Origin: Alphaproteobacteria bacterium
GTDB lineage: Bacteria; Pseudomonadota; Alphaproteobacteria; Reyranellales; Reyranellaceae
Direction of reading: 5' to 3'
DNA: 64,000 nt
NCBI GenBank assembly: GCA_947474005.1
Contig: CANJHI010000009.1
Coordinates: forward strand, 1-64,000
The notes below the pieces were generated by a model. It worked only from the letters and a program-made list of their open reading frames with translations. It did no database searches and was not told where the DNA came from. Below, piece after piece: positions 1 through 64,000 of this stretch. The position numbers were made by a program, and so were the translations under genes. Position 1 is the first letter of the stretch. Every line of letters starts with the position of its first letter.

Positions 1-585
1 GAAGGTGAAGCGCTGCGCGCCGGTATTCACGTCGGTGCCGATCAGACCGAACAGCAGGCCCAGGAAGACCATGGCGATGGCTTTGGTCACCGAGCCGCTG
101 GCCAACACGACGGCGGCGACGAGGCCCAGCGCCATCAGGGCGCAGTAGTCGGCGGGCCCGAACTTCTGCGCCATGCGGGTGAGCGGTTCGGCGAAGATCA
201 CGATGATGATGGTGCCGACGGTGCCGGCGAAGAACGAGCCGACCGCCGAAATCGAGAGTGCTGCACCGGCGCGGCCGTTGCGCGCCATCTGGTAGCCGTC
301 GAGACAGGTCACGACCGACGACGCTTCACCGGGCAGGTTGACCAGGATCGATGTGGTCGAACCGCCGTACTGTGCGCCGTAGTAGATGCCGGCCAGCATG
401 ATCAGCGACGCGGTCGGCGGCAGGTGGAAGGGGATGGGCAGCAGCATGGCGATGGTCGCCACGGGGCCGATGCCCGGGAGCACGCCGATCAGCGTGCCGA
501 CCATGCATCCAAGCAGGCAGTAGGTCAGATTCTGGAAGCTGATGGCGACGCTGAAGCCCAGTGCGAGATTGTTCAGAAGGTCCAT
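1..585 (-). CDS. tctA: Tripartite tricarboxylate transporter large permease, TctA family (3' part outside window)
   Basis: Minus-strand translation MDLLNNLALGFSVAISFQNLTYCLLGCMVGTLIGVLPGIGPVATIAMLLP...; TctA-type hydrophobic N-terminus with GVLPGIGP motif; directly follows a TctB-like gene; runs off the window edge. Confidence 0.88.
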   Translation of the reverse strand, partial: MDLLNNLALGFSVAISFQNLTYCLLGCMVGTLIGVLPGIGPVATIAMLLPIPFHLPPTASLIMLAGIYYGAQYGGSTTSILVNLPGEASSVVTCLDGYQMARNGRAGAALSISAVGSFFAGTVGTIIIVIFAEPLTRMAQKFGPADYCALMALGLVAAVVLASGSVTKAIAMVFLGLLFGLIGTDVNTGAQRFTF

Positions 586-586
586 C

Positions 587-1036
587 TCACCAGACTCCCT
601 GCAAGACGGAGATATTCATTCCGAGGCCGACCTTGAAGACGATGATGCAGAGGATCGCCAGCACGACCATGTTGCCGATCACTTCCGTCAGCTTGAACTC
701 CTCGCCACCCAGCGAGGAAATCAGGACTAGGGCGACCAGCGCGGGAAGAAGGCCGGCGCGCTCGAACAGCAGGGCGAAGCAGACGATGCCGATCGTCACC
801 AACGTGATCGGCTTCCACTTCAACCGCTCGACCGACTCACCCGGGCTGAACAGGGAAACGACGCAGATCAATCCGCCCAATCCGAGCAGGATGTAGGACA
901 GCATCCGCGGCACATAGCCTGGCCCCATGCGCACGGCCGTGCCTTGCGCCAGGTTCTGGCCGAAATAGAGCGCAGTCAGTCCGAAGACGATGAACATCGC
1001 CCCGGACAGGAAATCCTTGGTCAAAAATCGGTCCAC
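587..1036 (-). CDS. tctB: Tripartite tricarboxylate transporter small membrane subunit, TctB family
   Basis: 149 aa, about four hydrophobic segments, immediately upstream of tctA. Confidence 0.82.
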   Translation of the reverse strand: MDRFLTKDFLSGAMFIVFGLTALYFGQNLAQGTAVRMGPGYVPRMLSYILLGLGGLICVVSLFSPGESVERLKWKPITLVTIGIVCFALLFERAGLLPALVALVLISSLGGEEFKLTEVIGNMVVLAILCIIVFKVGLGMNISVLQGVW

Positions 1037-1609
1037 GGCGCCTCATTTCCCCCACAACACCGTGCGGCTTGGCGGTTGACCCGAAGCGCACCCACCATCC
1101 TTAGTATCCGAACCTTACATGAAACTGACAACCGGGCGACGCCCCATCGCTCAGCAAGACTGCGACGGCAGCCATAACCTGCCCTTAGCGCCTCTTATGC
1201 TGGGGATTCGCCGATCTCGGCTGAGGCCTCCATCCGCCACTTCGACGTGCCAAGGGGGCGGTGACGACGGACGCCCGGTCCGAGACGAAACCCGACGCCT
1301 GGCGCGACTGCACCGACCGATAAGCCGTCGCGTTCGTCCGGTTGACGCTACGGCATTGAAATGGTAGGAATTTACCTATGTCTTCCTGCCGCCCCTTCCT
1401 GCGCCCACGCCAAGCCCATGGAACCGGTGGCCGGGAAATGCCGAAGTCGATTCCCGTGATGCCCGCTTTCAGCGGGCATAGGACATTTTTCCTGGCGGCC
1501 AAAACGCTCGCAGTGTCAACGACTTGGCGGCACTTTGGTGTCATCCTGACGGATGCGCCTTGAGTTTTTTTCTTTTCCGCCACTGCGCCGGACATTCTGG
1601 AGAGTTCCC

Positions 1610-2899
1610 GTGAGCGACAAGACCTACGGCTTCGAGACCTTGTCGGTGCATGCCGGCGCCGCTCCCGATCCCGCCACGGGTGCGCGGGCGCAACCGATCT
1701 ACCAGACCACGGCCTATGTCTTCGACGACGCCGACCATGCCGCGGCGCTGTTCAACCTGCAGACTGTGGGCTTCATCTATTCGCGCCTCACCAACCCGAC
1801 CAACGCAGCGCTGGAAGCACGCCTCGCCACCCTGGAAGGCGGCCGCGGCTGCACGGTGGCCTCCTCCGGCCATGCCGCCCAGGTGCTCGCCATCTTTCCG
1901 CTGATGCAGCCGGGGGCGGAGATCGTCGCCTCCTCCCGCCTCTACGGCGGCTCTCTGCAGCAGATGAAGAACACCTATCCCAAGTTCGGCTGGAAAGCCG
2001 AGATCGTCGACGCCGACCAGCCGGATAATTTCAAGCGCGCGGTCACGGCCAACACCAAGGCCTTCTTCATCGAGAGCCTGGCCAATCCCGGCGGCGTCGT
2101 GAGCGACATCGAGGCGATCGCCCGCATCGCCGAGGACGCGGGCGTGCCGCTCCTCGTCGACAACACGCTGGCCACGCCCTACCTCTGCAAACCGATCGAC
2201 TACGGCGCCACCTTGATCGTGCATTCGACCACCAAATTCCTGAGCGGCACCGGCACTTCGATGGGCGGCGCGGTGGTCGACTCCGGCAAGTTCGACTGGA
2301 GCAAGAGCGCCAGGTTCCCGAGCCTGGCCGGTCCCGAGCCCGCCTATCACGGCCTGAATTTCTACGAGACCTTCGGCGACATGGCCTACACCTTCCACAG
2401 CCATGCCGTGGGCTTGCGTGATCTCGGGCCGAGCCAGGCGCCGTTCAATGCCTGGCTCACCATGCTTGGCATCGAGACCCTGGGCCTGCGCATGGAGCGC
2501 CACTGCGCCAACGCAGCCAAGGTGGCGGCACATCTCGAGAAGCATCCGGCGGTGGCCTGGGTGAACTACGCCGGCCTGCCGTCGAACAAGTATCACCAGC
2601 TCGCGCAGAAATACCTGCCCAAGGGGGCGGGTTCGGTCTTCACCTTCGGCGTCAAGGGCGGCTACGACGTCGGCGTAAAGGTGGTGGATGGCGTCGAGCT
2701 TTTCTCGCACCTCGCCAACATCGGCGACGCCAAGAGCCTGATCATCCATCCCGCCTCGACAACGCACCGTCAGCTCTCCGACGAGCAGCGCGTCGCCGCC
2801 GGCGCTGGGCCCGATGTGCTCAGGCTGTCGATCGGCATCGAGACGGTAGAAGACATCATCGCCGATCTCGATCAGGCTCTGGAAAAAGCGACGGCATAG
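1610..2899 (+). CDS. metY: O-acetylhomoserine aminocarboxypropyltransferase / PLP-dependent Cys/Met metabolism enzyme
   Basis: KTYGFETLSVHAGAAPDPATGARAQPIYQTTAYVF...; PLP-lysine region STTKFLSGTGTSMGG; GTG start chosen (N-terminus matches family); ORF-track start 1553 looks overextended. Confidence 0.9.
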   Translation: MSDKTYGFETLSVHAGAAPDPATGARAQPIYQTTAYVFDDADHAAALFNLQTVGFIYSRLTNPTNAALEARLATLEGGRGCTVASSGHAAQVLAIFPLMQPGAEIVASSRLYGGSLQQMKNTYPKFGWKAEIVDADQPDNFKRAVTANTKAFFIESLANPGGVVSDIEAIARIAEDAGVPLLVDNTLATPYLCKPIDYGATLIVHSTTKFLSGTGTSMGGAVVDSGKFDWSKSARFPSLAGPEPAYHGLNFYETFGDMAYTFHSHAVGLRDLGPSQAPFNAWLTMLGIETLGLRMERHCANAAKVAAHLEKHPAVAWVNYAGLPSNKYHQLAQKYLPKGAGSVFTFGVKGGYDVGVKVVDGVELFSHLANIGDAKSLIIHPASTTHRQLSDEQRVAAGAGPDVLRLSIGIETVEDIIADLDQALEKATA

Positions 2900-2920
2900 A
2901 AGACCGTTCCGGAGGATCCC

Positions 2921-4258
2921 ATGCTGACGAAGGCCGACAACGAATTCCTGACCCGCAGCGCCAAGGGTGCCCCGATGGGCGAATTGCTGCGCCGCTTCTG
3001 GATGCCGGCGCTGCTCTCGGAGGAACTGCCCGAGCGCGACGGGCCGCCGAAGAAGATCAAGATCCTGGGCGAAGAACTGCTGGCCTTCCGGCAGACCGAC
3101 GGCCGGGTCGGCATCGTCGAGCAGCACTGCCCGCATCGCGGCGCCAATCTCTACTACGGCCGCAACGAGGAGTGCGGCCTGCGCTGCTCGTTCCATGGCT
3201 GGAAGTTCGACATCGACGGCAACTGCGTCGACCTGCCGACCTCGCCGCCTGAATCGACCTACAAGGACACGATCAAGTTGCTGGCCTACCCGGTGCGCGA
3301 ATGGGCCGACATGATCTGGGTCTATATGGGCCCGCACGAGAATGTGCCGGAGCTGCCGCAGCTCGAGCTCGGCCTCGTGCCGTCAGGGCACCGCTACGTC
3401 TCCAAGAAATGGCAGGACTGCAACTGGGTGCAGAGCCTCGAGGGCGCCATCGACACCGCCCACTTCTCGTTCCTGCACGCCATCCCGACCAAGGACGAGG
3501 CGCTCAAGCTCGATATCCTGCGCAAGACGTCGGCGATCGGCCAGGAATCGGGCCTCAGTGATCGCATGCGCTGGGTGACCGACGATCCGCGGCCGAAGTT
3601 CCGAATCCAGAGCCACGATGCCGGTCTGGTGATCGCCGCCGGCCGCAAGACCGACTCGACCGATCTCTATTGGCGCATCGCCCAGTATCTCGCGCCCAAC
3701 CACGCGCTGGTGCCGGTCGCCTTCCCCGGCGAGGTCTATCACGGGCAATGCTGGGTCCCGGTCGACGATACGACGTGCTGGATCTACACCTACAGCTGGG
3801 TCCCCGACCGACCGCTCACCAATGCCGAGCGCGCCAAGTACGCGACAGGGCTCAGCCTCCATGCCGAGATCGACGAGAATTACGTGCCGAAGCGCAACAT
3901 CGGCAACGACTACATGATCGACCGCGCGCTGCAGAAGACCCTGAGCTTCACCGGCATCAGCGGCGTGTCGGATCAGGACGCCGCGATCCAGGACAGTCAG
4001 GGCCCGATCCAGGACCGGACCCGCGAGCACCTCGGCCCGACCGATGTCGGCATCGTCGAGTTCCGCAAGCTGGTGATGGGCGCAGCACGCGCGCTGCAGA
4101 ACGGCGATGCGCCACGGGCTGCGGCGCGGGCGCAAAGCTACGCCGTGCGGGCGGGCGGCTGGATCGCCGGCCCGGAGAAGGATCTCGCCACCATCATGAC
4201 GGAACGCTTCGGCCACCCGCACGGCCATGTCGGCGCGGAATATGGGCTCGGCGAATAG
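2921..4258 (+). CDS. Rieske [2Fe-2S] aromatic ring-hydroxylating oxygenase alpha subunit (phthalate dioxygenase-like)
   Basis: Rieske motif CPHRGANLYYGRNEECGLRCSFHGWKFD; non-heme Fe region DTAHFSFLH. Confidence 0.9.
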   Translation: MLTKADNEFLTRSAKGAPMGELLRRFWMPALLSEELPERDGPPKKIKILGEELLAFRQTDGRVGIVEQHCPHRGANLYYGRNEECGLRCSFHGWKFDIDGNCVDLPTSPPESTYKDTIKLLAYPVREWADMIWVYMGPHENVPELPQLELGLVPSGHRYVSKKWQDCNWVQSLEGAIDTAHFSFLHAIPTKDEALKLDILRKTSAIGQESGLSDRMRWVTDDPRPKFRIQSHDAGLVIAAGRKTDSTDLYWRIAQYLAPNHALVPVAFPGEVYHGQCWVPVDDTTCWIYTYSWVPDRPLTNAERAKYATGLSLHAEIDENYVPKRNIGNDYMIDRALQKTLSFTGISGVSDQDAAIQDSQGPIQDRTREHLGPTDVGIVEFRKLVMGAARALQNGDAPRAAARAQSYAVRAGGWIAGPEKDLATIMTERFGHPHGHVGAEYGLGE

Positions 4259-4332
4259 GCCGGGGGAATAGTTAGACCGGACCGGCGGGCTACATTATCG
4301 TCCGTCCGGAGATTACTTGGGGAGACTGCACA

Positions 4333-4941
4333 GTGACGATCAAGATTTACGGGCCCGCAGCTTCGCGCGCCGCGCGCGCTCTGTGGATCGTGCACGAGCT
4401 CGACATTCCGTTCGAGCATGTCGCGCTCGAGATGAAGGACCTCAAGACCGCCGACTATCTCAAGATCAATCCCAACGGCAAGGTGCCGATGCTGGTCGAC
4501 GGCGACTTCAAGCTGTTCGAGTCGATGGCGATCAATATTTACCTCGCGACCAAGCACAATAAGAACGGCTTCATGCCGGCCAGCCTCGAGGACCAGGCGC
4601 TGTGCAACCAGTGGAGCTTCTGGGGCATGACCGAAGTCGAGAAGCCGCTGCTCACCGTGCTCATCGACATGTTCATGACCGCGCCCGACAAGCGCAAGCC
4701 CGAGGCCGTGGCCGACGCGCTGAAGGCGCTGCCCAAGCCGTTCGGCGTGCTGAACGGCGCACTGCAGGGCCGCGACTATCTGCTGGGCTCAAGCTTCACC
4801 GTGGCCGACTTGAACCTCGCCTCGATCATGAGCTGGGCCAAGCCGATCAAGTTCGACTTCGCACCCTTCCCCAATGTCGGCGCATGGCTCGACCGCTGTC
4901 TCGCGCGCCCGACCTACAAGGCGGCGCGTTCGACCAAGTAG
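4333..4941 (+). CDS. Glutathione S-transferase family protein
   Basis: KIYGPAASRAARALWIVHELDIPFE...NPNGKVPMLVDGDFKLFESMAINIYLA; thioredoxin-fold N-domain of GSTs. Confidence 0.88.
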   Translation: MTIKIYGPAASRAARALWIVHELDIPFEHVALEMKDLKTADYLKINPNGKVPMLVDGDFKLFESMAINIYLATKHNKNGFMPASLEDQALCNQWSFWGMTEVEKPLLTVLIDMFMTAPDKRKPEAVADALKALPKPFGVLNGALQGRDYLLGSSFTVADLNLASIMSWAKPIKFDFAPFPNVGAWLDRCLARPTYKAARSTK

Positions 4942-4948
4942 GCAGCCG

Positions 4949-6232
4949 CTACTCGGCCGGCGCGACTTGAGGTACCGGAGCGCGCTCCTCGCGAACGCGG
5001 TCGCTGCCCGGCAGCAGCAGCGCCACCAGCGTGATCACGACCGAGGTGGCGGCGAGGCCGAGGAACAACAGGTCGAGGCTGCCCGTGCTCTCGCGCACCC
5101 AGGCGATGGCCAGGATGGCGAACGGGCTGGCGCCGAGCGACACGACGAACTTCGCACCGAAGCCGAGGCCGTGATAGCGGCTGGGCGTGTAGCGCGCGAT
5201 CAGGATGTTCTCGACCGGACCCGCGGCCGAGCTCAGCACGGCCGAGGCAATGGCGCCGGCGAGTGCCACGTAGCCGTTGCCCATGGCAAGCGCCAGCATG
5301 GCGCCGACCTGGAGCGCCGAGGCCACGACGTAGGTCGTCTTCAGCGGATAGCGATCGATGATGCGCCGGCCCATGGCGTATTGCGCGATGCCGGAGACGA
5401 TATAGATCGTCGAGGTCGCAAGCCCGACCCATAGCACCGCCTGCGTGACGACGCCCCACGATGCAAGGCCGTCGCGCAGCCAGGCGATCTGATCGCCGAG
5501 ACGCGACTGGAACACAAGCGCGGCGCCATACATCACTGCGGCCCAGGTGATGCCTTCCAGCGCCATGGTGACCGAGAGCACCGAGAAGACCCGCCAGAAG
5601 TTGCTGCGCCCGGACTCGATGCCGGGCGTCTCGGGCATCGGCCGGTCGCCGACTCGGCCGCGCCTGATCTCGACCAGGAGCACCGCGCCCACGGCGATGC
5701 AGACGATGCCCGGCACGATGAAGGCCGCGCGCCACGAGGCGAGCGTGATCAGCACCCCAGGCACGATGCCGTAGAGCGCGAGGCCCGCGCTGCCCCACAG
5801 GCCATTTACGCCCATGGCGTGGCCCTGCTCCTTGGCCGTGCGGATGACCCAGCCGATGCCGACCGAGTGATAGATGGCGCCGAACGCGCCGATACCGCAG
5901 AGCGCCAGCGACAGCGCAAAGGTATCGCCGGTCGGCACCAGGCCGCAGAGGATCGACGACAGGCCGAGGCCCACGAACATCACGACCATCATGGCGGGCG
6001 CGCCGAAGCGGTCCGACGCCCAGCCGGCAGGCAGCGACATGACGCCCAGCAGGACGCTGGCCGGGGCATAGAGGAGGAGCAGATCCTCGGCCGGCAGCTT
6101 CCAGGCGATGGCGAGCGTGAGCACGATCACCGCATAAAACGCCGTCATCAGGTGCATCAGCGCATGGCCGATCGAGGAAAACAGCAGGACGCGACGGCCC
6201 GAATCGAGAGAACTCATATCAGGGGAATTCAT
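4949..6232 (-). CDS. MFS transporter
   Basis: Multi-TM protein, [11 protein letters not shown] loop motif; start [14 protein letters not shown] favoured over the longer ORF, which would run close to the tRNA. Confidence 0.82.
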
Positions 6233-6336
6233 GGCGCCCTGTATCGACCCGGCCCCGGCACCACGCAAGCCGGCTTGCGGCATCGCTGCCATTCGCGCTA
6301 AAGCCCCCTTGTCGCAGCGACTGCCGCGGCACCGGT

Positions 6337-6413
6337 CGGGGCGTAGCGCAGCCTGGTAGCGCACCTGTCTGGGGGACAGGGGGTCGCAGGTTCAAATCCT
6401 GTCGTCCCGACCA
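6337..6413 (+). tRNA. tRNA-Pro (anticodon GGG), CCA encoded
   Basis: CGGGGCGTAGCGCAGCCTGGTAGCGCACCTGTCTGGGGGACAGGGGGTCGCAGGTTCAAATCCTGTCGTCCCGACCA: complete cloverleaf, anticodon stem CCTGT/ACAGG with GGG, T-arm GGTTCAAATCC, 3' CCA. Confidence 0.96.
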
Positions 6414-6445
6414 ATTTCCTTCCCCTCCTCCTTGTCATTCTCGCG

Positions 6446-7672
6446 ATGAACACGCGGCGCGCGCTTGCCTTCATCTTCTGCACCGTGACGCTCGACGTGC
6501 TGGCGCTGGGCGTGATGATCCCGGTGCTGCCGAGGATCGTGCTGGGCTTCATGGACGGCGATATCGCCAGCGCCGCCGAGGTCTTCGGCCTGTTCGCCAC
6601 GGTGTGGGGCGCCATGCAGTTCCTCAGTTCGCCGCTGCTGGGCGCCCTCAGCGACCGCTACGGCCGGCGGCCGGTGATCCTGCTGTCGTGCCTGGGTCTC
6701 GGCCTCGACTACATCTTCATGGCACTCGCCCCCTCGCTCGTCCTGCTGTTCGTCGGCCGTGTCATCTCCGGCGTCACCGCGGCCACGATCAGCACCGCCT
6801 TCGCCTACATCGCCGACGTGACGCCGGCGGACGGCCGCGCCAAGGCGTTCGGCGTCGTCGGCATCGCCTTCGGGCTGGGCTTCGTGCTGGGGCCCGCGAT
6901 CGGCGGCCTGCTGGGCGGCCTCGATCCGCGACTGCCGTTCTGGGTGTCGGCGGCAGCCTGTCTGCTGAACGCGGCCTTCGGCTGGTTCGTGCTGCCGGAG
7001 TCGCTGCCGCCCGAACGGCGCATGGCCTTCTCCTGGAAGCGCGCCAGCCCGCTGGGATCGCTCGCCCTGCTGCGCTCGCACACGCAGCTTCTGGGCCTCG
7101 CCGCCGCCAACTTCTTTGGCCAAGTCGCCCATCACGTGCTGCCGGCGGTGTTCGTTCTCTATGGCGCCTATCGCTACGGCTGGGGCGAGGAGATCGTGGG
7201 CTTCACCCTCGCCGGCGTCGGTGTCTGTTCGGCCATCGTGCAGGGACTGCTGGTCGGTCCGGCGGTAGCGCGGCTGGGTGAGCGCTGGGCGATGATCGTG
7301 AGCCTGCTGTTCGGCGCCGTCGGCATGACGATCTACGGTCTCGCCCCCACGGGCCTCTGGTTCTGGATCGGTGTGCCTGTGATGTCACTGTGGGGCCTCG
7401 CAGGTCCCGCCTCGCAAAGCCTGATGAGCCGCCTGGTCGGCCCCTCCGAGCAGGGACAGCTCCAGGGTGCCAACACCGCGCTGATGAGCATCGCCGGTAT
7501 CGTGGCCCCCGGCCTCTTCGCTATCACCTTCGCCTATTTCATCGAGCCGATACCGGGTCGCCTGAATCTGCCCGGTGCCCCCTACCTGGTCGCCGCCCTG
7601 CTATTAGTCGTGGCTGCGGTGATCGCCGCCCGCGCTACAGCGCAGCGGCGACTCGACGTCCCGCATCGGTGA
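6446..7672 (+). CDS. MFS multidrug/tetracycline-type efflux transporter (TCR/Tet family)
   Basis: ALGVMIPVLPRIV..., GALSDRYGRRPVILLS signature, 408 aa multi-TM. Confidence 0.87.
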   Translation: MNTRRALAFIFCTVTLDVLALGVMIPVLPRIVLGFMDGDIASAAEVFGLFATVWGAMQFLSSPLLGALSDRYGRRPVILLSCLGLGLDYIFMALAPSLVLLFVGRVISGVTAATISTAFAYIADVTPADGRAKAFGVVGIAFGLGFVLGPAIGGLLGGLDPRLPFWVSAAACLLNAAFGWFVLPESLPPERRMAFSWKRASPLGSLALLRSHTQLLGLAAANFFGQVAHHVLPAVFVLYGAYRYGWGEEIVGFTLAGVGVCSAIVQGLLVGPAVARLGERWAMIVSLLFGAVGMTIYGLAPTGLWFWIGVPVMSLWGLAGPASQSLMSRLVGPSEQGQLQGANTALMSIAGIVAPGLFAITFAYFIEPIPGRLNLPGAPYLVAALLLVVAAVIAARATAQRRLDVPHR

Positions 7673-7982
7673 GCTTGCAAACCAGCCAGTCCGGCTTCAG
7701 CGGATTGCTGAACCACGGCTCGGCCCAGCCCCGGTCGACACAGCGACGCACGATGGCGGCGTCGACATCCTGGCCGTCGAGGTCGAACAGCGGCAGCTTG
7801 CCGCCCGCCTGGGTCACCCCCCGGCGCAGGTAAAGAAGCTCGACAAGTGTTGGAAGATCACCTTCCAACTCATTGTCATTAAGCAATAAGCTATCAAACG
7901 ATCGCGCCTGTTGGCGCGTTAGTGTACGGCTGGCAAACACGGCGGCGCCCCCCTCTGACGATGCCGAAAAAACCTTAAACAT
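7635..7982 (-). CDS. Hypothetical protein, 115 aa, convergent and overlapping with upstream MFS gene
   Basis: Plausible soluble protein composition; occupies the gap before the merR gene; no family recognised. Confidence 0.55.
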   Translation of the reverse strand: MFKVFSASSEGGAAVFASRTLTRQQARSFDSLLLNDNELEGDLPTLVELLYLRRGVTQAGGKLPLFDLDGQDVDAAIVRRCVDRGWAEPWFSNPLKPDWLVCKLTDAGRRVAAAL

Positions 7983-8069
7983 CAGGTGGTTGCAGGAAGT
8001 TCCTACGTCTACCCGGCGTCGCGGTTGGTAGTCCCGAGATGCCGCCCCCCGGCGACATCTGGTCCTTGT

Positions 8070-8603
8070 CTAGTTTTGCGCCTTCAGCGTGCTGCGCAGC
8101 TGCGTCAGCGCCTGTTCGAGATCTTCCAGGACCGTTTCGATTTCACGGCGCTTGTGCAGGTCCAGCATGGCGGCCCGCGGCGTGGTGGTCGACGGTTGCG
8201 GGCCAGTCCGAGGCAATGGCTGACGCACGGCCCCACCGGTCATGGCCTCGGCGCGCGCCGACACGATGCGCAAGCTTTCGAGGGCGCTTTCCGCCGCGAG
8301 GTCGAAGCGCTGCTGCTGTGGCAGCCGGCCACGGCTCTCCTTCAGGAGGCGCTGCACGCCCTTGATGGTGTAGCCGTCGTCGTAGAGCAGCGTGCGAATA
8401 CGGCGCAGGAGATCGATGTCCTCCGGCCGATAGTAGCGGCGCCCGCCGCCACGCTTGAGCGGGCGGACCTGGCTGAACTTGCTTTCCCAGAACCGCAGCA
8501 CGTGCTGCGGTACATCCAGTTCGGTTGCAACTTCGCTGATGGTGCGAAACGCCTGCGCCGACTTTTCAACGCGTCTTTCGACGGCCTGAGCCGATACGGC
8601 CAT
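8070..8603 (-). CDS. MerR family transcriptional regulator
   Basis: [72 protein letters not shown]; downstream of ihfA as in many alphaproteobacteria. Confidence 0.92.
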
Positions 8604-8634
8604 GACAAATCCCCCGCATTTCCCCAACTACCCC

Positions 8635-8940
8635 TTAGTCCTCGCCGGGCGCCCCATTGATCAACGATTTAAGGACGTTCGACGCTCGGAAGACGAGCAC
8701 GCGCCGCGGCAGAATCGGAACTTCCTGCCCTGTCTTCGGATTGCGGCCTACGCGCTGCCCCTTGTCGCGAACGGTAAAGCTCCCGAAAGACGAGACCTTC
8801 ACCGACTCGCCACGCGCCAGCGCTTCCACGACCTCGGAGAGGATCGTCTCCACCAGATCGCTGGACTCATTGCGAGACAGTCCCACTTCCTGGAACACGG
8901 ACTCGCTCAGATCGGCGCGTGTTATAGTCCGGCCTTCCAC
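8635..8940 (-). CDS. ihfA: Integration host factor subunit alpha
   Basis: [70 protein letters not shown] signature. Confidence 0.95.
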
Positions 8941-9105
8941 TCCGGTACCCTTCCTCTAATCCCCTACTTAATCCTTACTCTAAGGTGGGAAAGCGGTCAA
9001 TATCAGTGGGATAGAGGGTGGACTTGAATCGGCGCCTGTTCACGTTCCGTTGCGGATGATTTTGTTTCAAACGCTACGAAGGGCCGCCCAGGCCCTATCA
9101 GAGGC

Positions 9106-10077
9106 CTACCAGCGAACCAGCGAGGCCCCCCAGGCGAGGCCGCCACCGATGCCTTCCAGCAGCAGCAGGTCATTCTTCTTGATGCGGCCGTCTTTCACCG
9201 CAGCATCGAGTGCCAGCGGGATCGAGGCAGCCGACGTGTTGGCGTGCCGGTCGACAGTCACGACCACCCGTTCCGGCGGCAAGCCGAGCTTGCGGCCGGT
9301 GCTATCGATGATCCGCTTGTTGGCCTGGTGCGGCACCAGCCAGTCGATGTCCTTGGTCTCGAAGCCGGCCTTGGCCAGCACTTCGCCCACGACCGCCGCC
9401 ATGTTGACGACGGCATGTTTGAAGACCTCCTTGCCTTCCATGCGCAGGAAGCCGGTAGTCTGGGTCGAGGACGGGCCGCCGTCGACGTAGAGGATGTCGT
9501 GCTGGCGGCCGTCGGAATGAAGCGCGTTGGCGAGCACGCCGCGATCGGCCGTCGTCCCCTTGCCCTCTTCGGCGCGCAACACGACCGCGCCGGCACCGTC
9601 GCCGAACAGCACGCAGGTGCCGCGATCGTTCCAGTCGAGGATGCGGGAGAAGGTCTCGGCGCCAATCACCAGTGCGGTCGAGGCAAGGCCCGTCTTGATC
9701 AGGCTGTCGGCCACCGAAAGGCCATAGACGAAGCCGGCGCAAACGGCCTGAACGTCAAACGCAGCGCCGCCGGTCATGCCCAGGGCGGCCTGCACGCGCG
9801 TCGCCGTGGCGGGAAACGTCTCATCCGGCGTTGCCGTCGCGAGCACGATGAGATCGAGGTCGGAAGCCTTGAGGCCGGCGTGGGCCAGGGCCCGTTCCGA
9901 AGCCTTGAGCGCAAGATGAGACGTCAGCTCGCCATCTGCCGCGATGTGACGCTGGCGAATGCCGGTACGCTGCTGGATCCACTCATCGGATGTGTCCATG
10001 GTCTTGGCGAGGTCGGCGTTGGTCACCACACGCTCGGGCAGGTAGGAGCCGCACCCTTGAACGACGGAACGAATCAC
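9106..10077 (-). CDS. fabH: 3-oxoacyl-[ACP] synthase III (KASIII)
   Basis: [23 protein letters not shown]...[13 protein letters not shown] (active Cys), [13 protein letters not shown] start overlapping plsX stop. Confidence 0.95.
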
Positions 10078-11144
10078 GAGCCTCCTCCGCCCGCCTGCAG
10101 TACCGGCGCCTCTGCCCTCGCGGTCACTTCGTGCAACTTGGCCAGACCTTCGACGAGCTTGCTCTTGTATTCGTAGCGCACCATGTCGATCGCCATCCCG
10201 ATGGCATAGGCGAAACCCAGGGCATCGGTCCCACCGTGGCTCTTCACGCAAACTCCATCGAGGCCCACGAAAACGCCACCATTGTAGCGTCGTGGGTCGA
10301 CACGCTTGCGCATTTTAACCAAGGCGCCAGAGGCGAAGAGAGCGCCGATCTTGGCGAAGGTCGAGGTCCGGAACGCTTCGCGCACGAAGCTAGTATAGAG
10401 CTTTGCGGTGCCTTCGATGGTCTTCAGCGCGACGTTGCCGGTGAAGCCGTCGGTCACGACGACGTCCACTTTCCCGGTGCCGATGTCGTTGCCCTCGACG
10501 AATCCTTGGAAGGAAACCGGCGAACCCTCGCGACGAAGCCACAATGCGGCCTGGCGCAGTTCCTCATGACCCTTCAGTTCCTCGGATCCGACGTTCAAGA
10601 GGCCGACCGTCGGCGCGCTCAGGCCCAGCAGAACCTGGGCGAACACGCTGCCCATGACGGCGAATTCAGCAAGGTTCTCGGCGTCGCATTCGAGATTGGC
10701 GCCGAGGTCGAGCATCACCGTCTCACCCCGGCTGGTCGGAATGAACGAGGCTAGCGCCGGACGGTGGGCACCCGGGAGCATGCGCATGGCCATCATCGAG
10801 ATGGCGAGCAAGGCGCCGGTATTGCCGGCAGACACGACAGTATCGGCACGGCCCTGGGCCGCCGCGTCCACGGCCAGCCACATGCTCGATTGGCGGCGCC
10901 TGCGCAGCGCAAAGGACGGCTTGTCGTCGGCGCTGACCGCATCCGCGGCTGGGACGATCTCAAGGACCTGGGCCAGCCCTTTGCGGCGATCGACCAAAGG
11001 CTTTAGCCGGTCCGGATCACCGAACAGGAGAAAGGACGCACCCGGATAGCGTTCGCGGGCAATGTCGGCACCGTTCACGACGACCTCGGGCGCGTGATCT
11101 CCGCCCATACCATCGAGTGCGAGGACGACCTTGTCGACGCTCAC
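10074..11144 (-). CDS. plsX: Phosphate acyltransferase PlsX
   Basis: [20 protein letters not shown]..., [10 protein letters not shown]; plsX-fabH order. Confidence 0.96.
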
Positions 11145-11198
11145 GGGGATGCTCTGCCTGTCGGTTGCCAGCGCATTGCCGGCGAGGCCGCCTACCGC

Positions 11199-11393
11199 CT
11201 ACTTCTCGGCCGACGTCGCGTCGGCCAGAACCGGCATGTCCTCGCGGTAGTAGCCGCAGTGCGAGCAAACCATGTGCGGCCGCTTGAGTTCGCCACAATT
11301 CTTGCACTCGACATAGGCCATGGTCGGCAGCGCGTGGTGCGACCGGCGCATATTGCGGCGAGACTTCGAAATCTTTTTCTTGGGAACAGCCAT
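11199..11393 (-). CDS. rpmF: 50S ribosomal protein L32
   Basis: [22 protein letters not shown]...[20 protein letters not shown]. Confidence 0.97.
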
Positions 11394-11504
11394 AACGATC
11401 TCCACGACGGGCCCGCGCCAACGCAGGCCCCAAAAAGCTGAGCCGCGCTCTAGCGGCGCGGCGGGCGGACTTCTCTAGCCAAATCGTTCTAGCCCCGCAA
11501 CAGT

Positions 11505-12089
11505 TTAGCGGCCGCGGCGGGGTTTGTCTCTGAGCGCTGCCAGGCCCGCGAAGGGATGCCGCTGCTGGCCCGGGGCCCCTCGCCGGGCGCCGCCGCCGGA
11601 CTTGGGCAGGACGTCCTCCAGTTTCACGCCGGCCCGCCGGGGATAGGGTTCGGCCACCAATGCCAGTTGTTCGGCGACGATTTCGCCGACGTCGAGCATA
11701 TTTCCAACCAGCGGCTCGGGGGCGTCGGCCTGGGCATTGAGGACCGCCTCACCGCTTTCCGGATCAAGCTCTTCGGCCAGATCCTTCTTGAACACGATGC
11801 GGAAAGCATCGTCGAGGATCTGGGTCACTGGCTCCAGGCTCAAGACGCACGCCTGAACGATCTTCCCTCGCAAACGGCCCTCGACCACGACCTGACCGCC
11901 GATCGGCAAATCGACGGTCACGCGGGCAGCGAAGCCCGACAGGCCCAGAAAATCAAACCGCTTGGCGAGTGCCGTGCATTCACTCTCGCTAGCGACAATA
12001 TTCAGCGCCGTGCCGGAGCGCCCCATTCGATCCAGATCGACGATGCGTTCTATTTCTGATTTATGTTTATTATCAATTTGTTCTGACAT
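11505..12089 (-). CDS. DUF177 (YceD-like) protein
   Basis: Length and position upstream of rpmF-plsX typical; ...LRGKIVQACVLSLEPVTQILDDAFRIVF...DVGEIVAEQLALVAEPYPR. Confidence 0.85.
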   Translation of the reverse strand: MSEQIDNKHKSEIERIVDLDRMGRSGTALNIVASESECTALAKRFDFLGLSGFAARVTVDLPIGGQVVVEGRLRGKIVQACVLSLEPVTQILDDAFRIVFKKDLAEELDPESGEAVLNAQADAPEPLVGNMLDVGEIVAEQLALVAEPYPRRAGVKLEDVLPKSGGGARRGAPGQQRHPFAGLAALRDKPRRGR

Positions 12090-12098
12090 TTTATTAAT

Positions 12099-12593
12099 CT
12101 ATTTTATCAAGTCGTTGCGGGATGTATTGGCCAGCGTCTCGGCATATCCGCGGACATGCTCTTCCAATCGGGCCAAGGCAGCGTCGGTTGGCGACCTACC
12201 GCCATAGGCGTTGCGCCGCAAGGCCTCGGCCAAGGAAGTCGGCCCATTGCCTGCCAGTGCCTCGCGGTAGGCGAGTGCCCGCCCGTGTAGCCCCTCCGCC
12301 ATGATCTTGATCCGCCGTCCGACGCCGAGATCCTGGACACCGATTTCACGCAGCGTGACGTCGAGATGCTGGAACATGACGTCGAAGAAGGCCTGGGCCA
12401 GCCGGTCGCCGTCAGGCTCGCGGCGCAGGCGGTCGATGGCGAGGGTGGCATGCAACGCCAGGGCATCGAAGCGGCCGTCGAGTGTGTCGGGAATGCCGCA
12501 GGCGTCGAACAGCCGCGATCGGCGCGCTTCCTCTGCTACTTGGAGATATAAGACAGCGGCGAATTTGTCTTCGACACTCTTGCGACGGAACAC
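12099..12593 (-). CDS. Ubiquinol-cytochrome c chaperone family protein
   Basis: FRRKSVEDKFAAVLYLQVAEEARRSRLFDACGIPDTLDGRFDALALHATLAIDRLRREPD...AQAFFDVMFQHLDVTLREIGVQDLGVGRRIK; GTG start inferred. Confidence 0.85.
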   Translation of the reverse strand: MFRRKSVEDKFAAVLYLQVAEEARRSRLFDACGIPDTLDGRFDALALHATLAIDRLRREPDGDRLAQAFFDVMFQHLDVTLREIGVQDLGVGRRIKIMAEGLHGRALAYREALAGNGPTSLAEALRRNAYGGRSPTDAALARLEEHVRGYAETLANTSRNDLIK

Positions 12594-12697
12594 GATCGAA
12601 CTCCCTCGGCCGCGGGCGCAGGTTGACCCGGAACGACCATCACGACATGTTGTGCACCGTCTTTCTTTGGAACCCAAGCCCTACTCCAGAACCAGTC

Positions 12698-13189
12698 ATG
12701 CGCCGCTTTGCCTCTTCCGCCCTCGCCGGCGCCCTCCTCGTCCCCGCCCTCGTGGCGTTGGGAGCGTGCGATCCTCACTTCAATCAGCGCGGCTTCGTGC
12801 CAACGCCCGGCTCGACGGAGAAGCTCGAGGTCGGCACCCAGAGCCGCGAGGACGTTGTGCGCCTCATCGGGTCGCCATCGGCGGTCTCCACTTTCAATCC
12901 GAACGTCTGGTATTTCATCAGCGAAACGCAGGAATCGTACGCCTTCCTCAGGCCCGACATTACCCAGCAGAAGGTGATTCAGATCACCTTCAATGACTCC
13001 GGACGCATCGCGACGATCAAGAACTACGATCTGGCCGAGGCCCGCGACATCGTCATGGTCCCGCGCATAACGCCGACCTCGGGTAAGGAACTCACCGTGC
13101 TGGAGCAGGTGATGGGCAACGTGGGCAAGTTCAATCCGGCCAGCAAGCAGGGCGCCAGTCCGGGTGCGCCGACCGGCGGCGGTATCTGA
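12698..13189 (+). CDS. bamE: Outer membrane protein assembly factor BamE (SmpA/OmlA) lipoprotein
   Basis: Signal peptide with lipobox LGAC; QRGFVPTPGSTEKLEVGTQSREDVVRLIGSPSAVSTFNPNVWYFISE; ATG 12698 chosen. Confidence 0.9.
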   Translation: MRRFASSALAGALLVPALVALGACDPHFNQRGFVPTPGSTEKLEVGTQSREDVVRLIGSPSAVSTFNPNVWYFISETQESYAFLRPDITQQKVIQITFNDSGRIATIKNYDLAEARDIVMVPRITPTSGKELTVLEQVMGNVGKFNPASKQGASPGAPTGGGI

Positions 13190-13229
13190 CGCCCGTTGCC
13201 GATCTCGTCTTTCTCAGCGGAGACATAGA

Positions 13230-13259
13230 AAAAGCCCCGGTCCTTCGACCGGGGCTTTT
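13230..13259. terminator. Bidirectional rho-independent terminator between bamE and hppA
   Basis: AAAAGCCCCGG-TCCTTCGA-CCGGGGCTTTT, 11-bp perfect stem between convergent genes. Confidence 0.9.
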
Positions 13260-13282
13260 CCTTGTCGTTCGATGTCGCTGTC

Positions 13283-15388
13283 TCAGTGCGCGAGCACGGC
13301 CAGCAGCAACAGAGCCACGATGTTCGTGATCTTGATCATCGGGTTCACGGCCGGTCCGGCAGTATCCTTGTACGGGTCGCCGACGGTGTCACCGGTCACC
13401 GCGGCCTTGTGAGCCTCGGATCCCTTGCCGCCGAAATGGCCTTCCTCGATGTACTTCTTGGCATTGTCCCAGGCGCCGCCGCCCGCCGTCATCGAAATGG
13501 CGACGAAGATACCGGTGACGATGACGCCCAGAAGCATGGCACCGACAGCCGCGAAGCCATCAGCACGACCAGCGATGGCCGAGATCACGAAGAACAGTAC
13601 GATCGGTGACAGTACCGGCAACAGCGACGGGATCATCATCTCCTTGATCGCCGACTTGGTGAGCATGTCGACGGCGCGGCCGTAATCCGGCCGATCCGTG
13701 CCCGCCATGATGCCGGGCTTCTCCTTGAATTGACGCCGGACTTCCTCGACCACCGCCTGCGCGGCGCGGCCGACAGCCAGCATCGACATGCCGCCGAACA
13801 GGTACGGCAGGCCGCCGCCGATCAGCAGGCCGACCACGACGTACGGGTTCTTGAGCGAGAAATCGACTGCTTTGATGCCCAGCTTGCCCTGCGCGATGAA
13901 GTAGTCGAGGTCGGACGTATATGCCGCGAACAACACCAGAGCACCGAGGCCGGCCGAGGCGATGGCGTAGCCCTTGGTAACGGCCTTGGTGGTGTTGCCG
14001 ACGGCGTCGAGCGCGTCGGTGTTCTTACGCACTTCCTTCGGCAGGCCCGCCATTTCGGCGATGCCGCCGGCGTTGTCGGTGACCGGGCCGTAGGCGTCGA
14101 GCGCCACCACCATGCCCGCGAGCGCCAACATGGCAGTCGTGGCGATGGCGATGCCGAACAGGCCGGCCAGCACGTAGCAGATCACGATGCCGGCGCAGAT
14201 CAGCAGCGCCGGTCCGGCGGTAGCTTCCATCGACATCGCGAGACCGGCGATGACGTTGGTGCCGTGACCGGTGACCGACGCCTTGGCGACGGCTTTGACC
14301 GGACGATAGTCGGTACCGGTGTAGTATTCGGTGATCCAGACGATGATGCCGGTGATGGCGAGGCCAACCAGCGAGCAGTAGAACAGCGACATGCCGGTGA
14401 ACGACTTGTCGCCCACCTTCAGCACTGTGCTCATCCCGACCAGATAGTCGGTGACGAACCAGATGGCCGGGATCGACAGCACGGCGGCCACGATCACACC
14501 CTTGTACATCGCCCACATGATGTTGCCGTCCGAGCCGAGCCGGACGAAGTAGGTGCCGATGATCGAAGTGATGATGCAGGCGCCGCCGATGGCCAGCGGA
14601 TAGGCCATCAGCTTGGAGACCAGCATCGGATCGGCGACGAAGAAGATCGACGCCAGGACCATGGTGGCGACGACCGTCACCGCGTAAGTCTCGAACAGAT
14701 CGGCGGCCATGCCGGCGCAGTCGCCGACGTTGTCACCGACGTTGTCGGCGATGGTGGCCGGATTGCGGGGGTCATCTTCCGGGATGCCAGCTTCGACCTT
14801 GCCGACCATGTCGCCGCCGACGTCCGCACCCTTGGTAAAGATGCCGCCGCCGAGACGGGCGAAGATCGAGATCAGCGAAGCGCCAAAACCCAGCGAAACC
14901 AGGGCATCGATCATGTCACGGCTGGCACCGCCGACACCCATCTTGAGCAGGACCAGGTAGTAGCCGCCGACGCCGATCAGGGCGAGACCCGCAACCAGCA
15001 TGCCGGTCACCGCACCCGCCTTGAAGGCGAGGTCAAGACCCTGGGCCAGGCTCTTCTGCGCGGCGACGGCGGTACGCACATTGGCGCGAACCGACACGTT
15101 CATGCCGATGAAGCCGGTAGCGCCCGACAGAACGGCGCCGATCAGGAAGCCAACGGCCGCATATTTGCCGAGCAGGATGGCGAGCACGACGAGGACGACG
15201 ACGCCGACGATGGCGATCGTGGTGTACTGGCGCTTCAGGTAGGCGCCGGCGCCCTCCTGGATGGCCTGGGCAATCTCTTGCATGCGCGGCGTGCCAGCGT
15301 CGGCAGCCATGACGCGCGACGCGGTCACAACGCCGTAGAGCACGGCGATGACGCCGCAGCCTAGGACGGCCATAAGAACTGAAGACAT
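13283..15388 (-). CDS. hppA: Membrane-bound H+-translocating pyrophosphatase, K+-independent type
   Basis: [55 protein letters not shown] motif. Confidence 0.97.
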
Positions 15389-15542
15389 CGTTTCTAACCT
15401 ATTGTTTTTGCGGCATTTTCCGCCTGGCGCACGCCGAAGTCATTGACTCCCCCCGGCGCGAGGCGCGGCGGAAAATGACAGAACGGCCCCGTCCGCGCAA
15501 GGAAGGCAGTGGGAATAATCCCATTGCCTCAAAGGCTTGGCA

Positions 15543-16778
15543 TCAGGCGCGCGAGGGATGCCGCAACCGGAAGACGGTAATGACGGCCAGGGCAATGAGA
15601 ACCAGGGTCAGCGCCACATAGTTGAGGACGGCCCAACCCTCGAGTTCCAGGACTACGCTCGCCATCAGGCTGGCCACAGTCGTGACGCCGAACACCATGA
15701 AATCGTTGAAAGCCTGAGCCTTGCCGCGCTCGGACGGCCGGTAGGTGGTGGTGAGGAGTGTTGTGGCGCCAACGAACAGGAAGTTCCAACCCAGCCCATT
15801 CAAGGTCATGGTCAGCCGGAAGTGCCATTCGGTCACGCCCATCAGGGCCACGATGACGCCGGCAACCAGGACAGCGACGCCCGCAGTCATGACGTTGAAG
15901 ATGCCGAAGCGGGAAATCAGGTGGCCGGTGAAGAACGACGGGAGGAACATGCCCATGACGTGCACGAAGATTGTGATCGGCGCCTCGGTCCGGCTCAAGC
16001 CGCACTGCACGATCGCCAGCGGCGACGCCGCCATGACGAAGGACATCACGCCAAAGGCGATAATGGCGCCGGCGCAGGCTACCATATAGGTCGGCTGGGT
16101 GACGATCTCGAACAGGGGACGCTGCGGCCCGGCCGTGTCCTCGGGCTTCACCGCAGGAAATTCGATGAAACCCAAGATAACAAAAACGAGGATGTGGACG
16201 ACGACAACGGCCAGGAAACTGGCCTGGAAGAGCGGCACCCAGAGATCCGGCGTGAAGCGCGCGAGGCTCGGCCCGACGATGCCTGCGATCACGCCACCCG
16301 CCGTCACATAGGAGATTGCCTGGGCGCGAAATGCCCCGGGCGCCAGCTCGACGGCGGCAAAACGGTAGAGCTGCATGTTGGCGATGGCATTGCCGAGGAA
16401 GATGCCGCCCAGGCACATCACCGGGAAGCTGCCGAGGCCGAGGCCAAGGGCTGCCAGGGACGCACCCACCATGCCCATGACCGAACCCGTGCGGAAACCG
16501 AACTTGCGGCCGCGCCGCATCATCAGCATCGAGGCGGGAAACACCGTCAGCATGACGCCGAGGTGTTGCATGGTGATCGGCAGGTTCGCCCACATCCGCA
16601 TGTCGGGCGAGACGATGGTGAGAACCGCCAGCGCCGACGAAGCGAACATCAAGGTGTTGCTGCTTTGCGTCAGGGCCTGGCACATCGCCAGCAACGCGAT
16701 GTTGCGCAGTGATCGCGGTGGCATGCGCGTCGGCGTGGGCGCCGCGGGCGTTTCCTGTACTTTTATCGAACCGTCCAT
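15543..16778 (-). CDS. MFS transporter
   Basis: 411 aa, 12-TM type hydrophobicity, MRRGRKFGFR loop. Confidence 0.83.
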   Translation of the reverse strand: MDGSIKVQETPAAPTPTRMPPRSLRNIALLAMCQALTQSSNTLMFASSALAVLTIVSPDMRMWANLPITMQHLGVMLTVFPASMLMMRRGRKFGFRTGSVMGMVGASLAALGLGLGSFPVMCLGGIFLGNAIANMQLYRFAAVELAPGAFRAQAISYVTAGGVIAGIVGPSLARFTPDLWVPLFQASFLAVVVVHILVFVILGFIEFPAVKPEDTAGPQRPLFEIVTQPTYMVACAGAIIAFGVMSFVMAASPLAIVQCGLSRTEAPITIFVHVMGMFLPSFFTGHLISRFGIFNVMTAGVAVLVAGVIVALMGVTEWHFRLTMTLNGLGWNFLFVGATTLLTTTYRPSERGKAQAFNDFMVFGVTTVASLMASVVLELEGWAVLNYVALTLVLIALAVITVFRLRHPSRA

Positions 16779-16897
16779 TGGGCGCGCACTCTATGCCCAC
16801 GCCCTGCCCGTCCCAAGCAAATAGCCGTGAGCGCTGCGCGTCGGATGCAGTCCAGCTATGAGCCTGTGAAGCGACGAGAGCGTCAAAACTGGTGGAG

Positions 16898-17884
16898 TCA
16901 GAAGTGAACGAAGCCAGTGCGGGGTATGGGCGTCGCACGCCCGCCGACCGTGAGACGAACGCCCCGACCCTCGGCGAACCGGCCAATGCATGTCACCTTG
17001 ACCCGCGCTTGCCGCGCCGCCTCCTGCAGGGCGCCAGCACGACGCGGCGGCACGGCGATCACGAGCTCATAGTCGTCGCCCCCACCCAGCACGTTGGCCC
17101 ACAGCGCAGGCTCAACGGCCAATGCGCGCCGGGCCGCCATCGATAGGGGAACCCGCTCTCGCTCGATATGCACCGCGAGCCGCGACGTCGCTGCGATATG
17201 GCCCACGTCGGCCAGCAACCCGTCGGAAACGTCGGCCGTCGCGCGCGCGATGCCGATCAGACGGATTCCCAGCGCATTGCGCGGTTGCGGCAGCCGGTAG
17301 CGGTCCTCGAGGAGCTTGCGATCGCGCGCACCGATTCCCTTCAGCTTGCCGCACGCTACCCGAAGACCGAGGGCCGCATCGCCGATCGTACCGCTTGCCC
17401 ATAAATCGTCGCCGGCGCAGGCGCCGCCGCGGCCCAGGCCCTTGCCGCGCGGCACCCGGCCGAAGGCCGTGATGGTGATCGTGAGCGGTCCCGGCGTTGC
17501 CACCGTGTCGCCGCCGCAAAGAACGATACCGTATCGGCGCTGATCCGAGGCCAGCCCGCGCGCAAAGTCCGCAACCCAGCGCTCCTGCCATTGCTCGGGA
17601 AGCGCCAGCGACAGTTGATAGGCGAACGGCGCCGCGCCACCGGCCGCAAGATCCGACAGGCAGACCCGCAGGGCTTTCGCGGCCACGCGCTCAGGCGATT
17701 CGTCGTCGAGGAAATGAACGCCGGAGATGATCGTGTCGGTCTTCACCGCGATGTCATGGCGAGCGTCGGCAGGGAGATAGGCGTTATCGCTTTCGAGACC
17801 ACCAGCGCCGGCGAAAGTCCGGGCAAGTGGCGCAAAGTAGCGGGCAATCAGTTCGAACTCACCGATCCGCCGGCGGGACGCCAT
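16898..17884 (-). CDS. thiL: Thiamine-phosphate kinase
   Basis: GEFELIARYFAPLA...VKTDTIISGVHFLDDESPERVAAKALRVCLSDLAAGGAAPFAY; GGDDYELVIAV. Confidence 0.95.
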   Translation of the reverse strand: MASRRRIGEFELIARYFAPLARTFAGAGGLESDNAYLPADARHDIAVKTDTIISGVHFLDDESPERVAAKALRVCLSDLAAGGAAPFAYQLSLALPEQWQERWVADFARGLASDQRRYGIVLCGGDTVATPGPLTITITAFGRVPRGKGLGRGGACAGDDLWASGTIGDAALGLRVACGKLKGIGARDRKLLEDRYRLPQPRNALGIRLIGIARATADVSDGLLADVGHIAATSRLAVHIERERVPLSMAARRALAVEPALWANVLGGGDDYELVIAVPPRRAGALQEAARQARVKVTCIGRFAEGRGVRLTVGGRATPIPRTGFVHF

Positions 17885-17891
17885 TGTCCCG

Positions 17892-18359
17892 TCACTTCAC
17901 GAGTTCGGCCGGTCGCACCTGGCGCGCCACGCGGTCGAGCACGGAGTTGATGAAGCTCGGCTCGCCCTGGTCATAGAAGGCATGGGCGATCTCGACATAT
18001 TCATTGATCACCACGCGCGGCGGCACGTCGGCGCGGTGAACGAGCTCGTAGGCGCCGGCCAGCAGGATCGCCCGCACAAGACGGTCGATGCGCGCCCAGG
18101 TCCAATCTTCGGCCAACGCCGCCGACACGATCTGTTCGAGCTCTTCCTTGTGCTGCGCGGCGCCTTCGACCACATCCTTGAACAGCGGCCGGTCGGCATC
18201 GCGGCGCATACCGCCCTCGCCCGCCTCGCCGGTACGCACGCCGATGAATTGCTCGATGATCTCGGCCGGCCCGTGCTGGCCTTCCTGCCACTGGTACAGC
18301 GCCTGCACGGCAGCCAGTCGCGCCGCCTGACGGCGACTGGGTGACGGTCGGTCGCTCAC
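17892..18359 (-). CDS. nusB: Transcription antitermination factor NusB
   Basis: RRQAARLAAVQALYQWQEG...YVEIAHAFYDQGEPSFINSVLDRVAR; GTG start overlapping ribH stop. Confidence 0.93.
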   Translation of the reverse strand: MSDRPSPSRRQAARLAAVQALYQWQEGQHGPAEIIEQFIGVRTGEAGEGGMRRDADRPLFKDVVEGAAQHKEELEQIVSAALAEDWTWARIDRLVRAILLAGAYELVHRADVPPRVVINEYVEIAHAFYDQGEPSFINSVLDRVARQVRPAELVK

Positions 18360-18832
18360 GTCTTCCTCCAGCGGCGGCCGAGCGCCACCATGGCGAGGCA
18401 GGCGTGGGCGGCGTCGCCGCCCTTGTCGCCACGGTCGATGGCGGCGCGCGCCCACGCCTGGTCTGCATTGTTAACTGTGACGATGCCATAGCCGATCGCC
18501 AGCCTGTCGCGGACCGAAAGATCCATCAGGCCCCGCGCACTCTCGCCGCAAACGTAATCGTAGTGTGTGGTCTCGCCGCGGATGACACAGCCCAGCGCCA
18601 CGAAACCGTCGTAGTGTCTCGCCGCCAGCGCAATGGCGCCGGGAATTTCGAAAGCGCCGGGCACCACGACACACTCGGAGACGGCGCCGTTCTTCTTGAT
18701 CTCACGCTCGGCGCCGGCGATCAGCGCATCGGCGATGTCGACGTAGTAACGCGATTCGACGATCAGAATGCGCGCATCCTTGACGCCATCGACGACCGGG
18801 CGGGCCGTCGGTGTTTCCGTCCGTGTCGACAT
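18356..18832 (-). CDS. ribH: 6,7-dimethyl-8-ribityllumazine synthase
   Basis: VPGAFEIPGAIALAARHYDGFVALGCVIRGETTHYDYVC. Confidence 0.97.
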   Translation of the reverse strand: MSTRTETPTARPVVDGVKDARILIVESRYYVDIADALIAGAEREIKKNGAVSECVVVPGAFEIPGAIALAARHYDGFVALGCVIRGETTHYDYVCGESARGLMDLSVRDRLAIGYGIVTVNNADQAWARAAIDRGDKGGDAAHACLAMVALGRRWRKT

Positions 18833-18834
18833 GA

Positions 18835-19986
18835 TCAGGGGACCCGGCGGCCGGGTACGGGCTTCTGGCCGGTGATCTTGAGGCCGAAGCCTTCCAGGCC
18901 GACCACGCTCTTCTTGCTGTTGGTCAGCAGCACCATTTCCTTGATGCCGAGGTCGATCAGGATCTGGGCGCCGACACCGTAGTCGCGCAATTCCTGGCCG
19001 GCCGGCTCGATCGGCTCGCCGGCGCGGCGGCGCTGCTCGGCCAGCACGACGGTAAGCGGCTCGCGGATCAGCACGATGACGCCGCGGCCTTCCTTGGAGA
19101 TCTCGCGCATAGAAGCTTCGATCTCGCCGCCACGGCCGCCGCTACGCTGGCCGAGCGTATCGGTGAAGAGATTGACGGCATGCATGCGCACCATGACCGG
19201 GCCACCGGTCGCGGGATCGCCCTTCACCAGCGCCACGTGCTGCGCCATCGTCACCTTGTTCACGTACACAACGCAGCGGAAGTCGCCGCCGTAGGTGCTG
19301 TCGAGAGCAGTCTCGCTGATGCGCTTGACGATCGAGTCGTAGCGGCGACGGTAGGCGATCAGGTCGGCGATGGTGCCGATCTTGAGGCCGTGGCGCTGTG
19401 CGAAGGTGATGAGATCGTTGCGACGCGCCATTGTGCCGTCGTCGTTCATGATCTCGCAGACGACCCCGGCCGGCGTAAGGCCGGCCAGTCGCGCCAGGTC
19501 GACCGCGGCTTCGGTATGGCCGGTGCGCTCCAGCGTGCCGCCGTCGCGCGCGACCAGCGGGAAGACGTGGCCCGGTGTCACGATATCCTTGGGACCGCAC
19601 GACGGGTCGATCGCCACTTGCACGGTGCGCGCGCGATCGGCCGCCGAGATGCCGGTGGTGACGCCTTCGCGTGCCTCAATCGAGACGGTGAAGGCGGTCT
19701 GGTGCCGCGTGCCGTTGTTCTGCGCCATCAGCGGCAGGCCGAGTTGCTCGACCCGCTCACGAGTCAGCGCCAGGCAGATCAGGCCACGAGCATGCTTGGC
19801 CATGAAGTTGATGACTTCGGGCGTCGCCCATTGCGCCGGGATCACGATGTCGCCTTCGTTCTCGCGGTCCTCGTCATCGACAAGGATGAACATCCGGCCC
19901 TTGCGGGCCTCCTCGATGATGTCTTCCGCAGCGGCCTTCACTTCACCGAAGGTGATCCGCCAAGCGTCCTTTTCGAGCGCGCTCAT
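18835..19986 (-). CDS. ribB: 3,4-dihydroxy-2-butanone-4-phosphate synthase fused to degenerate GTP cyclohydrolase II-like domain (RibBX-type)
   Basis: DDEDRENEGDIVIPAQWATPEVINFMAKHARGLICLALT (DHBPS); C-terminal domain lacks GCHII Zn cysteines. Confidence 0.93.
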   Translation of the reverse strand: MSALEKDAWRITFGEVKAAAEDIIEEARKGRMFILVDDEDRENEGDIVIPAQWATPEVINFMAKHARGLICLALTRERVEQLGLPLMAQNNGTRHQTAFTVSIEAREGVTTGISAADRARTVQVAIDPSCGPKDIVTPGHVFPLVARDGGTLERTGHTEAAVDLARLAGLTPAGVVCEIMNDDGTMARRNDLITFAQRHGLKIGTIADLIAYRRRYDSIVKRISETALDSTYGGDFRCVVYVNKVTMAQHVALVKGDPATGGPVMVRMHAVNLFTDTLGQRSGGRGGEIEASMREISKEGRGVIVLIREPLTVVLAEQRRRAGEPIEPAGQELRDYGVGAQILIDLGIKEMVLLTNSKKSVVGLEGFGLKITGQKPVPGRRVP

Positions 19987-20585
19987 GATTTTCCGTGCTC
20001 CAACAATCGCGCAACGTAACGCGCGAGCATGTCGACCTCAAGGTTGACCCTCTGGCCTGTTTTGGCGTGTCCCAAGGTGGTGACCGCCTGGGTGTGTGAA
20101 ATGATGTTGATGCCGAAGCGGTCGCCCGTGACTTCATTCACGGTGAGCGAGATGCCGTCGACGGCAACCGATCCCTTGGCGGCGATGAACCGGGCGAGGT
20201 CGGGCGGCGCCTCGAAGATGAAGCGCACGCTGCCGCCTTCGGGTGTCATCGAAACGACTTTCCCGACGCCATCGACATGGCCGTAGACCAGATGGCCGCC
20301 CAGCTCGTCGCCAAGCTTCAGCGACAGTTCGAGGTTGATCCGGCTGCCGATCGCCCAGTCGCCCAGATGCGTCTTGGCCAGGCTCTCGCCGGAAACCTCC
20401 ACGGCGAACCAGTCGCCGCCCTTCTCGATCACGGTAAGGCAGCAGCCGGAGCAAGCAATCGAGGCGCCGATGGCGATCGGGATCATGTCGTGCTTGGTGC
20501 GCACGACGAAGCGGCGGTCGCCGGCCTGGCTGCCCGGGGTGACCGTGGCGATCTCGCCGATATCCGTGACGATGCCCGTGAACAT
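19983..20585 (-). CDS. ribE: Riboflavin synthase (alpha chain)
   Basis: MFTGIVTDIGEI... two lumazine-binding repeats; GHVDGVGKV. Confidence 0.96.
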   Translation of the reverse strand: MFTGIVTDIGEIATVTPGSQAGDRRFVVRTKHDMIPIAIGASIACSGCCLTVIEKGGDWFAVEVSGESLAKTHLGDWAIGSRINLELSLKLGDELGGHLVYGHVDGVGKVVSMTPEGGSVRFIFEAPPDLARFIAAKGSVAVDGISLTVNEVTGDRFGINIISHTQAVTTLGHAKTGQRVNLEVDMLARYVARLLEHGKS

Positions 20586-20593
20586 GGTACTAC

Positions 20594-21673
20594 CTAAGTC
20601 CGCCTGTGCCAGGTTTCCAGTGTGTCGGTGCCCACGATCCGGCTGGAAACCAGCCTGAACCGGGGCGCGAAATCTAACCGGCCGATCGCCAAAGGACCGA
20701 CCGCAGAGCGGCTGTCTTCGCCCAGGACGACCCCTGCCCGGTAGCTGCTGATACGGTCGACCAACCCTGCCCGCAGGAAGGCCGCGGCGACCTGCCCGCC
20801 ACCTTCGATCAGCACGCTCGAATAGCCCAGGTCGCCCAGCTTCTTGGCGACGGCCGCGACATCGACCCTGCCCTCGCCGCGTGCCGGCGTCTCAATGACG
20901 TTGATTCCCCTGTGATGCAACTGCTCGACGCGCGACGCTTCAGCGCCGGCATGAAACAGCAGCACGGGTATCGTCTTCGCTGTCGTCGCCAGTTTCGATG
21001 TGGCGGACAAGCCGGCCTTCGAGTCGAGGACGATGCGGTCCGGTGAATAGGCTCCGAGGCCCGGCAGCCGGCATGTGAGATCGGGGTCGTCGGCCTCGAC
21101 GGTGCCGGCACCGACCAGGATGGCGTCGTGGAGGCTGCGCAGGCGATGGCCGTCGGCGCGCGCGGCCTCGCCGGTGATCCATTTGCTCTCGCCCGAGGCC
21201 GTGGCGATCCGCCCATCGAGCGAACTCGCCAATTTGAGATGGAAGAGCGGCCGGCCCTCCTTCACGCGCAGAAAGAAGCCCACGTTGATCTCGGTCGCTG
21301 CTGCCGCCGCCTCGCCGACCTCGACGGCAATTCCCGCCGCCACCAGCCGCGCATGGCCCTGCCCCTTTACACGCGGGTCGGGGTCCTCAATCGCCGAGAC
21401 CACACGGCTAACGCCTGATGCGATCAGCGCGTCGGCACAGGGTGGCGTCTTGCCGTGATGGGCGCAGGGCTCGAGCGTCACATAGACGGTGGCGCCCTTC
21501 AGCGGCTCGTGCGCACTGGCGATGGCATCCGCCTCGGCGTGCGGCCGGCCGCCGTCCCGGGTGCGGCCGCGCGCGATCACGCGTCCATCGCGCACGATCA
21601 CGCATCCCACGGCCGGGTTCGGCCAGGTGCGGCCGAGCGATCGGCGCGCCAGCGCGAGCGCTGCGCGCATCAT
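20594..21673 (-). CDS. ribD: Bifunctional diaminohydroxyphosphoribosylaminopyrimidine deaminase / 5-amino-6-(5-phosphoribosylamino)uracil reductase
   Basis: GGRPHAEADAIA...VTLEPCAHHGKTPPCADALI; reductase domain KLASSLDGRIATASGESKWITG. Confidence 0.96.
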   Translation of the reverse strand: MMRAALALARRSLGRTWPNPAVGCVIVRDGRVIARGRTRDGGRPHAEADAIASAHEPLKGATVYVTLEPCAHHGKTPPCADALIASGVSRVVSAIEDPDPRVKGQGHARLVAAGIAVEVGEAAAAATEINVGFFLRVKEGRPLFHLKLASSLDGRIATASGESKWITGEAARADGHRLRSLHDAILVGAGTVEADDPDLTCRLPGLGAYSPDRIVLDSKAGLSATSKLATTAKTIPVLLFHAGAEASRVEQLHHRGINVIETPARGEGRVDVAAVAKKLGDLGYSSVLIEGGGQVAAAFLRAGLVDRISSYRAGVVLGEDSRSAVGPLAIGRLDFAPRFRLVSSRIVGTDTLETWHRRT

Positions 21674-21677
21674 CGCA

Positions 21678-22145
21678 TCAGTCCTTCAGGCTGGCCGTGT
21701 CGGCAAGGTCGGAGATGAACTCCTCGAAGTCCCGGGCCTCGCGGAAATTGCGATAGACCGAGGCGAAGCGCACGTAGGCCACCGGATCGAGCGCGCGCAG
21801 CGCGTCCATCACCAGTTCGCCGATCTGCGTCGAGGGAATCTCGCTCTCGCCAGAGCTTTCGAGGCGGCGCACGATGCCGTTCACCACGCGCTCGACGCGC
21901 TCGGGATCGACAGGCCGCTTGCGGCAGGCCACCGAGATCGAGCGCGCGAGCTTGTCGCGGTCGAACTGCACGCGCTGGCCGTTCTTCTTCACCACCGTCA
22001 GTTCGCGCAGCTGCACGCGCTCGAAGGTGGTGAAGCGCGAGCCGCACGACGGGCAGTAGCGCCGCCGGCGGATCGCCGAATTGTCGTCGGTCGGCCGCGA
22101 GTCCTTAACCTGTGTGTCCTCGTGACCGCAAAATGGACAGCGCAT
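21678..22145 (-). CDS. nrdR: Transcriptional repressor NrdR
   Basis: [46 protein letters not shown]-cone. Confidence 0.97.
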
Positions 22146-22180
22146 CTCGTCCCCCCGTTATTCTCTGGCCTGGCGCGTCG

Positions 22181-23488
22181 TCAGTCGCGGTAGATGGGAA
22201 AGCGGGCACAGAGCGTATGCACCTTGGCCCGCACTTCTTGTTCGACCTGGGCATCCCCGTCCGGGCCGTTCTTGGCAATTCCATCGAGCACGTCGGCGAT
22301 CAGGTGACCAATCTGGCGGAACTCGGCTGTACCAAACCCGCGCGTCGTGCCGGCGGGCGAACCCAGCCGCACGCCCGAGGTGATCGTGTACTTCTCCGGG
22401 TCACCCGGAATGCTGTTCTTGTTCACCGTGATGCCGGCGCGGTCGAGCACCTTCTCCGCCGAAACGCCGGTCGCCTTCTTCGGGCGCAGGTCGACCAGCA
22501 TGACGTGACTGTCGGTTCCGCCCGAGACGATCTTGAGGCCGCGCTCGGTCAAGGCGGCAGCGAGCGCGCGCGCATTGTCGATGACGTTCTGGGCGTAGAT
22601 CTTGAAGTCCGGCCGCAACGCCTCCCCGAAGGCCACCGCCTTGCCGGCGATGATGTGCATCAGCGGACCGCCCTGGAGGCCCGGGAACACCGCGGAGTTG
22701 ATCTTCTTGCCGATCTCCGCATCGTTCGACAGCACCATGCCGCCGCGCGGGCCGCGCAGCGTCTTGTGCGTCGTCGTCGTCACGACATGGGCATGCGGCA
22801 AGGGACTCGGGTAAACGCCGGCTGCGACCAGGCCGGCATAGTGCGCCATGTCGACCATGAAGAACGCGCCGATCTCATCCGCCACCCTGCGGAAGCGCGC
22901 CCAGTCGATGTGGCGCGAATAGGCTGAGGCGCCGGCCACGATCAGCTTTGGCTTTTCGCGGCGCGCCACCTCTTCCATCTGCTCGTAGTCGATCAGGTGG
23001 GTGTCGGCTTTCACGCCGTAGGACACGACCTTGAACCATTTGCCCGACTGGTTGGCGGGCGAGCCGTGCGTGAGATGGCCGCCTTGGTCGAGCGCCATGC
23101 CCATGAAGGTATCGCCGGGCTTCAGAAGCGCCATGAACACGGCCTGGTTGGCCTGGGCGCCCGAATGCGGCTGGACGTTGGCGAAGGAGCAGTTGAACAG
23201 TCGGCAGGCGCGCTCGATGGCGAGCTGCTCGGTCTTGTCGACCTCCTCGCAGCCACCGTAGTAGCGCCGTCCGGGGTAGCCCTCGGCATACTTGTTGGTC
23301 AGGACCGAACCCGCCGCCTCGAGCACGGCCCGGGAGACGATGTTCTCCGAGGCGATCAGCTCGATCTGCTCGCGCTGGCGGTCGAGTTCGCCTTTCACGG
23401 TCGCATATATGGCCGGATCGGCCTCGGCGAGACTCTGCGTGAACATAGGCAATGGCGAATCGGACAACTTGGCAGCAGCTTGACTCAT
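22181..23488 (-). CDS. glyA: Serine hydroxymethyltransferase
   Basis: [57 protein letters not shown] lysine. Confidence 0.97.
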
Positions 23489-23493
23489 CTCGC

Positions 23494-23934
23494 TCAGTCC
23501 TTCGAAAGCTTGGCGACGCGGCCGCCATGGCGGCCGCCTTCGAACTCGGTATTCAGGAAGACCTTCAGCGCCGCCCGTGCAGTTTCGGTGCCGATCAGGC
23601 GCTGGCCGAAGGCCACGACGTTGGCATTATTGTGCTCGCGCGACAGGCGAGCCGAGGTTTCATCATGAACGAGCGCGGCACGCACCTTGGGGTTGCGGTT
23701 GGCAGCGATCGAAATGCCGATCCCCGTCCCGCAGACCAGGACGCCGCGCCCGGCCCGGCCCGAGGCGATGGCCTCGCCCATGGCCCGGCCGAAGTCAGGA
23801 TAGTCGACCGACGCCGTTGAATTTGTGCCGAGATCGAGCACATCGTGACCTGCTTGTTGCAGGTCGCGTTTGAGCAGTTCCTTCAGGTCGAAGCCGGCAT
23901 GATCCGACGCGACCGCGATGGTGGCCCCCGCCAT
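23494..23934 (-). CDS. rpiB: Ribose 5-phosphate isomerase B
   Basis: [32 protein letters not shown]...[17 protein letters not shown]. Confidence 0.95.
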
Positions 23935-24050
23935 CTCGACGATCGATCCCCTCTAGCTGTTGAGTCCCCGAGTACCATATCCGGGGTGACGGCGCTACCG
24001 GCCCCCAAAATCGTGGGAAGTGAGCCACAAGACCCTGAATTCCAGCGAAA

Positions 24051-24074
24051 AAGGCCCGACTCTCGTCGGGCCTT
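24051..24074 (-). terminator. Rho-independent-like terminator downstream of branched-chain amino acid substrate-binding protein gene
   Basis: AAGGCCCGAC-TCTC-GTCGGGCCTT, 10-bp perfect stem with flanking T-run on minus strand (CCTTTTTCGC). Confidence 0.85.
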
Positions 24075-24092
24075 TCCGGTGCAGATATGCGC

Positions 24093-25205
24093 CTACTTCT
24101 TCATCGGGGACGACTTGCCGTCCTTCCAGACATAGATGTCGTAGACCGGGTTCTTGATGTCGCCCTTGGCGTCGAATTCGAGCACGCCGACAGCGGAGTC
24201 GTACTTGCCGGACCGCAGAGCCGTGGCAACTGCCACCGCGTCGGTCGACTTGGCCTTCTTGGCGGCGTCAGCCCACGCCTTGACCGCTGCGTAGCTGAAC
24301 AGCGTGTAGCCTTCCGGATTGTACTTGGCATCGCGGAATTTCTTCACGAGCGCCGCATTCTTCGGATCGTCCTCGGCCTTGGGCGGGAACGACATCAGCA
24401 CGCCGTTGGTGGCGGCGCCGCCCAGCTGGGCGAATTCGGCGGTTTCGAGTGCGTCGAAGCCCACCATGTTCGCAGCCAGGCCCTGTTCGCGCGACTGCTT
24501 GATGATCAACGCGCCAGCGGTGTGGTAGCCGCCGAGTACGATGATGTCGATCTTCGCCTGCTTCATCTTGTTGATGATCGCGGTGAAGTCCTTGTCGGTG
24601 TCGTTGTAGGCCTCGTACATCGTTTCCTTCAGGCCTCCCTTGTTGAGGGCCTTCTTGGTCTCGTCGGCCACGCCTTTGCCGTACGGCGACTTGTCGTGAA
24701 GGATCGCGACCTTGGCGGTCTTGTTGTTCTTCAGAATGTAGGCGCCGACGGTGGCACCCTGGACGTCGTCACGGCCGCAGGTGCGGAACACCGTTGTGTT
24801 GCCCTTGGCCACAGCGTCGTCGGTCAGCTTGGGATTGGTCGAAGCCGGCGTGATCTGCAGGATCTTGCCTTCCTTGTAGATGTCCGAAGCCGGGATCGAC
24901 GAGCCGGAGCAGAAGTGGCCGGCCACGAAGACGACCTTGTCCGAGACCATCTTGTTGGCGACCGCCGTCGCCTGCTTGGGATCGCAGGCATCGTCGCCGA
25001 TGACGAGCTGGAGCTTCTGGCCATTGACCCCGCCGGCGGCATTGATTTCCTCGACCGCCATTTCGGCGCCGCGCTTGAGCTGCTCGCCGAAGGCCGCGTA
25101 CTGGCCGGTCATCGGGCCGGCCGAACCGATCTTGATTTGCGCGAAAGCCGGCGTTGCCATCACGGCGAGGGCTGCGATGGCAAGCGGGCCGTAGAACTTC
25201 TTCAT
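24093..25205 (-). CDS. livK: Branched-chain amino acid ABC transporter substrate-binding protein (LivJ/LivK-like)
   Basis: Signal peptide; IKIGSAGPMTGQYAAFGEQLKRGAEMAVEEINAAGGVNGQKLQLVIGDDACDPKQA. Confidence 0.93.
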   Translation of the reverse strand: MKKFYGPLAIAALAVMATPAFAQIKIGSAGPMTGQYAAFGEQLKRGAEMAVEEINAAGGVNGQKLQLVIGDDACDPKQATAVANKMVSDKVVFVAGHFCSGSSIPASDIYKEGKILQITPASTNPKLTDDAVAKGNTTVFRTCGRDDVQGATVGAYILKNNKTAKVAILHDKSPYGKGVADETKKALNKGGLKETMYEAYNDTDKDFTAIINKMKQAKIDIIVLGGYHTAGALIIKQSREQGLAANMVGFDALETAEFAQLGGAATNGVLMSFPPKAEDDPKNAALVKKFRDAKYNPEGYTLFSYAAVKAWADAAKKAKSTDAVAVATALRSGKYDSAVGVLEFDAKGDIKNPVYDIYVWKDGKSSPMKK

Positions 25206-25256
25206 GCGCGTCTCCTTGGTTGACTCCCCCCACGGATGTGGAGTCTGGCCGACAGC

Positions 25257-25619
25257 TTAGTGCCGCTCCTCCCAGCCCAGCAAGCCTTTGCGACGGTAGA
25301 GCCAGGGATACTGCTGGACCATCTGGCGCGACCGCGTGAGGCGGTAGGCGAAAGCGCCGATCGACATTTGCACGGCCCAGCCCAGCAAGAATCCGGCCAC
25401 CGACCACAATTCTCCACCGCCCAGGGCGTAATCGAGAAAGCGCAGCGTGGCCGACAGCAGCGCCGTGTAGAACACCATCTGCCCCCAATGGCGCCAGGTA
25501 ATCGCCAGGCCCTGCCCGGCGGCAAAGGACGCGGGACCGACCAGCACGAGGTTCAGTAGCACGACGTTGAACAGCGTGTCGCCGAACCACTCGAACATGA
25601 AGGTGTCGATCGGGCTCAC
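25257..25619 (-). CDS. Small membrane protein of unknown function embedded in liv operon (DUF6867-like by recall)
   Basis: 120 aa, several hydrophobic stretches, stop/start overlap with livF; MSPIDTFMFEWFGDTLFNVVLLNLVLVGPASFAAGQGLA. Confidence 0.75.
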   Translation of the reverse strand: MSPIDTFMFEWFGDTLFNVVLLNLVLVGPASFAAGQGLAITWRHWGQMVFYTALLSATLRFLDYALGGGELWSVAGFLLGWAVQMSIGAFAYRLTRSRQMVQQYPWLYRRKGLLGWEERH

Positions 25620-26344
25620 GTCTGGCTGCCTTCGAGATAGGCGGCGCGGACTTCGGCGTTGGCCAGCAATTCGCGCCCCGTGCCGGTCATCCGCACCCGG
25701 CCGTTGACCAGGACGTAGCCACGGTCGGCGAGCCGCAATGCGTGAAAGGCGTTCTGCTCGACCAGGAAGATCGTGACGCCGTCATCGCGGGCGATGCGCC
25801 GGATCGACTCGAAGATCTGGCGGACGATCAGCGGTGCCAGCCCAAGCGACGGCTCGTCCAGCAGCAGCAACCGGGGCCGGCCCATCAGCGCGCGCCCGAT
25901 CGCCAGCATCTGTTGCTCGCCGCCGGACAGGGTGCCGCCGCGCTGCGTGCGCCGCTCAGCGAGCCGCGGGAACATCGTGAACACCCGCTCGAGGTCCTGC
26001 CGGAAGTGCGCGGGATCGGCGAGCGTGGCGCCCATCTGGAGATTCTCCAGTACGCTCATGCGCGGAAAGATACGGCGCCCCTCCGGAACCTGGGCCACGC
26101 CACGCCGCACGATTTCGTGGGTCGGCAGGCCTGCGATGTCCTCGCCGTCGAGCCGGATGGTCCCCGCCCGCGCCCGCGGGTTGCCGCAGATCGTCATCAG
26201 CAAAGTCGACTTGCCGGCACCGTTGGCGCCGATCAACGTCACGATCTCCCCCTTCGCGACGTCCAGATCGACGCCGTGCAACGCCTGAATCGCGCCGTAA
26301 TAGGTCGCCACGTCCTTGACCGAGAGCATCGGAGGCTCAGCCAT
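25616..26344 (-). CDS. livF: Branched-chain amino acid ABC transporter ATP-binding protein LivF
   Basis: Walker A GANGAGKST, signature LSGGEQQML, GAIQALHGVDLDVAKGEIV. Confidence 0.94.
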   Translation of the reverse strand: MAEPPMLSVKDVATYYGAIQALHGVDLDVAKGEIVTLIGANGAGKSTLLMTICGNPRARAGTIRLDGEDIAGLPTHEIVRRGVAQVPEGRRIFPRMSVLENLQMGATLADPAHFRQDLERVFTMFPRLAERRTQRGGTLSGGEQQMLAIGRALMGRPRLLLLDEPSLGLAPLIVRQIFESIRRIARDDGVTIFLVEQNAFHALRLADRGYVLVNGRVRMTGTGRELLANAEVRAAYLEGSQT

Positions 26345-27146
26345 CGAGCCCCTCCTCATCGGTGCCGAGATAGGCGCGGATCACCGCGGGGTTGCTCTGG
26401 ATCTCGGCCGGCGCGCCCTCGGCGATCTTGCGGCCGTAGTCGAGCACGACGATGTGGTTGGAGATGTTCATGACCACGCTCATGTCGTGCTCGATCAGCA
26501 GCACACCCGTACCGTCGACGTCCCGGATCGACACGAGAAGCTGGTTGAGCTCGGCCGATTCGCGCGGGTTGAGGCCGGCGGCCGGCTCATCGAGACATAG
26601 AAGCCTGGGCTCAGTGCACATGGCGCGGGCGATCTCGAGCCGGCGCTGCGCGCCGTAGGGAAGCTCGCCGGCCGGCCGGTCGGCATCGCCGAGCAGGTCG
26701 ATGCGCTCGAGCCAGGCGCGCGCCAGTCCGATGGCCGCCTCTTCCGCACGGGCAAAGCGACGCAAGCCCAGGAGGCCGTAGACGCTCCAGCCCGAGGCGC
26801 GCATCAGCTTGTTATGCTGGGCGACGAGGAGGTTCTCCAGCACGGTCATGCCGGAAAACAGGCGGATGTTCTGGAACGTCCGCGCCACTTTCGCGCGTTG
26901 GCCGATCTCGTGACCCAGCATGCGCTCCAGCAGATACTCGCGCTCGCCGCCGCTCAATGTGAGGCGGCCGATCGTCGGCTTGTAGAAACCGGTGATGCAA
27001 TTGAAGACGGTCGTCTTGCCGGCGCCGTTGGGACCGATGATGGCGGTGATCTCGCGCGACCGCGCGGCAAACGAGACATCGTCGACCGCCAGCAAACCGC
27101 CGAAGCGCATCGTCAGATGCTCGATCTCGATCAGCGGTTCGCTCAC
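26337..27146 (-). CDS. livG: Branched-chain amino acid ABC transporter ATP-binding protein LivG
   Basis: Walker A GPNGAGKTT, RTFQNIRLFSGMTVLENLLVAQH. Confidence 0.94.
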   Translation of the reverse strand: MSEPLIEIEHLTMRFGGLLAVDDVSFAARSREITAIIGPNGAGKTTVFNCITGFYKPTIGRLTLSGGEREYLLERMLGHEIGQRAKVARTFQNIRLFSGMTVLENLLVAQHNKLMRASGWSVYGLLGLRRFARAEEAAIGLARAWLERIDLLGDADRPAGELPYGAQRRLEIARAMCTEPRLLCLDEPAAGLNPRESAELNQLLVSIRDVDGTGVLLIEHDMSVVMNISNHIVVLDYGRKIAEGAPAEIQSNPAVIRAYLGTDEEGLDG

Positions 27147-28564
27147 GGACCGCCTCCCGAACCTGCGGGATGCAATCGCACGGACGGCTGGCGATCGGCG
27201 ATCAGGCCGCGTGGACGGAACACCATGATCAGCACCATAGCGAGGCCGAATGCCAGCATGCGGTAGTTGCCGAGGTCACGGAACCATTCCGGCAGTCCGA
27301 TGAGTAGCACTGCTGCCAGGACGACGCCGATCTGACTGCCCATCCCGCCCAGCACGACGATGGCAAGGATGATCGCCGATTCAATGAAGGCGAAGCTCTC
27401 CGGGCTGATGAAGCGTTGCTTGGCGGCGAAGAACGAGCCGGCGAAGCCCGCGAACATGGCGCCGATGGCGAAGGCCGTGAGCTTGGTGTTGGTCGGATTG
27501 ATGCCGAGCGCCCGGCAGGCGGTCTCGTCTTCGCGCAGCGCTTCCCAGGCACGGCCGACCGGCAGCCGCCGCATGCGCTGGGTGAACAGGTTGGTGATCA
27601 GCGCCAGCATCAGGATGATGTAATAGAGAAAGATAAGGCGATGGTTGCCGTCGAAGGTGATGCCCAGCATCTCTGACACGGTCTGCTTTCCGGCTGGCGG
27701 CGTTTCGGAAAACACCGCACCGAACAGCGTCGGCCCGGGGATGGAGCCGATCCCGGCCGGACCGTTGGTGAAATCGACCCAGTTCAGGAGCACCAGGCGG
27801 ATGATCTCGCCGAAACCCAGGGTGACGATCGCGAGGTAGTCGCCGCGCAGCCGCAAGACGGGAAAGCCCAGCACGATGCCGAACAGCGCGGCCATCATCC
27901 CGGCGAGCGGCAGCACGGTCCAGAACCCCAGGCCATGCTGCGTACTGAGCAGCGCATAGGAGTAGGCGCCCACGGCATAGAAGGCGACATAACCGAGGTC
28001 GAGCAAGCCGGCGAGGCCGACCACGATGTTGAGACCCCAACCCAGCATCACATAGGTCAGGATCAGCACCGCGAGATCCATTGTCTTCTGGTCGGCCGCC
28101 GGCGTGAACGGCAGGAGCACCGCGGCCACGAGCAACAGCCAGCCGAACCATTTCGTGCCGGCCTGGCCCAGGGCCAGGCCCGTGGGCGTCCCTGCCGCGG
28201 CCGTCATGGTGCCGCGCGCCCATGGCCAGATGCCGCGGATCACCAGCATCACGCCGCCCAACGCCACGAACCAATGCAGGAAGCCCGACGGCAGTTTCAG
28301 CTGCGAGGCCCCGACCCCGATCATCGCCACGCCCAGAGCCACGACCGGCCAACGCAAGCCTGCTGCCGTCAGGGATAGGCCGAGGCGACCGACGAAGATT
28401 GTGACGATCGCGACAGCAAGATCGGCGAATTGGTAGTCGAAGCTGAGGCCGGTGCGCGATCCGACGTCGACGGTCCGGAAACCGACGATGAAAATGCCAA
28501 GTGCCGCCGCAACGAAGGCCGTGAGGGCCGCGTCCTTCAACATCGAGGGGAAACGTACGCCCAT
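27143..28564 (-). CDS. livM: Branched-chain amino acid ABC transporter permease LivM (N-terminally extended)
   Basis: LNIVVGLAGLLDLGYVAFYAVGAYSYALL; GRAWEALREDETACRALGINPTNTKLTAFA. Confidence 0.93.
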   Translation of the reverse strand: MGVRFPSMLKDAALTAFVAAALGIFIVGFRTVDVGSRTGLSFDYQFADLAVAIVTIFVGRLGLSLTAAGLRWPVVALGVAMIGVGASQLKLPSGFLHWFVALGGVMLVIRGIWPWARGTMTAAAGTPTGLALGQAGTKWFGWLLLVAAVLLPFTPAADQKTMDLAVLILTYVMLGWGLNIVVGLAGLLDLGYVAFYAVGAYSYALLSTQHGLGFWTVLPLAGMMAALFGIVLGFPVLRLRGDYLAIVTLGFGEIIRLVLLNWVDFTNGPAGIGSIPGPTLFGAVFSETPPAGKQTVSEMLGITFDGNHRLIFLYYIILMLALITNLFTQRMRRLPVGRAWEALREDETACRALGINPTNTKLTAFAIGAMFAGFAGSFFAAKQRFISPESFAFIESAIILAIVVLGGMGSQIGVVLAAVLLIGLPEWFRDLGNYRMLAFGLAMVLIMVFRPRGLIADRQPSVRLHPAGSGGGP

Positions 28565-28568
28565 TTCG

Positions 28569-29483
28569 TCAGACCTTCTCGATCTCCGGCTTGCCGAGCA
28601 ACCCGGTTGGCCGGAAGATCAGGACGAGGACGAGAATGGCGAAGACGGCAACGTCCTTGTATTCGCTCGAGAAGTAGCCCGCCCAGAACACCTCGATCAG
28701 GCCGATCATCAGGCCGCCCAGCATTGCCCCCGGCAGAGAGCCGATGCCGCCGAGCACGGCCGCGGTGAAGGCTTTTATGCCGGCCAGGAAACCGATGTAG
28801 AAGTCGATGACGCCATAATACATCAGGAACAACATGCCGGCGACGGCGGCCAGCGCCGCTCCCAGAACGAAGGTGAGCGAGATGGTGCGATCGACATTGA
28901 CGCCCAGCAACGCCGCCATCTTCATGTCCTGCTCGCAGGCACGCTGCTGGCGGCCGAGAGACGTCCGCGCGATCAGCCAGGTGAAGCCCGCCATCAGAAC
29001 GACGGTCACCACCACGATGATGATCTGCAGCCAACTGACACGAACGTCGAAGCCGTCGGCGCTGAACAGGTTGAAGCCTCCCGAGACGATCTGGCCGCCG
29101 GGTTTGGGCCGCGCGCCCTGCACGAGTTGCACGTAGTTTTGGAGCGCGATCGACACGCCGATGGCGGAAATCAGCGGCGCCAGACGGAACGATCCCCGCA
29201 GGGGCCGATAGGCTGCCCGCTCGACCGCCCAGCCATAGACGGCGGAAAAGGCCATCGCCATCAACAATACCAGCAGGATCGCCACGGGGGCGGAACCGAT
29301 ACCGAGAAAGCTGCAGATCATGAATCCGATCAACGAGATGAACGCGCCGATCATGAAGACTTCGCCGTGGGCGAAATTGATCATGCCGATTATGCCGTAG
29401 ACCATCGTGTAGCCGATGGCGATCAGGCCGTAGATGGCTCCCAGCGTGATGGCGTTGATCAGCTGCTGCGAAAAATACGCCAT
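28569..29483 (-). CDS. livH: Branched-chain amino acid ABC transporter permease LivH
   Basis: NAITLGAIYGLIAIGYTMVYGIIGMINFAHGEVFMIGAF. Confidence 0.95.
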   Translation of the reverse strand: MAYFSQQLINAITLGAIYGLIAIGYTMVYGIIGMINFAHGEVFMIGAFISLIGFMICSFLGIGSAPVAILLVLLMAMAFSAVYGWAVERAAYRPLRGSFRLAPLISAIGVSIALQNYVQLVQGARPKPGGQIVSGGFNLFSADGFDVRVSWLQIIIVVVTVVLMAGFTWLIARTSLGRQQRACEQDMKMAALLGVNVDRTISLTFVLGAALAAVAGMLFLMYYGVIDFYIGFLAGIKAFTAAVLGGIGSLPGAMLGGLMIGLIEVFWAGYFSSEYKDVAVFAILVLVLIFRPTGLLGKPEIEKV

Positions 29484-29671
29484 GCCCCTGCTTTCCCCCT
29501 GCCCTGCGACCTACGACGGTTTCAGCAAGACCTGCAAGACTGTACCGGCCTTCCGGGGCGGATTGAAATGGACGATCTCAAAATGACCCGTGTGCAAATC
29601 GCGGACCATGGCGCTTTCGTCGCGAAGAGCAAACCGGTGTTCAAAGGGCGCCGGCGGTATAGAATAGGCCT

Positions 29672-30547
29672 ATGGATAATCCTTCTTATGACCTCATCGT
29701 CGTCGGCTCCGGGCCGGCCGGCCTCACCGCCGCCACCGAAGCCGCCCGCGCCGGCCTCAAGTGCCTGTGTCTCGACAAGCTCGCCCCGGGCGGCGTGCTG
29801 ATCAACCTGAACGAACTACACGACTTCGACGAGATCTTCACCGGCACCCAGATGGCGTCGCAGTTGACCGACGATGCTGTTGTTGCCGGCGTCGAAATCG
29901 GCTTCGGCGAGGTGGTGAACCTTTCCGGAAACGGTCCGTGGACGGTCGAGACCGCGGACGGCGAACACCACACCGCCCGCGCCGTGGTGATCGCCACCGG
30001 GCTCAACAAGGGCCGGCTCGGTCTTCCGAACGAAGACGAGTACGAAGGCCGTGGCCTCTCCCACTGCGCCGCTTGTGACGGGCCGCTCTATACCGGCCTC
30101 CCCGTCATTGTGGCCGGCGCCGAGGGCTGGGCCGCTCTCGAGGCCAAGGAACTGACCGGTTTGGCGGCCAAGGTCACCGTGGTCGGCACGCCACCCGCGG
30201 AGAAGCCCGAAGGCGTCACCTTCATCGACGGTCGCATCGTCGGCCTGGACGGCAACGACGGCCTGCAGTCCGTCACCATCGAAGCCGATGCAACGCGGAA
30301 CACCATTCCGGCCAGCGCGGTGTTCGTCTATGTCGGCCAATCTCCCGCTGCGGAATTCCTGCCGGAATCGCTTGCACGCGACGCTTCAGGGCATATCGTA
30401 GTGGATGCGGACGGTCGCACGTCGATGCCGACGATCTTTGCGGTAGGCGATGTGCGGGCCGGCGGACGCGAATACCTGGCAGATGCCATTGCCGACGGCC
30501 ACCGCGCGGCTATGGCGATCGGCGCGACGCTGGGTAAAACGAGTTGA
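29672..30547 (+). CDS. Thioredoxin reductase-like FAD-dependent oxidoreductase
   Basis: FAD motif IVVGSGPAGLTAATEAARAG; redox motif HCAACDGPLY; GDV FAD motif AVGDVRAGG; NADPH motif degenerate (VAGAEGWAALEA). Confidence 0.88.
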   Translation: MDNPSYDLIVVGSGPAGLTAATEAARAGLKCLCLDKLAPGGVLINLNELHDFDEIFTGTQMASQLTDDAVVAGVEIGFGEVVNLSGNGPWTVETADGEHHTARAVVIATGLNKGRLGLPNEDEYEGRGLSHCAACDGPLYTGLPVIVAGAEGWAALEAKELTGLAAKVTVVGTPPAEKPEGVTFIDGRIVGLDGNDGLQSVTIEADATRNTIPASAVFVYVGQSPAAEFLPESLARDASGHIVVDADGRTSMPTIFAVGDVRAGGREYLADAIADGHRAAMAIGATLGKTS

Positions 30548-30559
30548 AGAGGAGTGATC

Positions 30560-31078
30560 ATGCTTATCGTCAATCCGACTTTTGGTCTCGCGGCGGCCGC
30601 GGGCCCCACGGTGGCGCTGAAGCCGATCAACTGGGCGACCGACGCGATCGCGCTCATGTCGAACTCCAAGCCGAATGCGCGCGAGCTGCTCGAGGGCGTG
30701 AAGGCCAAGCTCGGCGCCTTCCGCAACGTCGACAACATCGAGTTCCACGCCAAGAACAGCGCCAGCCAGGCCGCCCCCAAGGAACTGATCCAGGCGGTCG
30801 CCGGGAAGTATCGCGCGGCGCTCCTTGCGTTAGGGGATTGAGGGTCCTGTTCATCGTGGAGTTTCCACGACAGCATCGAACTCGAGAAACTCGGCATCAC
30901 GGCCTACGTGATCGCCACTGAGACCTTCAAGCCGCTCGTGCTTGCCCAGGCCAAAGCCCGCAAGATTGAGCCCAAGCTTATCGTCGTGAAGCACCCGGTG
31001 GGTGGCCTCAACGCCGAGGAGCTGCGCGAGCGCATCGAAACCGCGACCCAAGGCCTTCTCGAGGCGACGAAGAAATGA
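30560..31078 (+). CDS. Putative UGSC-motif selenoprotein (in-frame TGA at 30839-30841 read as selenocysteine, residue 94 of 172)
   Basis: Reading through TGA gives ...AALLALGD-U-GSCSSWSFHDSIELEKLGITAYVIATETFKPLVLAQAKARKIEPKLIVVKHPVGGLNAEELRERIETATQGLLEATKK; same frame both sides, RBS-like AGAGGAG upstream, stop overlaps next ATG, SECIS-like hairpin after TGA. Confidence 0.88.
30839..30873 (+). promoter_or_regulatory. Bacterial SECIS-like element (Sec UGA plus downstream hairpin)
   Basis: TGA followed 18 nt later by apical loop AGTTT closed by perfect 6-bp stem TCGTGG(30854-30859)/CCACGA(30865-30870); possible lower CTG/CAG helix; G at second loop position. Confidence 0.8.
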
Positions 31079-32109
31079 CGGATATCGCCGAACAGGAAGT
31101 CATCGACATCGGCGATATGGATGTCGAGACGTTCAACGAGTTCGCCACGCAGCAGGGCTGGAGCGACGGCATGCCGCTCTTCGTGCCGACCGAAGCGAAG
31201 GTGGCGAAGTTCGTCGAGACGGTGCGCGGCGACAATCGGCCCTACTCGCCCGTACCGCCGCGCCAGATCGTGCCGACCATCCAGGCGATGGCCGCCAACG
31301 CCGTGATGGCGGGCTGCAAGCCGGAATACTTCCCCGTGGTGACGGCAGCGATGCGCAGCGTGCTCGAGCCCGACTTCAATCTGCACGGCACCCTCGCCAC
31401 GACGCACTCCTGCGCGCCGATGGTCATGATCAGCGGACCGATCCGCAAGGAGCTCAACGTCAACTGCTCCTCCAACTGCTTCGGCCAGGGCTGGCAGGCC
31501 AACGCTACGATCGGCCGCGCGCTCGGCTTGATGCTGCTCAACATCGCCGGCGCCAAGCCCGGCGAGATGGATCGCTCGACCCAGGGCAATCCCGCCAAGT
31601 TCACCTTCTGCTTCGGCGAGAACGAGGAAGAGAACCCCTGGACGCCCTACCATGTGCAGCGCGGCTTCAAGCCGACAGACAACGTGGTGACGGTGATGTC
31701 GGGTGAAGGCCCGCACAACCTCAACGACCACGGCTCGACCACGGGCGACGGCCTGCTGACGACCTTCGCCGGCGGCATGGCGACGCCGGGCGCCAACACG
31801 GTGTACGGCAAGGGCCCGAGCTTCATCATCATCGGCCCCGAGCACGCCGCGACGCTCAAGCGCGACGGCTTCACCATCGAAACCATCCGCGAGGAGTTGT
31901 GGCAACGCTCGCGCATACACATCTCGCGCGTCTCCAAGGGGAACCTCGATACCTACGCCAGCACCGGCCACGAACCGGAAGGCGACTACCTGCGCATCGG
32001 CCGTTCGCCGCAGGACTTGCACATCACCGTGGCGGGCGGTCCGGGCAAGCACTCGGCCTTCATCCCGTCGTTCGGCGGCACCATGGTCGCCTGCACGCGC
32101 ATCCAATGA
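31075..32109 (+). CDS. UGSC-operon protein A, unknown function
   Basis: 344 aa; start ATG overlaps UGSC stop (ATGA); paralogous to next gene; motifs AGCKPEYFPVV, LEPDFNLHG, NCFGQGWQANATIGRALGL, TFCFGENEE. Confidence 0.85.
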   Translation: MTDIAEQEVIDIGDMDVETFNEFATQQGWSDGMPLFVPTEAKVAKFVETVRGDNRPYSPVPPRQIVPTIQAMAANAVMAGCKPEYFPVVTAAMRSVLEPDFNLHGTLATTHSCAPMVMISGPIRKELNVNCSSNCFGQGWQANATIGRALGLMLLNIAGAKPGEMDRSTQGNPAKFTFCFGENEEENPWTPYHVQRGFKPTDNVVTVMSGEGPHNLNDHGSTTGDGLLTTFAGGMATPGANTVYGKGPSFIIIGPEHAATLKRDGFTIETIREELWQRSRIHISRVSKGNLDTYASTGHEPEGDYLRIGRSPQDLHITVAGGPGKHSAFIPSFGGTMVACTRIQ

Positions 32110-33077
32110 CCGAGTGGTGCGGCTGGCCCGTCGTAGCTGAGTCGACGGGCTGGGAGGCCGCGCAACAGATCCTGACCGACGCCGAATTGTCGGACGGCCT
32201 GCCGCTCGTGCCGCCGACGCAGAAGCGCCTCGACGCCATGGCCGCCGGCCTCGCAGATGGCACCGAATCGCGTGGCGCCATGCCGCCGATGTTCGGCGAC
32301 ATCACGCCCGAAGCGATCGCCTACCAATGTGTGATTGCCGGCTGCCGGCCGGCCGAACTGCCGGTGGTGATGGCCGCGGCCGAAGCAACGCTGGAGCCTG
32401 ACTTCAACCTGCTGGGGATCGCGACCACGACAGGCACGGCCTGCGTGGCGCTCTGCGTCCATGGCCCGCTCGCCCGCACGCTCGGCATCAATGCCGGCAC
32501 CAACTGCCTCGGCCCCGGCAACCGCGCCAACGCCAGCATCGGCCGCGCGCTGCAACTCGTGATCCGCAACATCGGCGGCGCCCGCTCGGACGTCGGCGAC
32601 ATGGCGACCATGGGCCAGCCCGGCAAGTACACCTTCTGCTTCGCCGAACGGAACGATGGGCCCTTCCCGACGCTGACCGCGCGGCGCGGCCTCGGCGGCG
32701 ACGCCAGCGCTTTCACGGTGATGGGTATTTCCGGCACCGCCGAGGTGTTGCCGGGCGACGGCGAGGGAGCGACGCCCGAGGCCATCCTCTCCCCCATCGC
32801 GACGGCGATGCGGGCCGCCATCGTCATGTCCGGCATGGGCCGCAAGAACGAGCGCGGCGAGCAGGTTTTCCTGCTGCCACTCGAGATGGCAGAGAAGATC
32901 GTCCGGCACGATGGCTGGGATTTGGCGCGCGTACAGCGCTATCTGTTCGACGAAGGCCAGGGCGTGGCCAGCGCACCCGACGCCATCCATCCCATCGTGA
33001 CCGGCGGCGCCGGATACAAGATGAGCTACCTGCCGATCTGGGGCGGCGGCTCGCAGACGGTGACGCGGGCTCTCTAG
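32106..33077 (+). CDS. UGSC-operon protein B, unknown function, paralogue of protein A
   Basis: ATGA overlap with preceding stop; motifs AGCRPAELPVV, LEPDFNLLG, NCLGPGNRANASIGRALQL, TFCFAERND. Confidence 0.85.
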   Translation: MTEWCGWPVVAESTGWEAAQQILTDAELSDGLPLVPPTQKRLDAMAAGLADGTESRGAMPPMFGDITPEAIAYQCVIAGCRPAELPVVMAAAEATLEPDFNLLGIATTTGTACVALCVHGPLARTLGINAGTNCLGPGNRANASIGRALQLVIRNIGGARSDVGDMATMGQPGKYTFCFAERNDGPFPTLTARRGLGGDASAFTVMGISGTAEVLPGDGEGATPEAILSPIATAMRAAIVMSGMGRKNERGEQVFLLPLEMAEKIVRHDGWDLARVQRYLFDEGQGVASAPDAIHPIVTGGAGYKMSYLPIWGGGSQTVTRAL

Positions 33078-33081
33078 CGGT

Positions 33082-33915
33082 TCAGCTCTTCCAGCCGAGC
33101 CAATCGCAGATGCCGCGGCCCATCACGCACTCCAGGTCGGAGCCTTTCAGCCAGGGCATTTCCTCAGTGAACATGGTGACACCCTGGCGATAGCTGCAGG
33201 GTAGCCTTGACCAGTCGGTGCCCCAGAAGGTGCGCTTCGGTCCAAAGGCTTCGAAGACGCGACGGATGTAGGGATGCAAGGAACGAAAGGGATAGGTCTT
33301 GTCATCGACGTAGCACGGCATGGCTGAGACCTTGGCGGCAACGTTCGGCCGCTTGGCGAGCGCCAGCACGTTGTCGAGAGTGGCGAAGTTCACCGCCTCG
33401 GTGACTCCCTTGCCGCTCTTGAGGCCGAGATGGTCGAGGACCAGGTGCAGGCCGGGATAGCGCTCGGCGACCTTGTCCGCGAGATGCATGTATTCATGAT
33501 GGAACAGCACCATCGCCGGAATACCGGCCTTCTCCATTTCGCCCCACACCCAGTCGAAGCGGCCATCGATCAACGGCTGGCGCAGGATTTCGGTATGAAA
33601 CGTGAAGCGCATGCCGAGCATGCCCGGCTGCTTCTTCCAGCCGGCGACCTGGCCGCGGGCATCGGGCGCATCGGGATCGAAGCGGCCCATGATGGCGAGG
33701 CTATCGGGATGTGCAGCGGCCGCTTCGAGGGCGACGTCGTTACGGTCGCCTTCCCATGAGGGCGGCACCAGGATCACGCGGTCGACGCCGGCCTTGTTCA
33801 TCTCGGCCAGCAGCTCGTCCTTGCCGAGCGGCGCGCGGTGCGGCTCGGCGCGGGCGGGCCACGGTCGCTCCGGCGTATTGGCGGCCCAGATGTGAACCTG
33901 CGCGTCGACGATCAT
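33082..33915 (-). CDS. Amidohydrolase family protein (metal-dependent TIM-barrel hydrolase)
   Basis: MIVDAQVHIWAANTPERPWP...RMTFHTEIL-type region...HLVLDHLGLKSGK...KRTFWGTDWSRLPCSYRQ; ATG 33915 chosen. Confidence 0.87.
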   Translation of the reverse strand: MIVDAQVHIWAANTPERPWPARAEPHRAPLGKDELLAEMNKAGVDRVILVPPSWEGDRNDVALEAAAAHPDSLAIMGRFDPDAPDARGQVAGWKKQPGMLGMRFTFHTEILRQPLIDGRFDWVWGEMEKAGIPAMVLFHHEYMHLADKVAERYPGLHLVLDHLGLKSGKGVTEAVNFATLDNVLALAKRPNVAAKVSAMPCYVDDKTYPFRSLHPYIRRVFEAFGPKRTFWGTDWSRLPCSYRQGVTMFTEEMPWLKGSDLECVMGRGICDWLGWKS

Positions 33916-34346
33916 CACTGCCACCGCAATACGCGGCGGACCAGCCCGGCAATCAACCACATGCCGAAGCCCCAGAACGCGTACACCAGAGGCACGATCA
34001 CGACCCCTGGCATGCGAAAGCCGCCACCGACCGGTGAACCCTTGATCGGCAGAACGACGAACCAATTGACCAGGGTCACGACCACGCCGGCGAACAGTAT
34101 CCAGCCCAAAGGCCCGTTCAGGACACGCGGCAGGCGAGGCACCACGCAAGCTGCGGCGATGCCCCATAAGCCTCCCCAGAAGGCCGACGAGAGAATCGCC
34201 GGCACACCGAACGGTGGTAACGGGCGCATGCTGTACAGCGGCACCTTGAGCAACCCGAGTTCATTGGCGATGAGAAACCCGAGTTGATGGAAGATCAGTA
34301 CGCTCACCGAGCCCGCAAGAAATCCAACGATGACGGTACGCATCAT
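33915..34346 (-). CDS. Hypothetical membrane protein, 143 aa
   Basis: MMRTVIVGFLAGSVSVLIFHQLGFLIANELGLLK..., four hydrophobic segments; ATG overlaps amidase stop. Confidence 0.75.
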   Translation of the reverse strand: MMRTVIVGFLAGSVSVLIFHQLGFLIANELGLLKVPLYSMRPLPPFGVPAILSSAFWGGLWGIAAACVVPRLPRVLNGPLGWILFAGVVVTLVNWFVVLPIKGSPVGGGFRMPGVVIVPLVYAFWGFGMWLIAGLVRRVLRWQ

Positions 34347-35773
34347 TACTTCTCCCTTGCGGCATCCTGTGGTCGCCGCTCGCGCCAGGGTCGCGCCTGT
34401 TCGAGCTGCGCCGCCAGCGAGAATAGCATTTCTTCGGCGCCGAAGCGGCCAACGAAATGCAAGCCGACAGGCAGTCCGTCCGCTGTCCATTCCAGCGGCA
34501 TCGACATTGCCGGCACGCCCGTGGCGTTGCACACCGCCGTGAACGGAATCATGGGCGCGAGCCCCTCCTCGTAGCCTTCCAGTGACCTGTCCATCCGGAC
34601 CGTCCCGAGCGGCAGGCTCGTGCGCGCGATCGTCGATGACAGCAGCACATCGAACTTATCGAAGAAGGCGCCGAGCAGCCGGCCCGTCCGGTGGAACGTC
34701 TGGACCGCGCGAATGTAGTCGTGGGCGCTGATGGCTGCGCCGCGCTCGGCATAGAGCCGCGTCACGGGCTCGAGGTCGTGCGGCCCGGGGATACGACCAC
34801 CGGCCCGGACCAAAATGTTCGTATGGGTGTTGGCGCACGTCACCGTCCCGAAGGCCGCGCCGGTCGCTGCGGCGTCGTAGTCGGGACTGGCTTCCTCGAC
34901 GTGGTGCCCGAGTTCGGCCAGCAACTTCGCCGTCCGCTCGACCGCGCCCACCAATACCGGATCGAGTGACACGCCACCCACAGGCTTGCGCATGAAGGCC
35001 ACGCGCAGCTTCCCCGGCGGGCGTCGCGTGGCGTCGAGGAAAGTGCCTTCCATCGGTGGCGCCCGATAGGGATCACCCGGCTCTCCGCCCGCCAGCGCAT
35101 CGAGCAGCGCCGCACTGTCGCGCACCGAGATCGATACGCAAAGCTGCGCGCCCGCTCCGGCCAGGGTTTCGCCGATCGGCGCCAGGCTCACCCGTCCGCG
35201 CGACGGTTTCAGGCCGAACAGGCCACAAAGCGACGCCGGGATGCGGATCGACCCGCCGCCGTCGGTGGCGTGCGCCATCGGCAGGCCGCACGCCGCGACG
35301 ACCGCCGCCGAGCCGCCCGATGACCCACCCGGGGAAAGATCCTTGCGCCACGGGTTCACCGTCGCGCCGCCGAAGGCGGGCTCGGTCGTGGGCGCCAGGC
35401 CGAACTCGCTGGTGTTGCTGCGACCCACGATCACCAGCCCGGCACGCCGCATGCGGGCCACGGCCGCGCTATCGGCGGTGGCGACCGGCTGATCGGCGAA
35501 GAATTTCGAGCCCAGGGTCGTCGGCGTGCCGGCGCATTCGGCCATGAGCTGCTTCACGACGAAGGGCACGCCATGGAAAGGCCCCTCGCCCGCTGCCGCG
35601 ATGGACTTGTCGAGGAGCGCGCCATCGTAGAAATTGGTAATGGCGTTCAGCGATGTGTTGAGCTTGCGCAAGTGCGCGATCGACCCGTCGACCAGCTCAC
35701 GGACGCCGATCTTGCGCGTCCTGACCAGTTCGCCCACGGCCAGCGCATCATGGGTCGCAAAGAGATCGTCCAC
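34346..35773 (-). CDS. Amidase (amidase-signature family)
   Basis: DLSPGGSSGGSAAVVAACGLPMAHATDGGGSIRIPASLCGLFGLKPSRGRVS: GGSSGGS signature. Confidence 0.94.
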   Translation of the reverse strand: MDDLFATHDALAVGELVRTRKIGVRELVDGSIAHLRKLNTSLNAITNFYDGALLDKSIAAAGEGPFHGVPFVVKQLMAECAGTPTTLGSKFFADQPVATADSAAVARMRRAGLVIVGRSNTSEFGLAPTTEPAFGGATVNPWRKDLSPGGSSGGSAAVVAACGLPMAHATDGGGSIRIPASLCGLFGLKPSRGRVSLAPIGETLAGAGAQLCVSISVRDSAALLDALAGGEPGDPYRAPPMEGTFLDATRRPPGKLRVAFMRKPVGGVSLDPVLVGAVERTAKLLAELGHHVEEASPDYDAAATGAAFGTVTCANTHTNILVRAGGRIPGPHDLEPVTRLYAERGAAISAHDYIRAVQTFHRTGRLLGAFFDKFDVLLSSTIARTSLPLGTVRMDRSLEGYEEGLAPMIPFTAVCNATGVPAMSMPLEWTADGLPVGLHFVGRFGAEEMLFSLAAQLEQARPWRERRPQDAAREK

Positions 35774-35776
35774 TGA

Positions 35777-36850
35777 CTAGTTCCGCCAGCGCGCGAGATT
35801 GGCGGCGACGAAGGCGTCGTCGTGCAGTTCGGGATAGGTCGCATAAAGACGGTCGATGCCCGCGCTCTGGCCCGGGCTCAGCTTCTCGTGCGGATCGAGG
35901 CACTCGATGGAGGTCATCAGGCCCTGCCGGCGGAGGATCTCGTGGCAACCAGGGATGCAGCCAGCGAAATCGTGGTCGACGTCGAACACCACGCTGTTGC
36001 AGTCGGTCACGAAGGAATCGAGCGCCAGCACCTCGGGCGGAACCGCACCCGCCGACACCGAGAGCTTTAGCCGCTCCAGGAGTTTCACGGCACCGCGCGT
36101 CCACACGCTCCTGTGTCCCAGCAGGCCTCCGCGGAAACGCAGCGTAATCTCGCGATTGCCGGTGCGCACCACCATCGGCGTCACGAGATCGGCCACGATA
36201 TGATCGTCGTTTCCGGTGTAGAGCGTGATGCGTTCCTCGGCATGGGCCTGGGCGATGCCGAACGCCACATCGAGCGTGCGGTAGCGATTGAACGGCGCCA
36301 CCTTGATGGCCACGACATTGTCGATGGCAGCGAAGCGTGTCCAGAAGCCGCGCGACAGCGGAATGCCGCCCACCGCCGTCTGGAGATAGAAGCCGATCAG
36401 CGGCATTTCACGCGAGACCGCCGTGCAGTGCTCGATCAGCTCGTCTTCGCTCGCCCCTTTTAGCGCGGCGAGTGAAAGAAGCACGGCGTGATAACCCAGT
36501 GCCCGTGCCGTACGGGCTTCCTCGACCGCCTGCGCCGTCTTGCCGACGGCGCCTGCGATCATCACCAACGGCCGGTCGGTCCATTCGCGCGCCGTCTCGA
36601 TGGCGAGTTCCAGGACGGGCCGGTAGAGTCCGACCTCTCGGATAGCGAACTGGGTGGAGTGGACGCCCACGGCGAGGCCGCCGGAGCCGGCATCGACATA
36701 GTAGCGACCGATCGCCTGCTGGGACTGCTTGTCGAATGTGCGATCGGGACCAAGCGCCAGCGGGTGCGCGGGGATCACTGCGCCTTCGCGCAGCAGCGAC
36801 AGAACCGGCGCCGGCAGGTCGCGCCAATGCAATGCCTTGTCCATGGTCAT
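35777..36850 (-). CDS. Dihydrodipicolinate synthase/N-acetylneuraminate lyase family protein
   Basis: GSGGLAVGVHSTQFA...; Tyr in PLIGFYLQTAVGG and Schiff-base Lys in VVAIKVAPFNRY. Confidence 0.84.
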   Translation of the reverse strand: MTMDKALHWRDLPAPVLSLLREGAVIPAHPLALGPDRTFDKQSQQAIGRYYVDAGSGGLAVGVHSTQFAIREVGLYRPVLELAIETAREWTDRPLVMIAGAVGKTAQAVEEARTARALGYHAVLLSLAALKGASEDELIEHCTAVSREMPLIGFYLQTAVGGIPLSRGFWTRFAAIDNVVAIKVAPFNRYRTLDVAFGIAQAHAEERITLYTGNDDHIVADLVTPMVVRTGNREITLRFRGGLLGHRSVWTRGAVKLLERLKLSVSAGAVPPEVLALDSFVTDCNSVVFDVDHDFAGCIPGCHEILRRQGLMTSIECLDPHEKLSPGQSAGIDRLYATYPELHDDAFVAANLARWRN

Positions 36851-36860
36851 GCCTGTCATC

Positions 36861-37754
36861 CTAGCCCAATTCCGGTCCGGCGAGGGCGAAGACGTGGCTG
36901 GGATCGTCCAGCCCTTTCGCGTCACCCAGGGTCATCCGCATATAGCCGCGCGGCGAGACCGCGCCCGCCGCTTCCAGCCAGGTCTTGATGTCGCGATGGG
37001 CATCCGGCACGTCGATGATGAAAGGAAGTGTCGCGGAAGCCATCGCGCCTGCGATCAGCGCCAGGGCAATCGCCTCGCTGTCGGCGACCACCGGCCCCAG
37101 CGATGTCGCGACCCTGCCCTCGCGGCCCAGCACGAAACCGGCGATCTTTCCGGACGGCGTTTCTGCGACCGCCGCGAGGCCGCGCTGCCGCATCGCCAGA
37201 TGAGCAAGAATCGTCGGCCGCTCCATGCCGCTCAGCGGCCGGTCATAGGTCGCAAGCCGCGGCAGATCGGCGAGTTCCAAGGATCGGATGGTGATGCCCG
37301 GCGGCGGTGCCTGCGGCGACGGCACTCGGTCGAGATGCCAGCGCGAGATCTTGTAGAGGTCGTGAAATCCCAGGGGCAGATAAATCGGCCGCCCCTGCTC
37401 CGTGGCGTCGAGACCTGCCACCGCACCGGCGGCGCGCACTTCCTCGATGCAGCGCTTGAGGAGGCCGCTGCCGACACCGCCGCGGCGACGATCCGTGGTT
37501 ACCAGCACCATGCTGATCCAGGCGAGTCGCTGGCCGAGCGGCAAGACAAGGGAACTCGCCTGCCATCTGCCGTCGACGCCGGTGCAGCCGAAGCCGCGCC
37601 CCGCCGCCAGCATGAAACGCCAGTCGGCGACGCTCTGGTTCCAGCCCGCCTCGATCGACAGCGGCCACACCGCTTCCGCCTGTCCGGCGTCGATGGCCGA
37701 TACCGCAAGCACCTCAGCAGGTGCCCCCTCAGTATTGACCATCGCGCACCTCAT
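36861..37754 (-). CDS. GNAT family N-acetyltransferase (two GNAT-like halves)
   Basis: VLVTTDRRRGGVGSGLLKRCIEEVRAAG acetyl-CoA motif. Confidence 0.85.
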   Translation of the reverse strand: MRCAMVNTEGAPAEVLAVSAIDAGQAEAVWPLSIEAGWNQSVADWRFMLAAGRGFGCTGVDGRWQASSLVLPLGQRLAWISMVLVTTDRRRGGVGSGLLKRCIEEVRAAGAVAGLDATEQGRPIYLPLGFHDLYKISRWHLDRVPSPQAPPPGITIRSLELADLPRLATYDRPLSGMERPTILAHLAMRQRGLAAVAETPSGKIAGFVLGREGRVATSLGPVVADSEAIALALIAGAMASATLPFIIDVPDAHRDIKTWLEAAGAVSPRGYMRMTLGDAKGLDDPSHVFALAGPELG

Positions 37755-38757
37755 AATGCGTTGGCTTGTTCAAGGTAGTCATGTCGCGCGCCAGCCAGTC
37801 GGCTGTCCAAGTAATCATCTGCTGCAAGGGCACGCTGGGCTTTCCGAACTCCTTGACCATGCGTGCCGCATTGTTGATCCAGCCGGTCGGCGACGGCTTG
37901 CCCGAGAACTTGGGCGTCTTGCCTAACAGCTTGCCGAACTCGGCGGCGACCTTGGCGACTTCGAAAGTCTCCGGACCGGTGACGTTGATCGGCGTCGTTG
38001 GCGTTGTCGCATGCGCGAGACAGCGCAGCGCCACCGTGTTGGCATCGCCCTGCCAGATGACGTTGGCGTGGCCCATCGTCAGATCGATGGTCTCGCCGTC
38101 CCTCACTTTGAGGCCGATGTCGTGCAGGACGCCGTATCGCATGTCGATGGCGTAGTTCAGCCGGAACAGACGGCCCGGCGTACCGTGCTCGGCCGAGAAG
38201 TACTCGAACATGCGTTCGCGGCCCACGCAGGAGGTGGCGTAGTCGCCGGGGGGCGGGATCGGCGGTACATCCTCGGTCGCCCCACCACTCTCCACGGGCA
38301 CGAATGGATATACGCAACCGGTCGAGAAGGCCACGATGCGCGATGCCTTGAAGACCTCCGCCACCATCGCCGGTACCTGCACATTCATCGCCCAGGTAAG
38401 CGGCACGTCGCCCGAGGCGCCGAACTTGCGGCCGGCCATGAACACCACGTTGGCTGCCTGGGGTAGCTTCTCGAGAGCGGCGCGATCCAGCAGGTCGGCT
38501 GGCATCGTCTCGACGCCGGCATGCACCAATTCCTCGCACACGCCCTTCTCGCTGAAACGGGCGACGCCAATCACCTTCTTGGTCGGCGCCGCGCGCTTGG
38601 CGAGGCGGGCGAGAGTCGGGCCCATTTTACCACCGACGCCTAGCACTATGATGTCGCCCGGCGTGGCGGCGAGATCGGCGACCAGCGCATCGGACGGTGC
38701 GGTCATGAAATCTTCCAGCGCTTCGATGGACTCGAAGCGATCGGGCAGCTTGCTCAT
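37729..38757 (-). CDS. NAD-dependent epimerase/dehydratase (SDR extended) family protein
   Basis: IIVLGVGGKMGPTLARLAKR; VAFSTGCVYPFVPVESGGATED; ATG 38757 chosen. Confidence 0.87.
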   Translation of the reverse strand: MSKLPDRFESIEALEDFMTAPSDALVADLAATPGDIIVLGVGGKMGPTLARLAKRAAPTKKVIGVARFSEKGVCEELVHAGVETMPADLLDRAALEKLPQAANVVFMAGRKFGASGDVPLTWAMNVQVPAMVAEVFKASRIVAFSTGCVYPFVPVESGGATEDVPPIPPPGDYATSCVGRERMFEYFSAEHGTPGRLFRLNYAIDMRYGVLHDIGLKVRDGETIDLTMGHANVIWQGDANTVALRCLAHATTPTTPINVTGPETFEVAKVAAEFGKLLGKTPKFSGKPSPTGWINNAARMVKEFGKPSVPLQQMITWTADWLARDMTTLNKPTHYEVRDGQY

Positions 38758-40199
38758 GGGGATGCCTTCAATCGTTCCTTGGGTGCCGCTGGCATGGCGC
38801 GCATCGACTTGAAATCGAGATCGACGCCGACGGCAAAGCCCGGGCAACCGAGCGAGCCCAGCGCCAGCTTGCCTCCCTTTGCCTTGAGCCGCCCCGGCTT
38901 GCCCGGCAGCTTCTCGTAGAGCGCGGGATGCCTCGTCACGAAGGCGTTCTGCTCGCCTTCAGGCACGCCTGACATGCCGTCGATGAAGTGATGAGCATTA
39001 CGCTCGACATGGGTGAGACCAAGCAGCGAGACCAGTGCCAGATCTTGCTGGACGCTGGTGCCCGGACCGGTCGTCAGGTCCTCGGCCGACATGAAGTAGC
39101 GTGTACTGCCGACTTCGGCATTTAGCCGCTCTATCCGCGCGGCATTGAGGATCGACTTGTAGAGGCCCTTGCAGTTCTTGCTGGAAACGCCGGAATAGCC
39201 CAGCGTCAGCGCCGTCGGAAAGGATGACAGTTCGCCATCCGACTCGTCGATGATCACGGGACGATATTCGGCGAGTTCGGTCACCGGCCGCCCCAGCGCC
39301 GCAGCGCGTTTGATCGGCTGCTCGATGAACAGCGTCGCCTTGACCATGCGCGCCAGTGCCGGCGTCTCCTCGACCTTGCGCCACAGTTCGAGAATGCCGT
39401 CGACGTCGTCATACTGCTCATTGCCGTCGAAAGTGACGCGATAGTCGCCGGCGCCGCCATCGAGCACCGAGGCAATGCGCGACAGCCGATCAAGGTCGGC
39501 ACTGATGTCGCCGCCCACCTTCAGCTTGTAGTAGCGGCCGCGATAGTAGGAGACGACCTCCTCCAACGTTTCCGGCAGCCCGTCGTTGACCCGGTCCGCA
39601 TCAGGTCGATCGGCCGCGGTCAAAGGATCGACGAGACCGACGGTATGGCGCAGGTCGATGGTTTCGCCGGGTTTGAGACCGGCTAGGAAGGGTTGGAGAT
39701 GGGCGTCCTTGATGTCGGGTGTGAGGTCGGTGGCCTCGATGCCCGGCACATTGGTCGAAATCATCGTGGCGAACGACTGCCCCGTAGCCTTGCCCAACGC
39801 ATCGAGGATCGCCCGGTCGAGCAGCGCCGGACCGTAGGAGGCGACCAGCGGGTTGAGGCCGAGCTGGGCTCCGCGCGTCTGCTGCGTTCGATAGGTGCCG
39901 GCGAACAACCCGAATGGCGTATCGAAGCCGCGCACCTTGTAGTGATCGATGGCGATGTCGAGTGACTGACGGAGCTGGTCGAGGTTCTGCGCGTCGGTGA
40001 AAGCAGGGCTTTTCTCGAACCACTTGGCGGCCAGCGCCTCGACCGCCACGCCTTCGCTGCTTCGCCCATCGGCGAGTGAAATTCGCACGCGCACGATCGC
40101 GTGGACGCTCTCGGTCACGGTGATGACGCCGAAGCGGAACGGCAGGCGCAAGCGAACATCGCGTTCGAAGCGGTCGACCTGCTCAAGTTTCACTTTCAT
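38754..40199 (-). CDS. Enolase-superfamily (mandelate racemase-like) protein
   Basis: YRVTFDGNEQYDDVDGILELWRKVEE metal-ligand region; VIIDESDGE; YSGVSSKNCKG. Confidence 0.8.
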   Translation of the reverse strand: MKVKLEQVDRFERDVRLRLPFRFGVITVTESVHAIVRVRISLADGRSSEGVAVEALAAKWFEKSPAFTDAQNLDQLRQSLDIAIDHYKVRGFDTPFGLFAGTYRTQQTRGAQLGLNPLVASYGPALLDRAILDALGKATGQSFATMISTNVPGIEATDLTPDIKDAHLQPFLAGLKPGETIDLRHTVGLVDPLTAADRPDADRVNDGLPETLEEVVSYYRGRYYKLKVGGDISADLDRLSRIASVLDGGAGDYRVTFDGNEQYDDVDGILELWRKVEETPALARMVKATLFIEQPIKRAAALGRPVTELAEYRPVIIDESDGELSSFPTALTLGYSGVSSKNCKGLYKSILNAARIERLNAEVGSTRYFMSAEDLTTGPGTSVQQDLALVSLLGLTHVERNAHHFIDGMSGVPEGEQNAFVTRHPALYEKLPGKPGRLKAKGGKLALGSLGCPGFAVGVDLDFKSMRAMPAAPKERLKASP

Positions 40200-40205
40200 G
40201 CGCTT

Positions 40206-41015
40206 CTACTCCAGCAAGCCGGTGACGTAGCCAATCATGCGCGCCGCGCAGGTCGGACCGTCGGGTTCGTAGACGAAGGGTTCCATCGCCACCCAGCCGG
40301 CGTAGCCGGTTTCCTTGAGTGCCTGCACGACAGGCGCAAACCTGTCGGCGCCCTGACCCGGTCCACGCCTGTTGCGGTCGTTGAACTGCACATGGGCCAC
40401 CAGGCCACTCGGCATCCAGCGGCGGATGGCATCGGCGACCGGCTCCTTCTCTTCCAGGCTGGCCGCCAGAGTGTCGATCATGATGTGCAGCGCCGGATTG
40501 CCGTTGCGCTTCACCACATCGGCGGCCTCGGCGAGCGTATTGATGAAATTGCAGTCGGGCCGGGCGAGCGGTTCCAGGCAATAGGCGACGCCCGCCTGGC
40601 CCGCCTCCGAAGCTGTGATGCGCCACGCCTCTTCCGCCCGCTTGGCGTCGTCGGGGCTCGCCACGCGGCGTTGTGCCGGCGAGCCATGCACGAGGTAGTC
40701 GGCCCCGAGATCGGCGCAGAGTTCGACCGAACCGCGCAACACCTCGACGCTCTTCTGCCAGACCGTGCGGTCGGAGGTGGTGATGGAGAGCCCCGCCGGT
40801 GCCGCCAGCAGCCAATGCAGGCCGCTCACCGCAATTCCGGCGTCGGTGCAGGCACGGCGAACTTCCGCACGTCGCGACGCTGGCATGCACCATGCTTCGT
40901 CGCCCAGGGTGAAAGGCGCGACTTCCAGACCATGATAGCCGAGACCTGCCGCCAGTACGCATTGGCGCTCGAAGGAGAGTTCGCGGATCACCTCATTGCA
41001 CAGGGACAGTTTCAC
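40206..41015 (-). CDS. Sugar phosphate isomerase/epimerase (xylose isomerase-like TIM barrel)
   Basis: VKLSLCNEVIRELSFERQCVLAAGLGYHGLEVAPFTLG...AYCLEPLARPDCNFINTLAEAADVV; GTG start; ORF-track extension to 42020 antisense to ABC genes rejected. Confidence 0.87.
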   Translation of the reverse strand: MKLSLCNEVIRELSFERQCVLAAGLGYHGLEVAPFTLGDEAWCMPASRRAEVRRACTDAGIAVSGLHWLLAAPAGLSITTSDRTVWQKSVEVLRGSVELCADLGADYLVHGSPAQRRVASPDDAKRAEEAWRITASEAGQAGVAYCLEPLARPDCNFINTLAEAADVVKRNGNPALHIMIDTLAASLEEKEPVADAIRRWMPSGLVAHVQFNDRNRRGPGQGADRFAPVVQALKETGYAGWVAMEPFVYEPDGPTCAARMIGYVTGLLE

Positions 41016-41135
41016 CGATGATCCTCGCCCAACCGCCAAACTTGACGGGCAAATGCGCCTTCGCCAGTCTGAATGAATGTATGCGCATGATATCAGCGGG
41101 ACAAAAGCGATGAACAGGTTCATCGTTCCGCGCGC

Positions 41136-41903
41136 ATGACGAAATTTGCCGGACTCAGCCGCCAATACTGGCCGACCCTCGTGCTGTTCGCGTTCCTGCT
41201 GGCAAGTTGGCAGGCCGCCGTCAGCTTCGGCGGAATCCGCGAATATCTCCTGCCGGCTCCGATCTCGGTCTGGAACGGCCTGTGGTCGAACGAGATCGCC
41301 TGGAGCCAGCATATCTGGACGACGACGCTCGAAATCGTCGGCGCCTTCTTCATGGCCGCCATCGTCGGCGTGGCGCTGGGTGTTGCCATCGCCTGGTCGC
41401 CGCTGCTGGCCAATGCGCTGGTGCCATTCCTGGTCTTCGTGAACACACTGCCCAAGGTCGCCATCGCGCCGCTGTTCCTGATCTGGATGGGCTACGGCAT
41501 CTTTCCCAATATGCTGATGGGAGCGCTCATCGGCTTCTTTCCCGTGGTCATCAACACCGCCGTCGGCCTTTCGCAGGTCGAAGCCGATATGCTCGATCTC
41601 GGCCGCGTCTTCAGCGCGCCGAAATGGAAGATCTTTCTCAAGATCCGCCTGCCCAATGCCCTGCCCTATATTCTGAGCGCGCTCAAGATCACCGCGACCG
41701 CCGCCGTCGTCGGTGCCATCGTCGGCGAGTTCGTGGCCTCGCAGCGTGGCCTGGGTTACGTCATTGTCGCCACACAGAGCAGCATGAACACCTCGGTGGC
41801 ATTTGCCGCCCTGATCTGGATTTCCGCCGTGGGACTGGCACTCTACGGACTGGTCGTTGTCGTGGCGCGCCTTTGGGCGCCATGGGCTGAAGGTATCGAT
41901 TGA
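41136..41903 (+). CDS. ABC transporter permease (NitT/TauT family)
   Basis: EAAA-like loop EADMLDLGRVFSAPKWKIFLKIRLPNALPYILSALKI; 255 aa. Confidence 0.92.
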   Translation: MTKFAGLSRQYWPTLVLFAFLLASWQAAVSFGGIREYLLPAPISVWNGLWSNEIAWSQHIWTTTLEIVGAFFMAAIVGVALGVAIAWSPLLANALVPFLVFVNTLPKVAIAPLFLIWMGYGIFPNMLMGALIGFFPVVINTAVGLSQVEADMLDLGRVFSAPKWKIFLKIRLPNALPYILSALKITATAAVVGAIVGEFVASQRGLGYVIVATQSSMNTSVAFAALIWISAVGLALYGLVVVVARLWAPWAEGID

Positions 41904-41925
41904 TCGAACGATAGGGAGACGTCTC

Positions 41926-42927
41926 ATGCTTCGCATCTCGTCACTGGCCCTCGCCGCGCTCGTCGCGGTCGCGAGCAGCGCATCGGCCCAGACGCTGGAG
42001 AAATTCAATTTCGCTCTCAACTGGTTTCCGGTCGGCGACCACGCCGCCTACTGGGTTGCGCTGGAGAAGGGCTACTACAAGGCCAAAGGCCTCGACGTGA
42101 CGCTGGAGAACTCCAAGGGCTCGGGCGATGTGATCGCCAAGCTCGACACCGGCCGCGCCGATGCCGGCGTCGCCGACTCCGCCGTCGTCATCGCCGCCTC
42201 CACGCGCGGCTCCACGGTGAAGTCGGTCGGGATGATCTGGGACAACACCGCGCTTAACTTCTTTAGCCTCAAGAGCAGCCCGATCGCCAAGCCCAAGGAT
42301 CTCGAGGGCAAAAACCTCGGCGCCCCTCCGGGCGACAGCCAGCGCCAGATGTTCCCGGGCTTCGCCAAGCTCACCGGCATCGACGCCAGCAAGGTCACCT
42401 GGGTGAATATTGAGCCGGCCGCCAAGATCGCGGCGCTGGCTGAGAAGCGCCTCGACGGTGTCGGCGATGCCACCACCGGCCTGCCGCTCTACGAGAAGGC
42501 CTCGGGCAAGGGCAATATCGTGATGATGCAATGGTCCGATTTCGGCTTTGACCTCTACTCGCTGTCGATCGCCGCCAGCGCCAAGACGATGAAGGAGCGC
42601 CCCAAGGCGCTGAAGGACTTCCTCGAAGCCTCCTACATGGGCTGGCGTGACGTGATGGCCGATCCGGCCGCTGCCATGGCAATCTTCAAGAAGCGCGTGC
42701 CGGAAATCGATGTCGAGACCCTGACGCCCAACATGGCGATGGGTCTCGCGCTGATGAACACCGAGCGCTATGCCAAGAACGGCATCGGCTGGATCGAGGA
42801 AAAGAAGATGTGCAACTCGGTCGACCTGGTGAACACCTACATGGGCTTGACCAAGAAGGCCGAGTGTAAGGACGTCTACTCAATGGAGTTTTACACCAAG
42901 GTGGAAATGCCGAAGAAGACGAACTGA
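41926..42927 (+). CDS. ABC transporter substrate-binding protein (NMT1/THI5-like)
   Basis: Signal peptide SSASAQ; FNFALNWFPVGDHAAYWVALEKGYYKAKGLDVTLE. Confidence 0.92.
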   Translation: MLRISSLALAALVAVASSASAQTLEKFNFALNWFPVGDHAAYWVALEKGYYKAKGLDVTLENSKGSGDVIAKLDTGRADAGVADSAVVIAASTRGSTVKSVGMIWDNTALNFFSLKSSPIAKPKDLEGKNLGAPPGDSQRQMFPGFAKLTGIDASKVTWVNIEPAAKIAALAEKRLDGVGDATTGLPLYEKASGKGNIVMMQWSDFGFDLYSLSIAASAKTMKERPKALKDFLEASYMGWRDVMADPAAAMAIFKKRVPEIDVETLTPNMAMGLALMNTERYAKNGIGWIEEKKMCNSVDLVNTYMGLTKKAECKDVYSMEFYTKVEMPKKTN

Positions 42928-42951
42928 CACCCAGCAAGCTTTGTAAGCGGC

Positions 42952-43755
42952 GTGGCAAACGGACTGATCGACCTCGACAAGGTCGGCATGATCTACGAGG
43001 CGACGAGCGGCCCGGTCGAGGCCCTCGCCGGCATATCGTTGTCGGTGGATGCCGGCGAGTTCGTCTCGCTGGTGGGCCCGAGTGGCTGCGGCAAGTCCAC
43101 CCTGCTGCGCATCGTGGCTGGGTTGCGGCCCGCCACGGCGGGCACGATCACGGTCGCCGGGCGCCAGGTGACGAAGCCCATCGACGATATCGGCATGGTC
43201 TTCCAGGCGCCAATCCTGCTGAAGTGGCGGACCATCCTGGAAAACGTCCTGCTGCCGGCCGAGCTGGCCGGCAAGGACGCAAGGGCTCTGCGCGGCCGCG
43301 CCCTCGAACTGTTGGAAATGGCCGAATTGCACGGCTTCGCTGACAAGCTGCCGCGCGAGCTTTCCGGCGGCATGCAGCAGCGCGCCTCGCTTTGCCGCGC
43401 CTTGCTGCTCGACCCGCCGCTGCTGCTCATGGACGAGCCGTTCGGCGCACTCGACGCCATGACCCGCGACGACATGGCGCTCGAGTTGCTGCGCATCTGG
43501 GGCGAACACGATCTTGCCCGAGAGGCGCGCAAGACGGTGCTGTTCGTCACCCACTCGATTTCCGAGGCGGTATTTCTCTCGGACCGCGTGGTGGTGATGT
43601 CGCCCCGCCCCGGCCGCATCGCGGCCGATCTCCGGATCGACCTGCCGCGTCCCCGCACCGTCGAGCTGCGCGCCACCGAGGCTTTCGGCCGCCTCAACCT
43701 GGAGATTTTCCGCACCCTGACCGGAAGGACAGTTGGCGCGACTGCCTCCGGCTGA
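42952..43755 (+). CDS. ABC transporter ATP-binding protein (NitT/TauT family)
   Basis: Walker [47 protein letters not shown]. Confidence 0.95.
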
Positions 43756-43787
43756 TAAGACCCGGCGGAAATAGCCAGGAGCAGCAA

Positions 43788-45023
43788 ATGGCCACCGCCG
43801 CCACCCCGATCAAGAGCGCCGCCAAGGGCATCACCGCCGACGCCAAGCCGTTCGATTGGGAGGACCCGTTCTTCCTCGACGACCAGCTCACCGAGGAAGA
43901 GATCGCGGTCCGCGACGCCACGCGCGACTACTGCCAGGACAAATTGATGACACGCGTGCTCGAAGCCAACCGGCACGAGAAGTTCCACCGCGAAATCATG
44001 AACGAGATGGGTGCGCTTGGCCTGCTGGGCTCGACCCTGCCCGAGAAGTACGGCTGCGCCGGCGCCAACTACACGACCTACGGCCTGGTCGCCCGTGAAG
44101 TGGAGCGCGTCGATTCAGGCTACCGCTCGGCGATGAGCGTGCAGTCCTCCCTGGTCATGCACCCGATCTACGCCTACGGCACGGAAGAGCAGCGCATGAA
44201 GTACCTGCCCAAGCTCGCGACGGGCGAATGGGTCGGCTGCTTTGGCCTCACCGAGCCCGACCACGGCTCCGATCCCGGCGGCATGAAGACCCGCGCCGTG
44301 ACGGTGCCCGGCGGCTACTCAGTTTCGGGCTCCAAGATGTGGATCACCAACTCGCCGATCGCCGACGTACTGGTGATCTGGGCCAAGCTCGATGGTGGCG
44401 CGATTCGCGGCTTCATCCTCGAGCGCGGCATGAAGGGCCTCGAGACACCCAAGATCGAGGGCAAGTTCAGCCTGCGTGCCTCGGTGACCGGCGGCATCAT
44501 GATGGACGAGGTCATGGTACCGGTGGAGAACATGCTGCCCAACGTCGCCGGCCTCGGTGGCCCGTTCGGCTGCCTCAACAATGCTCGCTACGGCATCGCC
44601 TGGGGCGCCATGGGCGCCGCCGAGTTCTGCTGGAAGCAGGCGCGCAACTATACGCTCGACCGCAAGCAGTTCGGCCGGCCGCTGGCCGCCAACCAGCTCA
44701 TCCAGAAGAAGCTGGCCGACATGCAGACCGAGATTGCGCTTGGCCTGCAAGCCTGCCTGCGTGTCGGCCGCCTGAAGGACGCGGGCCACGCCCAGCCGGA
44801 GATGATCTCGCTGATCAAGCGCAACAACTGCGGCAAGGCACTCGACATCGCCCGCGTTGCCCGCGACATGCACGGCGGCAACGGCGTGTCGGACGAATAT
44901 CACGTGATCCGCCACGTCATGAACCTCGAGGCCGTGAACACCTACGAGGGCACCCATGACGTGCACGCGCTGATCCTCGGCCGCGCCATGACCGGCATCC
45001 AGGCCTTCTCCTCCGGGGCGTAA
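43788..45023 (+). CDS. gcdH: Acyl-CoA dehydrogenase, glutaryl-CoA dehydrogenase-like
   Basis: [66 protein letters not shown] typical of GcdH. Confidence 0.92.
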
Positions 45024-45027
45024 TCGG

Positions 45028-45774
45028 GTGGACCTGCCGCCGACCGGCGACATCGCGATCGTCGTCGCCGGGGCGCTGGCCGCGGGGTTCGTCAACGGAT
45101 TGAGCGGCACCGGCTATGCGCTGGTGGCGCTGGGCTTCTGGCTGCAGGCGATGTCGCCGCTGACGGCGGCCCCTCTCACCGCGCTGTGCGGCGTCGCCGG
45201 GCACGTTCAGTCCTTGCCGACGATCTGGAAAGGCATGCGCTGGCCACGCCTGTGGCCGATGCTCATCGCCGGCATCGTCGGCGTGCCGATCGGCACGATG
45301 CTGCTCGAGCACGTGCGACCGCAGCCGTTGAAGGTCGGCGTCGGCACCCTCCTCATCCTTTACAGTGGTTGGATGGCCTTCGTGCGCCGCCCACCCATCG
45401 TCACCGGCGGCGGCCGCCTGGCCGACGCGGCTGTCGGCTTCACGGGCGGGCTGATGGGCGGGATGGCGAGCCTCAGCGGGCCCGCACCGGCGATCTGGGC
45501 GCAGCTGCGCGGTTTCGGCAAGAACGAGCAGCGCGGCATCAACCAGCCCTTCAATATGAGCGTCCTGTTGCTGGCCCTCGTCTCGGCCGGGATCGCGGGA
45601 TTCCTCGACCGCACGTTCTTCATCTGGGCGGCCATCTGCGTGCCCACGACTCTGATCGGCGCCCGCATCGGCCTCGCCCTCTACGGCCGCGTGAACGACG
45701 CGCAGTTCCGCCGCATCGTCCTGGCCCTGCTGGGCCTGTCGGGAATGAGCCTGATCGTCTCAAGCCTGCGTTAA
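45028..45774 (+). CDS. Sulfite exporter TauE/SafE family protein
   Basis: Hydrophobic 248 aa, AGFVNGLSGTGYALVALGF and GLMGGMASLSGPAPAIWAQLRGF repeats. Confidence 0.87.
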   Translation: MDLPPTGDIAIVVAGALAAGFVNGLSGTGYALVALGFWLQAMSPLTAAPLTALCGVAGHVQSLPTIWKGMRWPRLWPMLIAGIVGVPIGTMLLEHVRPQPLKVGVGTLLILYSGWMAFVRRPPIVTGGGRLADAAVGFTGGLMGGMASLSGPAPAIWAQLRGFGKNEQRGINQPFNMSVLLLALVSAGIAGFLDRTFFIWAAICVPTTLIGARIGLALYGRVNDAQFRRIVLALLGLSGMSLIVSSLR

Positions 45775-46761
45775 CGGGCCGAGGCAGCCGCTGTCGCGCA
45801 GGATCGCTTCCAAGCCGGGCGCGTTCTTGGCCGCTGCATACTTGCGCCGGATCTCGGCCAGTGAACGCGCATGGTACTTCTGCGGCTCCTGCGACCACGC
45901 CGTGCCACCGAGCGCCACGTCGAAGGTCTTGGCACTGGCCGCGATCGCTGCTGAATTGGCAACCGACCACGGCAGAAAGAGCGCGCCAATCTCGTCCTTG
46001 AGCAGCGGCATCAGCGTCGGCGCCAGGGCGGCCCAGGCCTCGAACGGGCCGTCCGCCTTGGGCGAGACCATGCGCTGGACCCAGGCCATCACGTTGGCGG
46101 CCGACGCCCGCATGATCGCACCGGGCGTCGGGTCGGTGGCGGCCTCGTAGAACTGGGCCCACAGGCCGAAATCGGCCATCGCCGGGCGCCCGCCCAGCAG
46201 ATAGGGCCGCGCCGCGAGATGCCGGTCGAGCAAGGCGAGCGCATGCTTGAACGATGCTTCGATCAGCGGCTGCGTCTTGTCATTGGAGCCGACGAAACCC
46301 AACCGGCCGGTCATGCGTTCGGCCACCGCGGCGCGTGCCTGCGCCACCGCCAGCGTGCCTTGTGCTCCCACCATCTGCAGGGCGATGCGCTCGGCGGTCG
46401 ACCAGACGTCGGGCTGGTAGCGCCACCGGTAATGGAACATCCACTTGTTGCCCCACTCGTCGCCATACTCCTCCAGCAGCGCCGAGACGAAGGCGAGTGC
46501 GGGGTCGGCGGGAACGGTGGCGGGTTCCGGTGTTGCCGCCTCGAAGCGTTCCATGATCGGTGTGGAGTCCTGCACGCCCTCGCCTTCCGGCGTCACGACG
46601 AGCGGGACAAGCGGCAGCTTGGCGTATTTCTGGAACTCGGCTTGCACCGCCGGTGAACGCAGGATCCACTCGTGGGCCAAGTTCTTGTAGCGGAAAAAGG
46701 AACGGACCTTCACCGAGTAGGGCGACAGTTCCGAGCCGAAGATCCTGTAGGAGCCGGTCAC
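45760..46761 (-). CDS. Glutathione S-transferase family protein
   Basis: YRIFGSELSPYSVKVRSFFRYKNLAHEW... GST N-domain. Confidence 0.83.
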   Translation of the reverse strand: MTGSYRIFGSELSPYSVKVRSFFRYKNLAHEWILRSPAVQAEFQKYAKLPLVPLVVTPEGEGVQDSTPIMERFEAATPEPATVPADPALAFVSALLEEYGDEWGNKWMFHYRWRYQPDVWSTAERIALQMVGAQGTLAVAQARAAVAERMTGRLGFVGSNDKTQPLIEASFKHALALLDRHLAARPYLLGGRPAMADFGLWAQFYEAATDPTPGAIMRASAANVMAWVQRMVSPKADGPFEAWAALAPTLMPLLKDEIGALFLPWSVANSAAIAASAKTFDVALGGTAWSQEPQKYHARSLAEIRRKYAAAKNAPGLEAILRDSGCLGPLTQA

Positions 46762-46771
46762 GGCAGCTTCC

Positions 46772-47839
46772 TCATATCCAGCGCTTGCGCTTCAGCCAGA
46801 CGAAGATGATGCTCACGATCACGACGACCATCACCCAGAAAAAGACATAGCCGTATTTCCAGCCGAGCTCCGGCATGTTCCCGGTATCGCGTTCGAAATT
46901 CATGCCGTAGATGCCGGCCAGGAAGCTGAGCGGCATGAAAAACACGGTGATGATCGCCATCGTCTTCATGACCTCGGCCATGCGATTGGACGAGTCCATG
47001 AGATAGACTTCCATCAGGCCGTTGGTCATTTCACGGTAGCTCTCGACAAGATCCAGCACCGCCACCGCATGGTCGAAGCAGTCGCGCAGGTAGGTTCGCG
47101 TCTCCGGCATGATGTAGGGGACGTCGGGCCGCATCACGGCCAGCACCGTCTCGCGCTCGGCCCACTGGATGCGATGGAACGCCACCAGCGCGCGCCGCGC
47201 CTGGTGGATGTGCGCCAGCGTATCCTTGGTCGGATGGCCGAGCGCCTCTTCCTCCAGTTCCTCGATATGGCTCGACAGCGCCTCGATCAGCGGGAATTTG
47301 CGATCGACCACGAGATCGATCAACGCATAGACGAGGTAGTCGACACCGAAAGTACGCAGCCTCGATCCCGCGGTCTGGAGGCGATCACGTACCGCCTTGA
47401 AGATGTCGGCCTTGTGATCGTGGAAGGAGATCACATAGTTGTCGCCGAAGAAGATACTGACCTGCCGGCCCCTCAGTTCGCAATCCTCGTACGCCGGATC
47501 GTTGAGAACGATGAAGCCCTGCCCCTCGTAGAGATCGAGCTTGCTTCGCTGGTTGGCGTGGAACACGTCCTCAAGTGCCAGAGGATGCAGGTTGAAGGCC
47601 ATGCCGAGGTCACGCAACATCTCCGAACTCGGACGACCCGCGACATCGATCCAGGTGTGCCCGGGCGTGCCGAGATGGAAGCGGCACTCGTCGACCTCGA
47701 CGCCGTGGAGCACCTGCACGTCATCCGGCGTGTACTCGACCAGGGTGAAGTCGAGCGCCTCGTCGACCACCGGTGCGCGGCCCGCAAGCGTACCGGGCGC
47801 CGTGCCTGGCTTGGTATGGCGGTGGAAGAAGCCGTCCAT
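46772..47839 (-). CDS. corA: CorA-family magnesium/cobalt transporter
   Basis: C-terminal YGMNFE (GMN) motif followed by hydrophobic segment and KRKRW tail. Confidence 0.94.
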   Translation of the reverse strand: MDGFFHRHTKPGTAPGTLAGRAPVVDEALDFTLVEYTPDDVQVLHGVEVDECRFHLGTPGHTWIDVAGRPSSEMLRDLGMAFNLHPLALEDVFHANQRSKLDLYEGQGFIVLNDPAYEDCELRGRQVSIFFGDNYVISFHDHKADIFKAVRDRLQTAGSRLRTFGVDYLVYALIDLVVDRKFPLIEALSSHIEELEEEALGHPTKDTLAHIHQARRALVAFHRIQWAERETVLAVMRPDVPYIMPETRTYLRDCFDHAVAVLDLVESYREMTNGLMEVYLMDSSNRMAEVMKTMAIITVFFMPLSFLAGIYGMNFERDTGNMPELGWKYGYVFFWVMVVVIVSIIFVWLKRKRWI

Positions 47840-47880
47840 GATTACTCTCGCCGATCCGTCTTGGCCGCCCGTCCCGGACG

Positions 47881-48165
47881 TCAGACTTCCTGCATGACCT
47901 GGACATCGGGACGGCCGGCGAGATAGTCGCCGAGCTTGCGCCCGAGTTCCTTGAAGTGCGGCGCCGCCCGATGCCCATCGAGCGCCGCCTGGTCGTCGTA
48001 ACGTTCCAACATGACGTAAACATTAACATCGGCCGTCTTGTGCAGGGCATAGAGCTTGTTGCCCGGCTCGTCGGCATGGACCTTGGCCTGCAGCGCCTTC
48101 ATCGTCGCCTCGAAATCGGCGTTGGTCCCGGGCTTGATCGTGAGTTTCGCGATGACGCCGATCAT
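47881..48165 (-). CDS. Antibiotic biosynthesis monooxygenase (ABM)-domain / putative quinol monooxygenase
   Basis: MIGVIAKLTIKPGTNADFEATMKALQAKVHADEPGNKLYALHKT. Confidence 0.85.
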   Translation of the reverse strand: MIGVIAKLTIKPGTNADFEATMKALQAKVHADEPGNKLYALHKTADVNVYVMLERYDDQAALDGHRAAPHFKELGRKLGDYLAGRPDVQVMQEV

Positions 48166-48181
48166 GAGTTCGCTCCCAACG

Positions 48182-48673
48182 TTATTGTGGCCGCTTCTTG
48201 ATAAGGTACTTGTGGGCGCCGTCGCACACCAGTTCGCCCTTCTGGTTATGGATGGTGAGCTTCAGCACGGCGACGCCGGTGGTGCGGCCGGGTTTCAGCT
48301 CCGTCACCTCGAGCATGGGATAGAGCGTGTCGCCGACATAGACCGGCTTCAGGAAGCGCGAGGACTGTTCGAGGAAGCCGATCAGCGCTTCGCCCACGAT
48401 GTGCGGGAAGATACCGCCACCTGCAGCCCCCTGGATCGCGACTTGCAGACCATGTGCCAGCATGTCCCGATGGCCCAGCCCCTTGCAGTATTCGCGATCG
48501 TAATGGATTGGATGGTTGTCGCCGCTGGCGAGCTGAAAGGCCGAGAACAACGCTTCGGTCTGGGTCCGCGAATTGATGTAGAATTTCTGCCCGACCTTGA
48601 GATCCTCGAACCAATGGGCCGGCCCGAAGCGATGCTCGGCCGGATCGAAGGGCTTGGCGTTGGTATCCGGCAC
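48182..48673 (-). CDS. MaoC family dehydratase
   Basis: HWFEDLKVGQKF...FSAFQLASGDNHPIHYDREYC hot-dog hydratase motif; GTG start. Confidence 0.88.
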   Translation of the reverse strand: MPDTNAKPFDPAEHRFGPAHWFEDLKVGQKFYINSRTQTEALFSAFQLASGDNHPIHYDREYCKGLGHRDMLAHGLQVAIQGAAGGGIFPHIVGEALIGFLEQSSRFLKPVYVGDTLYPMLEVTELKPGRTTGVAVLKLTIHNQKGELVCDGAHKYLIKKRPQ

Positions 48674-48701
48674 GGGAGTCTCCTGCTGATCCTGGCGACT
48701 T

Positions 48702-49388
48702 CTACGCCGCTTTGGCCTTGCGACCCAATCCCTCGTAGAGGTCGAGCATGCGCTCGCGCCAGGCATGGACCGGATCGTCGGCTTCGAGCAGGACCAGCGG
48801 GCTGGCGATGCCTCCCCACAGGAAGGCACCGGCCAGCGCGTAGTCAGGGTAGGCCGCTTGATTGCCGGAAAGGAACGGTTGCTCCCTCAGAATGCGGCGC
48901 GCGGGCTCGAGGACAGCGCGGAAGGCAGCCACGCCCTTCTCCCGCGCCTTGGCCTGGAAACTCATGAAATCTGTGGTGCCGAGCCGCTTGCCACGCGTCT
49001 CCGCAAAATAAGGCTGATCGACCGGGCGGACGATGCTGTAGAGGTCGCCCACTACGAGGGGGAACATCGCCGGCTGCACCGCTGTGTCCACCCAGCCGCT
49101 CACGAAGCGCGCATAGGAGAGCGCCATCTCGCTCTTGAACAGCGGCTTGTCGGGATAGGCTTCGTCGAGGTGGAGGGCGATCGCCCAACTGTCCTTCACG
49201 CCCGTCTCGCCGTCCTTGATGACCGGCACGAGCTGGGAATCGGCGAAGGAGATCTTGTCCTTCTCGGTAAAGCCCACCGGCACCGTCGTCCACTTCAGTC
49301 CCTTGTGCTCGAGCGAGAACTTGGCGCGCCAGCAGAACGGGCTCGGTCGGCGGTCGTCCTGTGCGACGAGGTCGTAGAGTGTGATCAT
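48702..49388 (-). CDS. Glutathione S-transferase family protein
   Basis: ITLYDLVAQDDRRPSPFCWRAKFSLEHKGLKW; C-terminal helical domain. Confidence 0.85.
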   Translation of the reverse strand: MITLYDLVAQDDRRPSPFCWRAKFSLEHKGLKWTTVPVGFTEKDKISFADSQLVPVIKDGETGVKDSWAIALHLDEAYPDKPLFKSEMALSYARFVSGWVDTAVQPAMFPLVVGDLYSIVRPVDQPYFAETRGKRLGTTDFMSFQAKAREKGVAAFRAVLEPARRILREQPFLSGNQAAYPDYALAGAFLWGGIASPLVLLEADDPVHAWRERMLDLYEGLGRKAKAA

Positions 49389-49396
49389 GGTGGCCC

Positions 49397-50278
49397 TCAC
49401 TTGCCGTCCAGCATCTTGACGATGCCAGAGAAATCCTTGGCGGCGTGCCCGCTGTTCACGAACAGGCTGAAAAGCTGTGCTGCTTCGGCGCCGAGCGGCG
49501 TGCTGGCGCCGGCCGCGTTCGCCGCCTGCTGGGCCAGCATCAGGTCCTTCAGCATCATCGCGGCGGTGAAGCCCGCCTGATAGTCGCGGTTGGCCGGCGA
49601 CGCCGGCACCGGGCCCGGCACCGGGCAGTAGTTGATCAGCGACCAGCAGGAACCCGACGAGGTCGACACGACGTCGAACATCTTCTGGGCGTCGAGGCCC
49701 AGGCGCTTGGCCAGCATGAAGCCTTCGCTGACCGCGATCATCGAGACGCCCAGGATCATGTTGTTGCAGATCTTGGCGGCCTGGCCGTTGCCGCTGCCAC
49801 CGGCGTGGACGATGTTCTTACCCATCTTCTCGAGGATGGGTTTCGCCTTGGCGAACGCCGTATCGGGACCACCGACCATGAAGGTGAGCGTCCCGGCCGT
49901 GGCGCCACCGACGCCGCCCGACACGGGCCCATCGACCATATCGAGCCCCGCCTTGGCGGCGAGCGCGGCGACATGGCGGGCACTGTCGACGTCGATGGTC
50001 GAGCAGTCGATCAGCAGCGTGCCCTTGGAGACGTTGGGCAGCACGTCCTTCTCGTAGACCTCGCGCACGTGCTTGCCGGCCGGCAGCATGGTGACGACGA
50101 TCTCCGCCCCCTTCACCGCCTCGGCGGCGGTGGCGGCCTTATGGGCACCCTTCTCGACAGCGGCCGCAACGGCTGTATCGGATAGGTCGAAAGCGGTCAC
50201 GTGGTGCTGCGCCTTGGCGAGGTTGGCGGCCATCGGGCCACCCATGTTGCCGAGTCCGATGAAGGCGATTTTCGCCAT
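49397..50278 (-). CDS. mmsB: 3-hydroxyisobutyrate dehydrogenase
   Basis: MAKIAFIGLGNMGGPMAANLAKAQHHVTAFD; DGPVSGGVGGATAGTLTFMVGG; ATG 50278 chosen over longer ORF. Confidence 0.94.
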   Translation of the reverse strand: MAKIAFIGLGNMGGPMAANLAKAQHHVTAFDLSDTAVAAAVEKGAHKAATAAEAVKGAEIVVTMLPAGKHVREVYEKDVLPNVSKGTLLIDCSTIDVDSARHVAALAAKAGLDMVDGPVSGGVGGATAGTLTFMVGGPDTAFAKAKPILEKMGKNIVHAGGSGNGQAAKICNNMILGVSMIAVSEGFMLAKRLGLDAQKMFDVVSTSSGSCWSLINYCPVPGPVPASPANRDYQAGFTAAMMLKDLMLAQQAANAAGASTPLGAEAAQLFSLFVNSGHAAKDFSGIVKMLDGK

Positions 50279-50301
50279 GGCTTCCTCCTGCTGGTTCCGG
50301 C

Positions 50302-51393
50302 TCAGTCGAAGAACAGATCGTTCGATACCGGCTTGAAATGTTCCTCGACGAGTTCGCGCGTCACGCCCTCGATGGTTGGCGGATTCCACTTCGGCTTCTG
50401 ATCCTTGTCGATCAGCAGGGCGCGCACGCCTTCGAAGAAATCGTGACCCTCCTGCATGCCACGCTGCGACATGCGGTATTCGATGGTCATCGAATCCTCG
50501 AACGAACGATTGGCGCAGCGCTTGAGCTGCTCCAGCGTGATCGCCATCGAGATCGGCGAGAGCTTCATCAGGGCGGCAAGCTGCTTGTCCGCCCATTCCC
50601 CGCCCTTCTTCCTGAGACTGGCGACGATCTCCTGCAACGACTCGGCGGAGAAGCAGCGGTCGATGTCCTGCATCATCGCCGGCAACGACGGCATGCCCGC
50701 GTCGCCCACGAAGCGGGCGATCACCGCGTCGACCTTGCGGTTGGCGTCGGGCCCGGCAAGATCGGCGGCCCCCAGCGCCGCCTGCAGGTCGTTCATCGCG
50801 GCACTCGGAACGTAGGCATCGACGATACCGGCCCATAGCGCATCGGCCGCCTTCAAGCGGTGACTGGTCAGTGCCAGGAACGTGCCCAGCGCACCCGGCA
50901 GGCGCGAGAGGAAATAGCCGCCACCCACGTCGGGGAAGAGCCCGATGGTGGTCTCCGGCATGGCGAACAGGAACTTCTCGCTCGCCACAGAATGCGAGCC
51001 GTGCACCGAGAGGCCGACGCCGCCGCCCATGTCGATGCCGTCGATCAGCGAGATCCACGGCTTGGCGAAGCGGTAGATCCGGCGGTTGACGATGTATTCG
51101 TCGCGGAAGAAGTCGCGCCGCAGAGTCCCTGTCGGATTGTCGCGCATCTCGCGATAGAGGCCGGTCACGTCGCCGCCGGCACAGAAGGCGCGGTCGCCGG
51201 CGCCGCGCAGCACCACGGCCTTGACCGCGGGATCCTTCTCCCACTTGGGCATGACCTTTTCCATTTCCAGGATCATGCCGTACGACAGCGCGTTCAGCGC
51301 CTTGGGCCGGTTCAGGGTCATCAGGCCCAGGCCGTCTTTTACTTCGAACAGGATTTCCGACTCAGCCAATTCCAACTCCAAATCCGGTGTCAT
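50302..51393 (-). CDS. Enoyl-CoA hydratase/isomerase family (3-hydroxyisobutyryl-CoA hydrolase-like)
   Basis: LRGAGDRAFCAGGDVTGLYREM; YFLSRLPGALGTFLALTSHRLKAADALWAGIVDAYVPS; next to mmsB and acyl-CoA dehydrogenase. Confidence 0.91.
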   Translation of the reverse strand: MTPDLELELAESEILFEVKDGLGLMTLNRPKALNALSYGMILEMEKVMPKWEKDPAVKAVVLRGAGDRAFCAGGDVTGLYREMRDNPTGTLRRDFFRDEYIVNRRIYRFAKPWISLIDGIDMGGGVGLSVHGSHSVASEKFLFAMPETTIGLFPDVGGGYFLSRLPGALGTFLALTSHRLKAADALWAGIVDAYVPSAAMNDLQAALGAADLAGPDANRKVDAVIARFVGDAGMPSLPAMMQDIDRCFSAESLQEIVASLRKKGGEWADKQLAALMKLSPISMAITLEQLKRCANRSFEDSMTIEYRMSQRGMQEGHDFFEGVRALLIDKDQKPKWNPPTIEGVTRELVEEHFKPVSNDLFFD

Positions 51394-51455
51394 CCCGAGC
51401 GTAGCGAGGGATCTTTAACTGCCCCGAAAGATCCCTCGCTACGCTCGGGATGACA
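51388..51455. repeat. Perfect long inverted repeat (29-bp arms, 10-nt spacer)
   Basis: TGTCATCCCGAGCGTAGCGAGGGATCTTT (51388-51416) / AAAGATCCCTCGCTACGCTCGGGATGACA (51427-51455). Confidence 0.95.
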
Positions 51456-51464
51456 CGATGTGTA

Positions 51465-54196
<2,732 letters not shown>

Positions 54197-54208
54197 TCCA
54201 GCCCGGGA

Positions 54209-55051
54209 TCAACGCGGTCCAGCCGGCGTCCCGGCGCTGAGCATCTTCCGAACCTCGGCAAAAGCCATCATGTCGCCCATCCAGGCGAACGAGCCCTGCT
54301 CCTTCATCGCCCGTCCGGCGCTGACGAATGTCGCGAGGGCCAGGCGGGAGAGAGCGCCGCCGACGCTGATCCGCTTGACGCCGGCGTCGGATAGTTGCGC
54401 GGCCGTGGTGGCCGGATCGAGCCAGCCGGTGACGACGTTGAACGGTCGTTTCAGGGCGCTCGTGACGTGGCGTACCTCGTCGAGACTGCGCAAGCCCGGC
54501 GCGTAAAGCACGTCGGCGCCGGCGGCTTCATAGGCTTGTAGCCGGCGGATGGTGGCGGCCATGTCGTTCCGACCATGCAGCAGGTTCTCGGCCCTCGCCG
54601 TGAGCATGAAGGGCACCGGCAGCGAATGGGCAAGATCGGCCGCAGCCCGCACCCGCGCCACCGCCAGATCGAACTCGTAGATCGGGTTCTTGGCATCGCC
54701 GGTAGAATCCTCGATCGAGCCGCCGACGGCACCGGCCTCGGCGGCAAGGCCGATCGCCTCGGCCGCCGCGGCAGGCTCATGGGCAAAGCAGTTCTCCAGA
54801 TCGACATTGACCGGCAGGTCCGTTGCCTCGGCGATCGCCCGGCAATTGGTGATCACCTCCGCCCGGCTGACGGCACTGTCGGCGCGGCCGAGCATGTTGG
54901 CGAGGCCGAGGCTGGTGGTGGCCAGCGCCTCGAAGCCCAGCGCCGCCAAAAGCTTCGCGGTACCGGCGTCCCACGGATTGGGGATGATGAAGGCGCCGGG
55001 CCGCTCGTGCAGGGCGCGGAAGGCCGCCGCTTTCTCCGCTTGGCTGCGCAT
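54209..55051 (-). CDS. Isocitrate lyase/phosphoenolpyruvate mutase family protein
   Basis: FIIPNPWDAGTAKLLAALGFEALATTSLGLAN...GGSIEDSTGD. Confidence 0.91.
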   Translation of the reverse strand: MRSQAEKAAAFRALHERPGAFIIPNPWDAGTAKLLAALGFEALATTSLGLANMLGRADSAVSRAEVITNCRAIAEATDLPVNVDLENCFAHEPAAAAEAIGLAAEAGAVGGSIEDSTGDAKNPIYEFDLAVARVRAAADLAHSLPVPFMLTARAENLLHGRNDMAATIRRLQAYEAAGADVLYAPGLRSLDEVRHVTSALKRPFNVVTGWLDPATTAAQLSDAGVKRISVGGALSRLALATFVSAGRAMKEQGSFAWMGDMMAFAEVRKMLSAGTPAGPR

Positions 55052-55155
55052 TGCATGTCTCCTCGTTCGGGTGAAATCGGTCGCCCGAACTTCGTTGCTG
55101 CGCTGTCCATTGTAAAATGCATAGTTCTTTCAATTCTCATCTGGATTCCTGATCC

Positions 55156-56046
55156 ATGAACATCGAAGAGATTCAGACCTTCGTCGCCATCGCTGAGCTT
55201 GGCGACTTCACCCAGGCCGGACGCCGACTGCATCGCTCGCAGCCCGCGATCAGCCGCCGCCTCGGCCTCCTGGAGGACGAGCTGGGTGCGCCGATGTTCG
55301 ACCGCATCCGCGGTCGCGCCCGATTGACCGAGGCGGGCCGCGCCTTCCTGCCTCATGCCGAAGCGGCGTTGGCGGCCCTCAAGGACGGCCGCGAGGCGGT
55401 CCATGGTCTCAAGACCGGGATGCGGGGCGCGATCTCTCTGGCCTTGGTCGGCACCCTTGCCGACACCCATATCGTCGATGTACTGCGCCAGTTCGCGCGA
55501 CGCTCGAAGGACGTGCGCCTCGAACTTCGCACCGCCTCCAGCGCCGAAGTGACCAGCCTGGTGCGGCGCGGTGAAGCCACGCTCGGCCTGCGCTATTTCG
55601 CCAGCGACCGGCCGGAACTGGTCTCGCTCGATGCCGGCGGCGAAGCGATGCTGGTGGTCGCCGCCCCCGACCATCCCCTGGCCGGACGCCGCCTACGCCA
55701 TGCCCGCGCGCTGCAAGGCGAGCGCTGGATCGGCTTTCCGCCGGCGCCCGACGAACGAGATTCCTCGGGCCACGTGCTCGCACGCCAGTTGATCCGCGCC
55801 GGGCTGGATGCGGCCGACGTTACCCTGATCGACAGCCTGACGGCCCAGAAGCGTCTCGCCCAGGCGGGCTTCAGCCTGGCGCTGGTGCCGGAAAGCAGCG
55901 TGCGCGATGAATTACGACGCGGCACCCTGGTGGCCCTCGATATCGCCACGATGCGGACCATCATCCCGATCACCGCCATTCACCGCCGTACCGGCTATCT
56001 CAGTCCGGCCGCCAAGGCGTTGCTGGCGCTGCTGACCCGCGGCTAA
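55156..56046 (+). CDS. LysR family transcriptional regulator
   Basis: MNIEEIQTFVAIAELGDFTQAGRRLHRSQPAISRRLGLLEDELGAPMFDR HTH. Confidence 0.94.
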   Translation: MNIEEIQTFVAIAELGDFTQAGRRLHRSQPAISRRLGLLEDELGAPMFDRIRGRARLTEAGRAFLPHAEAALAALKDGREAVHGLKTGMRGAISLALVGTLADTHIVDVLRQFARRSKDVRLELRTASSAEVTSLVRRGEATLGLRYFASDRPELVSLDAGGEAMLVVAAPDHPLAGRRLRHARALQGERWIGFPPAPDERDSSGHVLARQLIRAGLDAADVTLIDSLTAQKRLAQAGFSLALVPESSVRDELRRGTLVALDIATMRTIIPITAIHRRTGYLSPAAKALLALLTRG

Positions 56047-56186
56047 CGGCGGCGGCGTTCCTCGTCTTCCCGTTTGCGCCTCTCCTGTTCGGCCGACGCG
56101 CCGCGATAGGCGCGCCACGCGAGGACAAGGGCAACCAGGGAGCAGGCGACGCCCACGATCATTGTCATCGGTTCCAGGTCAGTCAT
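56043..56186 (-). CDS. Small (47 aa) putative single-pass membrane protein
   Basis: MTDLEPMTMIVGVACSLVALVLAWRAYRGASAEQERRKREDEERRRR, TM plus charged tail; overlaps stop codons of both neighbours; not in the supplied ORF track (too short). Confidence 0.5.
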   Translation of the reverse strand: MTDLEPMTMIVGVACSLVALVLAWRAYRGASAEQERRKREDEERRRR

Positions 56187-57156
56187 GTTCGAGGAACCTC
56201 GCGATCACGGTATCGCTCCAGGGCTGGTCGCTGCCGACGCCGTGGAAGCCGACATGACCTCCGGACTCCGGCAGCAACGGCACGAGTGCCTTGTTGGCCG
56301 CCCAGTCGTAGCCACGATAGAGGTTGTCCGGTATCCAGGGATCGTCGCCCGCCGCCAGCATCAGGGTCGGCACGCGGATGTCCGCCATGAAACGCACCGG
56401 CTTGCAGCGCTCGTAGTAGTTTTCCGCGCTGCCGAATCCGTAGTGCGGGGCGATGAAGACATCATCGTATTCCCACACCGAGCGTGAATTCATGATCGCC
56501 GCGCGTTCGTTGGCGGACAGCATCGCGCCCTCGCCCGTCGCCTCGATCTTCATCTGGCTCAGGAGGTGGTGATGATAAATCCGGTTGCGCGCCCGCATGA
56601 TGTTGCGGCAGGTGACGGCAAGATCGATCGGGGCGCAGACACTGGCGGCCGCCTTCAGGGGCGACGAAGCCCCCTCCTCACCGAGGTATTTCAGCAGCAT
56701 CGCGCCGCCCAGCGAGTAGCCCACCGCCGCCAGCCCATCCTGCGTGAGGTCGGCCGGCAGCAGCGACAGCAGCGTGCGGAAATCCTGGCTGCGACCGGCA
56801 TAGTAGTGCCCGCCGCACAAAGCCCGTGAAGGACCCGCGCCGCGCAGGTTGAGGCGCAGCACGCGATGGCCCCGCTCGAGCAGCAGCCGCGCCTGGCTGA
56901 GGATATAGAGACTGTCCTCGCTGCCGGTCAGGCCATGGATCAGCAGCACCAGAACCGCTCCGGCCCTGGGCACCGCCGGCCGGTGCAGCGTGGCCAGCAG
57001 CGTATCGCCGGTGCCGTCAGTCAGCGCAAAGCGCAGCCGCTCGCCGGCATGAGGTGCCAGGTCGACGGCAGCGCCGCGCAGGCGGTTCGCCATCGTCTGC
57101 AGGTCGCCGCCCCACCAGGGAAAGCGCGGACGGAAGGGCGGGAGATCGAAGCTCAC
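56179..57156 (-). CDS. Alpha/beta hydrolase, YheT family (copy 1)
   Basis: LLIHGLTGSEDSLYILSQARLLLERGHRVLRLNLRGAGPS; GYSLGGAMLLKYLGEEG; GTG start. Confidence 0.9.
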   Translation of the reverse strand: MSFDLPPFRPRFPWWGGDLQTMANRLRGAAVDLAPHAGERLRFALTDGTGDTLLATLHRPAVPRAGAVLVLLIHGLTGSEDSLYILSQARLLLERGHRVLRLNLRGAGPSRALCGGHYYAGRSQDFRTLLSLLPADLTQDGLAAVGYSLGGAMLLKYLGEEGASSPLKAAASVCAPIDLAVTCRNIMRARNRIYHHHLLSQMKIEATGEGAMLSANERAAIMNSRSVWEYDDVFIAPHYGFGSAENYYERCKPVRFMADIRVPTLMLAAGDDPWIPDNLYRGYDWAANKALVPLLPESGGHVGFHGVGSDQPWSDTVIARFLEHD

Positions 57157-58160
57157 GCGTCCATAGTAGCAATCCGCTCGACGAATTTCTCCACCGCAAG
57201 ATCGCACCAGGGCTTCCGGCTCGCATCGCCGTGGAAGCCGATGTGGCCGCCGGTCGGCGGCATGACGGGCAGCAGCCAGGGATTGTCGGTCCATTCGAAG
57301 GCACGATAGTGCTCGATTGGAATCCACGGATCGTCGCACGCTGCCAGCACCATGGTGGGCACGCGGATCTCCGGCATGAAGCGCACCGGCGCGCAGAGGT
57401 CGTAGTAGTCATCGGCGCCGCGGAAGCCGTAACGCGGTGCGATGAAATGCTCATCATGATCCCACACCGTGCGTGCCGCCTGCACGATGGCACGCTCCTC
57501 CGGCGAGATTCTGGCGCCATCAGCCAGGGCTTCGGCCTTCATGCCGTTCAGGATGTAGTTGTGGTAGAGCCAGTTGCGCGGCTTGCGCATGTGTTGGCCG
57601 GTTCCGGCAAGATCGATCGGCGCACAGATCGTGGCGGCGCCACGCAGCGGCGAGAATGCCCCGTCCTCACCCAAATATTTCAGCAGCATGGCGCCGCCCA
57701 GCGAGTAGCCGACCGCGACGATGCCGTTGTCCGTCAGCTCCTCGGGAATCTGCCAGAGGACGCGTCGGAAATCCGCCGTGCGGCCGACATGATAGTGCTC
57801 CCCGCAATAGGGCCGAGAGGGCCCGGCACCGCGAACGTTCAGTCGCAACACGCGATATCCGCAGTCCAGTAAGTGCCGCGCCGCGCTCAGGATGTAGGGG
57901 CTGTCCTCGCAGCCGGTCAGGCCGTGCAGGAGCAACACCAGTGGCCGGTCGCCGACTGGCTCCGCCGGCTGATCGAGCATGCCCAGCAGAATGTCACCGG
58001 TGCGATCGGCCATGGGAAAGCACAGGCGCTCGCTGCGGTGCGGCGAGAGATCCGACTTGGGCGCGGTCAACTGATTGTAGATGGTCTGCAGGTCCGCTCC
58101 CCACCACGGAAAGCGTGGCTTGAACGGCGGCAGGTCGAGGGAATCGATGGACGGGGGCAC
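57153..58160 (-). CDS. Alpha/beta hydrolase, YheT family (copy 2)
   Basis: LLLHGLTGCEDSPYILSAARHLLDCGYRVLRLNVRGAGPS; GYSLGGAMLLKYLGEDG. Confidence 0.92.
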   Translation of the reverse strand: MPPSIDSLDLPPFKPRFPWWGADLQTIYNQLTAPKSDLSPHRSERLCFPMADRTGDILLGMLDQPAEPVGDRPLVLLLHGLTGCEDSPYILSAARHLLDCGYRVLRLNVRGAGPSRPYCGEHYHVGRTADFRRVLWQIPEELTDNGIVAVGYSLGGAMLLKYLGEDGAFSPLRGAATICAPIDLAGTGQHMRKPRNWLYHNYILNGMKAEALADGARISPEERAIVQAARTVWDHDEHFIAPRYGFRGADDYYDLCAPVRFMPEIRVPTMVLAACDDPWIPIEHYRAFEWTDNPWLLPVMPPTGGHIGFHGDASRKPWCDLAVEKFVERIATMDA

Positions 58161-58189
58161 GACAGATCCGTATTCACAGTTTGCTCGAC

Positions 58190-59065
58190 ATGAAAACGCA
58201 AGGCTCTTCTAGAGGTTCCGCGGCGCTGGGCGCGGCCTACGCCATCGCCGCCGCCGCCATCTTCAGCACTGCCGGCGTCATCGTGCGCCATATCGAGCTG
58301 CCCGCCTGGGATGTCTCTTTCTGGCGTTCGGCCTTCCTCGTGATCACGATGTTGCCATTCCTGCTCTGGCAGCAGCGGCGGATCTGGATCGACGTGCGCA
58401 GCGCGGGTCCTGCCCTGCTGCTGAGCGCACTGCTGCTTGCCGGCAGTTTCGTGGCGTTCATTCTCGCCCTTGGCCTGGCGCCGGTTGCCAATGTGCTGAT
58501 CATGTTCGGGGCGACGCCATTCATCACCGCGATCGCCGCCCGCCTCTTCCTTGGCGAGAAGCTGCACAGCCATACCATCCTCGCCATGGCGGTGGCCGTG
58601 GTGGGGCTTGCAATCAGCGTTGCCGGCTCGCTGCAGGCCGGCGCGCTGGCCGGCATGGCGGTGGCCTTCATCGTCGTGCTCTGCATGAGCGGCAACTATG
58701 TGGTCGTCCGCCATCGCCGCGACGTCGGCATGGCGCCGGCGATCTGGCTGGCCGGCGTGATATCGGGGCTGGTCGCACTCCCCTTCGCCCATCCCGAAAC
58801 GGTCATGTGGTCCCAGGTGCCGTGGCTGCTGGCGCTCAGTCCCGGCCAGCTTGCCGGCGGCCTGCTGCTCTACATGGCGAGCCTCAAGCGCATTCCCGCG
58901 GGCCGCGCCGCCTTGCTCGGCCTGCTCGAACTAGTCCTGGGTCCGGTCTGGGTATGGCTGTTCGATGGCGAAAAGCCGGACGACCTCACCTTGATCGGCG
59001 GCAGCATCGTCATTGCCGCCGCCGCGGCCAACGTGTGGCTGGATTCGCGGCGCCCCGCTGGCTAG
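58190..59065 (+). CDS. EamA/DMT family transporter
   Basis: Two EamA-like halves, about ten hydrophobic segments; start 58181 or 58190. Confidence 0.88.
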   Translation: MKTQGSSRGSAALGAAYAIAAAAIFSTAGVIVRHIELPAWDVSFWRSAFLVITMLPFLLWQQRRIWIDVRSAGPALLLSALLLAGSFVAFILALGLAPVANVLIMFGATPFITAIAARLFLGEKLHSHTILAMAVAVVGLAISVAGSLQAGALAGMAVAFIVVLCMSGNYVVVRHRRDVGMAPAIWLAGVISGLVALPFAHPETVMWSQVPWLLALSPGQLAGGLLLYMASLKRIPAGRAALLGLLELVLGPVWVWLFDGEKPDDLTLIGGSIVIAAAAANVWLDSRRPAG

Positions 59066-59075
59066 GACTGGGGAC

Positions 59076-60089
59076 ATGAGAACCGTCACATCGGCGGTCG
59101 CTGCCGTCTTCGTGCTGCTGGGAGCGCTGTCGCCACTCCTCGCCGAACCGATCTCCTCGCTCGCCGACGGCCGCACCGGACGCATCGAGTTTCGCTCCGA
59201 GACGCCGAGCGGGCCGACCGAACTTGTCCGCCGGACCTATCCGGCGGCCGGATCGGTTGTCGTCGGTACGCTGGCCATGCCGCATACCGCTGACCGCAGG
59301 ACGCCGGCGATGGTCATCGCCCATGGCAGCGGCGGCATCCTCCCGGGCCGCGAGGATACCTGGGCGGCACGCCTCAACGCACTCGGCATCGCCACCTTCG
59401 TGGTCGACAGTTTCACGCCGCGCGGCCTGCAGTCGACGTCGCGCGATCAGAGCCGGCTGTCGACGATGGCCAATCTGGCCGATGCGCTTGCCGCCTTGCG
59501 CCTCCTCGCGACCCACCCCCGCATCGACCCTGCGCGGATCGGCTTCATGGGTTTCTCGCGGGGCGCCCAGGTCGCCCTCTACGGCGCCCTGGAACCGCTG
59601 CGCCGCGGCATGATCGACGGCGATCTCCGCTTTGCCGCCCACGTCGCGCTCTACCCTTCCTGCAGCATTCCCTATCGCGCGGAGCGGCTGAGCCGCGCGC
59701 CGATCCTGATGCTGCTGGGCGGCGCCGACGACTACACACCGGCAGCCGCTTGCCGCGACTATGCCGCCTGGTTTGCCGCCAAGGGTGTCCCGGTCCAGGT
59801 CATCGCCTACGAAGGCGCGTATCACGACTTCGACATCGCCGACCCGCCGCGCTTCCTGCCGGCCCTGCAAAGCGCCCGTGGATGCAAAGCGGAGGTCGAT
59901 GTCGACGACGGTGTGGTGCGCCGGCTCGACACCGGCGAGGCGCTCCGCGACCCGACGACCATTTCCGCCTACTTCCGCACCTGTATGCAGCGCGGTGCGA
60001 CCATGGGCGGCGATACCGCGGCACTTGCACGCGCCGAACAGGATGTCGCCATGTTTCTTCGCAATGCCTTCAAGCTCCCGGTGCGATGA
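59076..60089 (+). CDS. Dienelactone hydrolase family / alpha-beta hydrolase, secreted
   Basis: Signal peptide; VIAHGSGGILPGREDTWAARLNALGIATFVVDSF; GFMGFSRGAQVA nucleophile motif. Confidence 0.85.
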   Translation: MRTVTSAVAAVFVLLGALSPLLAEPISSLADGRTGRIEFRSETPSGPTELVRRTYPAAGSVVVGTLAMPHTADRRTPAMVIAHGSGGILPGREDTWAARLNALGIATFVVDSFTPRGLQSTSRDQSRLSTMANLADALAALRLLATHPRIDPARIGFMGFSRGAQVALYGALEPLRRGMIDGDLRFAAHVALYPSCSIPYRAERLSRAPILMLLGGADDYTPAAACRDYAAWFAAKGVPVQVIAYEGAYHDFDIADPPRFLPALQSARGCKAEVDVDDGVVRRLDTGEALRDPTTISAYFRTCMQRGATMGGDTAALARAEQDVAMFLRNAFKLPVR

Positions 60090-60142
60090 ATGGCCGTCAT
60101 GACCGGCTGGATTTGCGGCGGATCACTGGCTAAGAACGGAAC

Positions 60143-61300
60143 ATGACCCAGAACGCTAAAGGCCCCCTGTCGGGCATCCTCGTCGTCGACCTCTCCCGCA
60201 TCCTGGCCGGCCCCTACTGCACCCTGCTGATGGCCGAGATGGGCGCGCGGGTGATCAAGGTCGAGCCACCCAAGGGCGGTGACGATGCACGTGCCTACGG
60301 GCCCTTCGTCAACGGCAAGTCGACCTATTTCGCCTCAGTCAACCGCGGCAAGGAAAGCATCGCCCTCGACCTCAAGAGCGAGGCCGACCGGAAGACCTTC
60401 GAGAAGCTGCTCGAGAAGGCCGACGTGGTGGTCGAGAACTTCCGCCCCGGTACGATGGAGAAGCTGGGCTACGGCTGGGAGACGCTGCATCAGAAGTATC
60501 CCAAGCTGATCTACGCCGCGGCGTCGGGCTTCGGCCACTCAGGCCCCAATTCCAAGGACCCGGCCTACGACATGGTCATGCAGGGCATGGGCGGCATCAT
60601 GAGCATCACCGGCAACGAGGGCCAGCCGCCCTCGCGTGTCGGCATGTCGATCGGCGACATCGGTGCCGGGCTCTACACCGCAGTCGCCGTCAACGCCGCC
60701 CTCGTCCACCGGCTCAAGACCGGCGAATCCACCAAGGTCGACATCGGCATGTTCGACTGCCAGCTGGCACTGCTCGAGAACGCCATCATGCGCTACACGG
60801 TCGAGGGCGAGATCCCCGGCCCGCTCGGCGCCCGTCATCCCACCATCACGCCGTTCCAGGCCTTCAAGACTTCCGACGGCGCGATCATCATCGCCGCCGG
60901 CAACGACGGTCTCTTCATCAAGACCTGCGAGGCGCTCGGCCGGTCCGATCTCTCGGCGAGCCCCGACTACAAGACCAATGCGCTGCGCCAGAAGCACCAC
61001 AAGAATCTCGAGCATGAGATCGAGTCGGTTCTGAAGGCCAACACGACCGACCACTGGATCGCGGTCGTGTCCAAGGCCGGCGTGCCGTGCGGGCCGATCA
61101 ACAACATCGCCCAGGCGCTGGAGCACCCACAGGTGGCGGCGCGTAACATGGTGGTCGAAGTTCCCGACGGCAGCGGCGGCACGCTCAAACTCGCCGGCAA
61201 TCCGATCAAGATGTCGGCCTTCGCCGACCCGCCGACGCGGCCCCCGGCGCCCGACCTCGACGGCGACCGCCAGGCCATCCTGTCCTACGTCGGCGGCTAG
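60143..61300 (+). CDS. CoA transferase, CaiB/BaiF family (family III)
   Basis: GILVVDLSRILAGPYCTLLMAEMGARVIKVEPPKGGDDAR; VVVENFRPGTMEKLGYGWE. Confidence 0.95.
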   Translation: MTQNAKGPLSGILVVDLSRILAGPYCTLLMAEMGARVIKVEPPKGGDDARAYGPFVNGKSTYFASVNRGKESIALDLKSEADRKTFEKLLEKADVVVENFRPGTMEKLGYGWETLHQKYPKLIYAAASGFGHSGPNSKDPAYDMVMQGMGGIMSITGNEGQPPSRVGMSIGDIGAGLYTAVAVNAALVHRLKTGESTKVDIGMFDCQLALLENAIMRYTVEGEIPGPLGARHPTITPFQAFKTSDGAIIIAAGNDGLFIKTCEALGRSDLSASPDYKTNALRQKHHKNLEHEIESVLKANTTDHWIAVVSKAGVPCGPINNIAQALEHPQVAARNMVVEVPDGSGGTLKLAGNPIKMSAFADPPTRPPAPDLDGDRQAILSYVGG

Positions 61301-61320
61301 ACCGTGCGGGCGTCCTCGCG

Positions 61321-63771
61321 ATGATCATGCGTCGCCTCGGCACCGGCCTGCTGAAGTTCCTGGCGGGCACGGCGCTCGCGATCCTGGTCTTCCTCACCGG
61401 CGCCTACTTCCAGGTGCGCGGCGCTCTGCCGCCTTATAGCGGCCATATCGAGGCCGCCGGGCTAAAAGCCCCGGTCGAGATCCTGCGCGACAAGAATGCC
61501 GTGCCGCACATCATCGCCGGCTCCATCGAGGATGCCGCCTTCGGCCTCGGCTACGTCCACGCCCAGGATCGGTTCTGGCAGATGGAGCTGATGCGCCGCC
61601 TGGGCCAGGGACGTCTCTCCGAGATCATCCCACCAAGGGTGATCGGCGCCGGCTTGATCGACACCGACCGGACCATGCGCGGACTCGGCATCTACCGTCA
61701 GGCCAGCGAAAGCGTGAACGCACTCTCGCCCGGCACACGCACCCTGCTCGAATCCTACGCCGCCGGCGTCAACGCCTGGCTGGCTGACGACGACCAGCAG
61801 TTCGGCCTCGAACTCACCCTCATCAAACTGCTGTCGGGTGGCCGCTACCGGCCCGATCCGTGGCGGCCCGCCGATTCGCTGGTCTGGGCCAAGCTGATGG
61901 CGCTCGGCCTCGACGGCAACTGGCGTGCTGAGCTGCTGCGTCTCAGGCTCGCGCAGAAGATCGGCGATGCCGGCGTAAAATTCCTGATCGAGCCGTCGGG
62001 CGACAATGCGGACGCCACGCTGGCGATCGTGCGGGCGGCAACGCAGGGCATCGACCTCGACCGGCTCTATCGCGGCACCGACAACATCGCCACGCGCAAG
62101 CGCGAGGCTTCGAACGAATGGGTACTGTCGGGCGCGCATGCGGTGTCGGGCAAGCCGTTGCTCGCCAATGATCCGCATCTCGCCCTCACTTTCCCCGGCA
62201 TCTGGTATCTCGCGCGCCTGATCGGGCCCGGCTTCGACATCCGTGGCGCCTCCTCGCCCGGCTCACCCGCCATCGTGCTCGGCCACAACGGCACGATCGG
62301 CTGGGGCTTCACCACCACCAACCTCGACAGCCAGGATCTGTTCGTCGAGCGCGTCGATCCGACCGATCCCAGCCGCTACATCACGCCCGATGGTGCGCGG
62401 CCGTTCGCGGTCCGCGACGAGACGATCAACGTCCTGTGGGGTGATCCCGTGCCGCTCCGCGTGCGCCAGACCCGGCATGGCGTGGTGATCGACGATTTCA
62501 TCGCCCGCCGCGCCGACGAGCCGAACGCGGCCAGCCTCACCCCGGCCGGCCACGTGCTGGCGCTGCAGGCGACCGCTCTCGACGGCGCCGATACGTCGGC
62601 CGAAGGCTTCGCCCGCCTCGGCCTTGCCCAGAACTGGGACGAATTCCTGACGGCGGCGCGCAAGATCGTCTCGCCGATGCAGAACATCGTCTATGCCGAC
62701 ACCGCCGGAAACACCGGCCTGATCTCGCCGGCGCGCGTGCCGATGCGACGCAAGGGCGACGGTTCGATGCCGGTGCCGGGCTGGACGGGCGAATACGACT
62801 GGGCGGGCTTCGTGCCCTTCGACGCCCTGCCCCGCGCCTACAACCCGGCCAGCGGCATCCTGGTCAACGCCAACGCCCGCGTGGTGTCGGATTACTATCG
62901 CTACTTCATCACCCGCGACTGGGCCGAGCCTTACCGTCAGCGCCGTGCCGGCCAGCTTCTGCGCGAGGTCGAGCGCCATCCGGTCTACGGCATGATCGTG
63001 ATCCAGGCCGACAATCTTTCGCTCGATGCCGTCGACATGGTGCCAGTACTGCTCAAGTCGGCGCCGCGTAACCCGCGGGCGGTGAAGGTGCACGACCTGC
63101 TCGGCCGGTGGAACCACTTCATGCTGGCGAGCCGGGCGGAGCCGCTGATCTACACCGCCTGGATAACCGAACTGCAGCGCGGCCTGATGGCCGACGAGCT
63201 GGGCGACGAACTCTACAAATCGCTGTCCGCGCCCAACGTGCCGCTGATGATGCGCATCCTGCGCGAACAGCCGGGTTGGTGCGACGACGGCGGCACGCGC
63301 GTGACCGAAACCTGCGACGACATCATTGCCCGCTCGCTCGAGCGGGCGCTCGACGGCATCGTGCGCCTGCAGGGTCCCGACATCGACACGTGGCAGTGGG
63401 GCCGCGAGCACCTCGCGGTCCATCGCCATCCGCTGTTCGACGGCGTGCCGCTGCTGCGCGACCTCGCCTCAGTGCGCTTTCCGTCCGACGGCGGCGCGCA
63501 GACACTCAATCGGGCGCAACCGTCATATCTCGGGCCACGGCCGTTCGATGCCGTGCACGGCGCCGGCTACCGTGCTGTCTACGATTTCGCCGATCTCGAG
63601 AACAGCCGATTCGCCATCCCCCTGGGCCAATCGGGCAATATGCTGTCGCCGTGGGCGCGCAACTTCGTCGACCGCTGGCAGGCCCTGAAATACATCGAGA
63701 TCGGCGGCACCCGCGCCGAAGCAGCGCGCACCGCCATCGGCACGATCACGCTCGCGCCGCCTGTACGCTAG
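61321..63771 (+). CDS. Penicillin acylase family protein (Ntn hydrolase)
   Basis: FGLGYVHAQDRFWQMELMRRLGQGRLSEI; autoprocessing-type region REASNEWVLSGAHAVSGKPLLANDPHL. Confidence 0.94.
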   Translation: MIMRRLGTGLLKFLAGTALAILVFLTGAYFQVRGALPPYSGHIEAAGLKAPVEILRDKNAVPHIIAGSIEDAAFGLGYVHAQDRFWQMELMRRLGQGRLSEIIPPRVIGAGLIDTDRTMRGLGIYRQASESVNALSPGTRTLLESYAAGVNAWLADDDQQFGLELTLIKLLSGGRYRPDPWRPADSLVWAKLMALGLDGNWRAELLRLRLAQKIGDAGVKFLIEPSGDNADATLAIVRAATQGIDLDRLYRGTDNIATRKREASNEWVLSGAHAVSGKPLLANDPHLALTFPGIWYLARLIGPGFDIRGASSPGSPAIVLGHNGTIGWGFTTTNLDSQDLFVERVDPTDPSRYITPDGARPFAVRDETINVLWGDPVPLRVRQTRHGVVIDDFIARRADEPNAASLTPAGHVLALQATALDGADTSAEGFARLGLAQNWDEFLTAARKIVSPMQNIVYADTAGNTGLISPARVPMRRKGDGSMPVPGWTGEYDWAGFVPFDALPRAYNPASGILVNANARVVSDYYRYFITRDWAEPYRQRRAGQLLREVERHPVYGMIVIQADNLSLDAVDMVPVLLKSAPRNPRAVKVHDLLGRWNHFMLASRAEPLIYTAWITELQRGLMADELGDELYKSLSAPNVPLMMRILREQPGWCDDGGTRVTETCDDIIARSLERALDGIVRLQGPDIDTWQWGREHLAVHRHPLFDGVPLLRDLASVRFPSDGGAQTLNRAQPSYLGPRPFDAVHGAGYRAVYDFADLENSRFAIPLGQSGNMLSPWARNFVDRWQALKYIEIGGTRAEAARTAIGTITLAPPVR

Positions 63772-63774
63772 AGG

Positions 63775-64000
63775 TCACGCCGTCGGCACCGGCGGCGCTT
63801 CCCGCTTCACCATCAGCTTGTCGATACGCCGGCCATCCATGTCCACGACCTGGAAGCGCCAGGATTCGTGGATGAACCATTCTCCGGCTTCGGGCAGATG
63901 GCCGAGTTCGGCAAGGGCAAAGCCCGCGATGGTGTGGAACCGGATCTTGGCCGGCGGCTTGACACCCAGGCGCTCGAAGATGTCGTGGGCAGCCGCCATG
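63775..64000 (-). CDS. C-terminal part of CorC/HlyC-type transporter-associated protein (partial, runs off window)
   Basis: TIAGFALAELGHLPEAGEWFIHESWRFQVVDMDGRRIDKLMVKR. Confidence 0.8.
   Translation of the reverse strand, partial: MAAAHDIFERLGVKPPAKIRFHTIAGFALAELGHLPEAGEWFIHESWRFQVVDMDGRRIDKLMVKREAPPVPTA

Follow-up and report, generated by a model that had tools for sequence, protein, structure and literature searches.

The frame at positions 30560-31078 of the window, the whole stretch of 64,000 nucleotides analysed here, encodes with near certainty a selenoprotein of the UGSC family, its UGA at 30839-30841 being recoded by SelA, SelB, tRNA-Sec and SelD together with a hairpin at 30854-30870. 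The conserved unit is the operon and not the UGSC gene alone (Table 1). The explanation that accounts best for the whole, to which we give a probability of about 60%, is a selenoprotein working in a multi-component reductase that is fed by thioredoxin. An unlikely alternative is that UGSC, though a true selenoprotein, serves the thioredoxin network more generally, as an oxidoreductase for thiols or peroxides or for protein repair, and not as the catalytic subunit of one substrate-specific reductase.

UGSC is a predicted selenoprotein family to which the accessible text of earlier work (PMC2398784, PMC9312934, PMC13188914) and the family entry NF041046 assign no function, and a 2026 review groups it with families of largely uncharacterised function. 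According to the accessible part of the GOS survey of 2008, a UGSC-containing protein is abundant in aquatic bacteria (PMC2398784), and the family ranks among the most abundant in aquatic metagenomes. The original prediction named UGSC as an annotated (seleno)protein family of unassigned function, which agrees with the entries PF24696 and NF041046.

Table 1. Features of the operon, with positions in the window
Feature	Position	Strand	Basis or remark
Thioredoxin-reductase-like flavoprotein, CAAC redox motif, first operon gene	29672..30547	+	Pyr_redox_2, TRX_reduct, CxxCDG in homologues
Shine-Dalgarno AGGAG of UGSC gene	30550..30554	+	sequence
UGSC selenoprotein gene	30560..31078	+	172 residues, Sec at residue 94; Pfam PF24696, NCBIfam NF041046
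UGA codon read as selenocysteine (U of UGSC)	30839..30841	+	TGA in 100/100 homologues checked; Cys in genomes without selB
SECIS hairpin UCGUGGA-GUU-UCCACGA	30854..30870	+	fold energy, frozen synonymous codons, compensatory pair
Orphan partner p2 (344 aa), ATGA overlap with UGSC	31075..32109	+	no Pfam/NCBIfam match; adjoins UGSC
Orphan partner paralogue p3 (323 aa), ATGA overlap with p2	32106..33077	+	about 30% identical to p2

The in-frame TGA and its decoding

The sequence confirms the predicted read-through of 78 codons with a terminal TGA lying over the next ATG: the frame that opens at ATG 30560 runs through the first TGA to a second one at 31076-31078, which overlaps the ATG at 31075, and the product reads ...LALGD-U-GSCSSWSFHD... 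around residue 94. The open frame past the TGA is weak evidence when taken alone because 78 open codons are common in this GC-rich window. At the given base composition the chance of such a run is about 15%, and among frames of the window that come after a long open one, 33% have at least 78 codons. The GC content by codon position is still gene-like after the TGA (0.60/0.41/0.81 vs 0.63/0.45/0.88 before it). The frame is more than chance because homology spans the TGA and because the identical TGA is found at the residue-94 position in all 100 UGSC genes that were checked codon by codon. In profile searches with the read-through protein, Pfam UGSC (PF24696) covers residues 3-168 (E=1e-35, 123.8 bits against a cut-off of 25), and the NCBIfam equivalog NF041046 covers residues 29-168 with 117.6 bits, just under its cut-off of 125. 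The (U/C)-G-S-C motif is here U94-G95-S96-C97, and D93, position 94, G95, C97 and D104 are invariant in 35 aligned members.

The window's own genome (G000), a Reyranella-type alphaproteobacterium of 93.8% completeness in 316 contigs, has the whole set of decoding genes, each above its cut-off: tRNA-Sec or selC (C176:9586-9677, 71.4 bits), selB (C176:7634-9481, 455.1 bits), selA (C176:5382-6698, 571.6 bits) and selD (C33:9783-10700, 303.3 bits). The selD match sits within an open frame of 748 aa, consistent with a fusion of the Ndh-SelD type. Three UGSC genes with one in-frame TGA apiece are present in this genome. Across the order, UGSC was found in 75 of 76 genomes, mostly in 2-6 copies each, with one TGA in every UGSC match among the matches listed for the 75 genomes. 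Three genomes of the order with a TGA-containing UGSC gene (G017, G033 and G043) gave no full selB match, and these are probably assembly gaps; two of the three are less than 90% complete and G043 is fragmented.

A sample spread over the phylum had UGSC above cut-off in 7 of 398 genomes; a weak match in G441 was FtsZ and was rejected as a false positive. The state of the site tracks the presence of selB in all seven: four genomes (G000, G053, G331, G471) have Sec and a selB above cut-off, and three (G395, G211, G299) have Cys and no selB above cut-off, with TGC at the Sec site of the loci L150, L155 and L154. The last of these (G299:C6:12789-13246) also has a TGA where a relative has tryptophan. 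Since this TGA falls elsewhere than at the active site, the copy is probably broken or the product of an assembly error.

The hairpin downstream of the UGA has a GUU loop, a stem of 7 bp, a spacing of 19 nt from the UGA to the start of the loop and a folding energy of -8.4 kcal/mol for the 17-nt core (-14.4 kcal/mol for 47 nt). This places it inside all four constraints of the published bacterial SECIS model, namely a loop of 3-9 nt with an early G, a stem of 4-16 bp, a spacing of 16-37 nt and an energy of -7.5 kcal/mol or lower (PMC13188914). The codons TCG-TGG-AGT-TTC-(CAC)-GAC are frozen in 87 distinct orthologues, the two serines being 100% TCG and 100% AGT. Control codons elsewhere in the gene, where the amino acid is conserved and has at least 4 synonyms, were on average 63% conserved and in no case as much as 97%. 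Among the paralogues the GU of the loop is invariant and one stem pair is compensated, from G-C to C-G through simultaneous changes of Trp to Cys and Phe to Leu. Altogether 98% of the stem cells are paired; in 500 shuffles neither this share nor the covariation score was reached. In folding energy the region did not fall below synonymous recodings of it (mean z -0.44 vs -0.23 in control windows, p=0.18). This test is without signal because the amino acids fix much of the stem, and the case for the SECIS therefore rests on conservation and form.

A real stop at the TGA, leaving a product of 93-95 aa or a pseudogene, would agree with the standard code and with gene callers, which end the gene there. 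The truncation by standard callers had been foreseen in the original prediction, and on the Paracoccus ferrooxidans plasmid pFER4 (L220, 8387-8956) the public record splits a relative, located between selA and selB, into two adjacent hypothetical proteins. This reading is already refuted because homology continues past the TGA: the residues after it are the most conserved part of the protein, and Cys takes its place where selB is missing, so that a real stop is highly improbable. Ordinary suppression of the UGA, with insertion of Trp, Cys or Arg, is just as improbable; nothing in the analysis of this genome and the homologues spoke for it, and the four Sec genes, a SECIS at the right distance and the exchange of Sec for Cys speak against it. 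Least probable of all is a sequencing error for TGC or TGT, which the existence of Cys homologues would suit, because about 100 separate assemblies, single-contig genomes among them, show the same TGA. The hidden selenoprotein gene that was originally predicted is hence well supported: its relatives align along their full length and have either Sec or Cys in place of residue 94, selA, selB, selC and selD are all in the genome, and every test named to refute it was run without doing so.

The operon, its orphan partners and the thioredoxin system

The flavoprotein that opens the operon matches Pfam Pyr_redox_2 (1.8e-28) and NCBIfam TRX_reduct (TIGR01292, 2.1e-56). With 191 bits against a cut-off of 343 for the latter it is a divergent and probably dedicated reductase; it has the CxxC of thioredoxin reductase, and the motif CxxCDG is found in 65 of 71 homologues. 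Profile searches gave no Pfam or NCBIfam family for p2 or p3, and members of the p2 family are named 'hypothetical protein' in public plasmid annotation. The tie between p2 and UGSC is invariant. A p2-family gene adjoins UGSC in 97 of 100 loci, the three exceptions (L120, L147 and L148) being cut by contig ends; each of the three UGSC genes in the window's own genome adjoins one, and of the 398 genomes the seven with UGSC are precisely the seven with p2.

The invariant residues of p2 are Asp31, Thr110, Asn134, Arg148, Asn156, Asp166, Thr169, Lys175 and Glu182 besides glycines and prolines, and no Cys is invariant among the aligned members. With many polar invariants and no Cys among them, p2 would suit a subunit that binds or activates the substrate while UGSC bears the redox residues. 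The substrate-binding role is a guess, p2 having no confident structural match: its model (pLDDT 88.5) found no PDB entry at E<=0.001 with Foldseek. Weak matches to fumarase, cyanuric acid hydrolase/barbiturase, chorismatase and YjgF-like proteins were not used. A fusion of UGSC with 'Unknown_1' appears in the accessible text of the 2008 GOS paper (PMC2398784), and 'Unknown_1' may be the same partner.

Genes of the thioredoxin system recur around the pair. The gene order is trxB-trxA-p2-UGSC in Arthrobacter and p2-UGSC-trxB in Roseovarius, and in Variovorax trxB lies upstream of SDR-p2-UGSC. In haloarchaea the order is UGSC-p2, in Paracoccus ferrooxidans UGSC-p2 stands between selA and selB, and two of the three UGSC copies in the window's own genome have no adjoining trxR. 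One class of paralogues carries a p2 with an N-terminal CxxC domain (e.g. RDCPTCV, QGCETCQ) that resembles thioredoxin (PF00085; E=0.001, below the cut-off). The UGSC/p2 pair looks like a selenium-dependent reductase because of its always adjacent partner and frequent thioredoxin-system neighbours. In Arthrobacter ERGS1:01 (L216, 10015-10830) UGSC has a C-terminal extension with a weak NifU-domain match (E=4e-6, borderline to the cut-off).

The wider surroundings are catabolic but varied, which makes it probable that the substrate differs from one paralogue to another. A molybdenum hydroxylase, an amidohydrolase, an RraA-like protein and luciferase-like enzymes are encoded near the copy on C89; the one on C6 has a LysR regulator and a CoA-transferase as neighbours. 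SDRs, CoA-transferases and phosphosulfolactate-synthase-like and PEP-mutase-like proteins are found beside UGSC in other genomes, and in 20 distant UGSC loci the catabolic neighbours were mixed, with no single substrate discernible. On C89 (L052, 836-9506) a second UGSC/p2 pair of this genome comes last in what looks like an operon, after genes for molybdenum hydroxylase, Amidohydro_3, RraA-like, luciferase-like and HD-domain proteins, whose content suggests catabolism of a nitrogenous compound. In the window, a complete Liv-type ABC transporter for branched-chain amino acids lies on the minus strand (24093-29483), divergent from the TrxR-UGSC-p2-p3 operon, and it adjoins the operon throughout most of the Reyranella lineage. 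The transporter and the amidase/amidohydrolase neighbours were set aside as parts of the system, their conservation being confined to this lineage.

Predicted fold and possible kinship

The AlphaFold2 model of UGSC, made with 35 sequences (pLDDT 88.6), has the order E-H-E-H-E-[UGSC]-H-E-H-E-H, and U94 is located between strand 3 (86-92) and helix 3 (95-110). The protein is thus predicted to be a small Rossmann-like domain with a five-stranded sheet. The thioredoxin fold has the order beta-alpha-beta-alpha-beta-beta-alpha with CxxC after the first strand, which differs from the model, and no thioredoxin is among the PDB matches listed for it, these being generic and weak. Sequence searches of the PDB with the UGSC, p2 and PrdB-like profiles gave zero matches. 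Of the proposed CxxC-like redox motif, the motif itself stands, and it is now placed in a predicted fold other than that of thioredoxin.

These results bear on the general oxidoreductase. The UxxC motif and the linkage to thioredoxin fit such an enzyme, and a Trx-like fold was assumed for UGSC in the 2008 GOS paper, as far as its accessible text goes (PMC2398784). However, the predicted Rossmann-like sheet and its top PDB matches point away from thioredoxins, and an obligate partner with many invariant polar residues and without an invariant Cys is not what a general oxidoreductase would lead one to expect. The same holds for the catabolic neighbourhoods and for the presence in one genome of several paralogues that are each paired with a separate p2.

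Selenoproteins resembling PrdB/GrdB, with the pattern DAALLVPV-U-PxC-TRAV, occur in Alphaproteobacteria including the window's own genome, where they form a second selenoprotein family: a protein of about 400 aa on contig C141, outside the window (L175, about 5635-5847, minus strand), has an in-frame TGA in DAALLVPV-U-PACTRAV. Among the alphaproteobacterial genomes sampled, about 30 others have a protein of this kind, and in nearly all of them it contains the TGA. With hhalign, UGSC and the PrdB-like profile align Sec to Sec with a score of 28.8 (E 0.0016); the maximum in 100 column-shuffled profiles was 20.3, the reversed profile gave 15.6, and UGSC scored 15.9 against TrxR and 18.2 against p2. 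The helix after Sec, a G-I-P strand and an (H/R)P-x-G loop are likewise aligned. In both proteins Sec lies where a strand gives way to a helix, and xxC, the helix and a G-(I/L)-(P/A)-x strand come after it. Because the hhalign probability is 16%, the kinship of UGSC to the Sec domain of PrdB/GrdB is suggestive and does not amount to membership, and PF07355 (GrdB/PrdB) is absent from the Pfam matches at E<=1 of 35 UGSC members. The systems differ in their partners: p2 is not the pyruvoyl-type GrdE/PrdA, p2 and p3 have neither a Pfam match nor an invariant Cys, and unlike glycine reductase the UGSC locus is without GrdA, GrdC and GrdD. The grd operons cluster with genes of the thioredoxin system.

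A putative thioredoxin-fed reductase

Read most simply, the system would be a reductase of small molecules. UGSC, translationally coupled to p2 and p3, very probably works with them as the subunit responsible for redox catalysis in an enzyme of several components, and we infer that the proteins form a physical complex. NAD(P)H would supply the electrons, which the TrxR-like flavoprotein and then thioredoxin would hand on to the Sec94/Cys97 pair, and the substrate, a small carboxylic or nitrogenous compound, would be bound and activated by p2/p3. The Sec selenolate might then attack this bound substrate, with a bond being cleaved or reduced as in D-proline and glycine reductase, and the resulting selenenylsulphide between Sec94 and Cys97 would be reduced again by thioredoxin and the upstream flavoprotein. 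The scheme as a whole has slightly better than even odds. Computation has shown the Sec codon, the SECIS, the decoding genes, the family, the invariant partner and the link to thioredoxin; the complex, the catalytic role, the path of the electrons and the class of substrate are inferred from these.

UGSC as studied here corresponds to the family of the GOS survey (PF24696/NF041046) in its full-length match, in the U-G-S-C motif and in having Sec with Cys homologues. In contrast to the accessible GOS literature, where partner and function are not given and a Trx-like fold is assumed, the present analysis adds an orphan partner, thioredoxin genes and a Rossmann-like prediction. In the open-access literature searched there was no mention of the strict pairing with an orphan protein, of the repeated linkage to thioredoxin genes or of a fold other than thioredoxin. 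It is tentatively proposed, at slightly less than even odds, that UGSC and p2 make up a previously undescribed class of thioredoxin-fed reductases dependent on selenium (or cysteine) in Alpha- and Betaproteobacteria, Actinomycetota and haloarchaea. This class would be akin to proline and glycine reductase but serve ordinary catabolism, with a p2 fold unmatched in the PDB and each paralogous pair having its own substrate.

UGSC genes that annotation has split can be found by a frame interrupted by TGA upstream or downstream of p2. The tie between UGSC and p2 and the wiring to thioredoxin reductase turn a family without an assigned function into a defined multi-gene system that is open to purification and assay.
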